Positions 1 through 64,000 of a DNA stretch of 64,000 nucleotides are shown piece by piece. Source of the DNA: Archaeoglobaceae archaeon. Lineage in GTDB: Archaea > Halobacteriota > Archaeoglobi > Archaeoglobales > Archaeoglobaceae. Position 1 is the first letter of the stretch. Each line of letters starts with the position of its first letter. The DNA lies in the NCBI GenBank assembly GCA_038734275.1, contig JAVYOO010000007.1:1-64000 (forward strand). Direction: 5' to 3'. The notes under the pieces were generated by a model. That model was not told where the DNA came from and ran no database searches. It saw only the letters and a program-made list of their open reading frames with translations. A program made the position numbers and the translations under genes.

Positions 1-2
1 AA

Positions 3-1832
3 GTCGAAGTAAAACCTGTTTTTGAGCTGCTTAAAGAGAAGCTCAAAGACTATACTCCAGAAAAGGCTCAGGAAATCTGTGGAGTCCATGCTGACGTAAT
101 AAGAATGCTTGCAAGGAAGGTTGCAAGACTTAAGACCCATGTAATGCTTGGATTCAGCACCTGCAAAACCTTTCATGGAGATTTGGTAGAGAGAGCGGTT
201 GCCCTTTTGTTAGCTTTAACTGGAAATTGGGGAAAGGAGGGAACTGGCGTCACGGGCTGGTGCACAATTTCAGCGACCGCAAATCCCTATGCTGGTGAAG
301 AGACTGGTTTTGAGCCTTTGGCTGAGATAATTCTCGGAAAAAAGGCGACCGATGAAGAGATTGCTATAACAACGCAAATGCTAATGGCAAGACTTGGAAT
401 GACAACAGTTCCACCAGTTTTCCACTGGTATTATCACTGCGGCTACAAGGAAGTCTGGGACAAATACGATCTCAGCAAAGCTGGAATTCCAAGAAGAATT
501 TCGGATTATCTGGAAGAGGCTATCTCGAAAGGCTGGTGGGAAGGCTTAGTAAAGCCAGAAAAAAATGTTAAGCCAAAAGTTCTTTTGGTTATGGCGAACA
601 ACACACTTAGAAGGACAAGAGGTGGAACAAGAACGATGCTAACTCATCTTTGGCCAAAGCTCGACTTAATCGTTACGATTGACTCACGTTGGTCCACTAC
701 TGCCCTATATTCCGACATCGTGCTTCCTGCAGCGTTTTTCTACGAGAAAATGCACTTCCATCTGCTCACCACTTCTTTTGTTAGGTTCTGGTCTTTCTGC
801 GATAAAGCAATCGAGCCGATTGGTGATACGAGGAATGAGTGGGAAATAACCCTTAAGCTTGCAGAAAAGATCGTTGAAAGGGCAAAAGCGAGGGGAATTG
901 AAGAATACGAGGTACCGCATGGAATAACAAAGGAGAAATTCAAAAAGCTCACGGGGATCGAGATTGAAGACGTTCCAGAGGAGCTAAAGCCAATAATAGG
1001 AACAAAGAGAAAATTCTCTGAAATAGTTAATTTGCTTACCGCTGGCGGAAAGTTCAATGCAGAAAATCTTGAAAGCGTTCACGAAGCCATTATCGAGAAC
1101 TGCAAACACGCAGGTATTTTCTTGCCCCACGAAACGCTTGAATCGATAAGAAGTCGTGGATTCGTTAAATACGAGTCTTTGGGTAAATCTGCCGAAGCTC
1201 TGAACATGGCTACGAGAGTTGAACCGAAAAAAACTGTTATTGCCTTTGTTCAACATGTTGAGGATAAAAAACCGTATCCAACGCTCCATGGCAGGGCACA
1301 GTTCTTCATAGACCATGAATGGTTTTTGGAAGCGGGAGAAGAACTTCCGACCTTCAAACCACCACCCGAGCATGGAGGAAGCAGTAAGAAGTATAGATTT
1401 AGGATGGACAGCGGGCATTTGCGATGGAGCATTCACGCTTCGACTGTCACTAATGAGCTTATGGCTCAAACACATCGGGGAGAACCTTTTGCCTTTGTAA
1501 ACGAAAGAGATGCTTGGGAAAAGGGGATAAGGGATGGTGATTACATAAGGGTTTTTAACGACTTCGGAGAATTCGTGGTTCAGGCTAAGCTGAGTGCACT
1601 CCCAGCAAGGGGGCAAATAATAATCTACCATGCATGGGATCCGCATCAATACGAAGGTTGGAAAAGCTACGATCACATAATCCCCGGCATTGTAAAACCG
1701 CTTCATTTTGCAATTTACGGGCATTTGAACTACTGGACTGCAAACTGGCAACCTTTACAAGTAGATCGGCATGTTTACGTCGATTTTGAGTTATACAGGA
1801 GGCGAGAAGATTATGATCGCCGAAAAGATTGA
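3..1832 (+). CDS. Molybdopterin oxidoreductase catalytic (alpha) subunit, 5' end outside the window
   Basis: The reading frame is open from base 3, so the start lies upstream and 609 residues are visible. A central segment (TIDSRWSTTALYSDIVLPA) is typical of bis-MGD enzymes. The C-terminal domain has GQIIIYHAWDPHQ and a closing PLHFAIYGHLNYW stretch, which I associate with type II DMSO-reductase-family alpha subunits (nitrate, selenate, perchlorate reductases, ethylbenzene and dimethylsulfide dehydrogenases). The next gene encodes the matching heme subunit, which supports this class. The N-terminal Fe-S site and the residue that binds Mo are outside the window, so the substrate cannot be inferred. 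An Fe-S beta subunit is not seen downstream and may lie upstream. Confidence 0.9.
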   Translation, partial: VEVKPVFELLKEKLKDYTPEKAQEICGVHADVIRMLARKVARLKTHVMLGFSTCKTFHGDLVERAVALLLALTGNWGKEGTGVTGWCTISATANPYAGEETGFEPLAEIILGKKATDEEIAITTQMLMARLGMTTVPPVFHWYYHCGYKEVWDKYDLSKAGIPRRISDYLEEAISKGWWEGLVKPEKNVKPKVLLVMANNTLRRTRGGTRTMLTHLWPKLDLIVTIDSRWSTTALYSDIVLPAAFFYEKMHFHLLTTSFVRFWSFCDKAIEPIGDTRNEWEITLKLAEKIVERAKARGIEEYEVPHGITKEKFKKLTGIEIEDVPEELKPIIGTKRKFSEIVNLLTAGGKFNAENLESVHEAIIENCKHAGIFLPHETLESIRSRGFVKYESLGKSAEALNMATRVEPKKTVIAFVQHVEDKKPYPTLHGRAQFFIDHEWFLEAGEELPTFKPPPEHGGSSKKYRFRMDSGHLRWSIHASTVTNELMAQTHRGEPFAFVNERDAWEKGIRDGDYIRVFNDFGEFVVQAKLSALPARGQIIIYHAWDPHQYEGWKSYDHIIPGIVKPLHFAIYGHLNYWTANWQPLQVDRHVYVDFELYRRREDYDRRKD

Positions 1833-2448
1833 TAATATTGTATTGGGGGAAGATTTGTGGAAGAAAATTAAGCTTATGCCCATAAAAATGCAACCTGTTC
1901 CAGCTAAGGCTATTGTGACATCTAAATACATCAGAGAAACAATAAGTGAAGCAAAATACGGAAAAATTGGAGAAATTCTTGCTGGTGTATGCAGAGATGA
2001 CGAAAAAATTGCAGTTGCAATGCAATGGAAGGACAAAAGCAAAGATGATGCAATTCTGAGCTACGATAGCTTTGTAGATGCCTGTGCAGTTATGTTTCCA
2101 ATAAAGGGATACGCTTCTGTCATGACTATGGGCTCAGAAGACGCTCCAGTGAATGTATGGCTCTGGAGAGCGGATGGAAAGGTTTACGATGTATTAAGCA
2201 AAGGTCTTGGAACGACTAAGAGAAGAGATCCAAAGACAAGCGGTTTAATAGCACAAGGACAATACTCCGATGGAAAGTGGAAGGTTGTTTTTGTTAGACC
2301 GCTTAGCGTTAAGATTCCAGATTTTGTTGATTTAAAACCTCCAAAGGTAACGGGAATTGCATTTGCAGTTTGGAATGGTAGTAATAGGGAGAGAGGACCG
2401 CTGAAGGCGTATTCTGGAGACTTTATAGGGCTGGAGGTGCCCCTATGA
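1813..2448 (+). CDS. Ethylbenzene-dehydrogenase-type heme b (gamma) subunit
   Basis: The 211-residue protein resembles the EB_dh family, the gamma subunits of EbdC/DdhC/SerC-type enzymes that carry one heme b and pass electrons between the beta subunit and a partner. The segment SVMTMGSEDAPVNVWLWRAD matches the family's Met-containing heme-ligand region. I chose ATG 1813 because a GGAGGCG ribosome site sits 8 bases upstream at 1798-1804; an in-frame ATG at 1771 has no such site. The gene overlaps the alpha subunit by 20 bases. I see no clear signal peptide, which is unusual because many gamma subunits are exported. The complex may be cytoplasmic or travel with the alpha subunit. Confidence 0.85.
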   Translation: MIAEKIDNIVLGEDLWKKIKLMPIKMQPVPAKAIVTSKYIRETISEAKYGKIGEILAGVCRDDEKIAVAMQWKDKSKDDAILSYDSFVDACAVMFPIKGYASVMTMGSEDAPVNVWLWRADGKVYDVLSKGLGTTKRRDPKTSGLIAQGQYSDGKWKVVFVRPLSVKIPDFVDLKPPKVTGIAFAVWNGSNRERGPLKAYSGDFIGLEVPL

Positions 2449-3608
2449 TCTATCCCGGACAATACGAATACTGGCAAATAGTCTGGATTCAGATAATCCT
2501 GCTTGTTTATGTGCAATTTGTCACTGCTTTATCACTTTACACCCACAAAGAGTCGTATTCGAAGTTTTTCAAGATTTTTGAAAGATTTCTCCCTTGGAAA
2601 GGGAGAGACTTTTTGATAAAACTGCATGCTTTCAGCGGGATTTCTATATTTGTTCTCAACGTTCTATGCACAACTACGTGGTTTTATCTTAAAATCTCTG
2701 GCGGGATTTCGCTTACAGACATTTTGACTTCTGGAGAGACTGCGGTTATTGCTTGGGTAAATCTGGCTTCAACAACGCTAATCACGCTGATGTTCGTTTT
2801 TGGTGTGTCCTTGTATAAGAACAATCGACCTGACACAAGGCTACCATTCTGGAAATTTGAATACTATCTTTCGAGAACAATTCACAGGCTGGTTTTCCTG
2901 CTAATAGTTGTGATTCTGGGCTATCATATTTTCTTTATCGCGAAGATATCTTCTGCTTGGAATGACTGGATTTTAATGGGGCATCCCTTTGTTTTTATTC
3001 CAATCACATCAATAATAATCGGCATTTTAGCTTTTATGTTGGCACTGGTGCTTGTTTACGAAATAATCGCAGGAAAGATGAGAGTTGAGAAAAGGGTCGT
3101 TCTCTCAAAGACTTATACTCTGCTAACGCTGTTATTTGTATTTTATCTTGTATGGTTAATCTTTATACAGCCTCTCCCGATTGAGCTTTTCATTTTTTTC
3201 GTTGCCATCTTAGCCTTTATTCAGGTCTCAAGTATATTTAAAACAAAAGAAAGTCCAAAGGTATTTTACGAGTTTAAACCAGTCTCAAAGAACGATTTGA
3301 TTGGGCGGATATCAAAAATGAGGTCTTTTTATGGAGATAATCTCGACAAAGCAATCGAAGAGAACTTGGAACACGCTTTAATGGTGTGGAGAGAATCCAT
3401 GGATTTCTATAGCGAACTTGAGTATTGTGGATCGATTTTTGCTGAGATTAGCCTCAAAAAGGATGTGAACGAGATCAATGAACTCGAAGATACTGGAAAG
3501 ATGCTTGCAATTTTTGTGTGGCAGAATTTAAGGAAGATCGGCAGTGATGACGCAAGGTTGACTGAATTCATCTCCGAGCTTAAAAGAGAACTTGGGGTGA
3601 GATCTTGA
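2445..3608 (+). CDS. Multi-pass membrane protein with paired His residues, probable b-type cytochrome
   Basis: The 387-residue protein starts in an ATGA overlap with the gamma subunit gene. I see about seven hydrophobic segments in residues 10-270, then a charged soluble tail of about 120 residues. Candidate heme ligands are the His in IKLHAFSGISIF and two in TIHRLVFLLIVVILGYHIFF, about 14 residues apart in one helix. This layout suggests a quinol-interacting or electron-transfer anchor for the molybdoenzyme. I do not recognise the exact family. The soluble C-terminal domain is unassigned. The membrane assignment is strong; the heme assignment is inference. Confidence 0.65.
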   Translation: MIYPGQYEYWQIVWIQIILLVYVQFVTALSLYTHKESYSKFFKIFERFLPWKGRDFLIKLHAFSGISIFVLNVLCTTTWFYLKISGGISLTDILTSGETAVIAWVNLASTTLITLMFVFGVSLYKNNRPDTRLPFWKFEYYLSRTIHRLVFLLIVVILGYHIFFIAKISSAWNDWILMGHPFVFIPITSIIIGILAFMLALVLVYEIIAGKMRVEKRVVLSKTYTLLTLLFVFYLVWLIFIQPLPIELFIFFVAILAFIQVSSIFKTKESPKVFYEFKPVSKNDLIGRISKMRSFYGDNLDKAIEENLEHALMVWRESMDFYSELEYCGSIFAEISLKKDVNEINELEDTGKMLAIFVWQNLRKIGSDDARLTEFISELKRELGVRS

Positions 3609-5584
3609 AATTATTGGCTATTTTAATCCTTATCTTGCAAATTTCGGTAGCCTGTGCTCAGATATCTGCATGGGTAGACCCTTCAGGTTATGCGACTTAT
3701 CCAGAAGACACCAAAGTTATCTATGTCAGCGTTTTCCAGTTTGGTTATCATGTCGATGCAATTCAAAAGGGGAATGTTCAGATTATATATCCTTATGAAA
3801 GCTCTTCTTCTCTTATTCACGTAGGTAAAGACGAGAAGGCGGTTTTTAGAGTGAAGACAATCGATGTAACGCATGCACTCTACATATTTCACTACCTGCC
3901 ATACCCATCTGAGAAACTATACCTGATTTATCCCGGAATTGTGGAAGAGATTGGGCCAATTGTGTTTGATCAGGTGGGAAAATTCAAAATCAGGGATCCA
4001 GTTGTTTGCGATGCTTTGAATCCCTTTGATTATGCGGATCTTATTGTGGAGCCAAACGTCCCATTCTATTTCTCAATTTTGCTAACATTTCTTGTTTTTG
4101 CCATCGGAGTGCTTTATGCAAAGCGAGGAATTGGCAATGGTAGAGATTGGGATCTTTTATCCTTCCCATTTTTTGGAAAAAAGCTTAAAAATGCTCTTAA
4201 ATCAAGAAACTCCACATTCTTACTTCAGTGGATAAACTTGGTAATATTCTTGTTCATAATAGTCACTGGGCTGTTTGGCAATCCCAACGGTGGTGAAAAC
4301 TTTTCAATAATCATAGTCTGGGTTCTTTGGTTTGCACTCGTAGAGTTCATGATCTTCTTTGCGGGAAGAACTTGGTGCACGATGTGTCCAATGCCTGTTT
4401 TGGGAGAATGGCTCGCAAGGAGAAGAGTAGTTGGAGTAAACAGAAAGTTCTTATCCCTTAACAGAAGCTGGCCAAAGAGTTTTGATAACATGTGGGTAAG
4501 TTCACTTGGTTTTCTTGTCCTATCTTTGTTTATAGTCTGGATAGTTACCAGACCGGTAGCTACGGCAGTTCTTTTCCTGATTCTCATTTTAGCCGGAATT
4601 TTTTGCCATCTATACAATCCGCTTAGGTATTTCTGTAGATCCCTATGTCCTGCGAATAGCTATATTGGCTACCACTCAAATGCGTCATTATTTACGATTG
4701 AGAGAAAAAGCCATGACGTTTGCATTCGGCACAGGCACAAGGATTGTGTAAACGGGAATAAAAAGGGTTATGGGTGTCCTTGGGCTCTTTATCCAGGCGG
4801 AAAGGATGAAAATACCTATTGTGGGCAATGCTTTGAGTGTCTTCGCACTTGTCCGCTGGACAATATGACAGTGAAGTTGAGAAGCATAAATAGGGTTATT
4901 GCGGATCTTGCAAAGATCGCTACCAGAGCAAGGGGCAAGTATGATGAGGCTTGGATGGGCTTTATAAGATTTACAACCGCCATATTTTACGAACTCGTCT
5001 TCTTCAGCGCTTGGGGCTTGAAATACTTGGGAGACATGAATCGAACTTGGGGAGCAAATCTTGCATCTGCGAGTGTTTTAATTCCTTCAATAGCGGATCT
5101 TGCGGGCTGGTTCAACTGGGCTATATTGGTAAGCGGGATCTCTCTTATAATATTCCCAGCCGTTTTTTATGCTGTGTGCTATGCATCAAAAAAGATTGCA
5201 AAAGTTGAAGAACCAACAGAGAGGTTATTTTTATCTCTTAGCTATTCACTTGTCCCGTATGGGCTTCTTATATGGATGTCCTTCGCTTTATCGCTTGTGC
5301 TTGTCAACTGGGTTAAAATTGTAAATGTTCTTACAGATCCATTTGGTCTTGGATGGGATCTACTTGGCATCGGAAAACACCTTTTGAAGCCAATTGCACC
5401 CGAGATTTTGTTATATCTTCAGATACCTTTCATTTTGTTCGGTCTCTTTTTGGCTACGATTGCAACTTACGAGATAGCGAGAGCTTTGACCAATGAGAGA
5501 GCCAAAGCAGAAAAAATATGTCTCACAATGGGTTCAATTCATGTTTTATCAGCCATTGTAGCGATTTGGGTGGTAGCGGGGTGA
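3605..5584 (+). CDS. NapH-like membrane polyferredoxin fused to an N-terminal degenerate cupredoxin domain
   Basis: The 659-residue protein starts at TTG in a 4-base TTGA overlap. Residues 1-18 form a signal peptide. Residues 20-150 look like a COX2/N2OR-type cupredoxin: DVTH ends at His90, followed by VVCDALNPFDYADLI from Val133. Only His90 and Cys135 of the CuA ligand set remain; the expected second Cys, His and Met fall on Asn139, Tyr143 and Leu146. Then come membrane segments with two NapH/NosR/CcoG-type motifs (RTWCTMCPMP and RYFCRSLCPAN) and a ferredoxin-like block with CGQCFECLRTCP, followed by more membrane segments. It probably moves electrons between the quinone pool and the molybdoenzyme. 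Confidence 0.8.
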   Translation: MKLLAILILILQISVACAQISAWVDPSGYATYPEDTKVIYVSVFQFGYHVDAIQKGNVQIIYPYESSSSLIHVGKDEKAVFRVKTIDVTHALYIFHYLPYPSEKLYLIYPGIVEEIGPIVFDQVGKFKIRDPVVCDALNPFDYADLIVEPNVPFYFSILLTFLVFAIGVLYAKRGIGNGRDWDLLSFPFFGKKLKNALKSRNSTFLLQWINLVIFLFIIVTGLFGNPNGGENFSIIIVWVLWFALVEFMIFFAGRTWCTMCPMPVLGEWLARRRVVGVNRKFLSLNRSWPKSFDNMWVSSLGFLVLSLFIVWIVTRPVATAVLFLILILAGIFCHLYNPLRYFCRSLCPANSYIGYHSNASLFTIERKSHDVCIRHRHKDCVNGNKKGYGCPWALYPGGKDENTYCGQCFECLRTCPLDNMTVKLRSINRVIADLAKIATRARGKYDEAWMGFIRFTTAIFYELVFFSAWGLKYLGDMNRTWGANLASASVLIPSIADLAGWFNWAILVSGISLIIFPAVFYAVCYASKKIAKVEEPTERLFLSLSYSLVPYGLLIWMSFALSLVLVNWVKIVNVLTDPFGLGWDLLGIGKHLLKPIAPEILLYLQIPFILFGLFLATIATYEIARALTNERAKAEKICLTMGSIHVLSAIVAIWVVAG

Positions 5585-5590
5585 TTTAAA

Positions 5591-6004
5591 ATGCCCAATA
5601 ACGAGAAGATGGGTTTAATAATTGTTTTTCTTGGTTCGGCTATTGCTTTGAGTTCTGCTTTGTTTACCACACAGCCACTTGTTAGTTTGGGGGACTTGCA
5701 CTTCTTCGGAGATGATAGGGTTATTATAAGAGGATATGTCGGCGAGCATGGGGGATTTGAGCCAAAAGTTCTGCGATTAACCACGGGTTGCCATAGGATC
5801 GTCTTTATACCAATGGATGTAGCTCAGGGATTTGCGATCGACGATCTTCAGATCGATACAGGTGTTGTGCTTCCGGGAGAAAAGAAAGAATTCGAGCTAT
5901 GTGTTAACAAGAGCGGTGTTTATGTATTTAGAAATTCGATTTCAAGCGGTCCAATGACTCCGTTTCAAATAGGATACTTGGTGGTGGAAGGCAATGATTC
6001 GTAA
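5591..6004 (+). CDS. Membrane-anchored cupredoxin-like protein without the usual copper ligands
   Basis: The 137-residue protein has one N-terminal membrane segment (about residues 8-26) and then a beta-rich domain. The order of DVAQGF, VVLPGEKKEFELCV and a C-terminal GYLVVEG follows COX2/N2OR cupredoxins. The His of the usual DVTHGF motif is Gln79, and the Cys-x3-Cys-x3-His loop is replaced by NSISSGPMTPFQ. Bound CuA is therefore unlikely. Cys67-His68 and Cys104 are the only obvious metal-capable residues. A GGGGTGAT ribosome site precedes ATG 5591. It sits inside the molybdoenzyme operon and may be a periplasmic partner of the preceding protein. Confidence 0.6.
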   Translation: MPNNEKMGLIIVFLGSAIALSSALFTTQPLVSLGDLHFFGDDRVIIRGYVGEHGGFEPKVLRLTTGCHRIVFIPMDVAQGFAIDDLQIDTGVVLPGEKKEFELCVNKSGVYVFRNSISSGPMTPFQIGYLVVEGNDS

Positions 6005-6419
6005 AATAACCTTTCCACCGATATTGCTTTTCATGACAATTTTAATACTTGGAGCTATTGTGAACGGCATTTCTATGTTTTCAGTGAACACGCAGAGCGA
6101 TTCAGAGCTATACATGCTTCAAATAAGTGCCGCAATTGATAAAGACAAATTAACCAGTCCCGGGAGGATTTCAATAACTGTGAGTGTTGAAGGAGCGCAA
6201 AATGCATCTTACTCTGCTGTTTATGTTTACGATCCCGATAGTAAACTTTATGCGATTAAAGAAGGGACTATAAGCAATGGTTTTGCAATATTTGACGTTT
6301 GGTTTGGTTGGGCAGTAAAGCAAGGGAATTATACGATTGTTCCTGCTGTGGGATTAAGCAAACATCAGGTTGTTTTTGGAAATCCCACATTTATTGAAGT
6401 TGATTATGGAGGTGTTTGA
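5994..6419 (+). CDS. Single-anchor exported protein of unknown function in the molybdoenzyme operon
   Basis: The 141-residue protein overlaps the previous gene by 11 bases. An N-terminal hydrophobic segment (about residues 8-28) serves as signal or anchor. It is followed by an extracytoplasmic domain rich in alternating hydrophobic residues, suggesting a small beta sandwich. No cysteine, histidine pair or other redox motif is evident. I do not recognise a family. Its place between the cupredoxin-like gene and a gene that starts directly after its stop suggests a structural or assembly role in the same complex. Confidence 0.6.
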   Translation: MIRKITFPPILLFMTILILGAIVNGISMFSVNTQSDSELYMLQISAAIDKDKLTSPGRISITVSVEGAQNASYSAVYVYDPDSKLYAIKEGTISNGFAIFDVWFGWAVKQGNYTIVPAVGLSKHQVVFGNPTFIEVDYGGV

Positions 6420-6695
6420 ATGGAACGGCTTTTTGTTGAGGTTGCAGGCATAATAGATGAAGTAGAGACAGCATTCGGCGATTATGGAGTTAGGGGGTTA
6501 TCAAAGATTTTGACGGAGTGGATAAAAGCGGGAGTTAGTAAAGAGCTTGATAGAGAGGTAGAGGACAGCGAGATAGCAATGGCACTGCTGGTTCTTGCAG
6601 TTAGAAGAAACTTGGTCGAATTGGAAGATAACTTATATTCAGAATTGAAGAGCCTTTTTGAAGTTCTAAAAAAGATTGACACGTTCAGGTTCTAA
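6420..6695 (+). CDS. Small acidic helical protein, last gene of the molybdoenzyme operon
   Basis: The 91-residue protein begins at the base after the previous stop codon. It is predicted helical and leucine/glutamate rich, with no membrane segment or metal motif. By position it could be a dedicated maturation factor, since type II molybdoenzyme operons usually carry a TorD-like chaperone. At 91 residues it is much shorter than TorD proteins, and I see no TorD signature. The operon appears to end here: a T-rich tract follows at 6697-6702. Confidence 0.5.
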   Translation: MERLFVEVAGIIDEVETAFGDYGVRGLSKILTEWIKAGVSKELDREVEDSEIAMALLVLAVRRNLVELEDNLYSELKSLFEVLKKIDTFRF

Positions 6696-6732
6696 TTTTT
6701 TGGTTTACTTAAATAAAAATTTGGATTTATAA

Positions 6733-6831
6733 TTATTTACTCTTTTCCTCTTTTTTCGCAGATGAGTCCTCCGATTTTTTCACGATCGATTTATCCCAGT
6801 TGACCTTTTTGAACGCCACTCCACCAAGCAT
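6733..6831 (-). CDS. Possible 32-residue basic/acidic small protein, leaderless
   Basis: On the minus strand an ATG at 6831 opens a 32-codon frame ending in TAA. The product begins MLGGVAFKKVNWDKS and ends in a Lys/Glu/Ser-rich tail. A TATA-like TTTTTAAATGG lies roughly 25-30 bases upstream on that strand, the distance expected for a leaderless archaeal mRNA. It fills an otherwise empty 274-base gap and is antisense to nothing. No family is recognised. The evidence is promoter spacing and a plausible composition only. Confidence 0.4.
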   Translation of the reverse strand: MLGGVAFKKVNWDKSIVKKSEDSSAKKEEKSK

Positions 6832-6969
6832 AAAATAATTTTAGCCAACCCATTTAAAAATTTTGTGATTAAACATGGGAAAATTTTTTCTTATATGATC
6901 GATTATGAGCAGATATAATGAAAACATTCAATCAAAAAATGCTTTTAAATCTAACTTAAAGTCCTTCTT

Positions 6970-8394
6970 GTGAAAAGAACCCTACTTATTGCAATACTCA
7001 CGATAGCTGTCGTATCTCGATTAGTGTTCCTTGATCTCCGCCCAATGGACCATGACGAGAGTGTGCACGCTTGGTTTGCCTACAGACAGGTAATTGAGTC
7101 TCCCAGCTACAAATACGATCCCGCCTTCCATGGACCTTTTCTATACTTTGCAATCTCGCTCTCATTTCTTGCTTTTGGAGATAGCGATTTCTCTGCAAGA
7201 CTTCCCGTTGCATTATTCAGCATTCTCGGAGTCTTCTTTGCTTTGAAATTCGAAAGATATATTGGCAAGTCCGCATACCTTTTTGTTCTGTTCTTGCTCA
7301 TATCTCCATCGATCCTATACTATTCCCGCTATGCAAGAGACGACATTATCGGCATCTCATCCTTTATTGCAGTCATTTATCTTTATCTGCGTTATAGAGA
7401 GACCCAAAAAGACTATTACGCTATTGCAACCGCTCTATTCCTTGCAGTGATCTTTACCGCGAAGGAAAACTGGGTTCAATATTTTGGGGTCTTTTTCCTT
7501 GCTTTGATTATTGATCGGATTCGCAAAAAGGATTTAAAATTGTATTTAAAACCCTTATTGCCCTCTGCAGTTGTTTTTATCCTATTCAGCTCCTTTTTGT
7601 ATTCTTCAGCCTTTGCCTATGCTATCCATGGTAAGGACTGGGTTGAAGTTATGTTCAGCACTGACTGGATCCAGAGATTCATAGATCGATCGTTGCCTTA
7701 TTGGCTTTCTCAAGGGGTAAGCTCGCCTCACGACAAGCCAATCTACTATTTCTTTAACATTCTGCTTAGATACGAATTCCTTCCTCTTGCTATGGCGTTG
7801 GCTTCGATTCCAGCAATTGCCAGAAAAATCAGAAATTTGGGCTTAATGGAAACCTTTGTGATCTGCTGGGTTCTTATAGCATTTATTTTCTACAATGCGA
7901 TGTCCTATAAGACCTCATGGCTTGTCGTTCACCTTGCAACACCACTTGCATTTCTTGGCGCAATTTTCGTTGGAAAGGAAGTCTTTGAAAAGAGAGAGTT
8001 TAGGGCGGTTTATTTATTGGGCTTAACTGCTACAGTCATTGTTTCATTCCATGTAACGTATGTTGACTTCAACAATGTCGTTGATCAGCCTTTGATCTAT
8101 GTGCAGACTCAATGGGGCGCGGTGGAGATGGCGGACAGAATAAGGGGGCTACTGCATGAAGGAAACAGAGTTGCGGTTTTCGCAATAGACGGTCACTACT
8201 GGCCTTTACCATGGATCCTTAGGCATGAAGTGGATCAGTATTCGAGCAATTTGCTTTTCACAGCTTCCTGTCCTCAGGGTTATGATTACGTCTTTGTTGT
8301 CTATAGAGACTATGGTTGTTTGGAAGGCTACGAAATCGTTGGAAAGTATGAGCTAAGGAAATGGTGGGAATTCTACGAGATGAGAAAGTTATGA
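6970..8394 (+). CDS. Agl23-like multi-pass membrane protein (glycosyltransferase 39 type)
   Basis: The 474-residue protein starts at GTG 6970 and has about ten membrane segments. Near the N terminus it shows RPMDHDESVHAWFAYRQV and a DPAFHGPFLYF segment. I recall both from the TIGR03663 family, called flippase activity-associated protein Agl23 in archaeal N-glycosylation. The Asp-His-Asp-Glu motif is equivalent to the acidic catalytic motif of GT-C/PMT enzymes in the first outer loop, which suggests transfer from a lipid-linked sugar. It overlaps the next gene by the ATGA tetranucleotide. The role in glycan assembly is inferred from family membership. Confidence 0.75.
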   Translation: MKRTLLIAILTIAVVSRLVFLDLRPMDHDESVHAWFAYRQVIESPSYKYDPAFHGPFLYFAISLSFLAFGDSDFSARLPVALFSILGVFFALKFERYIGKSAYLFVLFLLISPSILYYSRYARDDIIGISSFIAVIYLYLRYRETQKDYYAIATALFLAVIFTAKENWVQYFGVFFLALIIDRIRKKDLKLYLKPLLPSAVVFILFSSFLYSSAFAYAIHGKDWVEVMFSTDWIQRFIDRSLPYWLSQGVSSPHDKPIYYFFNILLRYEFLPLAMALASIPAIARKIRNLGLMETFVICWVLIAFIFYNAMSYKTSWLVVHLATPLAFLGAIFVGKEVFEKREFRAVYLLGLTATVIVSFHVTYVDFNNVVDQPLIYVQTQWGAVEMADRIRGLLHEGNRVAVFAIDGHYWPLPWILRHEVDQYSSNLLFTASCPQGYDYVFVVYRDYGCLEGYEIVGKYELRKWWEFYEMRKL

Positions 8395-8981
8395 TCGTCA
8401 AGGTTGGTGGAAGTGTCGCTGACAAGCTGGAAATGATCTTCGACGCTCTCAGTGGAGTTGACGACGTTAAAATACTCCCCGGAGGCTGGATCTTCGCTGA
8501 CATGGTGCGGGAACTGAAGCTGAGTGACGAAGTCTCACACTGGATGGCGATACTGGGTATGAACCTCTACGGGTATTACATGTTTGAAGTTGGAAAGGAT
8601 GCTGGTTTTGAAATTGTTGAGCCTGCAGATTTTTCATTTTTTTCAAAAAAGGGCAAGTTTATTGTTTTGCCATACACACTGCTTAGAAATTTTGACGAAC
8701 TCCCCCATTCTTGGGACGTAACTTCTGATGCAATTGCTGTTTGGATTGCGAGCAAAATTGGAGAGAAGAAGGTGGTCAAGATTACAGCATTGGGGGGAGT
8801 TGTGAAGAACCGCATACTCCTCGAAAGGGTAGATCCCTTTGATGCGGGAGATATTATTGATCGTTTTACACCTTTTTTGCTGAAGAAACATCGAATTGAG
8901 CTTTTTGTTTGCTCTCCAGAAGAACTAAAAAATTATATATTGAGAGGCAAAGCTAAAGGCACATTCATAGGGGGTGATTGA
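8391..8981 (+). CDS. mfnE: Amino-acid-kinase-fold enzyme, probable methanofuran pathway kinase MfnE
   Basis: The 196-residue protein starts at ATG 8391 in an ATGA overlap; an upstream in-frame start at 8361 is unlikely. MIVKVGGSV is the amino acid kinase phosphate-binding start. The segment HSWDVTSDAIAVWIA is characteristic of the archaeal group that includes MfnE, the [5-(aminomethyl)furan-3-yl]methyl phosphate kinase of methanofuran synthesis. Archaeoglobales use methanofuran, so the role fits. A general glutamate/aspartate/uridylate kinase is excluded by the short length. The assignment rests on motif recall, not alignment. Confidence 0.7.
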   Translation: MIVKVGGSVADKLEMIFDALSGVDDVKILPGGWIFADMVRELKLSDEVSHWMAILGMNLYGYYMFEVGKDAGFEIVEPADFSFFSKKGKFIVLPYTLLRNFDELPHSWDVTSDAIAVWIASKIGEKKVVKITALGGVVKNRILLERVDPFDAGDIIDRFTPFLLKKHRIELFVCSPEELKNYILRGKAKGTFIGGD

Positions 8982-9140
8982 GTGGAGATCGCAAGGTGCA
9001 TCAGCTGTGGTGCAGTGCTTGTCGGGGCGGAGCACGTCTCATTTCCGTGTCCGAATTGCGGAGAAACGATAAATCGCTGCAAGAGGTGTAGAAGGCTATC
9101 CAATAAATATCGATGTTCGTGCGGATTCGTGGGGCCGTGA
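8982..9140 (+). CDS. Small zinc-ribbon RNA-binding-type protein (DUF1610-like)
   Basis: The 52-residue protein starts with GTG at the base after the mfnE stop. It contains four Cys-x2-Cys-type knuckles: CISC, CPNC, CKRC and a final CSC. The arrangement ARCISCG...FPCPNCGE...[17 protein letters not shown] matches a widespread archaeal two-zinc-finger protein that I recall as DUF1610 and that is found beside translation factor EF-1 beta. Here too the EF-1 beta gene starts 9 bases downstream. A role in translation or RNA binding is likely. Confidence 0.8.
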
Positions 9141-9149
9141 GGTGGTATT

Positions 9150-9416
9150 ATGGGGAGAGTTTTTTTGAAGCTCAGGGTTATGCCTTCAGACGTTGATGTG
9201 AATTTAGAGTCGATTAAAAATAAAATTACTTCCATAAAAGTGGAAGGTGTGGAGATTAAGGATTTTGCAATCAAGCCGATAGCATTCGGTTTGAAAGCTC
9301 TAATGATCCTTGCGGTAATGCCCGACGCAGAAGGAATATCTGATCGATTTATAGAAGAAATCGCCCGGATTGAAGGAGTAGAAAGTGTGGATATTGAAGA
9401 TATGGAGCTTCTATGA
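9150..9416 (+). CDS. ef1b: Translation elongation factor 1-beta (guanine nucleotide exchange factor)
   Basis: The 88-residue protein has the normal length of archaeal aEF-1 beta. Conserved elements include LKLRVMPSDVDVNLE near the start, AFGLKALMILAVMPD in the middle and a closing GVESVDIEDMELL. It reloads EF-1 alpha with GTP. It forms one unit with the zinc-ribbon gene and overlaps the following metallo-hydrolase gene by 4 bases. The EF-1 alpha gene lies less than 1 kb downstream. Confidence 0.93.
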   Translation: MGRVFLKLRVMPSDVDVNLESIKNKITSIKVEGVEIKDFAIKPIAFGLKALMILAVMPDAEGISDRFIEEIARIEGVESVDIEDMELL

Positions 9417-10039
9417 AAGTTATCAGAATCGTGACCCCTCCACTTGCTGCGAACTGCTATCTGCTTTTAGACGAAAAGAAAGCTTTAATTGATGTCGGAG
9501 GTGACGCGGAGTTTATCTTTAGAGCTCTAAAAAGATACATAAATCCAAAAGAACTCGATTACGTCTTTTTAACACACTCTCATTACGATCACGCAGCAGC
9601 TGCGGGATACTTTAAGGGGATGGGGAAAATTGCCATTCATGAAGAAGAAATGAAGCTTCTAAGACTTCAGAGATTCGTTTCAGTTTTTGGTATGAAGTTC
9701 AAAGCCTTTGAACCGGATATTATGCTTCAGGGAGGGGAAAAGTTCGAATTGGGTGAGATTAAGCTTGAAGTAATCCACACTCCAGGACACTCTCCCGGGA
9801 GTGTATGCTTTTATGAGCCAAACAAGAAATGGCTTTTTAGTGGGGACACCGTATTTGCCTACGGTAGTTTTGGGAGATACGATCTTCCCGGTGGGGATGG
9901 AAGATTGCTTTTGGAGTCAATTGAAAGACTTTCAAAGCTCGACGTGATAAATCTGTATCCGGGGCATGAAGACGTTGTGGAAGGAAATGCAAAAGAGAGC
10001 ATTCTCGAATCCCTGAGGATTGCGAGGATGTTCATATAG
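9413..10039 (+). CDS. Metallo-beta-lactamase-fold hydrolase, glyoxalase II-like
   Basis: The 208-residue protein has the complete zinc site of the fold: LTHSHYDHAAAA (HxHxDH), HTPGHSPGSV, SGDTVFAYGSFGRYD and LYPGHED. The size and HTPGHSPGS pattern fit the hydroxyacylglutathione-hydrolase-like group of single-domain thiolesterases. It starts in a 4-base overlap with EF-1 beta, so it is translationally coupled, but the biochemical substrate is unknown. It lacks the additional C-terminal domain of true glyoxalase II. Confidence 0.85.
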   Translation: MKVIRIVTPPLAANCYLLLDEKKALIDVGGDAEFIFRALKRYINPKELDYVFLTHSHYDHAAAAGYFKGMGKIAIHEEEMKLLRLQRFVSVFGMKFKAFEPDIMLQGGEKFELGEIKLEVIHTPGHSPGSVCFYEPNKKWLFSGDTVFAYGSFGRYDLPGGDGRLLLESIERLSKLDVINLYPGHEDVVEGNAKESILESLRIARMFI

Positions 10040-10048
10040 ATGTGAAAG

Positions 10049-10060
10049 CTTTATATGCAC
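10049..10060 (+). promoter_or_regulatory. TATA box of the EF-1 alpha gene
   Basis: GCTTTATATGCA lies about 50 bases before the start codon and fits an archaeal TATA element. Transcription would begin near 10078, leaving a short leader that holds the GGTAGGTGAT ribosome site. Confidence 0.6.
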
Positions 10061-10102
10061 TCTTGAAATTTGGATATATCAAAAAAACGGTAGGTGATGA
10101 GT

Positions 10103-11374
10103 ATGCCGAAAGAGAAGGAGCACATCAATGTTGCCTTCATAGGGCACGTGGATCATGGAAAGAGCACAACAATAGGAAGACTGCTATATGAAGTAGGAGA
10201 GATTCCGGAGCACATCATTGAGAAATACCGAAAAGAAGCACAGGAGAAGGGTAAAGCAACATTCGAATTTGCTTGGGTAATGGACGGTCTTAAGGAGGAA
10301 AGAGAGAGAGGTCTAACGATCGATGTTTCGCACAGAAAGTTCCAGACAGACAAGTACTACATAACCATCGTTGACTGCCCTGGACATAGGGACTTCATCA
10401 AGAATATGATCACTGGCGCTTCGCAGGCAGATGCAGCGGTTCTTGTGATGGACGTTGTTGAGAAAGTTCAGCCACAGACAAGAGAGCATGTTTTCCTAGC
10501 AAGAACATTGGGAATTAATCAGTTGATCTGTCTGATAAACAAAATGGACAGAGTAAACTTTGATAAGAAGGAATATGAGGCAGCAAAAGACGCCCTATCA
10601 AAGCTGTTGAAAATGGTAGGCTACAAGGTGGAGGAGATTCCATTCATTCCAGCATCTTCTTACTATGGAGAGAATATCACCAAGAAGAGCGCGAAGATGC
10701 CATGGTATAATGGGCCAACTCTTCTCGAGGCTTTTAATCTGCTAAAGCCACCTGAAAAGCTGATCGACAAACCATTGAGAATTCCGATTCAGGATGTTTA
10801 CTCTATTAGTGGTGTAGGAACCGTCCCGGTGGGAAGAGTTGAGAGTGGCGTGCTCAAGACTGGAGATAAAGTTGTATTTGAGCCTGCAGGTGTGAGCGGA
10901 GAAGTCAAGAGCATAGAAATGCATCATGAACCAATTCCAGAGGCTTATCCGGGTGACAACATAGGTTTCAACGTTAGAGGCGTGGCAAAGAAAGATCTCA
11001 AGAGAGGAGATGTTGCAGGTCATCCAACAAATCCGCCCACAGTAGTCAAAGACTTTACAGCTCAGATCGTGGTTCTACAGCATCCAACGGCGATCACAGT
11101 TGGTTATACCCCCGTGGTGCACGCCCATACTGCCCAGGTTGCTTGCAAGTTTGTGCAGTTGATTAAGAAACTCGATCCAAGAACTGGGCAGGCAAAAGAG
11201 GAGAATCCTCAGTTCATAAAGACCGGTGATGCTGCAGTGGTCAAGCTCGAACCAACGAAGCCAATGGTTATCGAAAGGGTTAAGGATATCCCACCACTTG
11301 GCAGATTTGCAATAAGAGACATGGGCATCACGATTGGTGCAGGAATGGTTCTTGATGTAACTCCAAGAAAATAA
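10103..11374 (+). CDS. tuf: Translation elongation factor 1-alpha (EF-Tu type GTPase)
   Basis: The 423-residue protein carries all GTPase motifs: G1 [10 protein letters not shown]3 DCPGHRDF (usual archaeal form is DAPGHRD, so Cys replaces Ala), G4 NKMD and the C-terminal [22 protein letters not shown] region. It delivers aminoacyl-tRNA to the ribosome. ATG 10103 gives the conserved [14 protein letters not shown] start. GTG 10094 and ATG 10097 are in frame but fall within the ribosome site GGTAGGTGATG. Ribosomal protein S10 follows 21 bases after the stop, the usual archaeal order. Confidence 0.97.
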
Positions 11375-11395
11375 ACCTATTTTTTTGGTGGTTTT

Positions 11396-11716
11396 ATGGC
11401 AATAAAAGGTCCAAAAGCAAGAATAAAGCTCTCCAGTCTTAATCCAGTGGATCTCGACAGAATCTGTGCACAGATAAAGGAAATAGCGGTAAAGACAGGT
11501 GTGGAGATAAGTGGTCCAATTCCACTACCCACAAAAAGGCTTGTAGTTCCAACAAGAAAAGCCCCTGACGGTGAAGGAAGCAACACTTGGGATCACTGGG
11601 AGATGAGGGTTCATAAGAGGCTTATAGACATCGCAGCTGATGAGAGAACGCTTAGGCAGATAATGAGGATTCAGGTGCCGAGAGATGTGAATATCGAGAT
11701 CGTTTTAGAATCTTAA
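11396..11716 (+). CDS. rps10: 30S ribosomal protein S10
   Basis: The 106-residue protein has the expected length. The segments [34 protein letters not shown] and [13 protein letters not shown] are signature S10 sequences. Start ATG 11396. It belongs to the EF-1 alpha transcript and overlaps the RNase Z start by one base (TAATG). Confidence 0.96.
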
Positions 11717-12615
11717 TGCTTTTCAAAGTTGTTTTTCTTGGCACCGCTGGCACAATTCCATCTGTTGAGCGAAATACTTCTGCAATTTTCGTCCAATATT
11801 CAAATCATCGGTTTCTCTTTGATTGTGGGGAGGGGACGCAGAGGCAGATAATTTCCGCAAAACTGGGTTTTAGAAATCTCGATAATGTTTTTATAACCCA
11901 CATGCACACAGATCACTTTATAGGAGTTTTTGGTCTGATCGAAACTCTTTCCTTGAATGGTAGAAATAAAGAGTTGAACTTCTATACTCCAAATCCTGTG
12001 ATGCTCAAAACTCTTTTTGATATCTTTGGATATGAAAATCTTGATTATCCGATTAACGTGAAAAAAGCGAAAGATGGGGATGAAATTCGCTTTAGAGGGT
12101 TTAAGATCCTTGTTTTTAAAACGGAGCATATTGTTCCGAGTGTAGGTTATGCTTTGATTGAGGACGACACAAGAAAATTTGACAGAGAAAAAGCTTTGGC
12201 TCTTGGAATACCCCCTGGACCACTTTATGCAAGGCTTAAGGCAGGAGAAAGCATCAACTGGAGGGGGAGCATCGTAACTCCCGAAATGGTTCTTGGTGAA
12301 ATAAAGAAGGGCCGAAAGCTTGTTTATACTGGGGATACTAGGCCATGCGAGAGAACGGTTGAGGTTGCAATGGGTGCTGATCTGCTTATTCACGACGCAT
12401 CCTTTAGCGAAGAATTAAAAGAAAAGGCCTTGGAAAGTGGTCACTCAACGTCAAAAGAGGCTGGAGAGGTTGCGAGAAGGGCAAAAGTAAAAAAGTTAAT
12501 TTTGACCCATTTAAGTGCAAGGTTTTCAAAGGACCCGAATAAATTACTTAATGAGGCAAAAGAAGTTTTTGGAGATGTGGAAGTGGCCAGAGATTTTCTT
12601 GAGATAACAATTTAA
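11716..12615 (+). CDS. rnz: Ribonuclease Z (tRNA 3' processing endonuclease)
   Basis: The 299-residue protein is a short-form tRNase Z. Motifs include FLGTAGTIPSVERNTSA, FDCGEGTQRQI, the zinc motif THMHTDH and YTGDTRPC, plus HSTSKEAGEVA and LTHLSARF. It removes the 3' trailer from tRNA precursors. The ATG uses the last base of the S10 stop codon, indicating translational coupling. Length and motif order match archaeal RNase Z, so confidence is high. Confidence 0.95.
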   Translation: MLFKVVFLGTAGTIPSVERNTSAIFVQYSNHRFLFDCGEGTQRQIISAKLGFRNLDNVFITHMHTDHFIGVFGLIETLSLNGRNKELNFYTPNPVMLKTLFDIFGYENLDYPINVKKAKDGDEIRFRGFKILVFKTEHIVPSVGYALIEDDTRKFDREKALALGIPPGPLYARLKAGESINWRGSIVTPEMVLGEIKKGRKLVYTGDTRPCERTVEVAMGADLLIHDASFSEELKEKALESGHSTSKEAGEVARRAKVKKLILTHLSARFSKDPNKLLNEAKEVFGDVEVARDFLEITI

Positions 12616-12618
12616 AAA

Positions 12619-12702
12619 TTAACCTAAAAACACGAACTGCACAGCTATCAAAGCCAAAGCTACAAAGACCAGCCACACCGATCTCTGATCTCGCCCACGC
12701 AA
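12619..12702 (-). CDS. Possible 27-residue single-span membrane peptide
   Basis: From a TTG at 12702 a minus-strand frame encodes a short arginine-rich head followed by VWLVFVALALIAVQFVFLG and a stop. A TATA-like TTATATA sits about 20-25 bases upstream, consistent with leaderless transcription. The frame can be extended to an ATG at 12804, but that runs over the TATA element and into ahbC. The hydrophobic helix is convincing; the gene itself is tentative. Confidence 0.3.
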   Translation of the reverse strand: MRGRDQRSVWLVFVALALIAVQFVFLG

Positions 12703-12758
12703 ATCAGTCTGTTTCGTGATATATAATCTTTTCTTACATGAAAAGTTAATTGTTATAA

Positions 12759-13865
12759 TTATAATAATGTAGGGTGAATGTAGCAGCTTGGATCCCATCC
12801 CCACAGATTTCCCTTGCGATAAGCCCTAACTCTGAAACCACCACACAATTTTTTGAATTTGCAATCTCCACATCTTTCCTGCAAATATTTCTCCTTTTCT
12901 CTGAGCATTTTAAATAGAGGGTCATTTAGCCATATCTCATCAAAGCTCTGCTTCAACAAGTTGCCCGCTGTATAGTCCATCCAGAATTGGTTTGGATGCA
13001 GATTTCCTTCTGAGTCAACACAGGCAAGCCTTATTCCGCTGCTGTCTCCACCTCTGTATTTCAGGAATTCGAGAATATCTTCGTCCTCTCTCTGCAAATA
13101 TAGATAAATCCCATCAGCAGGGTTATCGACTGTTAATATCTCCATTCCCTCTTTCTCTGCCTCGTTTATTAGATAATTTATAACTCTCCTTCTCGAGACA
13201 TTGTCTATGTCATCTTTGAAGCTTGCGTTCCCGGAGGGGACAAGATGATAAACGCAGAATCTTGGTATCTCCATTTCTCTGGCCATTTTTATCAGATCTG
13301 GTAGCTCTAAAAAGTTGTATCTTGTTAATGTAAACCTTATTCCAGTTAAAACAACTTCACTGGCAGTTCTTAGTCCTTTTAATGCAGAATCAAATGCTCC
13401 TTCGACTCCACGAAATTCATCATGACCTTTTATGCCATCCAGGCTAACTCCGACGTATTCAAATGTTTTAAGCTCTTCAGCAGTATCCTTATCGATTAAG
13501 GTTCCATTTGTTGATAGAACCACTTTTATTTTTCTCCTTTTTGCGTATTCTGCAATTTCAAAAATATCTCTTCTCATTAAAGGCTCTCCGCCACTGAAAA
13601 GTATGAGTGGAACTTTGAATTCTGCGAGTCTGTCAATTATTAGCTTGCATTTATCGGTGGAAAGTTCTCTTTGCCCCAAATTTGCCTTTGCATAGCAGTG
13701 GATACAGTTGAGGTTGCATTTGTTTGTAATGTTCCACACCACAATGGGCACAAGCTTGGAAGAAAACTCCTTCAGCTTTTTGGGAATGAAGCTATCGTCT
13801 CCTTCGTAAGTTAGCTTCTTTGAAACCGTTGCTGTTCCGCTGATTAGCTTGCTGAGACTAATCAC
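12759..13865 (-). CDS. ahbC: 12,18-didecarboxysiroheme deacetylase AhbC (radical SAM/SPASM)
   Basis: The 368-residue protein begins MISLSKLISGTATVSKKL, which resembles AhbC. It has the radical SAM motif CNLNCIHCY, then FSGGEPL, STNGT and SLDG, and C-terminal cysteines in RCGDCKFKKLCGGFRVRA and SCY for auxiliary clusters. LTVDNPADGIYLY and NLHPNQFW are features I recall from AhbC rather than AhbD. The enzyme converts 12,18-didecarboxysiroheme to Fe-coproporphyrin III in the siroheme-dependent heme route. It stands alone here, divergent from the L7Ae operon. Confidence 0.85.
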   Translation of the reverse strand: MISLSKLISGTATVSKKLTYEGDDSFIPKKLKEFSSKLVPIVVWNITNKCNLNCIHCYAKANLGQRELSTDKCKLIIDRLAEFKVPLILFSGGEPLMRRDIFEIAEYAKRRKIKVVLSTNGTLIDKDTAEELKTFEYVGVSLDGIKGHDEFRGVEGAFDSALKGLRTASEVVLTGIRFTLTRYNFLELPDLIKMAREMEIPRFCVYHLVPSGNASFKDDIDNVSRRRVINYLINEAEKEGMEILTVDNPADGIYLYLQREDEDILEFLKYRGGDSSGIRLACVDSEGNLHPNQFWMDYTAGNLLKQSFDEIWLNDPLFKMLREKEKYLQERCGDCKFKKLCGGFRVRAYRKGNLWGWDPSCYIHPTLL

Positions 13866-13953
13866 GAATTAATTACCCACACAGACTAAAAAATTTTTGG
13901 CTTAGGCGAATGAATCTTATTGATTTTGATTAAAATTTCCAGAAAACCAAAAA

Positions 13954-13963
13954 GCTTAAAATA
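13954..13963 (+). promoter_or_regulatory. TATA box of the L7Ae-infB operon
   Basis: GCTTAAAATA, preceded by a purine-rich BRE-like AAAA, lies about 60 bases before the L7Ae start. Transcription would begin near 13984. Confidence 0.5.
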
Positions 13964-13983
13964 GCAGAGGTCATTGGGTTTTG

Positions 13984-14020
13984 AACCGATGAATGATGAC
14001 GCAAGAAAGGAGGTGAATCC
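13984..14020 (+). promoter_or_regulatory. L7Ae mRNA leader with box-C-like TGATGA and strong ribosome site
   Basis: The predicted leader contains GATGAATGATGACGC followed by AAGGAGGTGA. ATGATGA matches a box C element (RUGAUGA), half of the kink-turn that L7Ae binds. No clear CTGA box D is visible. L7Ae is known to bind its own mRNA leader in some archaea, so autoregulation is possible. Confidence 0.35.
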
Positions 14021-14380
14021 ATGTATATAAGGTTTGATGTTCCACAAGATCTGCAGAATGAAGCATTGGCATTGCTTGAGAAGGCGAGGGAGACAGGAAA
14101 GGTGAAGAAGGGGACAAATGAGACTACTAAGTCCGTGGAGAGAGGCTTAGCAAAGCTCGTTTATATTGCAATGGATGTTGATCCTCCAGAAATTGTTGCA
14201 CATCTCCCATTGCTGTGCGAGGAAAAGAATATTCCGTATATCTATGTGAAGAGCAAGGCAGATATTGGCAAGGCCATAAAGATAGATGTTAGCTGTGCTT
14301 CAGCTGCGATAATCGACGAGGGGAACGCAAAGAAAGAACTTTCAGCAATCGTTGAAAAGCTTAAGGCTTTGAAGAAGTGA
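14021..14380 (+). CDS. rpl7ae: 50S ribosomal protein L7Ae (kink-turn binding)
   Basis: The 119-residue protein has the normal length. [20 protein letters not shown] is the RNA-binding signature, followed by [20 protein letters not shown]. Besides the ribosome, L7Ae is a core protein of box C/D and H/ACA guide RNPs and of RNase P in archaea. A perfect GGAGGTGA ribosome site precedes the start. It is the first gene of a run leading through S28e, L24e, ndk and infB. Confidence 0.96.
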
Positions 14381-14386
14381 TGAAAT

Positions 14387-14596
14387 ATGGAAGAAGATGT
14401 TCAGCCAGCAGAAGTTGTGGAAATCATTGGAAGGACAGGGATGCATGGGGAAGTGACCCAGGTTAAGGTAAAGGTGTTAGCGGGGGAAAATGCAGGGAGA
14501 ATTATCACCAGAAACGTCTTTGGCCCCGTGAAGGTAGGGGATATCCTTATGATAAAGGAGACTGCAAGAGAAGCGAGAAAATTGGCGGTGAAATGA
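14387..14596 (+). CDS. rps28e: 30S ribosomal protein S28e
   Basis: The 69-residue protein has the expected size. [20 protein letters not shown] and the closing [13 protein letters not shown] are standard S28e sequences. It starts 6 bases after the L7Ae stop and is followed directly by L24e, the conserved archaeal order. Confidence 0.95.
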
Positions 14597-14597
14597 T

Positions 14598-14777
14598 ATG
14601 GAAGTCAAAATATGCTTTTTCTGTGGCTCAGAAATTGAGCCAGGAACTGGAAAGAGTCTTGTTCGAAAAGATGGCAGAATAATTCACTTCTGCAGTGGTA
14701 AATGTGAGAAAAATTACAGACTTGGAAGAAATCCAAGAAAACTAAAGTGGACTAAATTCTACGAAAAGGGAAGGTGA
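14598..14777 (+). CDS. rpl24e: 50S ribosomal protein L24e
   Basis: The 59-residue zinc protein starts [19 protein letters not shown] and has a second knuckle [10 protein letters not shown], giving the four-cysteine zinc site. It ends in a basic tail. The gene lies between S28e and ndk with no room for another gene. Length and motif match archaeal L24e. Confidence 0.96.
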
Positions 14778-14781
14778 TTTC

Positions 14782-15234
14782 GTGGAAAGGACGTTTGTGA
14801 TGGTAAAACCCGATGGTGTGCAAAGAGGATTCATTGGAGAAATTATTTCAAGGCTCGAAAAAAAGGGATTAAAGATCGTTGCAATGAAAATGCTAAAAAT
14901 TCCCAAAGAGCTCGCAGAAGAGCATTACGCAGAACATAAAGCCAAACCTTTCTTTTCTTCTCTTGTCTCTTATATAACAAGTGGTCCTGTTGTTGCGATG
15001 GTTGTTGAAGGTAATAATGCGGTGAAGGTTGTTAGAAAGCTTGTTGGGGCAACGAATCCGGCTGAAGCTGAGCCGGGCACGATTCGTGGAGACCTGGCAA
15101 TGGATCTTGGCAGAAATGTTATTCATGCCTCAGATTCCTTAGCCTCAGCAGAAAGAGAAATAAAACTATTCTTTAAAGAAGAAGAAATTCTAAACTACAG
15201 AAGAGAAAACGATGTCTGGGTATACGAGAAATGA
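14782..15234 (+). CDS. ndk: Nucleoside diphosphate kinase
   Basis: The 150-residue protein starts at GTG 14782 after GGAAGGTGATTT. The N terminus [14 protein letters not shown] and the active-site NVIHASDS (phosphorylated His115) are diagnostic. It transfers phosphate from ATP to other nucleoside diphosphates. It overlaps infB by 4 bases, the common archaeal arrangement. Confidence 0.96.
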
Positions 15235-16997
15235 AGAATGTAAGGACTCCAATAGTTGCGGTTCTTGGACACGTCGATCATGGAAAGACCACAATACTGG
15301 ATAGAATCAGAAAAACCAGAGTCGCTGCAAAGGAAGCTGGCGGAATTACACAACACATTGGTGCAACAGAGATTCCCATTAGTATAATAGAAGAAATCTG
15401 TAAGGATATCTGGAGACCTACAATAAATCTTCCCGGTCTTCTTTTTATTGACACTCCCGGCCATAAGGCTTTTACAAATCTCAGAAAGAGAGGCGGAGCA
15501 TTGGCGGATTTGGCAATTCTTGTCATAGATATAAATGAGGGTGTGATGCCTCAAACCGAAGAGGCGATATCTATTCTGAGAACTTTTAAAACTCCCTTTG
15601 TGGTTGCTGCGAACAAGATTGACAAGATAGCCGGATGGCAAAGCAGGGAGAACGAACCCTTTATAAAAAGCTATGCGATGCAGGAAGATTTTGCTAAGAG
15701 GAATTTGGATACAAAGATTTACGAACTCGTCGCAAGCCTTTACAGATATGGATTCAGCTGTGATCGCTTTGACAGAATAAAGGACTTCACGAAAACAGTT
15801 GCAATTATTCCGGTTTCGGGATTGACAGGTGAGGGAATTCCGGAACTTTTAATGATTCTTTTAGGTCTTGCGCAAAGGTATCTTGTCAACAGTCTGAAAC
15901 TTCAGGTGGAGGGAAAAGCAAAGGGGACCATTCTTGAAATAAAAGAGGAGAGAGGGATTGGGGTTACCTGTGATGCCATAATATACGATGGAACACTCAA
16001 AGTTGGAGATAGAATAGTGATTGGAGGCAAAGAAGACGTGGTTGTGACAAATGTAAAGGCAATTCTGAAACCACCACCGGCAAGGGAAATGAGGGTGGAA
16101 AGTAAGTTTGTAAGGGTAAACAGCGTAACAGCTGCTGCGGGAATAAAGATTGTGGCTCCTGACTTGGAAAAAGTCGTTGCCGGGAGTGAGTTTGAAGCTG
16201 TGGAGAGCGATGAAGACATTCAAAGATTTAGGGAGAGAGTAAAAAAGGAATACGAAGAAATAGCAATAAGAACAGAGGGCGAGGGCATTGTGCTCAAAAC
16301 GGATACAATAGGTTCTCTTGAGGCAATGATAAACGAGCTGAAATCATATAATATCCCAATAAAAAAGGCAGAAGTTGGAGATGTAGACAAAAGGGATGTA
16401 GTGGATGTTTCGACAAACAAAGAGGAGATAAACAAAGCGATTCTTGCTTTTAATGTTAAAATTCTGCCTGAGGCAGAAGAGGAATCGAGAAAGTATGGTA
16501 TTAAAATCTTCGAGGGAGACATAATCTACTCGATTATTGAGAGCTTCGTAAAATGGCGGGATGAGCTAAAGGTTGCAAGAGAGAAGCAAAAAATAGAAGC
16601 GCTGATTAAACCTGGAAAAATAAAACTCCTAAAGAACTTCGTTTTCAGGAGAAGCAAACCAGCGATCATAGGTGTCAAAGTGCTGGCGGGGGAGTTGAGG
16701 AGAGGGTCAGAGCTGATAAAGCCAGATGGTAGCAAGGTTGGGGAAGTTAGGAGTATGCAGAAAGAAGGCAAGAACTTAACGATTGCAAAAGCTGGCGAGG
16801 AGCTTGCCATTGCAATTGAAGATGTGACTATTGGAAGACAACTCGAGGGTGATGAGACGCTTTACGTTGAAGTTCCCGAAAAACATGCGAAAATAATCGA
16901 AAGAGAACTCCTTAACTCTTTTGATGAGGAAACCAAAAAAGCATTTTTGGAGTATCTGGAAATAAAAAGGAAGGAGAATCCATTTTGGGGTAAGTAA
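15231..16997 (+). CDS. infB: Translation initiation factor aIF5B (IF-2 type GTPase)
   Basis: The 588-residue protein has G1 GHVDHGKTT near residue 13, G3 DTPGHKAF, G4 NKID and the archaeal-specific helical insertion after it. Domains II to IV follow to the end. It promotes ribosomal subunit joining and placement of initiator tRNA. Length is normal for archaeal aIF5B. It is the last gene of the L7Ae transcript; AT-rich sequence follows the stop. Confidence 0.96.
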
Positions 16998-17147
16998 TAA
17001 TTTCATATATTAGATTTATAATTTTGTGGTCGCAATTACCAGTAATATGGAAAACTTGAAGTGGTAAACATTCTTTAGACTCGAGCAGAATGGGTAATCT
17101 TAAAGGCTAAACCGAAAAAGAGAAATTGTCTAAGAAGGAGTTTTATC

Positions 17148-17552
17148 ATGCGATACAGGTTTATTGATCACACAGCAGACATAGCCTTTGAGGTTTATGG
17201 CAGAACTCTTGAAGAGCTATTAGAAAACTCTGCCTACGCTTTTTACGAGGCTTTTGTCGACTTAAAAAAGATTAAAGGTCAAGAGAAAAGATTCATCGAA
17301 GTTGAGGCTGAGGATGAGGATTTATTGCTTTATCGCTGGCTCAATGAGATTCTTTTCCTTTTTGAAACTCAATTTTTTGCTGGAAAAAGAGTTAAAGTTA
17401 GTATAGATAATAAAAAAGCGATTGGAGAAATCGAGGGAGGGAAGTTTGGTAGAGAAGCAGTAAAGGTTGAACCAAAGGCGATAACGATGCATAAATTTGG
17501 AATAAGGAAGGAAGTAGATAAGCTGGTTGCTTTTGTAGTTGTAGACATATGA
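17148..17552 (+). CDS. Archease, activator of tRNA ligase RtcB
   Basis: The 134-residue protein opens RYRFIDHTADIAFEVYG, the archease signature with its calcium-binding Asp residues. The mid-part LLYRWLNEILFLFET and the final KLVAFVVVDI also match. Archease speeds guanylation of RtcB in tRNA splicing. A GGAG site precedes ATG 17148, and the gene overlaps the DUF763 gene by 4 bases. No rtcB is present in this window. Confidence 0.92.
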   Translation: MRYRFIDHTADIAFEVYGRTLEELLENSAYAFYEAFVDLKKIKGQEKRFIEVEAEDEDLLLYRWLNEILFLFETQFFAGKRVKVSIDNKKAIGEIEGGKFGREAVKVEPKAITMHKFGIRKEVDKLVAFVVVDI

Positions 17553-18592
17553 GCGAAATCTACCTGCCATTGCACAATGGGAAAGCCCCATACTGGCTTT
17601 TAAATAGAATGAAGAGTCTTGCGGAGCAAATTGTCAAAGTTATCGTGCTGGAATACGGTGAGCTGGAGTTTTTGAAGCGAATTTCCAATCCGATCTTTTT
17701 CCAGTCTTTTTCAAATGTCCTTGGCTTTGACTGGAATTCCAGCGGGAGCACTACTGTGCTCACCGGAGTGCTAAAATCGGTTTTAAACAAACCAGACTTC
17801 GAAATCCGGGTTGCAGGAGGTAAAGGAGCCAGTGCACTGAATACTCCTGAAGAAATTAGAAACTTCGCTTCTGAGCTTGGCGTAAATGCTGAAATGCTTA
17901 TAAAATTCAGCAGACTTTCAGCAAAGGCTGACAACGCCGCACTGATTGACGGCTACACACTTTATCATCACGCAGTCTTTTTTACACCAAACCATTTCAC
18001 AGTAGTTCAGCAGGGAATGAATCCTGAAGAAAAGCTTGCAAGAAGATACCACTGGAGCGTCTACAAGACAATTCCGAAGCTTGAAGATGTTCACAGTGGA
18101 ATTATAAGTGAGAGAATTGAAAGAGAAGTCGTTAACATGCTTTCGAGCAAAAGTAGGGAAGCAGTAGGGACAATTCTGGATGTAGTCAGAGATCGCAGAT
18201 TCAAGGAAGACTACTCAAGGCTTTTCTCTCTGGTAAAATTCGGTGAAAAGCTAATGATTCCAAGAAAAATAGACTGGAAGGCAGTCGAGAGAGCTTATGA
18301 GCTTCAGCCTGAAAGATTTGAAGATCTTCTGCTTATAAGGGGGATAGGTAGGGAGACGATAAGGGCTCTTGCTTTAATCTCGGATTTGATTTACAACGTG
18401 GAATACGACAAACAGGATCCTGCAAAGTTCTGCTTTGCGGTTGGTGGCAAGGATGGAGTGCCATTTCCCGTGCGAAGAGACATTTATGATCAGGTGATAG
18501 AATTCATGAAAGAAGTGCTGGAGCAGACAGATCTCGAAAGTTTTGAAAAGAAAAAGGCATTCGAAAGGTTACACAAAATTCTGAAAATCTGA
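17549..18592 (+). CDS. DUF763 family protein
   Basis: The 347-residue protein starts MSEIYLPLHNGKAPYWLLNR and contains RVAGGKGASALNTPEE and FFTPNHFTVVQQGMN, which I recognise as the conserved DUF763 family of archaea and thermophilic bacteria. No catalytic function is established to my knowledge. The C-terminal half has a helix-hairpin-helix-like LLLIRGIGRETIRALALIS, suggesting nucleic acid contact. It is translationally coupled to archease, which hints at RNA metabolism. Confidence 0.85.
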   Translation: MSEIYLPLHNGKAPYWLLNRMKSLAEQIVKVIVLEYGELEFLKRISNPIFFQSFSNVLGFDWNSSGSTTVLTGVLKSVLNKPDFEIRVAGGKGASALNTPEEIRNFASELGVNAEMLIKFSRLSAKADNAALIDGYTLYHHAVFFTPNHFTVVQQGMNPEEKLARRYHWSVYKTIPKLEDVHSGIISERIEREVVNMLSSKSREAVGTILDVVRDRRFKEDYSRLFSLVKFGEKLMIPRKIDWKAVERAYELQPERFEDLLLIRGIGRETIRALALISDLIYNVEYDKQDPAKFCFAVGGKDGVPFPVRRDIYDQVIEFMKEVLEQTDLESFEKKKAFERLHKILKI

Positions 18593-18627
18593 GGCGAAAT
18601 TATTTTATTACTTCTGTCGAAATTTAT

Positions 18628-20931
18628 ATGATGGAAGAACTTTTTCAAGAAGTAGTTAAAGCAGGAGAGATTGCGGTCAAGAATCGGCACAGATTTATGG
18701 TTTTTCTGTGCTCAAGTAGCCTTAAGAAGGCTGTTGATGTTGCTGAAAAGGTGTATTTAGAGCATAAAAAAAGATTTGAAAAGGATCAACTACTCGTAGT
18801 TGGTAGAGAGGACTTTTTAGAAATTGCAAAAGATAAGTTCAAGGGCGAGCTTGTTCACTGGAAAAATTCTATAAATGTGCTCGGAATGACTTTTTCTTCA
18901 CTTATAATGGATTTAAGCGAGGGTTTTCATCCTAATGATCTTGGAATAGTAGTTGAGACAGTTGAGGAGGGTGGAATTATAATTGCAATCTCTCCAAGGC
19001 TTGAAAAGTGGAAAAATCTGATAAGCAAATGGCATGAAGATCTGATCAGCGAACCTTTCAGACTTGAGGACGTTGTTGGGCGGTTTTATCGCAGATTTCT
19101 AAATAGAACTCTGGCAGCAGAAGGAGTTATAATTTACGATATTGATAAAAATGAAATTATTAAAAAATATGAATTTTCTCCCAAAGGTTCTTCGAGAGAA
19201 GAAATTGTGATCCCGGGAGAGGAGACAAGAATAAAGAAAAAGCTCTACAAGCTTTGTGCAACTCAGGATCAAGTCAGAGTTCTTCAGCTATTTGAGAGGT
19301 TCTTTGAGAGAGAGAAAGAACGAAAGGCAGTCGTGATTACAGCTGATCGTGGAAGAGGAAAGACTGCGGTGCTTGGAATCGTAACTCCTGCTCTCGTTTC
19401 AAGGCTCGAAAGATTGCTGAAGAGACCAATTCGAGTTCTCGTTGTTGCCCCAACACCGCATGCGGTTCAGAATTACTTCAAGTTTCTAATAAAAGCCATG
19501 AAGCGGCAGGGAATGAAAGACTTCTACGTTAAGAAAACAGATGAACTTGTCACTGTTTTGAACAGCAAATATGCTCGGATTGAGTATACAATTCCAAGAA
19601 GAGCTTTAGAGGAGAAAGAGTTCGCAGACATACTGATAGTTGACGAGGCTGCGGGTATTGAAGTTCCGGTGCTCCTGAAGATTACAGAGGGAGTTAGACA
19701 TGTGATTTTTTCAACAACGATTCATGGTTACGAAGGAACCGGGAGGAGTTTTAACGTTAGATTCCTCAAAAAGCTTGAAGAAGACGAAAGCATAGAAGTT
19801 GAAAAAATACATCTCTCCGAGCCCATAAGATACGGTGTCGGAGATCCGATTGAGAACTGGCTTTACGATGTTTTATTACTCAATGCACAACCAGCAGAGA
19901 TTGGTAGCGAGGACATTGAGAAGATTAAGAATTCCGAGCTTGAATTTGAACTACTTGAGAAGGAAGAACTGTTGAAAGACGAAAAATTGTTGAGAGAATT
20001 CTTTGGAATTTACGTGCTTGCACACTACAGAAATCGCCCCTCTGATCTTGCGGTTTTGCTTGATACACCAAATCATCTTCCAGCAGTGATTAAAGTAAAC
20101 GGTAAAGTTGTTTGTTCACTTCATCTTGCAATCGAGGGTGGAATGGATGACGGGCTAATTGCAAAGATCAGGGAAGGATATAAGCCAAGAGGTCAGATAA
20201 TTCCAGATCTTGTTCTGAAGCACTTTTGGAATTACGATTTTTCAAGAGTTAAGGGGGTGAGAATTGTTAGGATTGCAGTTCATCCGAGCGCTATGGATAT
20301 GGGTATTGGGAGCTTTGCTTTGAGGAGAATAATTGAATGGGCCGAGCAGAACGGCTTGGAGTGGGTCGGTTCGGGTTTTGGCGTTTCCAATGAACTAATA
20401 AGGTTCTGGCTTAAAAACGGTTTTGTGCCAATCCACATGACTCCCCAGCGAAATGAGGTGAGTGGAGAATACACGATAATTGTGCTCAAGTCTATAAAAG
20501 TTGATGAAAGTGTTAAAAAGATGAACATCGAATTCATTCGAAGGTTTATTGAATATCTGAGTGATGAACTCAGCGATCTTGAAACTGAAATAGCCATTTA
20601 CATCCTTAAATCACTTAAAGGAAACGTAGAATGCGATCCACCAAAGATTCGAGAGCTTGAGATTGAAAGAATTACGAAATACTTTGAAGGTTTAGGCTTC
20701 TATGAATACATTTCCGACATAGCACGACCTCTTGTGAGATATTACTATTCAAATGTCGATAAAACGAAGCTTGATGAAAGAGAAGAGCAAATACTGGTTG
20801 CAAAGTGTCTTCAGCTACGCTCTTGGCGGGAAATTGGTGGGGAAGAAAGATATAAAACCCTGCTTAACGCATTAAAAAAAGTTTGGGACTGGTTCCAGAG
20901 TAAGCAAAAAATTATTATTTCTCGCTCATAA
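18628..20931 (+). CDS. tmcA: tRNA(Met) cytidine acetyltransferase TmcA
   Basis: The 767-residue protein has the TmcA layout: an N-terminal domain to about residue 205, an RNA-helicase-like ATPase with Walker A ADRGRGKTA near 239-247 and LIVDEAAGIEV, a GNAT acetyltransferase domain with RIVRIAVHPSAMDMGIGSFA, and a C-terminal tail. The enzyme makes N4-acetylcytidine in tRNA and, in some archaea, in rRNA. The start lies in AAATTTATATGATGG with an AT-rich TATA-like stretch about 25 bases before it, so the mRNA is probably leaderless. The gene is full length. Confidence 0.93.
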   Translation: MMEELFQEVVKAGEIAVKNRHRFMVFLCSSSLKKAVDVAEKVYLEHKKRFEKDQLLVVGREDFLEIAKDKFKGELVHWKNSINVLGMTFSSLIMDLSEGFHPNDLGIVVETVEEGGIIIAISPRLEKWKNLISKWHEDLISEPFRLEDVVGRFYRRFLNRTLAAEGVIIYDIDKNEIIKKYEFSPKGSSREEIVIPGEETRIKKKLYKLCATQDQVRVLQLFERFFEREKERKAVVITADRGRGKTAVLGIVTPALVSRLERLLKRPIRVLVVAPTPHAVQNYFKFLIKAMKRQGMKDFYVKKTDELVTVLNSKYARIEYTIPRRALEEKEFADILIVDEAAGIEVPVLLKITEGVRHVIFSTTIHGYEGTGRSFNVRFLKKLEEDESIEVEKIHLSEPIRYGVGDPIENWLYDVLLLNAQPAEIGSEDIEKIKNSELEFELLEKEELLKDEKLLREFFGIYVLAHYRNRPSDLAVLLDTPNHLPAVIKVNGKVVCSLHLAIEGGMDDGLIAKIREGYKPRGQIIPDLVLKHFWNYDFSRVKGVRIVRIAVHPSAMDMGIGSFALRRIIEWAEQNGLEWVGSGFGVSNELIRFWLKNGFVPIHMTPQRNEVSGEYTIIVLKSIKVDESVKKMNIEFIRRFIEYLSDELSDLETEIAIYILKSLKGNVECDPPKIRELEIERITKYFEGLGFYEYISDIARPLVRYYYSNVDKTKLDEREEQILVAKCLQLRSWREIGGEERYKTLLNALKKVWDWFQSKQKIIISRS

Positions 20932-20939
20932 GGCAGGTT

Positions 20940-21173
20940 ATGGTTCCGAAACAAAAAGTCATTGAAGTCGTCGAGAAAGATATAAAACCGATGCTTATGG
21001 CTGAGGGCGGAAGCATTGAAGTTGTTGAAGTGAATGAAAAGGAAGGGATTGTTAAGGTTCGACTTTTAGGAGCATGCGGAACGTGTCCCATGTCCATGAT
21101 CACTCTTACGGCTTTTGTTGAGAGGGTTTTGAGAACCAAGATTCCGGAACTCAAAAAAGTAGTGCCGGTATGA
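20940..21173 (+). CDS. NifU C-terminal-domain Fe-S scaffold protein
   Basis: The 77-residue protein is a stand-alone NifU-like domain. The motif LLGACGTCPMSMITL holds the paired cysteines (CxxC) that bind a transient [4Fe-4S] cluster. It starts 8 bases after tmcA and overlaps the next gene by 4 bases. It likely carries clusters to the Fe-S enzymes that are plentiful in this organism. Confidence 0.9.
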   Translation: MVPKQKVIEVVEKDIKPMLMAEGGSIEVVEVNEKEGIVKVRLLGACGTCPMSMITLTAFVERVLRTKIPELKKVVPV

Positions 21174-21586
21174 TCCATTTAATTGAACCTATAAAAAGGG
21201 CTGTTGTTGACAACATGGCCTATAGTCTTAGTGAGGTCAATGAGAAGATTTTTGGCGGTTTTTGCGATTGTGGGGGTTCAATGTTACAGAAATTCTGGCT
21301 AGTTTTGGAAGGAACGAGAGTTCTGATCTCGGAATGCGAGAAGTGCTGGAAGAATCAGGCTTATATATTTAATTCAACAAAATTTATAAAAAAGGAAGAT
21401 GTAAAGATTATCGCAAAGAACGAGGTTTTAGATTACCTCAAAAACTTTCTTACAGATCTCGAGCTTGAAGCAATAGTTGGAAAAGCAAAGAATAGGGTAT
21501 ATAAGCCCCAGGATCTTGCAAGAGCGAAGAAAAAGCTTTCAGAAATAAACTTACCCTTTGAGTTGGTTGAGAATCTCTTGAAATGA
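21170..21586 (+). CDS. Hypothetical protein with a Cys4 zinc-ribbon-like motif
   Basis: The 138-residue protein has FCDCGG near residue 32 and CEKC near residue 56, a plausible four-cysteine metal site, followed by a lysine-rich helical C terminus. I do not recognise a family. Overlaps of 4 bases with both the NifU-like gene upstream and the membrane protein gene downstream show it belongs to the same transcript. Confidence 0.6.
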   Translation: MIHLIEPIKRAVVDNMAYSLSEVNEKIFGGFCDCGGSMLQKFWLVLEGTRVLISECEKCWKNQAYIFNSTKFIKKEDVKIIAKNEVLDYLKNFLTDLELEAIVGKAKNRVYKPQDLARAKKKLSEINLPFELVENLLK

Positions 21587-22167
21587 ACCTACGAAAACTT
21601 AGGGAAGCGAGAGTTTACTTTGATCTCGTAGAAATTTCGGCAATCTTGAGGAGATACTTTGTAATTGGCTTTTTTGACGGGCTAATAACAATTGCAGGAA
21701 TGATTATTGGAGCTTATCTTTCTGGACATAACACTCGGGAGCTAATAATTCCAGTAGGCTTTGCAACCGCTTTGGCTTTGGGAATTTCAAGCTCTTGGGG
21801 AGCTTTTGAGGCAGAGAGAATTGAACAGAAGGCGTTAAGATATAGAAGGGAGAAGTCTATGCTTTCTAAACTCGACGAAACGATTTTTGACGAAGCCCAC
21901 AAATTTGCAACCTTTTTCTCGTCGCTGGTTCATGGAGTATCACCGATGTTAGGTGCTTTGATACTTATTCTCCCATACGTTTTTCTTTCACCTTTTGAGG
22001 CTTTGGAGTGTTCACTGATCATCTGTTCTGCAAGCCTTTTCGTCCTTGGTGTAATTATGGGCAGAATGGCTAAGGATAGAGCAATTCTAAATGGCTTAAG
22101 AATGCTCATTTTGGGGCTCATCGTTCTCGTCATTGTTCTTGTATTGAACCCGGGACATGTGATATAG
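21583..22167 (+). CDS. VIT/CCC1-related membrane protein (TIGR00267-like)
   Basis: The 194-residue protein has about five membrane segments. [20 protein letters not shown] matches the first helix of Ccc1/VIT1-type iron and manganese transporters, where the Asp and Gly residues are conserved. The soluble loop holds [19 protein letters not shown] recall an archaeal group, TIGR00267, of this length. A metal transport role is inferred from the family; its link to the Fe-S scaffold two genes upstream would fit. Confidence 0.65.
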
Positions 22168-22195
22168 TTTTTTAAATCCTCTGAAAACGGAATTC

Positions 22196-22678
22196 ATGGG
22201 AAGAGTCTGGAAGTTTGGTGATGACATAGACACCGATGTGATCATTCCGGGCAAATATCTGGTCTTTAATGAACCTGAGGAGCTTGCAAAGCATGCTTTT
22301 GAGAATGTTAGGAGAGATATTGCAATCAAAGCTAAAAAAGGTGATTTTATCGTTGCTGGCAGGAACTTTGGCTGTGGCAGTAGCAGGGAACATGCGGTTC
22401 TGGCTTTAAAGGGTCTGGGTGTGAGTGCAGTAATAGCGAAATCATTTGCGAGGATCTTCTTCAGAAATGCTATTAACACTGGCTTGTTGGTTATCGAGTG
22501 CCCTGAGACTGATAAGATCAGTGAAGGAGACGAAATTGAGCTTGATCTGAAGAATGGCGTGATCGTGAATTTAACAAAAGGTGAGAAATACAAAATAAAC
22601 GAGATGCCGGAGTTTTTGCTTAAGATCGTTGAAAGTGGGGGGCTTATTAACTATTGCAGGAAGGAGATGGGAAGATGA
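22196..22678 (+). CDS. leuD: 3-isopropylmalate dehydratase small subunit
   Basis: The 160-residue protein contains [17 protein letters not shown], the family motif [17 protein letters not shown] and [17 protein letters not shown]. It forms the swivelling domain of isopropylmalate isomerase; homoaconitase or citraconate-type variants share this sequence. TTTTTTAAATCC about 25 bases before ATG 22196 suggests a leaderless transcript. It overlaps leuB, supporting the leucine pathway. The large subunit is not in the window. Confidence 0.88.
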
Positions 22679-23661
22679 AAATCGTTGTAATTCCCGGGGA
22701 CGGCATAGGAAAGGAAGTGATGGATGCTACGATTCTAATCCTGAACGAACTCGATCTTGGTCTGCAATATGAGTTCTATGAAGCAGGAGATGAGGCTTTG
22801 CAAAAATATGGAAAAGCTTTGCCTGAGGAAACGCTTGAAGCTTGCAGAAAGAACTCTGTGGTGCTTTTCGGTGCTGCAGGTGAGAGTGCTGCGGACGTGA
22901 TAGTTAGGCTACGCCAAGAACTTGAGACTTATGCAAACGTGAGACCCGCAAGAGCTTTGAAGGGTGTCAAGTGCCTTTATCCGGGGCTTGATCTTGTTGT
23001 TGTTCGAGAGAACACAGAATGCCTATACAAAGGCTTTGAGTTCGAAATCGAAGATTCAGCACTTGCGATGAGAGTCATAACAAAAAGAGCTTCTGAGAGA
23101 ATAGCAAGATTTGCTTTTGAGCTTGCAAAGAAAGAGGGGCGAAAGAAGGTCACCGCATTGCATAAGGCTAATGTGATGAGGAAAACATGCGGAGTCTTTA
23201 GGAATGCATGCAGAACGGTTGCGAAAGAGTATCCGAACATAGAATTCAACGAATACTACATAGACGCAGCCTGCATGTTTCTCGTGATGAACCCCTATCG
23301 ATTCGATGTGATCGTTACCACAAACATGTTCGGCGATATTGTTAGCGATCTCACCGCTGGACTTGTTGGCGGGCTTGGAATAGCTCCTTCAGCAAACATT
23401 GGAGATAAATATGCGATCTTCGAGCCAGTTCACGGGGCGGCATTTGATATTGCGGGAAAGGGAATTGCGAACCCGACTGCAATGATCCTCACAGCTTGCA
23501 TGATGCTTCGACATATTGGCTATACTGAAGAAGCTGAGAAGGTCGAAAAAGCTCTTGAAGAGACAATAGCAAGTGGAAAGACAACTCCAGACCTTGGGGG
23601 GAATTTGAAGACGAAAGAATTTGCAGTTGAAGTTATAAAAAGGCTGAAAGAGAAATTCTGA
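22675..23661 (+). CDS. leuB: Isopropylmalate/isocitrate dehydrogenase family enzyme, probable LeuB
   Basis: The 328-residue NAD-dependent decarboxylating dehydrogenase starts at ATG 22675 in an ATGA overlap with leuD. It has [48 protein letters not shown], the metal-binding [13 protein letters not shown] and [15 protein letters not shown] near the NAD site. Coupling to leuD favours 3-isopropylmalate dehydrogenase. Homoisocitrate or other beta-decarboxylating members cannot be excluded. Confidence 0.88.
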
Positions 23662-23709
23662 ACCTTCATTTTTCAGTTAGCCTTATATAATAGGTCTCAA
23701 ACTTTTTTC

Positions 23710-24324
23710 ATGGACATTTTGGTAAATCCTGACAAGTTCTTTTCAGAGCGTAAGACAATGAGTTTTAAATTGCCAGTAGTTATCGTGCTGATTTCAGCAA
23801 TAATGGCAACTTTTACCGCTTATTTTTCATTGGAAACTGTCTTGGAAGTGGCAGTAAAGGAGATGAGGAAGCAGGGATTATCCGGGTCGCAAATAGAGAT
23901 GTTTAAGCCATTGATCATGGTTTCAACATTGGGTGGTGCTTTTGTGTCTACCTTTATAGGGTGGATGGTAGTTACAGCACTTCTTTATGTTTTTTCGGCA
24001 ATCTTTAAGGGAAAAGGAAACTTTGCAACTCTGATGAAATTTGTGGCATTCAGCTATATTCCAGCGATCATTTTATGCCCTATAACGATTTATCTCGGAT
24101 ATGAGTCATTTGTAATGCGAAATTCGGATGCACTGACAGCTTCCGTATTCTTCGGAATGGTTCTTTATATCTGGCAGTCAGTATATTGGGTTTTTGCGGT
24201 GAAAAATGAGAGGGAATTGAGTTCGAGGCATGCTGCGATCGCATCAGGAATAGTTTTGTTAATCTTCTTATCTGCATCGATTTACGCCTTGCTACAACCA
24301 TCAATCATAGAAATAGTTGGATAG
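23710..24324 (+). CDS. Yip1-domain membrane protein
   Basis: The 204-residue protein starts MDILVNPDKFFSERKTMSFK, the usual beginning of archaeal and bacterial Yip1-domain proteins, and has five membrane segments including LMKFVAFSYIPAIILCPITI. Function is unknown. The start follows AAACTTTTTTC, so the mRNA may be leaderless. It stands between leuB and a YlbF-like gene without overlap. Confidence 0.8.
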   Translation: MDILVNPDKFFSERKTMSFKLPVVIVLISAIMATFTAYFSLETVLEVAVKEMRKQGLSGSQIEMFKPLIMVSTLGGAFVSTFIGWMVVTALLYVFSAIFKGKGNFATLMKFVAFSYIPAIILCPITIYLGYESFVMRNSDALTASVFFGMVLYIWQSVYWVFAVKNERELSSRHAAIASGIVLLIFLSASIYALLQPSIIEIVG

Positions 24325-24378
24325 AAAGCTTAATATAGTCTCGAGCTGAAGAGTTAGAAATTCGAAAAGGGTGGTTTA

Positions 24379-24735
24379 ATGATAGATGAAGAAGTTAGGG
24401 AAAAGGCTGAAGCCTTGGCCGAGGCGTTAATGAACCTCCAGGAATACAGAGACTTCTTAGAAATGGAGAAAAACCTGAAAGCGGATACCGAAGCTCAGGC
24501 GATGATTATTGAGTTCCAGAAGAAACAACAGGACTTTATAACAAAGCAGATGTCGGGTGTTTTTGATAACGATCTTTTGAATGAGCTAACAGATCTGCAA
24601 TCGAAGTTAAATGCAAGGGAAAGTGTAGTCATGTTCATCGAGTCATACAACCGGCTACTTTCAACAATTGGCGAAATTCTTGACATAATAAGCGAACGCC
24701 TCGAGCTGGATGTTGGAGAAGTCTACAGAAGGTAG
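24379..24735 (+). CDS. YlbF/YmcA family protein (DUF964)
   Basis: The 118-residue, all-helical protein carries EALAEALMNLQEYRDFLEME at the start and DTEAQAMIIEFQKKQQDF in the middle, which fit the YlbF/YmcA family. In Bacillus these proteins form a complex that acts on RNase Y and development; the archaeal role is unknown. A GGGTGG ribosome site precedes ATG 24379. Confidence 0.8.
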   Translation: MIDEEVREKAEALAEALMNLQEYRDFLEMEKNLKADTEAQAMIIEFQKKQQDFITKQMSGVFDNDLLNELTDLQSKLNARESVVMFIESYNRLLSTIGEILDIISERLELDVGEVYRR

Positions 24736-24749
24736 ACTTCAATTTTTTC

Positions 24750-25316
24750 ATGTTCGAAGAATTAATTGCATTTTTTCTGGGCTTCATATCCATTCTGTCT
24801 CCATGCGTCCTTCCAGTGCTACCTATAGTTTTTGCTGGCTCAAAGCTTGAAATAAAGGATTCTTTGGCTCTATTCGCTGGTCTGATCCTGTCGATCTCGC
24901 TTTTAAGCCTAACTTCTGTGTTGATCTCCGGATTAAGGCTTTTAGCAAGCATTCTACTGCTGTTCTTCTCAGCATACCTGCTCAGCGACCGCTTGGAACT
25001 GGAGATCTCAAAAAGATTTTCGAAACTGGCCTCAATATCAAAAATGAAGCTACCCCCCTTCTTTATTGGCTTTCTTCTCACTTTTCTCTGGCTTCCATGC
25101 ATTACGCCCTTCTTGGGAATCGCAGTTTCTGAAGCAGTTTTGAGCGAGAGGCCTTTACTGGTTTCTTTATTCTACGTTCTGGGCTTTTCCTCAGCAATCT
25201 TGGTGGTCTTACTTTTTGGTAAAAGTCTGAAGGTTAGTTTTGAAAAGCTTCGCAAAATACTCGGGTTTGCGACCTTAATTTCCGCAATTTACTTAATCTC
25301 AATTCATTTAGGCTAA
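24750..25316 (+). CDS. Short CcdA-like thiol-disulfide membrane protein
   Basis: The 188-residue protein has about six membrane segments. SILSPCVLPVLPIVFAG in helix 1 and FLWLPCITPFLGIAV in helix 4 hold the paired prolines and the single cysteines that shuttle electrons in CcdA/DsbD. CcdA carries reducing equivalents to the cell exterior for cytochrome c or thiol protein assembly. It begins 14 bases after the YlbF-like gene. No thioredoxin-like partner is next to it. Confidence 0.82.
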   Translation: MFEELIAFFLGFISILSPCVLPVLPIVFAGSKLEIKDSLALFAGLILSISLLSLTSVLISGLRLLASILLLFFSAYLLSDRLELEISKRFSKLASISKMKLPPFFIGFLLTFLWLPCITPFLGIAVSEAVLSERPLLVSLFYVLGFSSAILVVLLFGKSLKVSFEKLRKILGFATLISAIYLISIHLG

Positions 25317-25349
25317 ATATTTTTAAACTTCCTCGCCTATAAACAGCGA

Positions 25350-25895
25350 ATGAGGCTGTTCGTTGCGGTTGAAATGGATGAGAAAATCAAGGAAAGTCTC
25401 TCGCCTTTGCTTGCCGAGCTATCTCGGGTTAAAGGTTTGAAGACTGTTGAGCGGGAAAATCTCCACACAACTTTGATGTTCCTCGGCGAGGTTCCAGAGG
25501 CTAAATTGAGTGAAATTCAGAATTCTCTCTCAAGACTTGACTTTAAAAACTTTAAAATCGCTCTGAAAGGTGTCGGGAAGTTTCCAAAGAAAGGTGAACC
25601 GAGGGTTGTATGGATTGGAATCGAAGAGGGCAGAGAAGAGATCATCAGACTTGCAGAAAGCGTGTATTCGGCACTCAAGAAGCTCGGATTTGAAAGGGAT
25701 AAGCCATTCGAGGCTCATGTAACAATTGCAAGGGTTAAAAGAAGGAATCCCGAGCTTGAAAAAGTCTTAGAAAAATATAAAGACCAAAATTTTGGAGAGA
25801 TGGTTGTTAAAGATTTCAGGCTGAAGCAGAGCATTCTTAAGCCATCTGGCCCAATTTACAAGGACATTTTTGTTTTTGGTGGCAGAAATGAATGA
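25350..25895 (+). CDS. thpR: RNA 2',3'-cyclic phosphodiesterase (2H family)
   Basis: The 181-residue protein starts MRLFVAVEMDEKIKES and has the two catalytic HxT motifs in LHTTLMFLGEVPE and AHVTIARVKRR. It opens 2',3'-cyclic phosphates and was earlier called 2'-5' RNA ligase. TATTTTTAAAC about 25 bases upstream suggests leaderless transcription. It overlaps the CCA-adding enzyme gene by 8 bases, a common archaeal pairing in tRNA 3'-end work. Confidence 0.92.
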   Translation: MRLFVAVEMDEKIKESLSPLLAELSRVKGLKTVERENLHTTLMFLGEVPEAKLSEIQNSLSRLDFKNFKIALKGVGKFPKKGEPRVVWIGIEEGREEIIRLAESVYSALKKLGFERDKPFEAHVTIARVKRRNPELEKVLEKYKDQNFGEMVVKDFRLKQSILKPSGPIYKDIFVFGGRNE

Positions 25896-27189
25896 ACTGC
25901 TGAGCGAAGCTCTTAAGCTTGCAATTCCAAGCGAGGAGGAGGTTGAAAAGGCTAAGAGAGCTGAAAAAGAGCTTTTAGAAAAGCTGAATTCCTTGGCACT
26001 TGATTACAGGCTTGTGGGTAGCTATGCAAGGAATACTTGGCTTCGTGGCAATCTGGAGATAGATGTTTTTGTCCTTTTCCCAGCTACGATTCCAAAAAAA
26101 GAGCTTGAAAATCAAATCATTGAGATCGGCAAAAAAATATTTGAAAAATTCGAGCTGAGGTATGCTGAGCATCCATATGTTCATGGAGAGCTTTTAGGCG
26201 TTGAAGTTGATCTCGTTCCGTGCTACAGAGTTGAGAGTGCCAATAAGATCATTTCTGCTGTTGACAGGACACCATTTCACCATGAATGGCTTAAAGAAAG
26301 AGTTAAAGGGAAAGAAAACGAAATAAGGCTTTTGAAGTTGTTTCTGAAGGCTAATGGACTGTATGGTGCAGAATATAAAGTCAGAGGCTTTTCAGGCTAT
26401 CTCTGCGAGCTTCTAATAGTCTTTTACGGATCATTTATTGAATGCATTAAAAATGCCCGAAAATGGGATCGAAAAACTGTTATAGATCCAAAAAAAGGAG
26501 AAACTCGCAAAGGAGAATTTTTCTTTGTAGTTGATCCAGTTGACGAGAAAAGAAACGTTGCGGCAAATCTGAGCATTGATAATTTGGCAAGGTTTGTGCA
26601 TCTCTCAAGACTTTTCTTTGAAAATCCCTCAATTGAATTTTTTATTCCTAAGCGAAAAAGGATTTCAGCAGGCATTATTTTGAAGGCTATGGAGCTCAGA
26701 AGTTCCGAAATATTTGCGTTGGAGTTTGAAAAGCCAGACATCGTTGAAGACAACCTTTATCCACAGCTCGAAAGAGCGGGAAGAAAGATCTTTGAGATGC
26801 TAAAAAGAGAGGGCTTTATGCCCCTTCGCTTCAGCTATTTCGCCAAGGATAAATGTTATCTGATCTTTGAATGTCAGATAAAGGAGCTTTCGAGGATCAC
26901 GAGAAAACTTGGACCCATATTTGAGGACCACGATAATGTGAAGAATTTTCTGTCGAAGCAGAGAGTTTTTGAACCCTTCTTAGAGGATGGCAGATGGTGG
27001 GCTTTCGACTTCAGAAAGCATACGAGGCCAGAAGAGGCGGTTTCGGAATTTGTGGTTGCAAATTATCAGGCTCTCGGGAAGAATGTTGGCTTAAAGCTTA
27101 AAGAAGGCTTTAGGATCCTTAAGGGAGAGGAATTGCTTTCCGCATCAATAATTGAAGAGCTTGCTGAATTTTTAGGGGTGAGAGAATGA
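25888..27189 (+). CDS. cca: CCA-adding enzyme (archaeal class I tRNA nucleotidyltransferase)
   Basis: The 433-residue protein has the nucleotidyltransferase motif VGSYARNTWLRGNLEIDVFV and the third carboxylate in GVEVDLVPCYRV, followed by KGKENEIRLLKLFLKANGLYG. This is the archaeal class I form, which adds CCA to tRNA without a template. ATG 25888 is chosen; an in-frame TTG at 25870 would overlap thpR further. It overlaps the next gene by 4 bases. Confidence 0.94.
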   Translation: MNELLSEALKLAIPSEEEVEKAKRAEKELLEKLNSLALDYRLVGSYARNTWLRGNLEIDVFVLFPATIPKKELENQIIEIGKKIFEKFELRYAEHPYVHGELLGVEVDLVPCYRVESANKIISAVDRTPFHHEWLKERVKGKENEIRLLKLFLKANGLYGAEYKVRGFSGYLCELLIVFYGSFIECIKNARKWDRKTVIDPKKGETRKGEFFFVVDPVDEKRNVAANLSIDNLARFVHLSRLFFENPSIEFFIPKRKRISAGIILKAMELRSSEIFALEFEKPDIVEDNLYPQLERAGRKIFEMLKREGFMPLRFSYFAKDKCYLIFECQIKELSRITRKLGPIFEDHDNVKNFLSKQRVFEPFLEDGRWWAFDFRKHTRPEEAVSEFVVANYQALGKNVGLKLKEGFRILKGEELLSASIIEELAEFLGVRE

Positions 27190-27890
27190 AGATCACTTTT
27201 CTTGGCACTGGTGTTTCAGTGCCGTGTGAAAAAAGGGCTCAGAGTTCGATTCTTATTGAAGACGATTTAAAGTTTCTTGTCGATATCGGCTGTGGGGCTC
27301 TGCTTAGACTTGAAGAACTGGGCATTCAGCCCACGGAAATAGATGCGGTTTGCCTGACCCATAACCACTTGGATCATAACGGAGATCTGATCAACCTTTT
27401 AAAGGCAAGATGGCTAATGGATGGTGATATAATTGAGATCTATGGTCCAAAGGGAACAAAGAACTTCATGGAAAGCATGCTAAATGTCTATCCGTATCTA
27501 AGGGGAAAGCTTAAGTTCTTTGTTTGCGAAGATGAAAAGTTTGAGATTGGGGGACTGAAAGTAAGCACTCTTGCGACGATTCACACGATCGAAAGCAGAG
27601 CTTACATTTTAGACGATGCTGTAGCAATAAGCGGGGACACAAGGGCTTTTCCCGAGTTATTTGCCTTGGATTGCGATGTTATAATCCATGAGCTATCTTT
27701 GCCCTTTGGATTCAAGGCGGACTTTCACACAACGCCCGAGAATCTTAAAGAGTGCCTTGGATCTTGCAAAGCTGAAAAGCTTTATCTAACCCATCTTTAC
27801 CCAATGACCCTCGCACAGAAAGACAGAATTCTCGAATTCTTCGAATTCAATGCTATTATAGCGGAAGATCTGATGAGCTTTGAGCTATGA
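27186..27890 (+). CDS. Metallo-beta-lactamase protein, RNase Z-like
   Basis: The 234-residue protein starts KITFLGTGVSVPCEKRAQSS and has LTHNHLDHNGDL (HxHxDH), ISGDTRAFPE and a final LTHLYPM, the pattern of the tRNase Z/ElaC-like branch. It lacks a long exosite arm. A bona fide RNase Z is encoded at 11716-12615, so this one is a paralogue of unknown substrate, possibly an arylsulfatase-like or phosphodiesterase member. It sits in a cca-coupled run. Confidence 0.8.
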   Translation: MKITFLGTGVSVPCEKRAQSSILIEDDLKFLVDIGCGALLRLEELGIQPTEIDAVCLTHNHLDHNGDLINLLKARWLMDGDIIEIYGPKGTKNFMESMLNVYPYLRGKLKFFVCEDEKFEIGGLKVSTLATIHTIESRAYILDDAVAISGDTRAFPELFALDCDVIIHELSLPFGFKADFHTTPENLKECLGSCKAEKLYLTHLYPMTLAQKDRILEFFEFNAIIAEDLMSFEL

Positions 27891-28483
27891 GGCTGAAGTC
27901 AAGAGGTTGCAACGCTTATTTAATTGAAGATCGAAGCAGAAAGATTTTGATCGACACCGGAACCGACGGGAAGCTTTTAGCCAAACAGATTGAAGAGCTT
28001 GATGCGATCATAATAACCCATGCACATTTCGACCACATTGCGGGAGCAAGGGAGCTGGAAAGGATCTTTGGCTGTCCAATTTATGTTCATCCCGAGGACA
28101 TGCCCTATGTTCTTGGAGAGAAGGAATTCAATTTCAGTGGTTTTATGGGAATGATGGCTAAAATGCTTGAGAAGTTGAGCAATTATAGAGCACCAGAGAA
28201 CGTTCGGAGCATTTTTGAGCTCGAAAGCAGTCTCAAGATCGTCCACTTACCGGGGCATACTCCCGGGAGCGTTTGCATTTTTAAAGGCTTTAATGCCTAT
28301 TGTGGTGATCTTATAAGAAATGGTGGTAAGCTTTCGCTAAGGAGCTTTTGCAGTGATTATAAACGTTATCTTGAGTCTGTAAAGGAGTTTATTGAAATGG
28401 AATGGGAAATAGCTTATCCGGGGCATGGAAACGAAGTTAGAAAGTCCTATCTTAAGCCCTTGAAACCCTTTCCGATGAAGTAG
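27887..28483 (+). CDS. Metallo-beta-lactamase-fold hydrolase
   Basis: The 198-residue protein has ITHAHFDHIAGA, HLPGHTPGSVC, YCGDLIRNGG and a final YPGHGNEV, giving the full dinuclear metal site of the glyoxalase II-like branch. The start overlaps the previous gene by 4 bases. Its 3' end overlaps the convergent rlmE gene by 37 bases. Substrate unknown. Confidence 0.82.
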   Translation: MRLKSRGCNAYLIEDRSRKILIDTGTDGKLLAKQIEELDAIIITHAHFDHIAGARELERIFGCPIYVHPEDMPYVLGEKEFNFSGFMGMMAKMLEKLSNYRAPENVRSIFELESSLKIVHLPGHTPGSVCIFKGFNAYCGDLIRNGGKLSLRSFCSDYKRYLESVKEFIEMEWEIAYPGHGNEVRKSYLKPLKPFPMK

Positions 28484-29025
28484 ATCTCCGCACTGCTCTT
28501 TCTTGAAGCCTTTGGACTGTGGAATTTCTTGAAGCCGAAATGAGGCTTCAGCTCATTGTAGAAATTCTGGATCTCTTCACCCTGAAAAACCTTAACAAGA
28601 AAATTGCCCCCAAGCCTTAAAACTTGCTGTGCAATTCTGAAGCTTGCTCTTGCCAGATCTACGGAGCGAAGATGGTCTACAGTCCACACTCCGCTGATCT
28701 TTGGCGAAGCATCGCTCATGACTACGTCGTAGCAATCGCTGATCTCAAGCAAGGTCTCGACGAGAGATTCGTCGGTAATGTCGCCCTGAATGAAGGTTAC
28801 GCCTTCAAGCTTTTCCATCGGGTTTATGTCAACCGCAACAACGAAAGCCCCAAGTTCCACCGCAACCTGACTCCAGCCACCCGGCGTGGCACCAAGGTCG
28901 AGAACAACATCTCCCTTGCGAATTAGCCTGAAATCCCGATTTATTTGCTTCAGTTTGAACGCAGCTCTACTGCGATAGCCTTGCTTCTTCGCTTCCCAGT
29001 AGTAATGATCTCTTTTGTCCCTCAT
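28447..29025 (-). CDS. rlmE: 23S rRNA 2'-O-methyltransferase RlmE (FtsJ)
   Basis: The 192-residue protein starts MRDKRDHYYWEAKKQGYRSR, typical of archaeal FtsJ/RrmJ. SAM motif I is VLDLGATPGGWSQVA, and the K-D-K-E tetrad residues appear in RAAFKLKQI, VMSDASP, FLVKVFQG and SSAEIYFIG. It methylates the A-loop uridine of 23S rRNA. ATG 29025 is chosen because it forms an ATGA overlap with the upstream yjbQ gene; a longer start at 29091 would lie within that gene. Confidence 0.93.
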   Translation of the reverse strand: MRDKRDHYYWEAKKQGYRSRAAFKLKQINRDFRLIRKGDVVLDLGATPGGWSQVAVELGAFVVAVDINPMEKLEGVTFIQGDITDESLVETLLEISDCYDVVMSDASPKISGVWTVDHLRSVDLARASFRIAQQVLRLGGNFLVKVFQGEEIQNFYNELKPHFGFKKFHSPKASRKSSAEIYFIGKGFKGLR

Positions 29026-29402
29026 AGAACCCTCACGAACACCTTTCTTGTCCTTGGACCATCGAATTCCAGAAATAGGACTCTTTGCCAAGTGCCGAGC
29101 TGGAGTTTTCCGTTTTCAAAAGGGATGAGCACGGAATTTCCAAGCAAAGAAGCTTTGATGTGAGCTTCAGCGTTGTTATCGATCTCGTTGTGCCTGTAGC
29201 TTACATTTTGGGGAACAATTTTTTCAAGAGCTTTAAGAATGTCTTCAAGCAGACCGCTTTCCGCTTCATTCAGAATGATCGAGGCGGTTGTGTGCGGAGT
29301 GTAAATAAGAGCAATTCCAGTGCCTTTTAGCATTTTCTCGACTTCTTCTGTGATATCGAGGATCTCCGTTTTCTTTTTAGTTTTTACTTCCAAAACATTC
29401 AT
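29022..29402 (-). CDS. YjbQ (UPF0047) family protein
   Basis: The 126-residue protein has the family signature LIYTPHTTASIILNE and the C-terminal run GKLQLGTWQRVLFLEFDGP. YjbQ proteins are small trimeric enzymes; a thiamine phosphate synthase-like activity has been reported for some, but the role is uncertain. It is followed by rlmE in a 4-base overlap, so the two are cotranscribed. Confidence 0.9.
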   Translation of the reverse strand: MNVLEVKTKKKTEILDITEEVEKMLKGTGIALIYTPHTTASIILNEAESGLLEDILKALEKIVPQNVSYRHNEIDNNAEAHIKASLLGNSVLIPFENGKLQLGTWQRVLFLEFDGPRTRKVFVRVL

Positions 29403-29563
29403 TTTTTCTACTTCTGGTTAGTGTTATTTAGCCTTTTCTCTGTCAGTAATTCGGAACTCTTTTAGCAGAACATTGGTTTTATAAAAACGGAGCATGGTTC
29501 TTTTGGGGGGCAATTTATTGATTGATTTAAATCTCAACTTAGCAAATAGCTAATTGTGATCGT

Positions 29564-30098
29564 ATGAAAGTGAAACACTTTTGCTTAATCCTTCAAGACC
29601 ATGAAATTTGCGATCTCCTTTTTCTGCAAAAAGACACTGTTTCATCCGTGGAGATTGTATGAGGGAGATATTATATTTATAAAACTTAAAAAGAGATCTT
29701 GGAAGTTCTGCGGGTGGATTTCTGCTTTACGCAAGCGAGAAAGCAAGGTTTGTGTATGGCATAGAGTTCAGCAAGGAATTCGAGGAAGCCCTTAAAGAGC
29801 TTGAAAGCCTTGGAAATATCAAGATTTTTATAGAGGATGCCTTTAAGTTCGACATTAGCAAAATCGAGCCTGTTGATGTTATTTTGAACGATCTGACTTT
29901 GCCCTTCGCCTCTTCGATGACCGCCTTGAGAAGATTTTTGCCCAAATTGAAGCCAGATGGCAAAATTCTATTTGTGCATAAGCTCAGTAAAGGAAATGAG
30001 GCAGATTTTAAGGCTTTGAGATCATTGCCCGCGAAAGGGCTAAAGATAGGAGGGAACTTTATTACCTGATTAAGCCTATTGAGCTCTGTAAATGTTAA
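29564..30098 (+). pseudogene. Frameshifted class I SAM-dependent methyltransferase
   Basis: Pieces of one methyltransferase lie in successive frames. From ATG 29564 the first frame gives MKVKHFCLILQDHEIC and stops near 29660; a second frame supplies EGDIIFIKLKK; a third supplies RDLGSSAGGFLLYASEKARF, a clear SAM-binding motif I, running to a stop at 30069. A final frame gives YYLIKPIEL to 30098. At least three shifts are needed, two near A-rich runs, so this gene appears dead. The SAM fold is supported; the substrate is unknown. Confidence 0.65.
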
Positions 30099-30121
30099 TT
30101 TGACAAAAATATAAAATTATC

Positions 30122-30434
30122 TCAGTTTTGCTCAACTAAGCCCTTTCTTCCTTCTAATTTACCCAAAACAAAGAATAGTATAACTGCGGTGTAAAAAGCA
30201 GAAGTAGTAAGTATCGCGAATGTTGTAGCGTCCAAGAATTGGACTCTGCGAAGATAAGTTAAGAGAGCCATTAAAATTAGCAGAATGGAAAATAGAATCC
30301 CCACCATAAAAGCCTTTTGTGCCCTCTTTCTCTAAGATCCTATTTTTGAAAACAAGAGTCCAAATTAAAAGTGCCGGACCAAATACAAACCCAGAGAGTC
30401 CAAGGCAATCAACCCAGATCGGTGCCTCTTCCAT
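30122..30434 (-). pseudogene. Small multi-span membrane protein split between two frames
   Basis: The minus-strand frame from 30434 encodes MEEAPIWVDCLGLSGFVFGP and one further hydrophobic stretch to about 30310. It then becomes polar, while the +1 frame opens with ATG 30307 into MVGILFSILLILMALLTYL and two further hydrophobic helices ending at 30122. Joining the frames near the GGTGGGGATT run gives one protein of about 103 residues with four membrane segments. It could also be two overlapping genes. It is the last member of a minus-strand operon in which most other genes are broken. Confidence 0.5.
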
Positions 30435-30483
30435 GTTTAACCCTCCTTAAATAAAATAAAAATATAAATTTTAACCATAGCCC

Positions 30484-30770
30484 TTAGCAAAAATTTTCTA
30501 ATGGGTTATTTTTTCCAAAGTCTCTTTTTGACAACAAAGCCAAAATTAAAAGGATGAAGACTGCTATTAGTGCTGTGAGTTGAAGTTCAGAAGATCCAAT
30601 TTTGAAGACTTTTAGCAAACCATGGAGTAAAAGGAGAAGAACTGCCATAAGGTATAGCAACTAAGTTCTAATACCTTCTTTAGCTTTAATTCTTTTTCCA
30701 ATTGCAATTAAGCCACTAAAAGCACTATGGGCACAATTATGTTTAGCAGGAGTAGTAAATCCATAGCCAT
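30484..30770 (-). pseudogene. Broken small membrane protein
   Basis: From ATG 30770 the frame gives MAMDLLLLLNIIVPIVLLVA and stops. The continuation appears in another frame as GLIAIGKRIKAKEGIRT, a TAG stop, then LLYLMAVLLLLLHGLLKVF and a further helix ending at 30484. A frameshift and a nonsense codon must both be repaired to restore a protein of about 94 residues with three hydrophobic segments. No family is recognised. It lies just after the halocin-like gene on the same strand. Confidence 0.5.
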
Positions 30771-30795
30771 ATCACTCCATTGATTTAAAAAAAAT

Positions 30796-31596
30796 TTACC
30801 ATAATCTCGTGCACGAAACCGTGAAACCGACCGGAGCCCAGCAAATATTCATTTTAGGGCAACTTGAGTAACAAGCTTGGATACCCTGCAAAGCTGCCCA
30901 AATACATGAAGCGCAACCTGTGAGTCCTGATGCTAAACATGTTGCTGTGCAGATTGTAGATGCAGCAAATAAAGTTCCGCAACAGGATAGGCTAATTTAC
31001 CAAGCTGGCTGTCTTGGGTCTAAACATTGGAAACGAAGGTATATTACGGGATTTAACATAAAATCGCAGACGTTAATTGAATCCATCACCAACGCATTTC
31101 CTTTCCCCTCAACATTAAACTCAGCCAAATTCCTCTCAACCGCTTTGCTCAAATAGCCCAGCTCAAGCTTAGCCTTATTCCAAATCCAAGAAGTCTCATC
31201 TTGCTTTCTTATCTCATTCAGCACTTCAGCAAGAATTCTGTAGTGCTCGGAGAGCTTGGCTTTGCTTTTAATCTCGATGACATCAGCGAATGGAGCAAAC
31301 TTCTTCTCATCCTTAGGAGCTACATTGACAGCGGTTACGAAGTAGTTCTCGCCTTCAACTTGTATCATTCTTGTCACCAAGCTAAGATTATAGGTTGCGG
31401 TTTCGGCGAAGTAGCTAAGCACTTTGAAATCGAAGCTCGCTGTTGCGTTGTAAACTTTTACTTCGCTGAAAGTGAGTTTCTTGCCATTGTTTGAGTAATT
31501 GTAGATCTCTTTGATCTCCACTTGGTAATCAAATGCTAAGCAGCTTTGATCTTGGCAAGAGCTTTCGCTGCTTCTTTTCTCTATCATTTCAATCAC
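30796..31596 (-). pseudogene. Halocin C8-like bacteriocin precursor with an in-frame TAA stop
   Basis: From GTG 31596 (GTGA overlap with the preceding gene; ATG 31587 is also possible) the frame runs 199 codons to TAA at 30997-30999. Without any shift it stays open for 66 more codons to TAA at 30796. The first part ends with a segment containing GNALVMDSINVCDF. The 66-codon tail holds ten cysteines, including ICTATCLASGLTGCASC, and many small residues. Halocin C8, as I recall it, has ten cysteines in 76 residues and is cut from the C terminus of a 283-residue precursor; this gene restored would be 266. The tail has no ATG, GTG or TTG in frame to start on its own. Confidence 0.6.
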
Positions 31597-31790
31597 TTCC
31601 TAATCCGCAGCAATTTTTTACTTACAACTTTAAAAATAGCAAATATTACAAGCAGGAGTCCGATTAGGAAAATCGTTCCAAACAAGAGCATGACTGGCTT
31701 TGCAAACCACGGAGCGATCATTGCTGAAATTAGCAAGTAGATAAGTAAAAATATTAGCAAATAATAGATTACGTTATTCCTTATCTTCAT
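31593..31790 (-). CDS. Two-span small membrane protein in the halocin-like operon
   Basis: The 65-residue protein has two hydrophobic segments (about residues 8-28 and 33-55) with a basic C terminus KKLLRIRK. It starts in an ATGA overlap with the restored end of the upstream gene and ends in a 4-base overlap with the halocin-like gene. It is the only unbroken gene of this small operon. By position it could be an immunity or export helper; no family is recognised. Confidence 0.6.
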   Translation of the reverse strand: MKIRNNVIYYLLIFLLIYLLISAMIAPWFAKPVMLLFGTIFLIGLLLVIFAIFKVVSKKLLRIRK

Positions 31791-32589
31791 GATACTGTCA
31801 CCGTAAAGCTATCTGAGGATACATCACCCCAACCGATGATAGCATCCACAACCGCAGTTCCGGCTTCAAATTTGAATTTTCCAGAGTTAGTAACATCAAG
31901 CACAACCTGTTTTTTGTATCCGGAAAGATGAACCCCGCTTGCCAGAAAAGAAGTTCCCCTTTGCCGCAAACAACGCCATACTCTGGGACCGGATAACATC
32001 CATTTGTTTCTGTCAGGTGAATCTTAGCTATTGGCTGTGGACCATCAAGAACTCCATTATAAGTAACACCTTGTGGAATTATGATGAAGTAGGAGGTATA
32101 CCCTATTGTTACACCTCCATTATCGATGAATAAAGTAACTACTCCATTCTCGCCTTTTCTATAGCTATATTTGTCAGGATATATGTCTAAATAAGCGTCT
32201 GGAGGAATTGGAACACTCAGTCGATAAGTTCTTTCTCCAAGGTTCTCAATTGGATTGTAATTTGAGACTCCACTCCAAATTTCCAAATTCCTGCTATTCA
32301 AAATCTTGATGATGTATGTGCTATTTGTATGGGGAAGGACTAAGATCCTGTATTTTTGACCTTTGATCTCTGTTTCAGCAATCCATTCGCTTAAGCTTTT
32401 GTTCACTTCTGTAATGTTCAAAATCGCCTTTCCATTCTTTGCAATCTCGACTTCCACAATTCTCTTCAGCGTTATGTCGTTGCAACTGTTTTCGGTCTCT
32501 CCTTCAGCTTTTTTTGCCATCACTGGCGTCGCTAAATTGCAAAGCATGACTAAAACCAGAAACAGGCTTATTATTTTCTTAGCTGTCAT
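31787..32589 (-). pseudogene. Exported protein with a late frameshift
   Basis: A signal peptide MTAKKIISLFLVLVMLCNLA leads into a beta-rich extracellular domain with YRKGENGVVTLFIDNGGVTI. The initial frame stops at 31798 after a poor C-terminal sequence. The +1 frame supplies HLSGYKKQVVLDVTNSGKFK and ends at 31787 in an ATGA overlap with the next gene, matching the overlaps elsewhere in this operon. A shift near the GCGGGGTT run therefore broke a gene of about 267 codons. The fold recalls CARDB/COG1361-type surface proteins, but that is tentative. Confidence 0.6.
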
Positions 32590-32618
32590 GCTCTCACTAA
32601 GCTATGTTGCGTGCTACT

Positions 32619-32629
32619 AATATATAAAG
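32619..32629 (-). promoter_or_regulatory. TATA box of the halocin-like operon
   Basis: On the minus strand CTTTATATATT lies 30-40 bases before ATG 32589, correctly placed for an archaeal promoter with a leader of roughly ten bases. Confidence 0.55.
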
Positions 32630-32810
32630 ATTTTGCTACTTGATGACATATATGTAAAAAGAGGTTTTTTGATTTGGAATAAAATTTTGAATTTTAGTAA
32701 CACTTTTTAAGCTCAAGATTTCTCACGTGAAGGAAATTATGTATCACTAAACTCGAACTTCTTGAGCTAACAATAAGCAATATTAAAAATTTCTGAATCG
32801 AGAGCATATT

Positions 32811-33388
32811 TTAAATTGAGAAGAACAACGCGTAGCCGAGAACGATTGGCATTGGAAGAAACACTAAGAATGCTTTTATTTTCCTGAAAACAAAACAGAA
32901 AGCAGAAGGGATTAAGGAGAATTCGAGATAAATTGTAACCAATGGTATAAACCGCAGTTCTGCTGGTAAATTATGAGCAAAACCAACTGACTCTGCTCTT
33001 CCAGTCGGGAGCAGAAAAAGAATTGCCAGTCCAGCAGAGATCAGGAACCAGAAGTAGAAGGCAAAGATTTCCCTTCTGCTTACTCCAGCGGAGAGCAAAA
33101 AAGAGCTTGCAAAGATGGCAAAGACGCTAAGATACTTACAAGATCTATCTCTTTCACCAAATAGAGCAACGCTAAGCCCAGAAGGAGATTAGCAATGAGC
33201 CCAGCAATAAAAATTCCTAAAATTGTCGTCTTTTTTGAAAAGAAGCTTTGAAATCTAAGCATAATCGCGGGAACTATTGCGAGGAGTAGAATTAAACCAA
33301 GAAAGGACAGGCTTGGAATGAATTTAAGCCCAACTGCGACCAAAAGAACTGCAAGGAAAAAGATTAGGACGTTCAGATTCTCCCGCAT
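32811..33388 (-). pseudogene. Frameshifted multi-span membrane protein
   Basis: From ATG 33388 (GAGGTGAT ribosome site) the frame encodes several hydrophobic helices up to KEIDLVSILAS, then changes to a short run and stops at 33080. The other frame continues smoothly as VFAIFASSFLLSAGVSRREI and further helices to 32811. One single-base shift joins them into about 192 residues with six membrane segments. It resembles integral membrane parts of transporters only in general hydrophobicity. It lies between the MFS gene and the halocin-like operon. Confidence 0.6.
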
Positions 33389-33547
33389 TAAGATCACCTC
33401 ACGTATTTAATCACTCCGAGGGAATATTTGGCTGTTTCGCAAACAGCTCAGAATAAGGCTTATTTTCTCAACGATAGCCATGCTTTCACCTAACTAAGCA
33501 AAGATTTACAGAATATAAGAATTTCGCTCCTTGCTCACATATCTACT

Positions 33548-35047
33548 TTAAGTCCTATTTGCCTTTAAACTGTTCAAATGTTCTTCGCCACTCAAAAAAA
33601 GTAGGGTTAGAAGCGAGGCAAAGATTGGGAGCCATAGCATTGTAGAGAAAACGAAGGCAAAGCTATCCATGAAACCTTCAACCATTCCAATCAGTGGAAC
33701 TGGTTTGCCCTGAACAGCTAAATAGAACAACAAATTCATCGTGCCGGGGTCGGGTATCTGGTTGCCGTAGCTTGGAATCCAGTCTTTCATTCTGCTTGTA
33801 AGCAAAACGCCACCAACCGCAACACCCATCGCCTGAGCTAAGGTATTCATCGATCTTAGCGTTCCATTTGCTACTCCCGCCTTTTCTATTGGAATCGAAG
33901 CCATTAAAACGTTTAATGTCGGAGATATAAGCAATCCATTGCCTATTCCGAGAGGTATGAGCATAACAAAGAATTCCCAGTAGGTAACTTCGATCCTTAC
34001 ATCCATCAGGTTGAACATGCCGAAAGCGAAGAGCAGAGGACCTATACACATTAGATATTTTGGATTCATCTTGTCACTAAGCCTTCCCGCAATTGGAGAG
34101 ACTATTGTGTTCATAATTGGCATTGCGATCATCCAGTAGCCCGCCTGTTCTGCACTTAGAGATTTTATTCCCTGAAGGAAGTATGGAATTAGAAAGATTG
34201 AGGCTGACATTCCAAAAAATAAAATTGACGACGCTAAGCATCCAACCGTGAAATTACGAACTCTAAATAAGCTCAAATCGAGCAAAGGATATTCATAGGT
34301 TATTTCTCTGAAAACGAATGCTATTAAGTATGGAATCGAAATCACAAAGCATGCTAAGGTTTTTTCATCACCCCAACCCCAGTTTTGTCCCTCTATGATG
34401 CCCAAAGTCAGCGAACCCAAGCCAATGGCGAGCAAAAAAGTTCCAAGATAATCGATTGGCATTTTCTCTCTCGCCCCAAGCTTTGGAATTGTGAACCAGC
34501 CCGCAATTGTAGAGATTATTCCGATTGGGACGTTTATATAAAAAACCCAGTGCCAGCTCAAATGCGTAGTGAGCCAACCACCTATTATTGGACCAAGAGT
34601 GAAGCTTGATGCCATCAGAATGCCATTTAAGCCCATTACTGTTCCCCTTTTTCCCGCTGGGAAAAGCTCAGTTGCTATTGCCAATGTATTTGCGCTCAGA
34701 ATCGTTCCTCCGACTGCCTGAATTATGCGGAAAAAGATTAGTGACTCTATGTTCCACGATTGCGCACAGAGAAAACTGCTTGCTGTGAATATGACCATGC
34801 CGAGAATGAAAAGCCTATCTCGCCTATACATATCTCCAAGCCTGCCAGTGAGCACAAGCAGCACAACCATCGTTAGCGTGTAGGAATTCAGAATCCACTG
34901 CAAATCCGACATCTTTGCGTTGAAATCTTCTGCAATTCTTGGTAAAGCTACATTAAGAACGCTGACATCGAGCAAAACCATGAATAGACCGAAGCTTACA
35001 GGTAAGAAGGCTATCCAGCTCTTTAACAAGTTTTCTTGCTGGTTCAT
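33548..35047 (-). CDS. MFS exporter of the DHA2 (EmrB/QacA) 14-span group
   Basis: The 499-residue protein has about 14 membrane segments. FMVLLDVSVLNVALPRIAED is the DHA2 helix 1 motif; GRLGDMYRRDRLF is motif A; AVGGTILSANTLAIATELFP and GPIIGGWL (motif C, antiporter signature) follow. It is expected to export drugs or small metabolites in exchange for protons. It overlaps the upstream COG1361-type gene by 4 bases, an unusual pairing, and points towards the halocin-like operon. Confidence 0.92.
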   Translation of the reverse strand: MNQQENLLKSWIAFLPVSFGLFMVLLDVSVLNVALPRIAEDFNAKMSDLQWILNSYTLTMVVLLVLTGRLGDMYRRDRLFILGMVIFTASSFLCAQSWNIESLIFFRIIQAVGGTILSANTLAIATELFPAGKRGTVMGLNGILMASSFTLGPIIGGWLTTHLSWHWVFYINVPIGIISTIAGWFTIPKLGAREKMPIDYLGTFLLAIGLGSLTLGIIEGQNWGWGDEKTLACFVISIPYLIAFVFREITYEYPLLDLSLFRVRNFTVGCLASSILFFGMSASIFLIPYFLQGIKSLSAEQAGYWMIAMPIMNTIVSPIAGRLSDKMNPKYLMCIGPLLFAFGMFNLMDVRIEVTYWEFFVMLIPLGIGNGLLISPTLNVLMASIPIEKAGVANGTLRSMNTLAQAMGVAVGGVLLTSRMKDWIPSYGNQIPDPGTMNLLFYLAVQGKPVPLIGMVEGFMDSFAFVFSTMLWLPIFASLLTLLFLSGEEHLNSLKANRT

Positions 35048-37122
35048 GCTTTCCTTCTTTTTCTCGCAAACCTTGCAATTGCAATTATTGCAAAGGAGAT
35101 TAGGGCTAAAGTTGTGATTGTGACGAAATTAAGCAGAGGTCTCTCTTTGACTTCGATTGAAACCGTTATTGGATTTGACTTCTGCTTGTAGCCCTCTTCA
35201 TTCTCAAAGCCCAAAGTAATCGTTGCGGGATAAAATCCAATTCCTGCATCCTTGCTTGCCTCAATCCTGAACTTAGCTACAGCGGTATCTCCTGGATTCA
35301 TAGTCCCAACAAAGTAAACTCCCGGCTGAGATACACCAATCATGCTCGCAATCGAGCTCACTCCAGCAACGCTGAGAGGTGGTGAAACCTGCAATTCAAC
35401 AACAGCATTCTTTGCAACAGCACTTCCAGAATTCTTTATCTTAACCGCTATCTCTCCAGTTGAATCTGGATAAAGCTCCCCATCTACGCTGAGGACTTCA
35501 AAAGATGAAAATTTCGGTGCAACGAAAACGGGAACCTCGATTATGCTTAAAAGGTCTTCAGCATTTCCAATTTTATACTTTGCGAGAATATAAAGCCTGT
35601 AATAACCACCAAGAGCGTCTTCAGAAACTGAAAGCCTGAACTTAGCCTCTCCAACATCATTTGGGTTCAACTTCTGCAGATAAGAGCTTTGACTAAGAGT
35701 GGTTATAAAAGAGGGGACAAAAATATAGAGTTCCACGGATTCCAAGGCATAATCAATCTTATTTTTAAGCAAAACTCTCAAATCCCCCTTTAAACCAACC
35801 CCAAGCTGGGATTCAACCTTTTCAATGCCTATAAGCGACGGGCTCACTTCTACTTCAACGAATTCCTGAGGTGTAGCAACTTCGCTTCCAAGTTCGTTCC
35901 TGTATTTCAGCAAAAAGCTTCCCCGATAACTCCCAGCAGGAGCCATGGATTTTACATAGAACAACGCAATCTTCTTTTCTCCTTTTTTGATATTGCCCAT
36001 ATAAGGCGTGTTTTCTGGCTGAAGAGCTTGATTATCAAATGAGAGTATTGCAACCACATTTTGAAGGTCTTCCTGACTTTCAAATTCAACCCTCACAACT
36101 CCTCTTGAAGCCATAGTCACGAATTGTGTTGAGCTTTGCGACTGAGTTTGCATCAGGCTGGAAAGCAAGCTTGATTGACCAATGGAAACCGCTTGAGTAG
36201 CTTGGGAGCTTTGAATGGATTTTGCTGGAGTTAAAAAGCTTTCAACTTTCGATACCGAGAAAACCTTTCCCTTTTCAACCGCTAAACCAATTTGCTTCGA
36301 AATCGCAATTTGCCCAGAATTTGTGCTGAATTTTAATGTCAGCGATGCGGGATAATCTTGGCTTAAAGCTTTATCGCTCACAAAGACTTTAAAAGATACC
36401 GAGATCTTTTCGCCTGCTTTTAGCTCACTTATGTAAGTTGAAATCGCATCTGGATTTGGCAGAATCGGAGCGGAGACGTTCAAGATCATTACTGCATCTT
36501 TTATATCCTTTTCACCGACATTCTCTATGACTAAATCAACCTTTCCTTCTCTTCCAGCCTTTAATGGATCGCTTACAACCTTAGCACTGAAATCGTAGTC
36601 TTTCTTTGCGATTTTGATTTTAAAGTATTCCGTGACCTTTTGAGCTCCTGAATAGCTTATAAAATAGTTTGAGCCTACTGCGGATAGGGAAACCTTTGTA
36701 TAACTTATTTCAACTGGAATCGAGTATTCACCAAGCGGGGCATTTTCATCAACTTTTACTCTGAAAGTGGCGCTTGCAGTTCTTCCAGCTGGAAGGTCTC
36801 CGATTATTTGTGCGTTAGCTGTTTCAACGCTTATTGGATAACCGCCTTCAAGCTCAACCCTCACGTCTTTGGCTGTTGTCAGTAAGGTTAGCAGTTGCGA
36901 AGTGTTCTCGTTTGCAGGAAAGTCGGTTATTTTGGCTTCATTTTCTATCAAAAGGGTTAAAGCGGTATCGTCGCCAAGATAAAGCTTTCCATCTCCAGCA
37001 ACTGAAACTTGAAAATCTATTTGAGGTTCAATTGTAATTGCTGAGGCGGAGAATATAATTGAAATGACAACAGACATAAAGAAAATCACGTTTTTAATCC
37101 TGCCCGATCTTTTTGAGTTCAA
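35044..37122 (-). CDS. COG1361-type exported protein with repeated NEW3/CARDB-like domains
   Basis: The 692-residue protein has a signal peptide within residues 10-30 and a C-terminal anchor (TLALISFAIIAIARFARKRRKA region trimmed: hydrophobic span followed by a basic tail). Between them lie about five beta-sandwich repeats with recurring patterns such as GKVDLVIENVGEKDI, GDLRVLLKNKIDYALESV and GEIAVKIKNSGSAVAKNAVV, typical of NEW3/CARDB surface domains. A Ser/Gln-rich insert lies mid-protein. It is translationally coupled to the MFS exporter and may form its extracellular partner. Confidence 0.8.
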   Translation of the reverse strand: MNSKRSGRIKNVIFFMSVVISIIFSASAITIEPQIDFQVSVAGDGKLYLGDDTALTLLIENEAKITDFPANENTSQLLTLLTTAKDVRVELEGGYPISVETANAQIIGDLPAGRTASATFRVKVDENAPLGEYSIPVEISYTKVSLSAVGSNYFISYSGAQKVTEYFKIKIAKKDYDFSAKVVSDPLKAGREGKVDLVIENVGEKDIKDAVMILNVSAPILPNPDAISTYISELKAGEKISVSFKVFVSDKALSQDYPASLTLKFSTNSGQIAISKQIGLAVEKGKVFSVSKVESFLTPAKSIQSSQATQAVSIGQSSLLSSLMQTQSQSSTQFVTMASRGVVRVEFESQEDLQNVVAILSFDNQALQPENTPYMGNIKKGEKKIALFYVKSMAPAGSYRGSFLLKYRNELGSEVATPQEFVEVEVSPSLIGIEKVESQLGVGLKGDLRVLLKNKIDYALESVELYIFVPSFITTLSQSSYLQKLNPNDVGEAKFRLSVSEDALGGYYRLYILAKYKIGNAEDLLSIIEVPVFVAPKFSSFEVLSVDGELYPDSTGEIAVKIKNSGSAVAKNAVVELQVSPPLSVAGVSSIASMIGVSQPGVYFVGTMNPGDTAVAKFRIEASKDAGIGFYPATITLGFENEEGYKQKSNPITVSIEVKERPLLNFVTITTLALISFAIIAIARFARKRRKA

Positions 37123-37176
37123 CCTTCCACCCTCTTTTTAAACTTGGACTTGAATTCAGATTATAACCGTTTTCAT

Positions 37177-38205
37177 TCAGTCCACTTCAAATCCAAGATC
37201 TCTGCAGATTCTCTCAACAGCTTCAGACGGATTTGCAAATACCAAGCCATTTCTGACTTTTGCTTCGTAATCAGGCTTAAAAACGTCCTCGAGCTCGTCA
37301 GCAAACCCCTTCTGAGTTCTTGCTCTGCAAACATAGGCTCCGAGATAAGCCCTGTTTGCTCCAGCCAGTAGCATTAGCGGTAGGGATTGTAGACCAACTG
37401 AGCCACAGGCTGAAATATCCTTATCTGGGAGCAGAATTCTTGCGATTGCAACGAATTTCGCAACGCTTACTGGCGATAAAGGCTCTGCATTTTGTAATGG
37501 GGTGCCATAGACTGGATTGAAGCTCGAAATCGCACAGTGATTGAGACATTCGAATTCTCTGAGCATAAATAAGCCTTTAATCCAGATTTCGTAGCTTGTG
37601 TTCGGCAAGCCTATCATTATGGTGCTCGAGAGCCCTATTTTATTTCTACAGACCTCTTTTGCAAGTTCTAAACGCTTTTCAAAGCTTTCTTCAGGCTTAA
37701 AGTGGGAGAAAAGCTTTGAATCTGGGATTTCAAGTGAGGCATAGATTTCGGAAACACCAAGAGCTTTGAATGTCCTTAATTCTGATTGGCTTATGGGGTA
37801 AATGTCAAGAATTGTTTCAAGTCCTGATTTTTTAGCCATTACTATAAAATTTGGAATCTTGCTATTGTCGGGATTGTAACCTCCTTCAAGCGTTATCCTT
37901 TTCATCTCACAGTCTTTTATGAAATCTATTGCAGTGCTGAACTCTTCAGTGCTTAAAGGCTCCAATCTAAACTTTTCAACATAATTTGAGCAGTATATGC
38001 AGTATTTTTCCATAACGCATTTCTTTACTGGGTAAACAAAGGAGTCAAGCTTCAAGATTCTACCAACTTTCTCGTCCCTAATTTTTGAGGCTAAATCCAG
38101 AAGTTTTCGAACCCTTTCAAAGCTTTTCGCTTTTTCAAGCAGTTTGCAACAATCTTCAAGTTTTGGTTCTTCCAGCACTTTATTTAGCAAAGTTTCAAAT
38201 TGCAC
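37177..38205 (-). CDS. Radical SAM protein with CX5CX2C motif (HmdB/BioB-like)
   Basis: The 342-residue protein has a helical N terminus and then CVMEKYCIYC, placing cysteines at 63, 69 and 72. This CX5CX2C spacing is not the common CX3CX2C; I recall it from HmdB, the radical SAM protein of the FeGP cofactor pathway. The order of the TLEGGY segment, SSTIMIGLPNT and a C-terminal ANRAYLGAY fits the BioB/HydE/HmdB branch. No hmd-type hydrogenase gene is in the window, so the product is unknown. It follows an AT-rich gap after the COG1361-type gene and is not overlapped. Confidence 0.7.
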   Translation of the reverse strand: MQFETLLNKVLEEPKLEDCCKLLEKAKSFERVRKLLDLASKIRDEKVGRILKLDSFVYPVKKCVMEKYCIYCSNYVEKFRLEPLSTEEFSTAIDFIKDCEMKRITLEGGYNPDNSKIPNFIVMAKKSGLETILDIYPISQSELRTFKALGVSEIYASLEIPDSKLFSHFKPEESFEKRLELAKEVCRNKIGLSSTIMIGLPNTSYEIWIKGLFMLREFECLNHCAISSFNPVYGTPLQNAEPLSPVSVAKFVAIARILLPDKDISACGSVGLQSLPLMLLAGANRAYLGAYVCRARTQKGFADELEDVFKPDYEAKVRNGLVFANPSEAVERICRDLGFEVD

Positions 38206-38290
38206 AGCTTTGGTATCGCTTCGATATTTTTAGTTTGCTTTTGAAAACTTCGCTGTTTCTTTAATCATAGAGTTCAATTTGGTGAAATAA

Positions 38291-38433
38291 GGAGGAGTTG
38301 GAAGAATTGGTGGGATATTATTGAGATAGACGTTCTTATTTATGCGGAGTAAATTGCGAAAGAACAGAGAAAGGGCATACTGAAAGAAATTTACTCTGAG
38401 CTTGGCAATCAGCGACCTTTGGAGATTCATGTG
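38291..38433 (+). pseudogene. Remnant of an MNT nucleotidyltransferase gene
   Basis: In one frame the sequence reads EIDVLIYAE, a TAA stop, then IAKEQRKGILKEIYSELGNQ and RPLEIHV. This corresponds to the catalytic SDxD strand and following helix of small MNT proteins, several of which are encoded nearby. The upstream GS motif is no longer recognisable. I count it as a decayed member of the HEPN/MNT array. Confidence 0.45.
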
Positions 38434-38470
38434 AGTTGCTATTTTTTAGTATTGTGTTCTGGGGTATTTT

Positions 38471-39277
38471 CTATTTTCTTATTCCTTTAATAATACTTAC
38501 TTCAGGTTTGATGAGGGTCGAAACAATTAGTCTATAAAGTGAAATGACATAGGTGTATTTTTTTGGTGAAGTTTTTATCCAATACCATGCAAATTTTTTG
38601 TCGATTTTTCGATTATCTACAATAACTTCGAAGCCCCTATTTTTCAACTTTTGAATTATTTCATTTTCACATCCATGGTTTTCAATAGCTATTAAGTCTA
38701 TTTGGTCTAGCCAAGAAGTGTTTTTGCGAAATATATTACACTCTTCCCCCTCTATGTCCATTTTAATAACCACTGGGCTTTCAAGATTTAATAATAAATC
38801 TTGAATAATAGAGATAGTTGGGACTAAAACATCCCCATCTTCAGAAAGATGTGAACTTTCGCTCCAGAAACTTATTTTTAAATTGGATAAACCAGTTTTG
38901 TCACTCACAGCCATTTTGAGACATTCTAACTTTAGATTCTTAGATGTCGCTACACTTTCAACAAGCTTGATGTTTTTTAACAGAATTTCGAAATTAGCGG
39001 GATTGGGTTCTAGTGAAATTATCTTTGTGTTCTCTTTTGCATTAAGGATGGAAAATACAGTAAAAGCACCACTATGTGCCCCTAAATCTACTATAGATTT
39101 TGCAAATTTTAGTTCTTCGACAGAAAAGTAAACATTTTCGAATAGATTCTCTTCTATGGAACCAAATCCATCTGGTAAGCAAAATAAAATTAATCCATTT
39201 GGTAGAGTCAGTTTTTGGGTGTTGTATAATTTGTTTATCACAGTAATAAAGGACTTTTTTACCAATTCATAATTCAT
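38471..39277 (-). CDS. FkbM-family methyltransferase
   Basis: The 268-residue protein has SAM motif I in KSIVDLGAHSGAFTVF, LEPNPANFEILLKN, and VVIKMDIEGEECNIF, all standard for FkbM-type O-methyltransferases. Such enzymes methylate sugars or lipids in surface polysaccharides. It sits at the left edge of the glycosyltransferase island, next to a divergent GT4 gene. AT content is higher than in the housekeeping region. Confidence 0.85.
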   Translation of the reverse strand: MNYELVKKSFITVINKLYNTQKLTLPNGLILFCLPDGFGSIEENLFENVYFSVEELKFAKSIVDLGAHSGAFTVFSILNAKENTKIISLEPNPANFEILLKNIKLVESVATSKNLKLECLKMAVSDKTGLSNLKISFWSESSHLSEDGDVLVPTISIIQDLLLNLESPVVIKMDIEGEECNIFRKNTSWLDQIDLIAIENHGCENEIIQKLKNRGFEVIVDNRKIDKKFAWYWIKTSPKKYTYVISLYRLIVSTLIKPEVSIIKGIRK

Positions 39278-39395
39278 ACTCTTTTTAAAAGCTAAAAGTA
39301 TATTTAAGTATTTCTCAGTTTTTGATTGAATTAATGGATTTTATTTAATTTATCTTAAGCTAAACTCTTTAAATTCCAGAGATAGCTAACCTTGG

Positions 39396-40451
39396 ATGAG
39401 AATTGCCTACGTCACTCCACGCTTCTTTCCTGACATTGGTGGAGTCGAGACGCATGTTTATGAATTGGCAAAAAGAATGAAGGAGTTCGAAGTCGAAGTT
39501 CTCACGACAGATCCAAGCGGAAAACTTGCAAAATTCGAAGAGATTGAGGGCATTAAAGTTAGGAGATTCAAATCTTATGCTCCGAGCAACGCATATTTTT
39601 TCTCCAATGAGCTTCGAAGATTTTTGAAAAAGCATGCAAAGGATTACGATTTAATTCATGCTCACAACTTCCATGCCTTGCCAGCTTTATACGCTGCGAT
39701 TTCAAATCCAAAGACATTCGTTTTCACGCCCCATTATCACGGGCATGGACACAGCTTTTTCAGGAATGTCCTGTTCCGCTTCTACAAGATCTATGGTAAA
39801 AAGGTTTTTGAAAAAGCTGATGCGATAATATGTGATTCCGAGTTTGAAAAGAGACTAATTTTGAGGGATTTTAAAGTCGAAGAATTCAAAGTGGTTGCAA
39901 TTCCATTGGGAGTAAACAAAGACTTCCTCGAGAAGAGTAAAATAGGGAAGAAAATTCTCTACGTTGGCAGAATAGAAAAATACAAGGGGTTAGAGTATTT
40001 AATCCAAGCTCTAAAATTTTTACCAGATTTTGAGCTCGAGATCGTTGGTAAGGGAAGCTATAAGGGCAAAATTATAAAGCTTTCAAAGAAACTCGGAGTC
40101 CTAAGCAGAATAAAATTCTATCAAGATCTGAGCAGAGAAGAGCTTATAAAGAAATACGCTGAAGCAAGCGTTTTGGCTTTGCTTTCAAAGTTTGAAGCCT
40201 ATGGTTTAGTCGTTGCTGAAGCCTTGGCAAGCAAAACTCCCTGTGTTGTTGCAAAAACTTCTGCTTTGGTTGAATGGGTCGATGAGAGAAACGTTTTCGG
40301 CATTGAATATCCACCAAATCCAGCAAAGCTTGCGGAACTGATTAAAAAAGCTTCAGAAGTTGAAGTTGAAAACGTTAGAGTTCCAAGCTGGGATGAGGTT
40401 GCTGAGAAAACGAAAGAATTATACTTTGCCACACTTGAAAAAAGATTTTAA
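39396..40451 (+). CDS. Glycosyltransferase family 4
   Basis: The 351-residue protein begins MRIAYVTPRFFPDIGGVETH, the classic GT4 nucleotide-sugar enzyme start. The C-terminal domain has KILYVGRIEKYKGLEYLIQA and the E-x7-E motif in SKFEAYGLVVAEALASKTPC. It adds a sugar from an activated donor with retention. AAATTCC and a TTTAAA-like box lie about 25 bases before the start. A HEPN/MNT pair follows 20 bases downstream. Confidence 0.9.
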   Translation: MRIAYVTPRFFPDIGGVETHVYELAKRMKEFEVEVLTTDPSGKLAKFEEIEGIKVRRFKSYAPSNAYFFSNELRRFLKKHAKDYDLIHAHNFHALPALYAAISNPKTFVFTPHYHGHGHSFFRNVLFRFYKIYGKKVFEKADAIICDSEFEKRLILRDFKVEEFKVVAIPLGVNKDFLEKSKIGKKILYVGRIEKYKGLEYLIQALKFLPDFELEIVGKGSYKGKIIKLSKKLGVLSRIKFYQDLSREELIKKYAEASVLALLSKFEAYGLVVAEALASKTPCVVAKTSALVEWVDERNVFGIEYPPNPAKLAELIKKASEVEVENVRVPSWDEVAEKTKELYFATLEKRF

Positions 40452-40471
40452 ATGATAAGACTACTAAGTTT

Positions 40472-40852
40472 GTGATAGAAGAAGCGAGTAGATGGCTAAA
40501 ACAGGCGTTAAAAGATCTTGAAGCTGGGCAAAGAAATTTTGAAATTGGTGAATATTATTTAGTTGCCTTTCTCGCTCAGCAAGCGGTCGAGAAAGCTTTA
40601 AAGGCTCTCTATATCAACAAATTCAGGGAATCAACACAAACACATTCCTTAGTTTTCTTAGGAAAAGCAGTAGGAATACCCGAAGAGTTCTTGGGAATAT
40701 TGCGAGATTTAACGCCGGATTTTGTAATCTCAAGATATCCTGACGTTGCTGGAGAAGTCCCATATGAAATATACGATGATAACATCGCCAAGAGAAAGCT
40801 TGAAAATGCTAAGAAGGTGGTAGAATGGGTGAAGAGGGAATTGCAGAGATAA
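40472..40852 (+). CDS. HEPN-domain protein, probable toxin (intact pair b)
   Basis: The 126-residue helical protein starts at GTG 40472. AFLAQQAVEKALKALYINK is the core helix of the HEPN family PF05168, and RESTQTH supplies an Arg-x5-His motif at Arg52/His58, comparable to the Rx4-6H RNase motif. It ends with the SRYPD stretch common in these proteins. It overlaps the MNT gene by 28 bases. The pair fits HEPN/MNT toxin-antitoxin modules, where MNT modifies or neutralises HEPN. Confidence 0.85.
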   Translation: MIEEASRWLKQALKDLEAGQRNFEIGEYYLVAFLAQQAVEKALKALYINKFRESTQTHSLVFLGKAVGIPEEFLGILRDLTPDFVISRYPDVAGEVPYEIYDDNIAKRKLENAKKVVEWVKRELQR

Positions 40853-41136
40853 AGGAGTTTGTTGAAAAGCTAAGGAAAGAAATAGGGGAATTGAAAGCGA
40901 TATTTTTCGGCAGCAGAGTGAGAGGAGATTATTTAAAAACTTCGGATTTCGATTTAATTCTGATAAGCGAAAAGTTTAAAGGAATGCATTTTCTCGATAG
41001 AATTCGCTTTATTTACGAGTTTTGGGACAAAAAAGAACATCTTGACGTATTCTGTTACACAGAGGAGGAGTTTGAAAAGAAAAAGAACGAGATAGGGACG
41101 GTTAAAAAAGCTTTAGAAGAGGGAATTTTGCTCTGA
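40825..41136 (+). CDS. Minimal nucleotidyltransferase (MNT), probable antitoxin (pair b)
   Basis: The 103-residue protein has the polymerase-beta-like active site FFGSRVRGDYLKTSDFDLI, with the GSxxxG and SDxD elements complete, and ends VKKALEEGILL. Characterised MNT antitoxins AMPylate their HEPN partners. The start lies inside the HEPN gene, which indicates coupled translation. Confidence 0.88.
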   Translation: MGEEGIAEIKEFVEKLRKEIGELKAIFFGSRVRGDYLKTSDFDLILISEKFKGMHFLDRIRFIYEFWDKKEHLDVFCYTEEEFEKKKNEIGTVKKALEEGILL

Positions 41137-41137
41137 G

Positions 41138-42367
41138 TTAATTCCTTCTTCTTGCATCGAGATAGTAGTTCAGCTGGTCTCTTATAATGTCTTTAATGCT
41201 GTGTTCAGCCCTGAATCCCAAATCTTGAACCTTTCTGGTATCTGAAAGCAAAATTGGAACTTCAGCTGGTCTGAAGCGAGTTGCATCGAATTCTATGGCA
41301 ACTTTCCCCTTATCTGTGAAGGCAAAGATTCCCTTGTCTTCGAGCTCGAAGTAGATTTCATCCTTAAGCATCATCTCATCAATCACAGTTTTTTCGAACT
41401 TCACACCAAAGAGCTCTGAATCGCTTATCTCAGTTGGCTTCTCGACCTTTTTTTCACCTTTGAAGGTTTCAATTCTCTCAATCGTGTAGCCAGCCATTTC
41501 TAAGGCAAGAAGTATATAGCTAAGCACAGAATTCGTTCTCATAGAGCCTTGATTGTAAACTTCCCCATATTTTGCTTTGAGGGCAAGCAAACAATAGCCC
41601 TTGACAATGTCTTCTACATGGCTCCAGTCTCTAAATGCGTTAACATTTCCAATGCTTATTCTTTCGAGCTCTCCAAATCTAAGCTTCATAACTTGCAACG
41701 CGATGTTGGCGGTGACAAACATCTTTCCCCTTCCCGCCCCTTCGTGGTTGAAAGCCCTCGAAACTATTGTCCTCAAGCCATAGGAGTGATAATAATTCCT
41801 GAAAAGAAAGTCCCCATATACCTTGCTCACCGCATATGGCGACATCGGTCTCAATGGATTCGTCTCTTTTATGGGCAACTCTGGAATTCTTTCGGGCTCG
41901 GGATGAATGTTTTTGCCCTGAGACTTTATTTTTTGATATTGCTTTTCAGAACTGATTACAAGCCCGTATTCCTCGCTTGAACCCGCAAAAACAACGACTG
42001 GATCTATGTTTTTAATTCTTATTGCTTCAAGCAAATTCAGAGTCCCGATGCAGTTTGTTTGCATCGTCTCAACGGGGTTCACGAAAGATTGAGGAACAAA
42101 GGATTGTGCGGCAAGGTGAAAAACGATTTCTGGCTGTGATAAGTCTAAAGCTCGAGCAATTGAGGAGATGTCGAGCAAATCTCCATCTATTAGCTTCAAA
42201 TCCCCATATATTCCTCTTTCAACAAGATTCTGAGGAGCAGACCAGTCTGCCCTTCTCCTTAGGATGCCATAGACTTCTGCTCCTTGATTTAGCAAGTATC
42301 TTGCAAGATAAGAGCCAACGAAACCGCTTATACCAGTAATTAAAACCCTCCAATTTTCAAAGTTCAT
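41138..42367 (-). CDS. NAD-dependent sugar epimerase/dehydratase, GDP-mannose 4,6-dehydratase-like
   Basis: The 409-residue short-chain fold protein has VLITGISGFVGSYLARYLL (NAD-binding GxxGxxG), the catalytic MSPYAVSKVYGD (YxxxK) and SRAFNHEGAGR, which favour the GDP-mannose dehydratase branch. An extra segment of about 70 residues (EKPTEISDSELFGVKFEKTV and following) lies before the C-terminal RPAEVPILLSDTRKVQDLGF. ATG 42367 is chosen; the in-frame ATG at 42418 runs into the upstream MNT gene. It probably makes a deoxysugar precursor for the glycans of this island. Confidence 0.85.
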   Translation of the reverse strand: MNFENWRVLITGISGFVGSYLARYLLNQGAEVYGILRRRADWSAPQNLVERGIYGDLKLIDGDLLDISSIARALDLSQPEIVFHLAAQSFVPQSFVNPVETMQTNCIGTLNLLEAIRIKNIDPVVVFAGSSEEYGLVISSEKQYQKIKSQGKNIHPEPERIPELPIKETNPLRPMSPYAVSKVYGDFLFRNYYHSYGLRTIVSRAFNHEGAGRGKMFVTANIALQVMKLRFGELERISIGNVNAFRDWSHVEDIVKGYCLLALKAKYGEVYNQGSMRTNSVLSYILLALEMAGYTIERIETFKGEKKVEKPTEISDSELFGVKFEKTVIDEMMLKDEIYFELEDKGIFAFTDKGKVAIEFDATRFRPAEVPILLSDTRKVQDLGFRAEHSIKDIIRDQLNYYLDARRRN

Positions 42368-42414
42368 GGATTTAATATGAATCTTGTTTTTAAAATTTGC
42401 GCTGTGCTTTGAGT

Positions 42415-42756
42415 TCAAACTTTTAAAAGCTTCTTTATGAATTTTCTATACCACTCGAACTCTCTCTCGTTTATCAGATGGATTTCAAAAGGGGCGAACA
42501 AATCTATTTCCGCCTTTTTGAGAATTTCGACAATCTTTTTTGCCCTTTCTGTAATCAACCTTGGACATAGATTCGAAACAATCATTAGATCTATGTCGCT
42601 TGCCATTGTAGCTTTGCCATCAACAACAGAACCGAAAACAAAGATTTCCGCATCCCCCAGCACTTCGATAGCGGCTTTTTTAATTTTCTCTGCATAGTAA
42701 ACGAAGTTTTCGAAGTATTCTTTTCTCTTTTTCAGATCTAAGCTCGTTTCGAACAT
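42415..42756 (-). CDS. MNT nucleotidyltransferase (locus c), intact
   Basis: The 113-residue protein has FVFGSVVDGKATMASDIDLM, an intact GSxxxG/SDxD site, and a C-terminal EIHLINEREFEWYRKF tail shared with the MNT proteins near 51-53 kb. Its HEPN partner just upstream is reduced to a 35-codon remnant, so the antitoxin stands without a toxin. Confidence 0.85.
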   Translation of the reverse strand: MFETSLDLKKRKEYFENFVYYAEKIKKAAIEVLGDAEIFVFGSVVDGKATMASDIDLMIVSNLCPRLITERAKKIVEILKKAEIDLFAPFEIHLINEREFEWYRKFIKKLLKV

Positions 42757-42845
42757 AGTTCGTCAAGAAATTCCCTCAGATCCTCTGCATTCTTTAAAAA
42801 AGATTCCGCTCTTCGCTTCAGTATTTCTGCTGTTTCAAAACTCAT
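42738..42845 (-). pseudogene. HEPN remnant with internal deletion (locus c)
   Basis: A 35-codon frame from ATG 42845 reads MSFETAEILKRRAESFLKNA, the usual first helix of HEPN proteins, then passes directly into a short end EFLDELCSKRA. About 90 residues of the domain, including the conserved QAxEKALKA helix, are missing. The stop overlaps the start of the MNT gene at 42756. Confidence 0.6.
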
Positions 42846-42906
42846 TGAAATTTCTTTTCTCTCCAAAGTTAAAAATTTTTCTGGGTATAAATTGAGCTAT
42901 ATTAAC

Positions 42907-43335
42907 TTAGATCTTTTGAGAATCTGTTTCCTCGGATTCTGGCAGGATTATTGAAACTTTGCTCCTTCTAAGTCCTTTTTCTACCATTTCTTTATAAATT
43001 TGCCTTAAGATCTCGAATTCTTCATCGCTGTAAAGCAAAACTCCTTCCTCTAACGCGTCAACGAGCGTTATATTTCCCCTTTTTAGCATTTCAATCGCCT
43101 CACTTAGCGTGTAAGGATGCGGTTCGACCTTTGAAGGGAGAAGCTCGAGAAGTTTGCCAATTCTTTCCAAAAATTTTTCTTTGAAATCTGCAATGATCAA
43201 TAAGTCGTAATCGCTCCATGGCTTGTGGTCTTTTCTGGCTCTCGAACCAAATAGAATTATAGCATGGACTTTATAGCTTTTCTTGAGCTTGTTCACTGCT
43301 TCCCTAAGAATTTCATCTGATGAACTTTCTTGCAT
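42907..43335 (-). CDS. MNT nucleotidyltransferase (locus d), intact
   Basis: The 142-residue protein starts at ATG 43335 (MQESSSDEIL); an upstream in-frame ATG at 43398 lies inside the HEPN gene. AIILFGSRARKDHKPWSDYD holds the active site (GSRAR with SDYD). A longer C-terminal tail distinguishes it from its neighbours. The start lies within the 3' end of the frameshifted HEPN gene. Confidence 0.85.
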   Translation of the reverse strand: MQESSSDEILREAVNKLKKSYKVHAIILFGSRARKDHKPWSDYDLLIIADFKEKFLERIGKLLELLPSKVEPHPYTLSEAIEMLKRGNITLVDALEEGVLLYSDEEFEILRQIYKEMVEKGLRRSKVSIILPESEETDSQKI

Positions 43336-43704
43336 ATTCAACAACCCTTTCTGCAATTTCAACAGCTCTTCTTGCAGTTTCTTCATCATAAGCTTCATGT
43401 GGAGTTCCTGAAGGCAGGGAATCAGGGTATCTCGATGTTATATAATGTCTATCGAGCTCTCTTGCAAAGCTTAACATCTTTTCCTCCTTTTCTCCAATTC
43501 TCTCAAAAACCTTTCAAGGAGCTCTCTTACACTATGTCCCCAAGGAACTTCGTTTAGAGAGTAAAGCAAAGCCTTCACAGCTTTTTCAGCGCTTTGATGT
43601 GCGTAGAAAACAGAGAAGTTGTATCTACCCTTTTTCCGCAATATTTTCGCAGTCTCTAAATCCCAGAGGGCTTCACTGAACCATCTTTTAGCTTCTCCCC
43701 TCAT
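43313..43704 (-). pseudogene. HEPN protein with a frameshift (locus d)
   Basis: From ATG 43704 the frame encodes an HEPN N terminus with VFYAHQSAEKAVKALLYSLN and stops at 43471. The +1 frame continues as EEKMLSFARELDRHYITSRY, PDSLPSGTPHEAYDEETARR and on to a stop at 43313, overlapping the MNT start like intact pairs do. One shift in the GAAAAGGAGGAAAAG run explains the break. Confidence 0.75.
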
Positions 43705-43752
43705 TTGAAGACATTTCGCCTATGCATTAATATGTTTTTCTGCCAATTTGAA

Positions 43753-44172
43753 TCATTTTAAAACAGAATCCAGAAGCTTTTTGCAGTTCTGGAGAACGAA
43801 TTCACAATCGAGCAGTGCATTTTTTGCATCATCTTCACAATAAATTTCCTCAGGAGTCAATGAGAGTTCTTCGTCACCATACATGCTACTCTTTCCCTTC
43901 TCAGCGTTCTCGAAATTGTAGCCATTCTATTTATGTTCTGTTTGAACCAATTTGGGAAAATGGGAATTCTTTCTCAGCAGTGGTCCGACATCGTGGATTT
44001 TTGGTGGTTCTATTCCGACAATTCTCAAAGCAGCTTTAAGCGAGAGCTCTACAGCCTCCTGACACTCTCTTATCGTATAGGGATAGTTTCCATCTTCAAA
44101 GGCTTCTTTAGCATGCTTTAACCTTTCCTCAGCTTGGCGAAGATAGGATCTTGCCATAGAGATGTTATTCAA
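43753..44172 (-). pseudogene. HEPN protein with two frameshifts (locus e)
   Basis: From ATG 44172 the frame gives SYLRQAEERLKHAKEAFEDG and IRECQEAVELSLKAALRIVG, a second HEPN subtype, and stops at 43927. Two other frames continue with NINRMATISRTLRRERV and then MYGDEELSLTPEEIY to a stop at 43753. The RRERV...YGDE order is typical of this subtype. Both shifts are needed to restore about 139 residues. Confidence 0.7.
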
Positions 44173-44650
44173 TCTTTATCACCTCTCCAAACTTGTAATC
44201 AGGCTTTAGGATCCAGAACCATCTTTTTCCCATTCTTACTCTTTTCGCACCGAGCTTTTCGAGCTTTTTTCGCAGATCTTCGATCAGATTTTTAAAGAAA
44301 TCGTTTCTATCGTGCAGTATTATCGCATCCTCAACCATATCAAGCAGTATTGGCGGGTATTTTGCTACTTCTTCAGGCGTCTTCATAATTGGAGAGATTT
44401 CAATCGTGTAATCCTCTAACGCTTCCATAATTTCGACCAAATTGCTTTCAACCTCCAAAAACTCTTCCTGTCTCTTTAATCTGCTCTTCGGCAATCCTTC
44501 GATCACGAGAAGAAGATCAATGTCGCTATCTCTCCTCGCTTCTCCTCTTGCTACTGAGCCGAATAAAACGACAGAAATTAGTCTCTTGTTGTATTTCTCC
44601 TTTAAAGCCTCAACGAGTTTTTCGAGTATGCTTTTATATGGCTCATCCAT
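44165..44650 (-). CDS. MNT nucleotidyltransferase (locus e), intact
   Basis: The 161-residue protein has SVVLFGSVARGEARRDSDID, a complete GSxxxG/SDxD site, and a C-terminal basic segment KRVRMGKRWFWILKPDYKFG. In this locus MNT precedes HEPN, the opposite order to loci b, c and d. The end overlaps the start of the broken HEPN gene by 8 bases. Confidence 0.85.
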   Translation of the reverse strand: MDEPYKSILEKLVEALKEKYNKRLISVVLFGSVARGEARRDSDIDLLLVIEGLPKSRLKRQEEFLEVESNLVEIMEALEDYTIEISPIMKTPEEVAKYPPILLDMVEDAIILHDRNDFFKNLIEDLRKKLEKLGAKRVRMGKRWFWILKPDYKFGEVIKIE

Positions 44651-44970
44651 TAAAACGAATCCGCAAGGAAATTTTTAAGCTTATCGTTGCTTTTCATACC
44701 CGCATGACAAGAGCTAAGAATCTGACCATAAATTTGATTTTTAAACTTAAAATGGCTGAAGTCTTGAAAAGAAACTCATAGCTAGCTTAGATCTCAATTC
44801 AAGGTTCTAAGGCAGTGATAGCTTCTATAACTTATGAAGCACATGCTTCCGTGAAAAAAGCTACCAGAAAAGAAGCGAAGAAAAGGATTACATGGGGAAT
44901 ATTTGCGGAAACCAACTGAAGGAAAAAAGAGAACAAAGCTTTATTAGCTCTGCTAAAATGAAAAATTAGG
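44651..44970 (+). other. Stretch without a recognisable gene
   Basis: About 320 bases between locus e and the remnant locus f. I see only short frames with many stops on both strands. An A-rich stretch with gaagcgaagaaaaggatt might be worn-out coding sequence, but no family is recognisable. Confidence 0.4.
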
Positions 44971-45321
44971 ATGCAAGAAAAAATCGATGAGGAGAGGCGA
45001 AGATATGTTGAACTTTTGCAAAATTAAGTTGAAACAATAGTTGAAAAACTGAGGGATAAAGTAGAGAGAATCAGCTTGATTGGCTCTTATCCAAGTAGAG
45101 CGGATTTGTTCACAGATCTTGACGTTTTGATCGTAATGAGAACAGAAAAGAATTTCTTAGAAAGGATTAGGGAAATCTACTCTTTGCTATCATTGCCCGT
45201 TGATGCAGACATAATTTGCTACACGCCAGAAGAATTTGAGAAAATGAATAATAGCAGTTTTCTGAAGAAGGCATTGGAAAACGAGGTAGTTCTTTATGAG
45301 AGACTCTCTCAAAGAAGGTAA
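44971..45321 (+). pseudogene. MNT nucleotidyltransferase with nonsense codon (locus f)
   Basis: From ATG 44971 the frame reads MQEKIDEERRRYVELLQN, TAA at 45025-45027, then VETIVEKLRDKVERISLIGS and YPSRADLFTDLDVLIV, the MNT active site with one substitution (TDLD for SDxD). It continues to a stop at 45321. A TTG at 45076 could restart translation but would begin in the middle of the active-site strand. Confidence 0.65.
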
Positions 45322-45696
45322 AAGATGGCTTGAACAGGCTATCGAAGATCTGAAGTGGGCGAAAGATTTAGCGGAAAGAGTAGGATATCACATTGCTTTT
45401 TAGCTCAGCAAATCGGAGATAAGGCACTTAAGGCTTTTCTGTATCACAACGGAGAAGATATAGTAGTTGGACACTCGATAGAAAGGCTATGCCATGCATG
45501 CTCAAAATACGACGAATCTTTTGCTGATAAATCGAAAAAATGAGCGATATTGGACAGCTATTATGTTCCCACGAGATATCCCAGCAGCATTCCAGATAGC
45601 ATTCCCGCAAGAATCTATACGAGAGAATATGCAATAGAAGCGGTTAAAATGGCAGAAGAAATCGTTGAATTTGTCAAGAAGAGAATACAGCGCTGA
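45296..45696 (+). pseudogene. HEPN protein with frameshift and nonsense codon (locus f)
   Basis: ATG 45296 opens [20 protein letters not shown] and stops near 45403. The next frame gives [20 protein letters not shown], the HEPN core, then TGA at 45541-45543, then AILDSYYVPTRYPSSIPDSI and onward to TGA 45694-45696. Both members of this pair are therefore broken, the only such pair in the array. Confidence 0.7.
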
Positions 45697-45717
45697 CTAA
45701 ATTGAGCTTGTGTAAAT

Positions 45718-45935
45718 GATTAAGATTTTGAAAAATTTTATATGCCAATACTTTAAAAGTTTTTATGCTCGATGGGATTCCGAAGAAAGAGTATCCTAAG
45801 CTTTTCTATCGCTATATAAAGGAGTTCTTTGAAGTTTTGAGTGGTAAAACGAGTTTGAAGCTTTACTTAGTTTCTAACTATCCAAGTTTTTACAAAGCTG
45901 AATTTAGAGAGGGGGAAGTTTTGAAGTGGAAGGGG
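45718..45935 (+). repeat. Direct repeat copy 1: promoter and N-terminal module
   Basis: This stretch of about 218 bases is closely similar to 46871-47089. It includes a TATA-like AATTTTATATGCC and the first 57 codons of the following gene; 51 of the 57 encoded residues are identical. Similarity ends abruptly after the KWKG codons. Confidence 0.8.
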
Positions 45936-46553
45936 GCATCCCTCCCAAGTAAATTTATTTTTGAAGGCAAGAAGTATAAATATTTTTATCATAGCTACAA
46001 TACCACATGGAAAAATGAGAGAGCTGTAGAGATACCAATTCTATACAATCTATATTTAGAATATTTAAGTAAAAAATTAAAAATATTAGAGATTGGAAAC
46101 GTTTTTTCTCATTATTTTAATGTCAAGCATGTAATTGTTGACAAATATGAAAAAGCACCAAACGTGATAAATGAGGACGTTGTCGATTTCTCCTTGAATG
46201 ATAAATTTGATTTTATATTTAGTATTTCTACTTTAGAACATGTAGGTTGGGATGAAAAACCACGAGAACCAGGAAAAATATTTAGAGCTGTATCTAACTT
46301 AAAAGATCTATTAGCTGAAAATGGTTTGCTAGTGATAACACTTCCCGTTGGTTATAATCCTGTTGTTGACGAGCTATTAAAAAATGAGAATAAAAATCCT
46401 GTAATTTTTGACAAGATTTTTTATATGAAAAAAGTTTCTATTTGTGAATGGGAGCAATGCGGCGCTGATTCTTGCCTAAATCTAAAATATGATTTTAAAA
46501 CTCCTTCTGCTAGAGCTGTTGCTATTTGTTTATACAAAAATAATAAAATTTGA
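45765..46553 (+). CDS. SAM-dependent methyltransferase with duplicated N-terminal module
   Basis: The 262-residue protein starts with the module MLDGIPKKEYPKLFYRY found again at 46919. From about residue 95 it has a class I methyltransferase domain: KILEIGNVFSHYF (motif I-like), DFIFSISTLEHVGWDEK and LLAENGLLVITLPVGYNP. The TATA box is about 25 bases before ATG, so the mRNA is leaderless. Location between glycosyltransferases suggests a modification of surface sugars. Confidence 0.75.
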   Translation: MLDGIPKKEYPKLFYRYIKEFFEVLSGKTSLKLYLVSNYPSFYKAEFREGEVLKWKGASLPSKFIFEGKKYKYFYHSYNTTWKNERAVEIPILYNLYLEYLSKKLKILEIGNVFSHYFNVKHVIVDKYEKAPNVINEDVVDFSLNDKFDFIFSISTLEHVGWDEKPREPGKIFRAVSNLKDLLAENGLLVITLPVGYNPVVDELLKNENKNPVIFDKIFYMKKVSICEWEQCGADSCLNLKYDFKTPSARAVAICLYKNNKI

Positions 46554-46680
46554 TATTTTTCAAAGACAGCTTCATAAAACTTTAAAGTCTCTGAATTTTT
46601 CCAATTGAAAAGTCTACTTCTATCTAAAGCTCTTTTGTCCATCCTTTTTTGTCCAAAACCCCCAGAATAGCCTATAAAAA
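46545..46680 (-). pseudogene. Possible C-terminal remnant of a glycosyltransferase
   Basis: On the minus strand a frame reads YSGGFGQKRMDKRALDRSRL then FNWKNSETLKFYEAVFEKY. The order K-RA-x2-RS-x-FxW-x3-S-x8-Y is like the tail of GT4 proteins. There is no complete gene on this strand, and the rest of the 365-base gap shows only AT-rich sequence. Tentative. Confidence 0.3.
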
Positions 46681-46870
46681 TTTTTAAGGCTTTTTTTGAA
46701 TTTCCAGTGTAAAATAAAAGTGACTAGACGCTCAATAGAAAGAATAAGCTCAAAAAAACCGCTAATTTTTTAAACAGAAAAATTCCTAGTAGCATTTCTC
46801 TATGAATATACGAAAAACTATGCGATCAAAATATGTCATGAGTTTTTTGGAAAACTGCAAAAATTCTTCT

Positions 46871-47089
46871 GATTAAGATTTTGAAAAAATTTTATATGCC
46901 AATGCTTTAAAAGATTTTATGCTCGATGGGATTCCGAAGAAAGAGTATCCTAAGCTTTTCTATCGCTATGTAAAGGAGTTTTTTGAAGTTCTAAGTGGGA
47001 AAACGAGTTTGAAGCTTTATTTGGCATATAATTACCCAAGTTTTTACAAAGCTGAATTAAAGGAAGGAGAAATTCTGAAGTGGAAAGGC
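46871..47089 (+). repeat. Direct repeat copy 2: promoter and N-terminal module
   Basis: Second copy of the 45718-45935 segment, about 1,150 bases downstream in the same orientation. It again carries a TATA box about 25 bases before the ATG and the first 57 codons. Confidence 0.8.
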
Positions 47090-47743
47090 AAGAAATTTAA
47101 GCTCCCAAAAGCAGTAGCTTACTCACTTGAGGCAACATTTATAATGGGTGGGATGTATTCTATTCCAGAATGCCATGTTGCTCAAGGAGACATTGTTTTC
47201 GATGTCGGAGCACACTTCGGCTTCTTCTCTTGCTACGCTTTGCAAGAGGGGGCAAAGAAAATCTACGCTTTCGAGCCAAATCCATATGTTTTTGAAATTC
47301 TCAAAGAACATGCAAATATTTGGAACAAAGAAAAAATAGAGCCCTTTTGCTTGGCTTTATCTTCTTTTGAAGGAGAAGCTGAATTATTCTTGACTAATGA
47401 GCTTGGAACTGTTTCTACATTGCTAAAAAGTAGAGATAACACGATTTTGAGATGGCAAAAGTATGAAAAAAGTGTGAAAGTAAAAACAACAACAATAGAC
47501 AAATTCGTTGAAGAAACCAATATCGAAAAAGTTGATTTCATAAAAATCGATACTGAAGGCTACGAAAGAGAAATAATCAAGGGTGCAAAGGAAACCATAA
47601 GGAAATTCAAACCAAAAATGGCAATCTCAGCCTATCATTTGCCAGATGACAAGGAGAAGATTCCTGAGCTCATTCTTTCGATAAGGGATGATTATAGGTT
47701 TAAGCTTGTGAATAAAGGAGATGAAGACTTGTTTTTCTTTTAG
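46919..47743 (+). CDS. FkbM-family methyltransferase with duplicated N-terminal module
   Basis: The 274-residue protein shares its first 57 residues with the gene at 45765, then switches to an FkbM domain: VFDVGAHFGFFSCYALQEG, YAFEPNPYVFEILKEH and VDFIKIDTEGYEREIIKG. The class I domain of its neighbour is of a different family, so the two genes are chimaeras with a common head. FkbM enzymes methylate sugars and related hydroxyls. An AT-rich gap of about 275 bases follows. Confidence 0.85.
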   Translation: MLDGIPKKEYPKLFYRYVKEFFEVLSGKTSLKLYLAYNYPSFYKAELKEGEILKWKGKKFKLPKAVAYSLEATFIMGGMYSIPECHVAQGDIVFDVGAHFGFFSCYALQEGAKKIYAFEPNPYVFEILKEHANIWNKEKIEPFCLALSSFEGEAELFLTNELGTVSTLLKSRDNTILRWQKYEKSVKVKTTTIDKFVEETNIEKVDFIKIDTEGYEREIIKGAKETIRKFKPKMAISAYHLPDDKEKIPELILSIRDDYRFKLVNKGDEDLFFF

Positions 47744-48018
47744 TGTTTTTGCGTAAGCACACGTCTCAAATACCAATTCTATAAAAATTTGGCATTTAAC
47801 ATCTGAAAAGTTACCCCTTCTCTAAAAGTTTTTTATTTAACAAAATTTTTTAAAGATACTCGTTGAATTTACGCTTCTTGTTAACGGTTAATTTTTCATT
47901 AACTCTAAATACGATTTTAAAACGATTTTTGTCGAGCTTAATTTATATGAAATAAATATAAAAATTATGATTTTATTCAAAACAAAAAATTAATATTTTT
48001 TGGCAAAACCAAATAAAT

Positions 48019-49143
48019 ATGAAAATAGCTGCGGTTCAAAGTCATTTGATTCAATTAAGAGGTGCGGAAAGAGCTTTTTTAGAGATGGTCACATCTTTGA
48101 AATCCAGAGGACACGATATTGACGTCTACACGGTTACGATTTCAAATTACTTCTTAGAAAAATTCAGAGAGAATGATATTAGAACATACACTCTGAGATG
48201 CGTAAATATGAAACCCTCAGCTCATCTCGCAAGAATGCGTTCTCTTTTGAGAAATTACTCTATTCTTTCTCTTTACAGGCTTTCGAAGAGAATAAATAAG
48301 GGGAATTACGATGTAGCTTTTGTTCACCATTTTTTTTCTTCTCCTATAATACCTTTCCTGAAAATTCCCAAGGTTTATTATTGTCAAGAACCCGTTCGGG
48401 TGGTATATGAGCCCAACGAATTCTTTATAAAGTTAGCTTATCTGCCTTATAGTTATATTGACAAGTATTCTGTTAGAGGAGCAAATTTAGTCTTAGCTAA
48501 CTCCGACTTTACTCGCGAATACATTTATAAAATATATGGCATTTTCTCAATAACCAATTATCTTGGCGTTGACATTAAGAAGTTTAGAAGGGTTGAAACT
48601 GAAAAAGAGAATTTTATTTTATCGGTTGGAGTGATACACCCTATAAAGGCCCACGATTTTGTTTTAAGATCTTTAGGATTGATTCCAGAGCAAAAAAGAC
48701 CGAAGTTGATTGTAGTTGGAAGCGGATCAGAGAAAATCAAGAGTTATCTAAGAAGGCTTGCTGAAAATTTGGGAGTTGTATTAGAAATAAAGGAGAACAT
48801 CGAAGACAGCGAATTGGTATATCTTTACAATAAAGCAAAATTAACCGCTGTAGCACACGTAATGGAGCCTTTTGGATTAACTGCGGTAGAATCAATGGCA
48901 TGTGGGACGCCAGTGGTAGCTGTGAGAGAGGGGGGGCTTAGAGAGTCAGTTTTTGATGGTTTGACGGGTATTTTAACTAACCGAGATGAAAGGGAATTTG
49001 CAAATGCCATAGAATACGTTTTAGATAATCCAGATGTTGCTGAAAAAATGGGAAAGAAAGGTAGAGAGAGGGTAGAGAGGCATTTTACTTGGGAAAAATG
49101 CGCCCGAGAGTTAGAAAAAAATTTAAGAAGAGTAATAATATAA
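48019..49143 (+). CDS. Glycosyltransferase family 4
   Basis: The 374-residue protein has QLRGAERAFLEMVTSLKSRG near the N terminus, then ENFILSVGVIHPIKAHDFVL and a donor-binding E-x7-E in EPFGLTAVESMACGTPVVAV. A TATA-like TTTATATGAAAT lies about 75 bases upstream. It probably adds a sugar to a surface glycan. No partner gene overlaps it. Confidence 0.88.
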   Translation: MKIAAVQSHLIQLRGAERAFLEMVTSLKSRGHDIDVYTVTISNYFLEKFRENDIRTYTLRCVNMKPSAHLARMRSLLRNYSILSLYRLSKRINKGNYDVAFVHHFFSSPIIPFLKIPKVYYCQEPVRVVYEPNEFFIKLAYLPYSYIDKYSVRGANLVLANSDFTREYIYKIYGIFSITNYLGVDIKKFRRVETEKENFILSVGVIHPIKAHDFVLRSLGLIPEQKRPKLIVVGSGSEKIKSYLRRLAENLGVVLEIKENIEDSELVYLYNKAKLTAVAHVMEPFGLTAVESMACGTPVVAVREGGLRESVFDGLTGILTNRDEREFANAIEYVLDNPDVAEKMGKKGRERVERHFTWEKCARELEKNLRRVII

Positions 49144-49226
49144 TGTATTTCCGCTTTTAATTTTGGTTTTTCCTATATTTCCACTTAGTATAAATCGCAA
49201 CCTCAACGCTGTAAATAAAGTCTCGG

Positions 49227-50222
49227 CTAAATAGTGTGTTTTAGAGTCCTATTATTTTCACTTTTTAAATTTTTCAATCTTATCTCAATCAACCTAAAAA
49301 AGTTCTCCAAGCCATTCCCTGAATCTATACCTTTCAAGCTTTTCAAAGCATTTTCATAGCTATCGAGTCCTAGAAACTCAAAAACACCCATTTCCCACAT
49401 TTTCAAGCTTGCTTCGAGCTTCTTTGAAAAATCTTTGAGGAGGTTGATCTGAATGAATAGCGAGTATATAAGCGAGTAGACTATAAATTTAAGAGTTCTT
49501 GAAGACTTCATCAAAAAAAGTAATAAATAGCAAAGGTTAAATTCCGTAGCCAGCAAAAACCATCCAAATTTTCCAAGCTTAGACTGGTAAAAAAGTATTT
49601 TTCCTATTTTTTTCATAAAATTAAATGTATTCTGATTTTTAAAATGAGTTATTTGAGCTCCATATATTAAATACAGTATCTTGCAGCATAGTTGCCAAGA
49701 CTCAAAAATCGAAAATTTTTTTAATTTTTTAAAATTTGTTTCCATCTCGGTATGTAATATGTAGTATCTTCGATCTAAAACAAATGGCTTAACTTTAGAA
49801 GCCCAGACAAAGTGAATTAATCCAGAAGGCACTACGTAATTCTTATGAAAAAGTCTAAAAATTTCATGCGCTTGTTTTGATTTAGTTTCTTTTCTACAAA
49901 TTGCATAAACTTTACTATCATTTTTACTTATAATTTTCTTTAAATCCTTCAAAAGTTCATCGCTAGGCTCTTCATCATCCTCTAAGTGCAGAATCCATTC
50001 GTTTTTGCAGAGCTCGAGTCCAATTTTATAGTAAAGTTCAACCATTCCAAGAGGTGGAAGCCAGTAAATCCTTGCATAGGGAATTCTATTCTTCATTTCC
50101 TCAAATTTTTCTTTATCCGAGGAATCTATTATCACGATTTCGTCAACGTAATCTTTTATTTTCTCAGAAAGCTTGACTACGTTCTCAACTCTGTTCATTG
50201 AAAAGATTAAGGCAGAGATCAT
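49227..50222 (-). CDS. Glycosyltransferase family 2-like protein
   Basis: The 331-residue protein opens ISALIFSMNRVENVVKLSEK, followed by DEIVIIDSSDKEKFEE and NEWILHLEDDEEPSDEL, whose acidic cluster replaces the DxD of GT-A enzymes. About 150 residues of Phe- and Lys-rich helical sequence follow with one or two possible membrane-associated segments (FLLATEFNLCYLLLFLM). It faces the broken glycosyltransferase gene at 50301. Confidence 0.75.
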   Translation of the reverse strand: MISALIFSMNRVENVVKLSEKIKDYVDEIVIIDSSDKEKFEEMKNRIPYARIYWLPPLGMVELYYKIGLELCKNEWILHLEDDEEPSDELLKDLKKIISKNDSKVYAICRKETKSKQAHEIFRLFHKNYVVPSGLIHFVWASKVKPFVLDRRYYILHTEMETNFKKLKKFSIFESWQLCCKILYLIYGAQITHFKNQNTFNFMKKIGKILFYQSKLGKFGWFLLATEFNLCYLLLFLMKSSRTLKFIVYSLIYSLFIQINLLKDFSKKLEASLKMWEMGVFEFLGLDSYENALKSLKGIDSGNGLENFFRLIEIRLKNLKSENNRTLKHTI

Positions 50223-50300
50223 CGTTCTTAAAATATTGCCTAGTTTTTTAAAGCTTTTCGATACCGTAAAACTAAAAAAGCTTAAATAAAATCTGATGCT

Positions 50301-51041
50301 ATGAAAGCAATAATCGGAGCTCCAGTAAATTCGAAATCAGCCTTTATTCTTGAGAAGTCCATCGAAAATCAAAAAGAGATTCATAAAACCTCGAAAATCG
50401 AATGCAAAACAGTTTTTGCTACGGAAGAAAATGAATTTGCAGAAAAGTTAAAGAAAAAAGTAGAAAAAGGTTTTGAAGTAATCGAATTCGAAATTCTTAG
50501 GCCTGTGAATGCGAAGGATAGAATCTGGAACATAGCTTCAGCAAGAAATGCTATATGAGAATACTTTCTCCAAAGTGACGCGGTTTTTCTAATCTTTATG
50601 GATTCGGAATGATCTTCGAAGCTGAAATCGTTAACAAACTGCTCGAATTTGCGAATTTCTACGATGTTGTTTACAATGGCTATCTTGACAGAGGAAATCC
50701 TAAAGGGATAAACCTGACGGGTTTCGGCGGGACTTTGATCAAAAGGTGGGTCATGGAAAAGGTTAGATTTAGATGCAAAGAGAAAAAATGGTAGAGTAAT
50801 CGATGAAGGAGTTTATTTTGAATTTGACCTCGTAAAACTAAGAGCAAAAATATACCGAGGCTTTATAGCCTACTCTGAGCATCACGATCCTGAAAATCCT
50901 CCATCAATTTGCTATCCAAGAAAATTAACGAGATGGGAGAGAATAAGAAACGATCCAAGGTTTAGATTTTGCATCCATCTAATCTCCATCCCACTCTGCT
51001 ACGACATTCTTTGGCATTTGTCTATGAAGTTGAAGAATTAG
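50301..51041 (+). pseudogene. Broken glycosyltransferase-like gene
   Basis: From ATG 50301 the frame gives MKAIIGAPVNSKSAFILEKS and ARNAI, TGA at 50556-50558, then in the same frame EYFLQSDAVFLIFMDSE and a stop. A second frame has FYDVVYNGYLDRGNPKGINL, and a third has GVYFEFDLVKLRAKIYRGF to TAG 51041. The MDSE segment recalls the acidic motif of GT-A enzymes. At least two shifts and one nonsense codon make this a pseudogene. Confidence 0.65.
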
Positions 51042-51042
51042 C

Positions 51043-51372
51043 TCAGAACTCCTTATAGACATCGATGAATCTCTTGTAGAACTCCCATTTTCTTTCATCG
51101 AGCACGTGCAACTCAAAGAAATACCATCTCCGCGAAATCTCTGCCTTGAATTTCAGAATTTTTTCTCTGTCTTTGCAATCGGTGACAATTGCGATGTCGA
51201 CGTCGGAAAGCATCAAGTCGTAATCTCCACGAGCTACTGAGCCAAAGAGAAAAACTCTGCAATTTCCAAAGTAATTCTCAGCAATTCTTTTCAATTCTCT
51301 GAGATGAAACTCGAGATTTCTAAAAATTTCTTCTCTCTTTTTCCTTTCTTCTATCAATCTCTCGACAACCAT
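51043..51372 (-). CDS. MNT nucleotidyltransferase (pair g), intact
   Basis: The 109-residue protein has RVFLFGSVARGDYDLMLSDV with DIAIV, a complete active site, and ends with FFELHVLDERKWEFYKRF, the tail shared by loci c, h and i. The start overlaps the HEPN gene by 19 bases. It is the antitoxin-type half of an intact pair. Confidence 0.88.
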   Translation of the reverse strand: MVVERLIEERKKREEIFRNLEFHLRELKRIAENYFGNCRVFLFGSVARGDYDLMLSDVDIAIVTDCKDREKILKFKAEISRRWYFFELHVLDERKWEFYKRFIDVYKEF

Positions 51373-51740
51373 TCTTTAAACCTCTCCTTGAATTTTTCAA
51401 GAGTATTTATCATCAGCTCCACTTCCTTTTCAGAATAGTCTCTCGGCAAGTATCTCGAAAGGATGTAGGCGTCTTCTATGTCCTTTATTATTATCTCGTT
51501 CTCCTCGTAAAATTCCAAAAAAGATTTATCGAGCTTCGATAAATCGTTAAAAAGCCTTGTTAAACTATGGGTCTTTGGAAAATATCCTAATTCCTTTGCA
51601 AGTATAAATTTTAGGTAAAGCTGTAAAGCCTGCTCAACGTTGAAAGCTGATAAATCAAAGACTTTTGTCCTGTAAAGGTATTTTGCGATTTCTTCAAACT
51701 TTTTAGCTCTTTCAGCGAAGACCTCTATCTCTTCTTTCAC
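51354..51740 (-). CDS. HEPN-domain protein (pair g), intact
   Basis: The 128-residue protein begins MKEEIEVFAERAKKFEEIAK and has AFNVEQALQLYLKFILAKEL, THSLTRLFNDL and a C-terminal AYILSRYLPRDYSEKEVELM, the PF05168 layout. The Rx4-6H motif is not obvious. It overlaps its MNT partner, suggesting joint translation. Confidence 0.85.
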   Translation of the reverse strand: MKEEIEVFAERAKKFEEIAKYLYRTKVFDLSAFNVEQALQLYLKFILAKELGYFPKTHSLTRLFNDLSKLDKSFLEFYEENEIIIKDIEDAYILSRYLPRDYSEKEVELMINTLEKFKERFKEWLSRD

Positions 51741-51782
51741 GTAAACAATTCCGCGCCCAAGTATTTAGCTTTAATGCAGAGA

Positions 51783-52097
51783 TTAAACGACCTTCTCGAA
51801 ATCCTTTCCAACGAACTTCAAAAATTTCTCCCATTTTTCTTTTGTAAGCAGATGAAATTCGAAAGGAGAATCGAAGTATTTGTTAAAAAGCAAATCGTAA
51901 ACCATTAGCCTTTTCTCTCTATTTTCGAACTCGTTTGAAACGATTGCAACGTCAATGTCGCTGAGCCCGATCGAAAAATCACCGCGAATTACAGAGCCGA
52001 GGACAAAGATTTCAAAGTCCTTGCAAATCTTTGAAACGAGTTCAGCAACTTCTTGCAAATATTTCTTGTAATTTTTGAAATACTCTACTCTTTCCAT
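51783..52097 (-). CDS. MNT nucleotidyltransferase (locus h), intact
   Basis: The 104-residue protein has IFVLGSVIRGDFSIGLSDID, an intact site, and PFEFHLLTKEKWEKFLKF. It is a close relative of the MNT at 52431, sharing the FSIGLSDID/YSIGLSDID strand. Its HEPN partner is damaged. Confidence 0.86.
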   Translation of the reverse strand: MERVEYFKNYKKYLQEVAELVSKICKDFEIFVLGSVIRGDFSIGLSDIDVAIVSNEFENREKRLMVYDLLFNKYFDSPFEFHLLTKEKWEKFLKFVGKDFEKVV

Positions 52098-52354
52098 AGC
52101 ATCGCCCTTATTTCTCTCAATGCTTCAAAAGCCCTAAGAACTTCGTCTTCGAAAAATTCCTCAAAGTAGTATCTCGAAGTAATGTAAGCTCTTTCAAGAT
52201 CTCTCATCCAAAAGCTTTGCTTTAATTATCAACTGCATCGCCTGTTCAATATGAAACATTGCGATATCGTAGTCTTTTCTTTCAAAGTTGAACTTGGCGT
52301 TCTCCTCGAACTTCTTTGCTCTTTTAAGGTAAAGTTCAATCTCTTCTTTCACAT
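52080..52354 (-). pseudogene. HEPN protein with internal deletion (locus h)
   Basis: From ATG 52354 the frame encodes MKEEIELYLKRAKKFEENAK and IAMFHIEQAMQLIIKAKLLD and then stops. The other frame resumes as DLERAYITSRYYFEEFFEDE to TAG 52080. Compared with the intact neighbour at 52751-53128, about 34 codons around the THSL region are missing and the join is out of frame. It overlaps its MNT partner's start. Confidence 0.75.
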
Positions 52355-52430
52355 GATTTCTTCAGCAGTCAAATATTTATGTCTTCTCGGTCAAAAGCCT
52401 AAGCTGAGAAGCTTGAATTTATACTATCGA

Positions 52431-52760
52431 TTAAACGCTTCTAAACTTTTTAACAAACCTCTTGTAGTATTCCCATCTCTCCTTCGTCAATACATGGAAC
52501 TCGAATGGCGAATCGAAGAACTTCTCAAGCAGTTCCCCAAAAACTTTCAACTTTAGATCTCTATTCAAAAAGGCGTCGGAAACTATTGCAATGTCTATAT
52601 CGCTCAATCCAATCGAGTAGTTTCCCTCGGCAACTGAACCAAAGAGAAAGAGCTCCGCATCAGGAACCTCTTCTTTTACAATTTTCTTTATTTCGAGCAA
52701 AAAAATCTCGAGATCCTCAAAGTATCTCTTTCTGCGTTCGTAAATGTCTTTCAAGCCCAA
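52431..52760 (-). CDS. MNT nucleotidyltransferase (pair i), intact
   Basis: The 109-residue protein has ELFLFGSVAEGNYSIGLSDI with DIAIV, a complete site, and PFEFHVLTKERWEYYKRF. It overlaps its HEPN partner by 10 bases. High similarity to the locus h protein indicates recent tandem duplication. Confidence 0.88.
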   Translation of the reverse strand: MGLKDIYERRKRYFEDLEIFLLEIKKIVKEEVPDAELFLFGSVAEGNYSIGLSDIDIAIVSDAFLNRDLKLKVFGELLEKFFDSPFEFHVLTKERWEYYKRFVKKFRSV

Positions 52761-53128
52761 ATCAGATCCCTCAACGCTTTATACATTTTTAAAGCTTCTT
52801 CAACCTCTTCTTTCCGGAACTCCTCTGGATAATATCGTGAAGAAAGATAAGCAAATTCGAGGCTTCTCAGCGTGTTCCAATTCTCCTTTAAAAACTCATT
52901 GAGTTCTTCATGCAAAAAAATTTCTGACAGTCCCTCTATTAGCTTCCTTAAGCTGTGCGTTTTTTCGAAGTAGCCAGTCAGATCCAAAAGCTTTGCCTTC
53001 AAAATCAACTGACAAGCCTGCTCAACGTGAAACATAGCCAAATCATAATCTCCTCTTTTCAGATCTTCGTTTGCATCTTTTATAAACCCTTCTGCACGTC
53101 TCAAAAATACCTCGATCTCTTTTTTCAT
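52751..53128 (-). CDS. HEPN-domain protein (pair i), intact
   Basis: The 125-residue protein begins MKKEIEVFLRRAEGFIKDAN and has LAMFHVEQACQLILKAKLLD, EKTHSLRKLIEGLSE and LSSRYYPEEFRKEEVEEAL. It belongs to the same subtype as loci g and h. No clear Rx4-6H motif is present. The pair is complete and transcribed HEPN first. Confidence 0.86.
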   Translation of the reverse strand: MKKEIEVFLRRAEGFIKDANEDLKRGDYDLAMFHVEQACQLILKAKLLDLTGYFEKTHSLRKLIEGLSEIFLHEELNEFLKENWNTLRSLEFAYLSSRYYPEEFRKEEVEEALKMYKALRDLIWA

Positions 53129-53269
53129 CTAAATAAGAAAACGAAGAAAAAATAAAAATCTTTTGCAAACTCATCAGCTTTGCAAGGCTATTGAAGAACG
53201 AGTTTCAGTTGTCAGAAAAATTTTTATTTTTTAGGAAACAGGAATTAAAAAGAGTAATCTGCTTTGGAT

Positions 53270-53683
53270 ATGAGAAGAGAAACGGAGCTATGGCTGAGAA
53301 CAGCTGAGGAGGATCTTGTGGATTCAAAATCATTTTTGGCGAGTAAAAGATATTTTCGAAGTGCTTTTTTTGCTCAACAGGCAGTTGAAAAAGTCCTAAA
53401 AGCTCTTTTCATCGAAATAGCAAGAGAGGATCCGCCAAAAATTCACAGTGTTACGGAACTTTACGGAATTTTAAAGGAAAAAACAGAATTCAGGCTTCCA
53501 GATGAACTTGAAGAGCAGTTGTTTGTTTTGAACAAATACTACACGGTCTCAAGGTATCCCGACGCTGCCAATGGACTACCTTCGGAAAGCGTTGATAGAA
53601 TCGAAGCGGAAAGAGCTTTAAAAATAGCGGAAGAGATCTTTGATTATGCAAGAAGTTTTATCAGAAATAAAGAGAAAAGCTGA
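53270..53683 (+). CDS. HEPN-domain protein (pair j), intact
   Basis: The 137-residue protein starts at ATG 53270 (a TTG at 53264 is also in frame). It has SAFFAQQAVEKVLKALFIEI, then REDPPKIHSVTELYG, giving an Arg-x6-His motif, and YTVSRYPDAANGLPSESVD. It most resembles pair b at 40472. It overlaps its MNT partner by about 38 bases. Confidence 0.86.
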   Translation: MRRETELWLRTAEEDLVDSKSFLASKRYFRSAFFAQQAVEKVLKALFIEIAREDPPKIHSVTELYGILKEKTEFRLPDELEEQLFVLNKYYTVSRYPDAANGLPSESVDRIEAERALKIAEEIFDYARSFIRNKEKS

Positions 53684-53972
53684 GATTTTAAAGGGCGAGC
53701 TCGAGAAAAGGGGTTTTATAGTTGATTCAATCTATCTTTTCGGTAGCTACGCAAAAGGGAATTGGTTAAAAACGAGTGACGTGGATTTGATTGTAATCTC
53801 AGATGGTTTTGAAAAAATGAAGTTTCTCAAGCGATTGGATCTCGTGAATGAAATTGTCTGGGAAAAAGAGCTTGGAAATTTGGAAGTCTTACCGTTCACG
53901 AGTGTGGAAGTTGAAAAAGAAGTTTCTACGGTGCTAAGAGATGCGAAGAAGTATTGGATAAAAATTATTTAA
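53646..53972 (+). CDS. MNT nucleotidyltransferase (pair j), intact
   Basis: The 108-residue protein has IYLFGSYAKGNWLKTSDVDL, an intact active site, and LEVLPFTSVEVEKEVSTVL. ATG 53646 is chosen; a TTG at 53640 is in frame. The WLKTSDVDL strand resembles YLKTSDFDL of pair b, so b and j are sister modules at opposite ends of the island. Confidence 0.87.
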   Translation: MQEVLSEIKRKAEILKGELEKRGFIVDSIYLFGSYAKGNWLKTSDVDLIVISDGFEKMKFLKRLDLVNEIVWEKELGNLEVLPFTSVEVEKEVSTVLRDAKKYWIKII

Positions 53973-54096
53973 CGATCAGCCGAGCTGGGGAAATAAGGGA
54001 AAATTTGTCTCTAGTTCATTCTCAGAATTATAGAGCAAGTTTTTTGTTCCCTTTTTAGTAGAACAGTTTTAATAACCTAAGAATTTCTTTGTCTTG

Positions 54097-55230
54097 ATGA
54101 GGATTACAATCTTTGGTCCATCAAAACTTTTTCTTTCGGGGGTAAGCTATTACACAATTCGCTTAGCAAATGCTCTCTCTGCTCATGCTGAAGTTAAGGC
54201 AATCCTTTTCAGAAAAATGCTCCCGAAAAGGCTTTTTCCAGGATGGAAGAGAGTCGGAGAAAATCTGACAAGAGTCGATTTTAATTCAAAAGTATCAGTT
54301 CACGAAATCTTGGACTGGAACAATCCAATAAGCTGGATAAAAGCTTACGGGCTTGCAAAAGATTGCGATGCGTTGATTTTTCAATGGTGGACTTCGAGCG
54401 TAGCTCACATGTATTTTGCAATTGAACTGCTAAACAGAAAAAAGATTCCACTAATTCTGGAATTTCATGAAGTCGTTGACCCACTTGAGAACGCAATTCT
54501 GCCGATAAGAGCTTACTCACGACTAATGGGTAGATTGGTAAGGAGACTCGCCACTCACTATGTTGTTCACTCGCAAGCGGATAAAGAGCTGATTTCGAAA
54601 ATCTACAGAATTCCTGAGCAAAGAATCTCAATAATCCCTCACGGGCTTTACGACCACTATGAAAGGATAGAAAAAGCCAAAGAATTGCTTGGCATAAAAG
54701 AGAAATTTGTAATCCTATTCTTTGGACTTATAAGACCATACAAAGGCGTTGAATATTTGATTGAGGCTTTTGAAAAACTTCCAGAAGAAATTCTTGGCAA
54801 TTCAAGGCTTTTAATCGTTGGCGAAATCTGGGAGGACAAAGACGTGGTGAAGAAGATCGGAGATTCAAAGCTCAGGGAAAAGATTACGTTTATCAATAGA
54901 TACGTGCCAGATGAAGAGGTCTCTCTTTACTTTTCTGCAAGCGATGTGCTCGTTTTACCATACTTAAGAGCCTCGCAGAGCGGAGTTGCACACATCGCAA
55001 TGAGTTTTGGGCTTCCAATCATAGCCACGAAAGTCGGTGGTCTTTTTGAGTCCCTTTCAAATTACGAGGGAGCTTATTTTGTTGAAGCAAATGCAGAAAG
55101 CATCGCTAAAGCACTGCAAAGGATTTACGAAGATCAAAGAAGGGATTTCTTAGCTCCAGCAGAGCTGAAGTGGGAAAATATAGCAAAGAAGTGGATTGAA
55201 CTAATTGAAGGTCTATGTAGGCAGGTTTAA
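54097..55230 (+). CDS. Glycosyltransferase family 4
   Basis: The 377-residue protein starts at ATG 54097 and has LFLSGVSYYTIRLANALSAH, FVILFFGLIRPYKGVEYLIE and YLRASQSGVAHIAMSFGLPI, then ATKVGGL. The acidic E-x7-E motif is replaced by an RASQSG-type motif, as in some GT4 enzymes. It is the last glycosyltransferase of the island and is followed 38 bases later by the DUF2117 gene. Confidence 0.88.
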   Translation: MRITIFGPSKLFLSGVSYYTIRLANALSAHAEVKAILFRKMLPKRLFPGWKRVGENLTRVDFNSKVSVHEILDWNNPISWIKAYGLAKDCDALIFQWWTSSVAHMYFAIELLNRKKIPLILEFHEVVDPLENAILPIRAYSRLMGRLVRRLATHYVVHSQADKELISKIYRIPEQRISIIPHGLYDHYERIEKAKELLGIKEKFVILFFGLIRPYKGVEYLIEAFEKLPEEILGNSRLLIVGEIWEDKDVVKKIGDSKLREKITFINRYVPDEEVSLYFSASDVLVLPYLRASQSGVAHIAMSFGLPIIATKVGGLFESLSNYEGAYFVEANAESIAKALQRIYEDQRRDFLAPAELKWENIAKKWIELIEGLCRQV

Positions 55231-55267
55231 AATCAAAAAGTCCAAATTTCCTTAGCTAAGAGGTTGA

Positions 55268-56329
55268 ATGATGAAGATCTGCGTGTTTGTTCATGGAGCA
55301 GATGCATTTTACTCGAAAGCAATTTTCGATATACTTGGCAAAATTGCGGAATATGGAGACTTTGAAGTATTCATCACTGGCACGATGGCGAGAACCGCTT
55401 CGATTGACGTGGATTTTAACGTTAAAGTTTGGAATGGGACCCCATCTGAGCTTTTAAAAGCATTAGAGCGAGAATTTGACCTTTTTCTGCTCTTAAGTTA
55501 TTCAAAAAGTCCCGAAAGTGGTTATACATTCGGGGAGATCGTTTTCAAAAGAAGTAAGATCCGAAAGCCTTTCCTGCAGTTGGAGCTCTGCAATAAAACT
55601 GCAGTTGCATGGAATTGCGAAGCAAAGATTGCGGAAGATCTTGGGTTTAGAATTTTTCAGCCTATGAGCTTTGATAACGTCTGGAGAGAGAATGAAAGAA
55701 CTTATAGAAGAATTTTAGCCGTGGAGCCGGGGGAATTTCTGCTCGTTGGCGGAATTGTTGTAGGCAAAGTGAGGGATAATGAAGTGCTTTTGGTTGCTGA
55801 AAATGGAGAAATAGTTGAATTGCGTGGAGTTGAAATTAAAGAGCATGGCTTGGAAAAGCTTAGAAGGATCTATCAAAAAATCGACTTGGAAAAGATCAAG
55901 ATCTGCTCTCTAAAGGGGTTTAAGACAAAAGAAGCGGAATTTAAAGGTAAAAGGGGCACTGGAGTGGCTTTTATTGATCATTCTGGCGATATGGTTTACA
56001 GATTTGCTGGCAATTGCGAGGGGGCTGTTTGCATTGGCGATGACACGACTGCGATTTCAAGCGAGATCTTCTTTAGGTTTGGAACCCCGGTTTTGGGGAT
56101 CGTGGACGGAGACAGGGATTTTATTTCACAGGTCAAAAACATTCATTCTGACTCTGAGATCTTTGTCACTAAGCATGACGATCTTGCGGGAAAGATCATT
56201 TTCGAGGAAGTATTTTGCGAAAAAGAGATCTTAGAGGAAAATTTCACCAGCTTGAAAGACAGGGTTGCCAAAATTTTGCAATCAAAAGATTTGCTCTTGT
56301 CGAGAAAGGCAATGAAGGATTTTATTTAA
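55268..56329 (+). CDS. DUF2117 family protein
   Basis: The 353-residue protein starts ICVFVHGADAFYSKAIFDIL and contains EVFITGTMARTASID, then FQPMSFDNVWRENERTY and VCIGDDTTAISSEIFFRFGT, which I recall from the DUF2117 family of methanogens and Archaeoglobi. Function is unknown. ATG 55268 and ATG 55271 are both usable after an AGAGGTTGA site. It is not part of the glycan pathway by sequence. Confidence 0.75.
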   Translation: MMKICVFVHGADAFYSKAIFDILGKIAEYGDFEVFITGTMARTASIDVDFNVKVWNGTPSELLKALEREFDLFLLLSYSKSPESGYTFGEIVFKRSKIRKPFLQLELCNKTAVAWNCEAKIAEDLGFRIFQPMSFDNVWRENERTYRRILAVEPGEFLLVGGIVVGKVRDNEVLLVAENGEIVELRGVEIKEHGLEKLRRIYQKIDLEKIKICSLKGFKTKEAEFKGKRGTGVAFIDHSGDMVYRFAGNCEGAVCIGDDTTAISSEIFFRFGTPVLGIVDGDRDFISQVKNIHSDSEIFVTKHDDLAGKIIFEEVFCEKEILEENFTSLKDRVAKILQSKDLLLSRKAMKDFI

Positions 56330-56540
56330 GTCAAGCAATTTTGTTCTAACGAAATTCTTCGGAAAAGCGACTAATGGCTTATTAGAACCCCATACAATTT
56401 TTTTATGCTAAAAATCAACTTTGGAATATTGCATTTCGCTTTTAATGGGATTAGAGTAAAAATTCACTGCTCAGAGCCCAAAACTTCGCTTAAGCTGAAA
56501 TTAAAAAATTCTTGATTTCAAATCAAGATAATTAGAAAAG

Positions 56541-56549
56541 CTTATATAC
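56541..56549 (+). promoter_or_regulatory. TATA box of the precursor peptide gene
   Basis: CTTATATAC, preceded by AGAAAAG (BRE-like), ends 20 bases before ATG 56570. Transcription should start at or next to that ATG, so the mRNA would be leaderless. Confidence 0.65.
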
Positions 56550-56569
56550 TGCCTTGTCAAACGAATAAC

Positions 56570-56650
56570 ATGGCGGTTGCTTTCCAATTTGAGTGCGAAG
56601 TCGGAGGAGGACTTACCCATTACATAATGGGAGAGGATTCCCCATTTTAA
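56570..56650 (+). CDS. 26-residue candidate RiPP precursor peptide
   Basis: From ATG 56570 a 26-codon frame encodes MAVAFQFECEVGGG, then LTHYIMGEDSPF and TAA. It holds one Cys (residue 9), a Gly triplet, and the His-Tyr and Asp-Ser-Pro-Phe features. It sits 17 bases before a radical SAM/SPASM gene with a TATA box placed for leaderless transcription. I recall a family named CbpA with its modifying enzyme CbpB in which a short peptide precedes such a protein, and the match seems good but must be checked. The short spacer holds TTTTGAGGTGTTTTT, the ribosome site of the next gene. Confidence 0.65.
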   Translation: MAVAFQFECEVGGGLTHYIMGEDSPF

Positions 56651-56667
56651 TTTTTTGAGGTGTTTTT

Positions 56668-57921
56668 ATGGCGTTGCAAAACACTAAGATCGATGACTTT
56701 GGATTGGCAATTGATCCTGAGACTAATTTTTGGAGTATTTATGACTCTGAAATTCCCGAAGAAATTCTGAGGCTATATGATCAGCGGAGAGAAGAGCTAA
56801 AGGAAAAAATGCAAAGATACCGTTTTGAAGTCAATTTCAACACCGTCTACGTTAATCCAACTGAAAGGTGCAACGCAAACTGCCCCTATTGCTACATTCC
56901 TGAGAAGCTCAGGAAAAAGGGAGAACAAATGAGTTCGAATGAGCTTGAATCTTTTGTTGAAAGAATTGTGGAGCTTGGAATAAAGAACGTGATCTTTCAC
57001 GGTGCGGAGCCCCTTTTAATGAAAAATAAGCTCTTTGAATTAATTGAAAACAATCCAGAAATGAGCTTCGGAATTCAGACAAATGGATTTCTGCTAACTG
57101 AAGAAGATGCGGATTTTTTGAGGCAAAAGAACGTCAACGTCGGGATCTCTTTTGATTCCCCTGTGAGAGAAATTGAAGATTTTTTGAGAGGCAAAGGGCA
57201 TTTTGACAAGGCAAACGAGATCATAGACTGGTTTTCTGGTTATCGAAAATTCAACGTTATTACGACAATAACAAGGTTTAACTACTCTCAGCTAAGCGAT
57301 CTGATCGATTTCCTTGCAGGAAAGGTGAGAGTTGTTTTAATGAACCCTGTAAGAGGAACAAGTCAAGGCGGTAGGAAGCTAAGAGCTGATCCTAAGGAGG
57401 CGAGTGCTGAATTTATAAAGGCGGTCGAAAGGGCGATCTGGCACACGAAGAACGGAAGAAGAATCGTAATTGGCGACTTTGCAAACATTGTCCTTGGGAT
57501 CGTTGCACCTTACTCAAGGGTGCTTCAGTGTGATATTTCGCCGTGCGGCGGAGGAAGGAGATTTTTCGCTTTAACTCCAGAGGGAATCTTCCCTTGTAGT
57601 GAGTTTGTTGGAATTGAAGAATTCAAAATACCAATTGAGGCTTTGAAAGACCCTGTTAAGCTAAGCAAGAGCTTAGGAGCTATTAGGGTTAGGACTGTTG
57701 AGAGAATTGAGGAATGCAGAGACTGCATTTACAGAAACGTCTGCGGAAGTCCTTGTCCAGCGGAGGTTTACGCCGAAAAGGGCACTTTTTTCAGCAAAAG
57801 TCCCTACTGCGAGTTCTACAAGGCTTTGATAGAGCATGCGTTCCGTGTAATAAGGCGTGGAGACGTTGAGAGCGTTGTAGAGCTTGGAAAGATGAAGAAG
57901 GTTTACGAGATTAGAAATTAA
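56668..57921 (+). CDS. Radical SAM/SPASM peptide-modifying protein (CbpB-like)
   Basis: The 417-residue protein has an N-terminal extension of about 55 residues, then ERCNANCPYCY with Cys68, Cys72 and Cys75, FHGAEPLLM, QTNGFLL and SFDSPV. The C-terminal SPASM-type cysteines occur in CDISPCGGG, FPCSEFVG, CRDCIYRNVCGSPCP and YCEF. This is the layout of enzymes that bind auxiliary [4Fe-4S] clusters and modify ribosomal peptides. A GAGGTG ribosome site precedes ATG 56668. The peptide gene just upstream is the obvious substrate candidate. Confidence 0.85.
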   Translation: MALQNTKIDDFGLAIDPETNFWSIYDSEIPEEILRLYDQRREELKEKMQRYRFEVNFNTVYVNPTERCNANCPYCYIPEKLRKKGEQMSSNELESFVERIVELGIKNVIFHGAEPLLMKNKLFELIENNPEMSFGIQTNGFLLTEEDADFLRQKNVNVGISFDSPVREIEDFLRGKGHFDKANEIIDWFSGYRKFNVITTITRFNYSQLSDLIDFLAGKVRVVLMNPVRGTSQGGRKLRADPKEASAEFIKAVERAIWHTKNGRRIVIGDFANIVLGIVAPYSRVLQCDISPCGGGRRFFALTPEGIFPCSEFVGIEEFKIPIEALKDPVKLSKSLGAIRVRTVERIEECRDCIYRNVCGSPCPAEVYAEKGTFFSKSPYCEFYKALIEHAFRVIRRGDVESVVELGKMKKVYEIRN

Positions 57922-58043
57922 GAATAATAGTTCGTGATCCATAAACCCAGATCAATTAGATTGGAAGTTAATGGTAATTTTTATAAGTGACTGAGTTTTA
58001 GCAATGATATGAAGTTTGAAAGACTCTCGGAGAGGTGATTTTT

Positions 58044-58835
58044 ATGAGATTAAAAGATAAAGTGGCTCTCGTCGTGGGTGCAGGCTCTATCGGCCCCGGT
58101 ATAGGTAATGGGCGTGCAATTTCAATACTGTTCGCAAGAGAAGGGGCTAAGGTTGCATGCGCCGATATAAACTCATCGTCGGCTGAGGAGACTGTAAACA
58201 TGATTCGCAAAGAAGGTGGAGAAGCTTTTGCGGTTCAGGGCGATGCTACAAATGGCGAAGACGCAAAGCGGATAGTAAAAGCTACCGTCGAAAAATATGG
58301 AAAACTGAACATCCTCGTTAATGTTGTAGGTATAGCAGGAGGATTAGGTCTTCTTGAGACAAGTGAGGAAGTTTGGGACACGGTGATCAGGGTAAATCTG
58401 AAAAGTATATTCTTAATGTCAAAGCACGCCGTTCCTGCTATGATAGAAGCTGGTGGTGGAAGCATCATAAATATTTCTTCGGCGGCAGCTTTTGTAGCAC
58501 ATCCAATTTTGACTTATGGCACCACTAAGGCTGCAATAATAAACATGACAAGGTGTATGGCTGTTGAACTCGCAAAATACAACATAAGGGTTAACTGCAT
58601 AGCACCGGGCTTTTTAGATACTCCAATGGTGGCGCCAATAATGGATGATTTGAGAAGAGAATTTCTGAAAGACTTAATTCCGTTGGGAAGAATAGGCACA
58701 GCTTGGGACACTGCATACGCTGCGCTTTATCTTGCATCTGATGAGGCATCCTACGTAACGGGCGAAACTCTAATTGTCGATGGCGGACTTTTAGCAGCTG
58801 GTGGAAGGCGTAGGAGTGAAGAAAAACTTGTTTAA
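58044..58835 (+). CDS. Short-chain dehydrogenase/reductase
   Basis: The 263-residue protein has KVALVVGAGSIGPGIGNGRA (NAD(P)-binding, with an insertion in the glycine motif), NVVGIAGG, the catalytic Ser in NISSAAAF, and YGTTKAAI (YxxxK). ATG 58044 follows an AGAGGTGA site; the GTG at 58035 is too far upstream. Substrate unknown. A TATA-like TTTTTATAAGTGA lies about 65 bases before the start. The next gene starts 15 bases after the stop. Confidence 0.88.
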   Translation: MRLKDKVALVVGAGSIGPGIGNGRAISILFAREGAKVACADINSSSAEETVNMIRKEGGEAFAVQGDATNGEDAKRIVKATVEKYGKLNILVNVVGIAGGLGLLETSEEVWDTVIRVNLKSIFLMSKHAVPAMIEAGGGSIINISSAAAFVAHPILTYGTTKAAIINMTRCMAVELAKYNIRVNCIAPGFLDTPMVAPIMDDLRREFLKDLIPLGRIGTAWDTAYAALYLASDEASYVTGETLIVDGGLLAAGGRRRSEEKLV

Positions 58836-58850
58836 TTGGGGTTGAAAAAC

Positions 58851-59165
58851 ATGCCATCTGGAGAAGAGGCTATTAAAACATTTATTAAGTTTTCAGAAGA
58901 ATTTCCTGAGGAATTTGAGAAATTCGTAGCTTTTTCAGCCAAGGGGTTCACTTTCTTTGATCCAAAAATTAGAGAGTTGATCATAACGACAATCTTAGCC
59001 ACAAAAGGATACGAAAGCGAGTTTAAATTTCATCTAAATGAGCTTATGAAAGCTGGATTCACGAAGGAGGAACTCAAAAATCTTCTGTTATTGTTTTTGA
59101 CTTATATGGGAGCACCAAAATTCCTTGAACTATTCAGGTGGTGTAAGGAAGAAGGAAAATTGTGA
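58851..59165 (+). CDS. Carboxymuconolactone-decarboxylase-like protein without the CxxC site
   Basis: The 104-residue protein has KIRELIITTILATKGYESEF, then KFHLNELMKAGFTKEELKNL, the helical pattern of the CMD/AhpD family. The CxxC pair of AhpD is replaced by ESEF, while the downstream His is kept, as in gamma-CMD-type proteins. ATG 58851 is chosen. It is probably cotranscribed with the SDR gene. Confidence 0.75.
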   Translation: MPSGEEAIKTFIKFSEEFPEEFEKFVAFSAKGFTFFDPKIRELIITTILATKGYESEFKFHLNELMKAGFTKEELKNLLLLFLTYMGAPKFLELFRWCKEEGKL

Positions 59166-59180
59166 GTAAATCGCTGAGGG

Positions 59181-60638
59181 CTATACCAAGATAGATTTGC
59201 TGATGTCAACCAAAGCTTTCCATTTTTTGTATTTCTCTACCAAACTCTCCTTTGGCTCAAACTCCTGAGCGGTTTCAGCGCAAACCCGTTTCCACTTTCC
59301 AAGAGCTCTTCCCGCAATGAGATATGAGCCAAAAAGTGCACCATTTAGATTTGAACTTCTTTTAACCTTTAATCCAGTGACGTTTGCAATGCACTGTAGC
59401 AGAAAATCGTTTGAACTCATCTCCCCATCGCATCTGATCGAATTAATTCTCTCAAGCTTTTTCATTAGTTCCACTATTTCTGCAATTCTGAATGCTATCG
59501 ACTCAAGCAAAGCCCTGATCAGATCTTCTTTTCGCATGCTGTTTGTGAGCCCATAAAGGAGCCCGGGAATTGCTTTGTAGTGTGGCGTTCCAAGACCAAC
59601 GAATGAGGGAACAAGGTAAAGGCAGTTCTTAGAGCAGAATGCAAGCTCGGAAGTTTCCTTTACGTCTTTAACGATTCCGAGCTCTTTAAAAAGCTCAACC
59701 GCGGAGCCACTGTAATATAGCATACCTTCAAGCATGAACCTCTTCTCCCCCTTAAGCTTCCAGGCAATTAGGGGCAAAAGCTTTGGAAAGACTTCAGCTT
59801 CTTCACCAACGTTAAGATCTACAAAGCTTCCAGTTCCATTTGTAACTTTAAGCTCTCCTCTTTCCCAACAGCCCAGGGAGTATAGCGAAGCGGATTGATC
59901 CGCTATGACGCCTGTTATGGGCACATTTCTGTATTCTCCAAAAACTTGATCGCTTTCAACAACCTTTGGCAAAAGTTCTTCCTCGATTTCAACGAGTTCC
60001 ATGATCGTTTTGCTCCATTCAAGTTTGAACGGATCAAACAACGCAGTCGCTCCCGCATTTGAATAGTCTGTTAAATGCTCGCCAGTCAGCTTATAGATCA
60101 GCCAGCTGTCTATAGTGCCTGTTTTGAGCTTGTAATTTTCGGGTTTCTTTATCTGATCGAGAAGCCAGCGAAGTTTAACGCTGGAATGAGTTGGGTTGAA
60201 TGAAAAGTCCGCAACTGACATCAACCACTTTGCAGTCCTTTTTTTCTTTATAGCAGGAATAATGCTCGCTGAATTCTGAACGAGCTTTCCAAGAACTTTT
60301 CCAATCCTGATCTTAAAATTACTATTCAGTCTAATCGCAACCCCAAGAGCTCTGGAGTCCTGCCAGCCAATTGCCGGAAAAACCGCCTTGCCAGTTTTTT
60401 CATCCCATAAAACGATTGTGGCTCTCTGATTCGTTATACCTATTGCCTCAACTCCATATTTGTCGATTGCATAGTCCGCCATTGTTTTGGCTTTTCTTGC
60501 AAGGTCCTCGACATCGATTTCCACCCATCCAGGATATGGGCAATTCTTTACAATTGGCTCCTTTCTGAGTTCTAAAAGCTTATCATCGTAAACAGCGAGC
60601 TTAATGTTCGTAGTTCCAGCGTCGATGACCGCAATCAT
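59181..60638 (-). CDS. glpK: FGGY-family glycerol kinase
   Basis: The 485-residue protein starts AVIDAGTTNIKLAVYDDK and has the glycerol-kinase-type GITNQRATIVLWDEKTGKAV and AIGWQDSRA, then GVIADQSASLYSLGCWERG and NGTGSFVDLN. It makes sn-glycerol 3-phosphate from glycerol and ATP. The start overlaps the upstream CCG-protein gene end by one base (ATGA-type arrangement TAATG). Length is slightly under typical GlpK (about 500). A xylulokinase role is less likely given the QRA motif. Confidence 0.82.
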   Translation of the reverse strand: MIAVIDAGTTNIKLAVYDDKLLELRKEPIVKNCPYPGWVEIDVEDLARKAKTMADYAIDKYGVEAIGITNQRATIVLWDEKTGKAVFPAIGWQDSRALGVAIRLNSNFKIRIGKVLGKLVQNSASIIPAIKKKRTAKWLMSVADFSFNPTHSSVKLRWLLDQIKKPENYKLKTGTIDSWLIYKLTGEHLTDYSNAGATALFDPFKLEWSKTIMELVEIEEELLPKVVESDQVFGEYRNVPITGVIADQSASLYSLGCWERGELKVTNGTGSFVDLNVGEEAEVFPKLLPLIAWKLKGEKRFMLEGMLYYSGSAVELFKELGIVKDVKETSELAFCSKNCLYLVPSFVGLGTPHYKAIPGLLYGLTNSMRKEDLIRALLESIAFRIAEIVELMKKLERINSIRCDGEMSSNDFLLQCIANVTGLKVKRSSNLNGALFGSYLIAGRALGKWKRVCAETAQEFEPKESLVEKYKKWKALVDISKSILV

Positions 60639-61612
60639 TAGAGCACCTCCAGAACAATTTCAACGAGATCTTTAGCATTCAAAGCTTTTTTGCATGCGGG
60701 ACAGGCGGTAATAATCTCGGATTCGAATTGTTTTCTTCTTCTTTCAGCTATTTTTTCCGCATTCTCAGAATATAGCAGTCTGTAAACTCCGCCGTATCCA
60801 CAGCATGCTGTCTGTCTGCCACTAAAAGCGGGTTCGATGAGCTCAAATCCACATGCCTTTAGGAATTCCCTTGGTTCTTCAACCAACCCCAACTTTCTTG
60901 CCACAATGCAGGGGTCATGGTATGAAATGCTTCCACCAATCTTTAATGGCTTCGTAACGCTTAACATGTGCTCCGCTTTTATTCCAAGCCCCTTCATTGT
61001 GTAAACGCAGTGTGGACAGTTGCTTATCACCATCTCATATTGCGAAGCAACTTTTTTCAACTTTGAGAAGTGTTCAGAATACCTTTTGTCGCCCAACTCG
61101 AAGTAGGGCATTCCACAGCAAATTATGTCCGAGTTGACTGCGAAATCGATTCCAATCTTTTCGAGATATTCCAAAGTCGGCTCAAAAAGCTTGGCTTCGA
61201 ATGTTCTGCAACCAGGGAAGTATAAAATTCTTCCCTCTCTTTCATCGATCTTCTTTGAGATTTTTGAAAGCCATGAATCGATTTTTTCGGCATACTTTCC
61301 GCTCCTAAGATTTCTCAGATTGTCATTAACGCTTATTTCCATTTTGCAGTTTTCTTTGCACGCATCGCATGGAAGACAGTGATATATTGCCTCATTTCCG
61401 CCAAAATAAGCAATTCTTGACTTTACGGAAGGTGAAACTGTAAGTCTTCTCTCTACATCAAAAACAGGACATGCGTATAGGCACATGTTCGGGCAGAGCA
61501 TGCATTTAACAATATCGTCACCACTGCCAAGCTTTGTGATGACTTTTGCAAGTCTAAGTTTAGTCTTTAAGTCCGTTTTTTCAAGAATTCTCATTATGAA
61601 TTTTGGATTCAT
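60638..61612 (-). CDS. CCG-domain Fe-S protein (GlpC/HdrD-like)
   Basis: The 324-residue protein has two N-terminal 4Fe-4S motifs, CMLCPNMCLYACP and CLPCDACKENCK. Two CCG domains follow, with DIICCGMPYFELG, SNCPHCVYT, QTACCGYGGVYR and ACPACKKAL. These are typical of GlpC, HdrD and GlcF. It should pass electrons from the FAD oxidase encoded upstream to quinone. It overlaps that gene by 4 bases, so a two-subunit dehydrogenase is likely. Confidence 0.87.
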   Translation of the reverse strand: MNPKFIMRILEKTDLKTKLRLAKVITKLGSGDDIVKCMLCPNMCLYACPVFDVERRLTVSPSVKSRIAYFGGNEAIYHCLPCDACKENCKMEISVNDNLRNLRSGKYAEKIDSWLSKISKKIDEREGRILYFPGCRTFEAKLFEPTLEYLEKIGIDFAVNSDIICCGMPYFELGDKRYSEHFSKLKKVASQYEMVISNCPHCVYTMKGLGIKAEHMLSVTKPLKIGGSISYHDPCIVARKLGLVEEPREFLKACGFELIEPAFSGRQTACCGYGGVYRLLYSENAEKIAERRRKQFESEIITACPACKKALNAKDLVEIVLEVL

Positions 61613-62943
61613 GGAAAAACACCTCTGTTCATTATGTTGTTTTTATCAACAAGAAGCTTGAGCTCTTTTAGGAAACTAAGATAGCTTCCGAACTCATCCC
61701 TTAGCCAAGCCTTTCTAAGCCTTCCAATCCCATGGTGGTGCGTAATATTGCCTCCATTTTGCAGAGAAGCGGTTATGGCTTTTTGCCAGACCTCTCTGTA
61801 ATATTCCTCAGGTTCTGAAGGAAAGCCAGCAAAGGTGAAGTAAAAACAGAGCCCACTGTCGTAGAAATGCGATGCATGTGCTGATGCTGTCACAGTTCCT
61901 TCAACGCTCCTGATAGCTTCGATTACTGCTTTGTAAAGCTTGGAAGCGGAATTCCAGAAACAAGATACCTCAATTGTGTCAAAAATAAAGCCAAGAATCC
62001 CAATTTTCGAAATATCTGAGACATCAAATCTCTTCTCAAGCCATAAATCCGCATAGCCTTCGACTTCAATGCCTGAAGAGATTTCTTTTGCCTTTTCAGC
62101 CTGTTTTTTTGCATTCTCTCCTTCAAAAATCAAAATAAGACTGAAAGACTCGCTGTCAAAGTATCTAAGTGTTTCTTCGTCGTCAAAAATCCGCATGAGC
62201 GCTGGCTTTAACTTTAAAAACTTTTTTGCATCTTCAAGAGCTGATTCGATGCTATTGTATTCAAAGGATAGCTTCACAACTTCTTTGGGCAATTCAAAAA
62301 TTTTCATCGTGACTTCTGCAATAACCCCCAACAAGCCCTCACTGCCGACAAAAAGCTTTTTTAAATCAATTCCCGCCCTTCTCGGTGTCTTTCTTTCTTC
62401 AAGTATTTCTCCATTTGGGAGCACAACCTTTAGCGAAACCAGAAGATTCTCAATGTTGCCGTAGCCTGTGGAGAATTGACCGCTTGAAGCAGTTGCAACC
62501 CATCCGCCGACAGTTGAGCAAAAAAGACTCTGTGGGATATGCCTGAGACTGAAACCCCTGTGGTTAAGCAGTTTTTCCAGCCTGCCACCAATAACACCCG
62601 CTCCAGCGGTTACGAGCATGTTCTCTTCGTCAATCTCAACCCAGTCCAATGCGAGCGTTGAAAGTGCAATTCCGCCCTCGTAAGGCGTTGCAGAATCTAT
62701 GACCCCACTTGCCCCGCCAAAGACGTAAACTGGAACTTTAAGTTCGTTGGCAATTTTTAAAACCCTTGAAACCTCTTCTACAGACTTCGGAAATACGACA
62801 ACTTCGGGAAGTGCTGGAGTAGCTTTTTTTAGAATCTTTAGCTGGTGAAGTGGATTAAAGTCCTTGCAATATGCTATTAAATCCTCATAGTCCGTGGAGA
62901 AGGCAATTTTTTCGTCTCTAAGTCTTTCAATTACCCCGAGCAT
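61609..62943 (-). CDS. FAD-linked oxidase, alkyl-DHAP synthase/GlcD-like
   Basis: The 444-residue protein has VVFPKSVEEVSRVLKIANEL and GGASGVIDSATPYEGGIALS, then QSLFCSTVGGWVATASSGQF for FAD binding (PCMH domain), and the C-terminal ITHHHGIGRLRKAWL of the alkyl-dihydroxyacetone-phosphate synthase/GlcD group. Its operon with a CCG protein and glycerol kinase suggests oxidation of glycerol 3-phosphate to DHAP rather than ether-lipid synthesis. D-lactate or glycolate dehydrogenase is the alternative. Confidence 0.82.
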   Translation of the reverse strand: MLGVIERLRDEKIAFSTDYEDLIAYCKDFNPLHQLKILKKATPALPEVVVFPKSVEEVSRVLKIANELKVPVYVFGGASGVIDSATPYEGGIALSTLALDWVEIDEENMLVTAGAGVIGGRLEKLLNHRGFSLRHIPQSLFCSTVGGWVATASSGQFSTGYGNIENLLVSLKVVLPNGEILEERKTPRRAGIDLKKLFVGSEGLLGVIAEVTMKIFELPKEVVKLSFEYNSIESALEDAKKFLKLKPALMRIFDDEETLRYFDSESFSLILIFEGENAKKQAEKAKEISSGIEVEGYADLWLEKRFDVSDISKIGILGFIFDTIEVSCFWNSASKLYKAVIEAIRSVEGTVTASAHASHFYDSGLCFYFTFAGFPSEPEEYYREVWQKAITASLQNGGNITHHHGIGRLRKAWLRDEFGSYLSFLKELKLLVDKNNIMNRGVFP

Positions 62944-62963
62944 GATTTTATTTTTGAGTTTAA

Positions 62964-63320
62964 TTAATAAGCTTTCCGCTGAAGCTTCCTTAATAAGTAA
63001 GCACCAAAAAATAAAAACGAGCTCATAAGGAGCAACCAGTATCCTGCGAGATACTCAGGTGAGTGCATCTTCGAAAAGCTCAGGAAAAGGAAAAAGCAGA
63101 GCATTAAAGACCCTGCAATTAAATTAAATCTTGCTTTATATAGCCCAAGAATGGCTGATAGAAATGCCAGAAAGACAGCAAGTCTCAAGTAAGGGTTCAT
63201 TGCGAAGTCAAGTAAGGTCATTTGCCTGAATTCGATGCTCATCACTGGCAAGAATAGAGTTGAAGTCGAGATTATGATAGCAATCAACGTTATAACTTTT
63301 GGAGCATCAATCTTTACCAT
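62964..63320 (-). CDS. Four-span membrane protein of unknown function
   Basis: The 118-residue protein has four hydrophobic segments and a basic end LLRKLQRKAY. ATG 63320 overlaps the hydrolase gene by 14 bases, so the two are cotranscribed. No family recognised. It starts MVKIDAPKVITLIAIIIS. Confidence 0.6.
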   Translation of the reverse strand: MVKIDAPKVITLIAIIISTSTLFLPVMSIEFRQMTLLDFAMNPYLRLAVFLAFLSAILGLYKARFNLIAGSLMLCFFLFLSFSKMHSPEYLAGYWLLLMSSFLFFGAYLLRKLQRKAY

Positions 63321-64000
63321 AGGAATTTTTTACTAAGCTAATAAAGTTTTTGAGCTCTGCATTGAAATCTTCGGGATTTTCGAGCATAACCATGTGTCCA
63401 GCGTTTTTTATAATCCTTACCTCAGCCCCATATTGTATGAAGAACTGCGAATACTTCACAGGCGTTAGAAAATCGTTCTCTCCGACGATTGCAAGCGTTG
63501 GAACATCGAATTTTATATTTCCAGCCTTATAGTCTTCGAGAAGGTCGAATTCATTGCAAAGCATTAAATCTTTTAGCAAAATTTCAGCTCTTGCTTCAAA
63601 TAACTTGGCGAACAGCTCAACAAACTCTTTTCTGTGAAAAGCCATGTCAGCCATGAATTTTGCAGTTTCTGAAGGCATTTCCTTCAAACCTTCAAGGACT
63701 TTGGGAAGCACCCGCAATCTCGCTCCTGTTCCAACGAGAACGAGAGCAAGAACGGTCTCTCTATGGTTCAGAAATATTTTTTGAGCAATTGCTCCGCCAA
63801 GGCTGTGACCAACAACAATTCCCCTTCCTGAAACAATCTTTATCGTTTCAGCAACAAAATAGGCGTAGTCATCGATGGTGCGGATTTCAGCATTTCCGCT
63901 TAGCCCATGATTGGGCAAGTCAATTGCATAGCCACCAATTTCTTCTAATTGCTTTGTCCATATCTCAGCATCACCGCCGGAGCCGTGAATGTAAAATATG
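63307..64000 (-). CDS. Alpha/beta hydrolase, 5' end outside the window
   Basis: The frame stays open to the right edge, so about 230 residues are visible and the start lies beyond base 64000. IFYIHGSGGDAEIW is the oxyanion-hole region, VVGHSLGGAIAQ the nucleophile elbow with Ser, VGENDFLTP holds the acid and NAGHMVML the catalytic His. It is a serine hydrolase of the lipase/esterase or MhpC-like kind; substrate unknown. Confidence 0.88.
   Translation of the reverse strand, partial: IFYIHGSGGDAEIWTKQLEEIGGYAIDLPNHGLSGNAEIRTIDDYAYFVAETIKIVSGRGIVVGHSLGGAIAQKIFLNHRETVLALVLVGTGARLRVLPKVLEGLKEMPSETAKFMADMAFHRKEFVELFAKLFEARAEILLKDLMLCNEFDLLEDYKAGNIKFDVPTLAIVGENDFLTPVKYSQFFIQYGAEVRIIKNAGHMVMLENPEDFNAELKNFISLVKNSYGKD

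Follow-up and report, generated by a model that had tools for sequence, protein, structure and literature searches.

A 64,000-nucleotide stretch of an Archaeoglobaceae genome (contig JAVYOO010000007.1; "the window" below means this whole stretch) encodes a short peptide, CbpA, and directly downstream its predicted radical SAM/SPASM maturase, CbpB. We read the pair, with moderate confidence and from sequence comparison, as a known RiPP-type cassette that is probably intracellular and is linked to cobamide nucleotide-loop metabolism. The cassette falls in a known family, with a peptide that has diverged; what is new here is an operator that cbpA has in common with cobT in relatives. The family models carry the names "cobopep" and "cobo_pep", perhaps a sign that their authors had already noticed a cobalamin link. 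A literature search by model name found no papers naming TIGR04163 or TIGR04164.

The enzyme is the firmer half of the assignment. The cbpB gene (56668..57921, forward strand) encodes 417 residues, and its top match by hmmscan is the NCBIfam CbpB maturase model TIGR04163, at 472.5 bits (E 1.1e-141) against an equivalog cut-off of 375; Pfam finds the Radical_SAM domain (PF04055, 88.5 bits) and no recognition domain. CbpB has both cysteine sets that mark a radical SAM/SPASM maturase, a CxxxCxxC motif at C68, C72 and C75 and SPASM cysteines at C288, C293, C310, C350, C353, C359, C363 and C381, with Cx2Cx5Cx3C read directly in the SPASM region, and each of the 11 is retained in 40 or 41 of 41 homologues. 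(The CbpB of genome G076 has lost one SPASM cysteine.) An AlphaFold model built from four sequences reached pLDDT 55, too weak for a fold search. Among the next-best profiles, those for PapB-type ranthipeptide maturases (NF047865) and anaerobic sulfatase maturases (TIGR03942) describe the same radical SAM plus SPASM architecture, but CbpB falls far under their cut-offs (94 versus 340 bits and 91 versus 349 bits), and unlike those systems cbpAB has no multi-cysteine precursor and no sulfatase target.

The peptide gene, cbpA (56570..56650, forward strand), starts with an ATG at 56570, runs for 26 codons to a stop at 56648-56650, and encodes MAVAFQFECEVGGGLTHYIMGEDSPF; the 17-nt gap that the first-pass annotation described between this frame and the SPASM-type gene is there when read directly, from 56650 to the cbpB ATG at 56668. 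That annotation also named the CbpA/CbpB group as a possible home for the pair, correctly on both sides, in that the enzyme is above its cut-off and TIGR04164, the CbpA precursor model, is the sole family that the window peptide matches (hmmscan), albeit at 19.9 bits (E 3.7e-4) where the cut-off is 35. We take the peptide to be a diverged CbpA homologue, outside the curated membership rule. All 35 archaeal peptides scanned, the window's included, match TIGR04164 at E<=0.1 (best 1.3e-16), and the window peptide is collinear with the model, its gene lying directly upstream of cbpB. Compared with TIGR04164 members it has the SPF tail and is without the N-terminal extension of the Methylovirgula CbpA.

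Across the Halobacteriota (alignment A1) Cys9, Gly14, Leu15 and His17 of CbpA are invariant, Gly13 and the final Phe are nearly so, and the core can be written C-x(3-5)-[GA]-GL-[TS]-H-[YF]. The single cysteine and the glycine triplet noted at first reading are both present in the window, but only two of the three glycines are general. The ending THYIMGEDSPF is likewise present, but the conservation supposed for it does not hold for SPF, which is missing in G076 (where the peptide stops at GGLTHFV) and in the alphaproteobacterial CbpA, MKHTIDTKSGAPTKPRPDVIAIRKTCAAEGTGLSHYVLMDKQVKR, whose core is largely kept, and is altered in family f7. The core tyrosine is phenylalanine in family f9 and in G076 (alignment A1), so tyrosine phenol chemistry of the PQQ kind is not general for CbpA. 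In 294 of 351 Archaeoglobi pairs CbpA is better conserved than CbpB (means 62.5% versus 55.8%), and the cbpA genes of the window and of G054, in the same genus, differ in 12 codons synonymously and in 2 non-synonymously.

Peptide and enzyme occur together or not at all. TIGR04163 is matched above cut-off in 28 of 59 Archaeoglobi genomes, and a short frame with a GGLTHY-type core stands just upstream of cbpB in every one of them (in G039 it is split by a frameshift), so that 28 genomes have both genes and 31 have neither; since the genomes compared are related, these counts are not independent data. The peptide gene is thus directly upstream and kept wherever cbpB is kept, 28/28 versus 0/31, as expected of a cassette and as shows the 26-residue frame to be a real gene. 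The first-pass annotation had proposed exactly this search beside homologous SPASM genes in other genomes, and had named as its refutation an unconserved peptide in relatives retaining the enzyme, which is the opposite of what the 28 loci show. A peptide-profile search of the 59 genomes finds one real copy in each of the 28, at the cbpB locus only, and no real cbpA copy in the 31 genomes lacking cbpB. (Matches to ORFs of about 1,190 residues in five genomes were set aside as chance, the two that were read being NarG-like nitrate reductases with GLAHYV; other weak matches were the reverse strand of the cbpAB locus itself and one further chance match.) Outside the Archaeoglobi the two genes are again found together, in 12 genomes of other Halobacteriota families (G158 looks damaged) and on an alphaproteobacterial plasmid.

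The link to cobamides comes from regulation. In relatives, a 22-bp palindrome, TTGTATTAC-N4-GTAATACAA, occurs upstream of cbpA, upstream of cobT, and in a few genomes upstream of a gene for a ribbon-helix-helix (RHH) domain fused to an AIRS-like domain (RHH-AIRS). All 14 Archaeoglobi with both the RHH-AIRS gene and cbpB carry it at cbpA (15.5-30.7 bits), its centre mostly 48-51 nt before the gene, and none of the 14 without the protein does (at most 0.5 bits); these scores are leave-genus-out, the test genome's genus being omitted from the matrix. In family f7 an upstream ATG, read directly in the sequence, would lengthen CbpA and put the operator at about -48, as elsewhere. Genome-wide matches to the operator pattern fell in front of cobT. 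Trained on cbpA operators only, a position weight matrix detects a site ahead of cobT, 55-60 nt from its estimated start, in 17 of the 18 genomes that have the RHH-AIRS protein and in none of the 12 that lack it; three further genomes with the protein (G055, G031 and G005) and one further without (G040) follow suit, making 20 of 21 versus 0 of 13, with G053 the one exception. In G003 and G002 the RHH-AIRS gene is itself preceded by a site. Across the phylum sample the operator is rare even at one mismatch or fewer, and every genome with the exact pattern TTGNATTAC-N4-GTAATNCAA also has an RHH-AIRS gene or a fragment of it. G056 (L203, 1715-2967) has the operator before an ECF-transporter S-component (PF12822) and a stand-alone AIRS protein (PF00586), a pair whose layout we take to resemble that of the alpha-ribazole uptake and kinase pair CblT/CblS. 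Separately, an 18.6-bit site in G025 stands before a 118-residue hypothetical protein, a possible regulon member.

Going by this co-occurrence, the simplest reading would have the RHH-AIRS protein bind the operator and regulate cobT and cbpAB together, although shared regulation of cbpA and cobT is not proof of a shared pathway. Two other associations were rejected: cobT does not track cbpB, being widespread with or without it, and the RHH-AIRS gene tracks the operator, not cbpB. Because cobT and the RHH-AIRS gene also occur in genomes without cbpAB, the cassette is accessory to their regulon, and the regulator is missing from half of the cbpAB-bearing Archaeoglobi. The RHH-AIRS profile has no match in PDB, and a search of Rfam gave no matches. 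A predicted archaeal cobalamin regulon in Pyrococcus, CblR, whose regulator is not known, is mentioned in PMC10746257; it and the RHH-AIRS regulon proposed here would both be archaeal cobamide regulons under a DNA-binding regulator.

Gene neighbourhoods point the same way, although neighbour clustering finds no partner common to all cbpAB loci. In families f7 and f9 cbpAB lies between a bacterial-type cobT (PF02277, 456 bits) and a divergent RHH-AIRS gene, whose product has an RHH_1 DNA-binding domain and an AIRS-like domain; cobT encodes the cobamide lower-ligand phosphoribosyltransferase. In G062 and G082, which are without cbpAB, the RHH-AIRS gene and cobT adjoin. An archaeal cobT (TIGR00303, 381 bits) is found about 1.3 kb downstream of cbpB in G039, and the RHH-AIRS gene of G053, a member of the window's genus, neighbours cbpB. 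Elsewhere RHH-AIRS genes are near CbiM-, CobQ/CbiA- or siroheme-synthase-like genes, mostly identified by eye; loci with corrinoid genes nearby are L140, L155 (G051), L156 (G001), L207 (G003) and L209 (G002), besides those of f7 and f9. As to other neighbours, two MetE-like genes (possible core methionine synthase) are directly upstream of cbpAB in G076 (L073), and the window has upstream of cbpAB, at 51043-53972, a tandem array of what by eye are apparently four HEPN/nucleotidyltransferase (MNT) pairs, one with a truncated HEPN partner at 52194-52352, a putative cluster of toxin-antitoxin modules.

A bacterial locus complicates this picture. Plasmid pHY1 of Methylovirgula sp. HY1 (L164, 11762-16711) carries cbpAB, annotated as cbpA and cbpB with a CbpA of 45 residues, about 2-3 kb from pqqA, pqqD and pqqE and not near annotated cobamide genes, which would suit an explanation in which CbpA and CbpB yield a peptide cofactor with a redox or metal-binding role and no relation to cobamides, co-regulation with cobT being indirect (through cobalt, iron or growth mode, for example). 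PqqA/PqqE and MftA/MftC likewise pair a short conserved precursor with a SPASM maturase and give an intracellular cofactor product; cbpAB, with no exporter, follows the logic of these PQQ and mycofactocin systems, and the invariant cysteine and histidine of CbpA could bind metal. Unlike those pairs, however, cbpAB has no recognition-domain partner gene that we could find beside it. Against a product unrelated to cobamides stand the rarity of the operator and its confinement, at zero mismatches, to genomes with the RHH-AIRS gene or its remnant, together with the corrinoid character of the genes (mostly assigned by eye) around RHH-AIRS, so that we consider this explanation rather unlikely.

The distribution of the cassette raises another alternative, that modified CbpA serves as an antimicrobial or a signal, with export and trimming left to proteins encoded elsewhere in the genome. 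The layout of precursor and maturase would fit. Presence of cbpAB is patchy inside genera, and the CbpB tree partly conflicts with taxonomy, G076 grouping with G032 and G014 with family f9, which suggests transfer and so perhaps an exchanged accessory trait. But cbpAB has no recurrent neighbour encoding an exporter, a protease or an immunity function (the absence of an adjacent protease or exporter, remarked on at first reading of the window, extends to the pair throughout the Archaeoglobi, where no conserved extra partner is found either), the short Archaeoglobi peptides leave no room for a secretion or double-glycine leader, and each genome has one conserved CbpA copy and not a diversifying family. 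The operator common to cbpA and cobT is also hard to square with secretion, and we regard a secreted product as improbable.

The promoter region of the window gives some idea of how the cassette would be expressed. A TATA box, CTTATATA (56541..56548, forward strand), starts 29 nt before the cbpA ATG, the correct spacing already claimed for it and that expected for a leaderless archaeal transcript, so the cbpA message is probably leaderless; TATA-like octamers at about -27 to -30 are seen in many cbpA relatives, though not all. A run of six T (56651..56656, forward strand) directly follows the cbpA stop and is followed in turn by a Shine-Dalgarno sequence for cbpB, GAGGTG (56657..56662, forward strand), with a similar element before cbpB in most relatives. 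At least five T lie within 18 nt of this stop codon in 25 of the 28 Archaeoglobi, versus 16 of 131 control gene ends (those closely followed by a same-strand ORF; here too the genomes are related and the counts not independent). Intrinsic termination in archaea has a U-tract at its core, and the T-tract is plausibly a partial terminator that would give more peptide than enzyme. That CbpA is instead a regulatory upstream ORF, an attenuator leader peptide for read-through into cbpB and not a substrate, would suit a short frame just before cbpB with this T-tract after its stop, but is very improbable given that Cys and GLxH are retained and the core is recognisable even in a bacterium, that the spacing differs in f7 and f9 and f7 is without the T-tract, that in many relatives the unit already has a nearby operator of the cobT type to control it, and that CbpB comes from a SPASM family whose enzymes modify peptides.

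Directly upstream of the promoter the window has a perfect palindrome, TCTTGATTTCAAATCAAGA (56510..56528), in the position where relatives carry the TTGTATTAC-N4-GTAATACAA operator; it is a putative operator of the window's own clade. G000 and G052 carry it, G054 has a near-copy, and in G050 it has diverged. The only zero-mismatch copy of its 15-mer TTGATTTCAAATCAA in G000, G052 and G054 is the one at cbpA, and the palindrome, sought at other genes, has an exact copy at cbpA only. Neither the RHH-AIRS gene nor the relatives' operator was found in the window genome, whereas 14 Archaeoglobi relatives have both regulator gene and operator upstream of cbpA; for the window genome the cobamide link is therefore one of homology only. 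It would appear that the window's clade has changed its regulator, and a different palindrome there occupies the operator's place.

From these elements a working model can be put together. A leaderless message from the TATA promoter would be translated into the 26-residue CbpA and, past the T-tract, into CbpB from its own Shine-Dalgarno. As judged from its enzyme family, CbpB would reductively cleave SAM at the CxxxCxxC cluster to form a 5'-deoxyadenosyl radical, and the auxiliary SPASM clusters would support an oxidative modification within the C-x(3-5)-[GA]-GL-[TS]-H-[YF] core. The likeliest guess is a thioether joining the invariant cysteine to a core residue, at its backbone or its side chain; the cysteine is compatible with a sactipeptide or ranthipeptide (Cys thioether to an alpha, beta or gamma carbon). 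The modified product would act inside the cell, as its single copy, its conservation, the lack of an exporter and its co-regulation suggest, and would serve cobamide nucleotide-loop (lower-ligand) metabolism, made under RHH-AIRS control in the same conditions as CobT, a role that we infer from the operators and gene neighbourhoods of relatives.

A more specific version of this model has CbpB turn CbpA into a compound that itself enters cobamide assembly, for example a lower ligand derived from the peptide, the precursor of one, or a peptide that handles corrinoids or cobalt and is used with CobT. The source of the lower ligand in Archaeoglobi leaves room for such a compound, since BluB never scores above cut-off, with or without cbpB, and each genome has one full-length ThiC and no second full-length ThiC-type gene such as the known anaerobic benzimidazole pathway uses. 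(That CbpAB replaces the known benzimidazole route was considered and rejected, as ThiC and BluB show no contrast between genomes with and without cbpB.) The occurrence of cobT and the regulator without cbpAB, and the bacterial pair near pqqADE, count against direct feeding of cobamide assembly, and we give this version only a slim chance.

Finding the cbpA/cobT operator in some twenty genomes turns a peptide cassette into a specific hypothesis, that a ribosomal peptide is tied to nucleotide-loop assembly of archaeal cobamides. It also nominates the RHH domain fused to an AIRS-like domain as an archaeal cobamide regulator, a candidate for the Halobacteriota.
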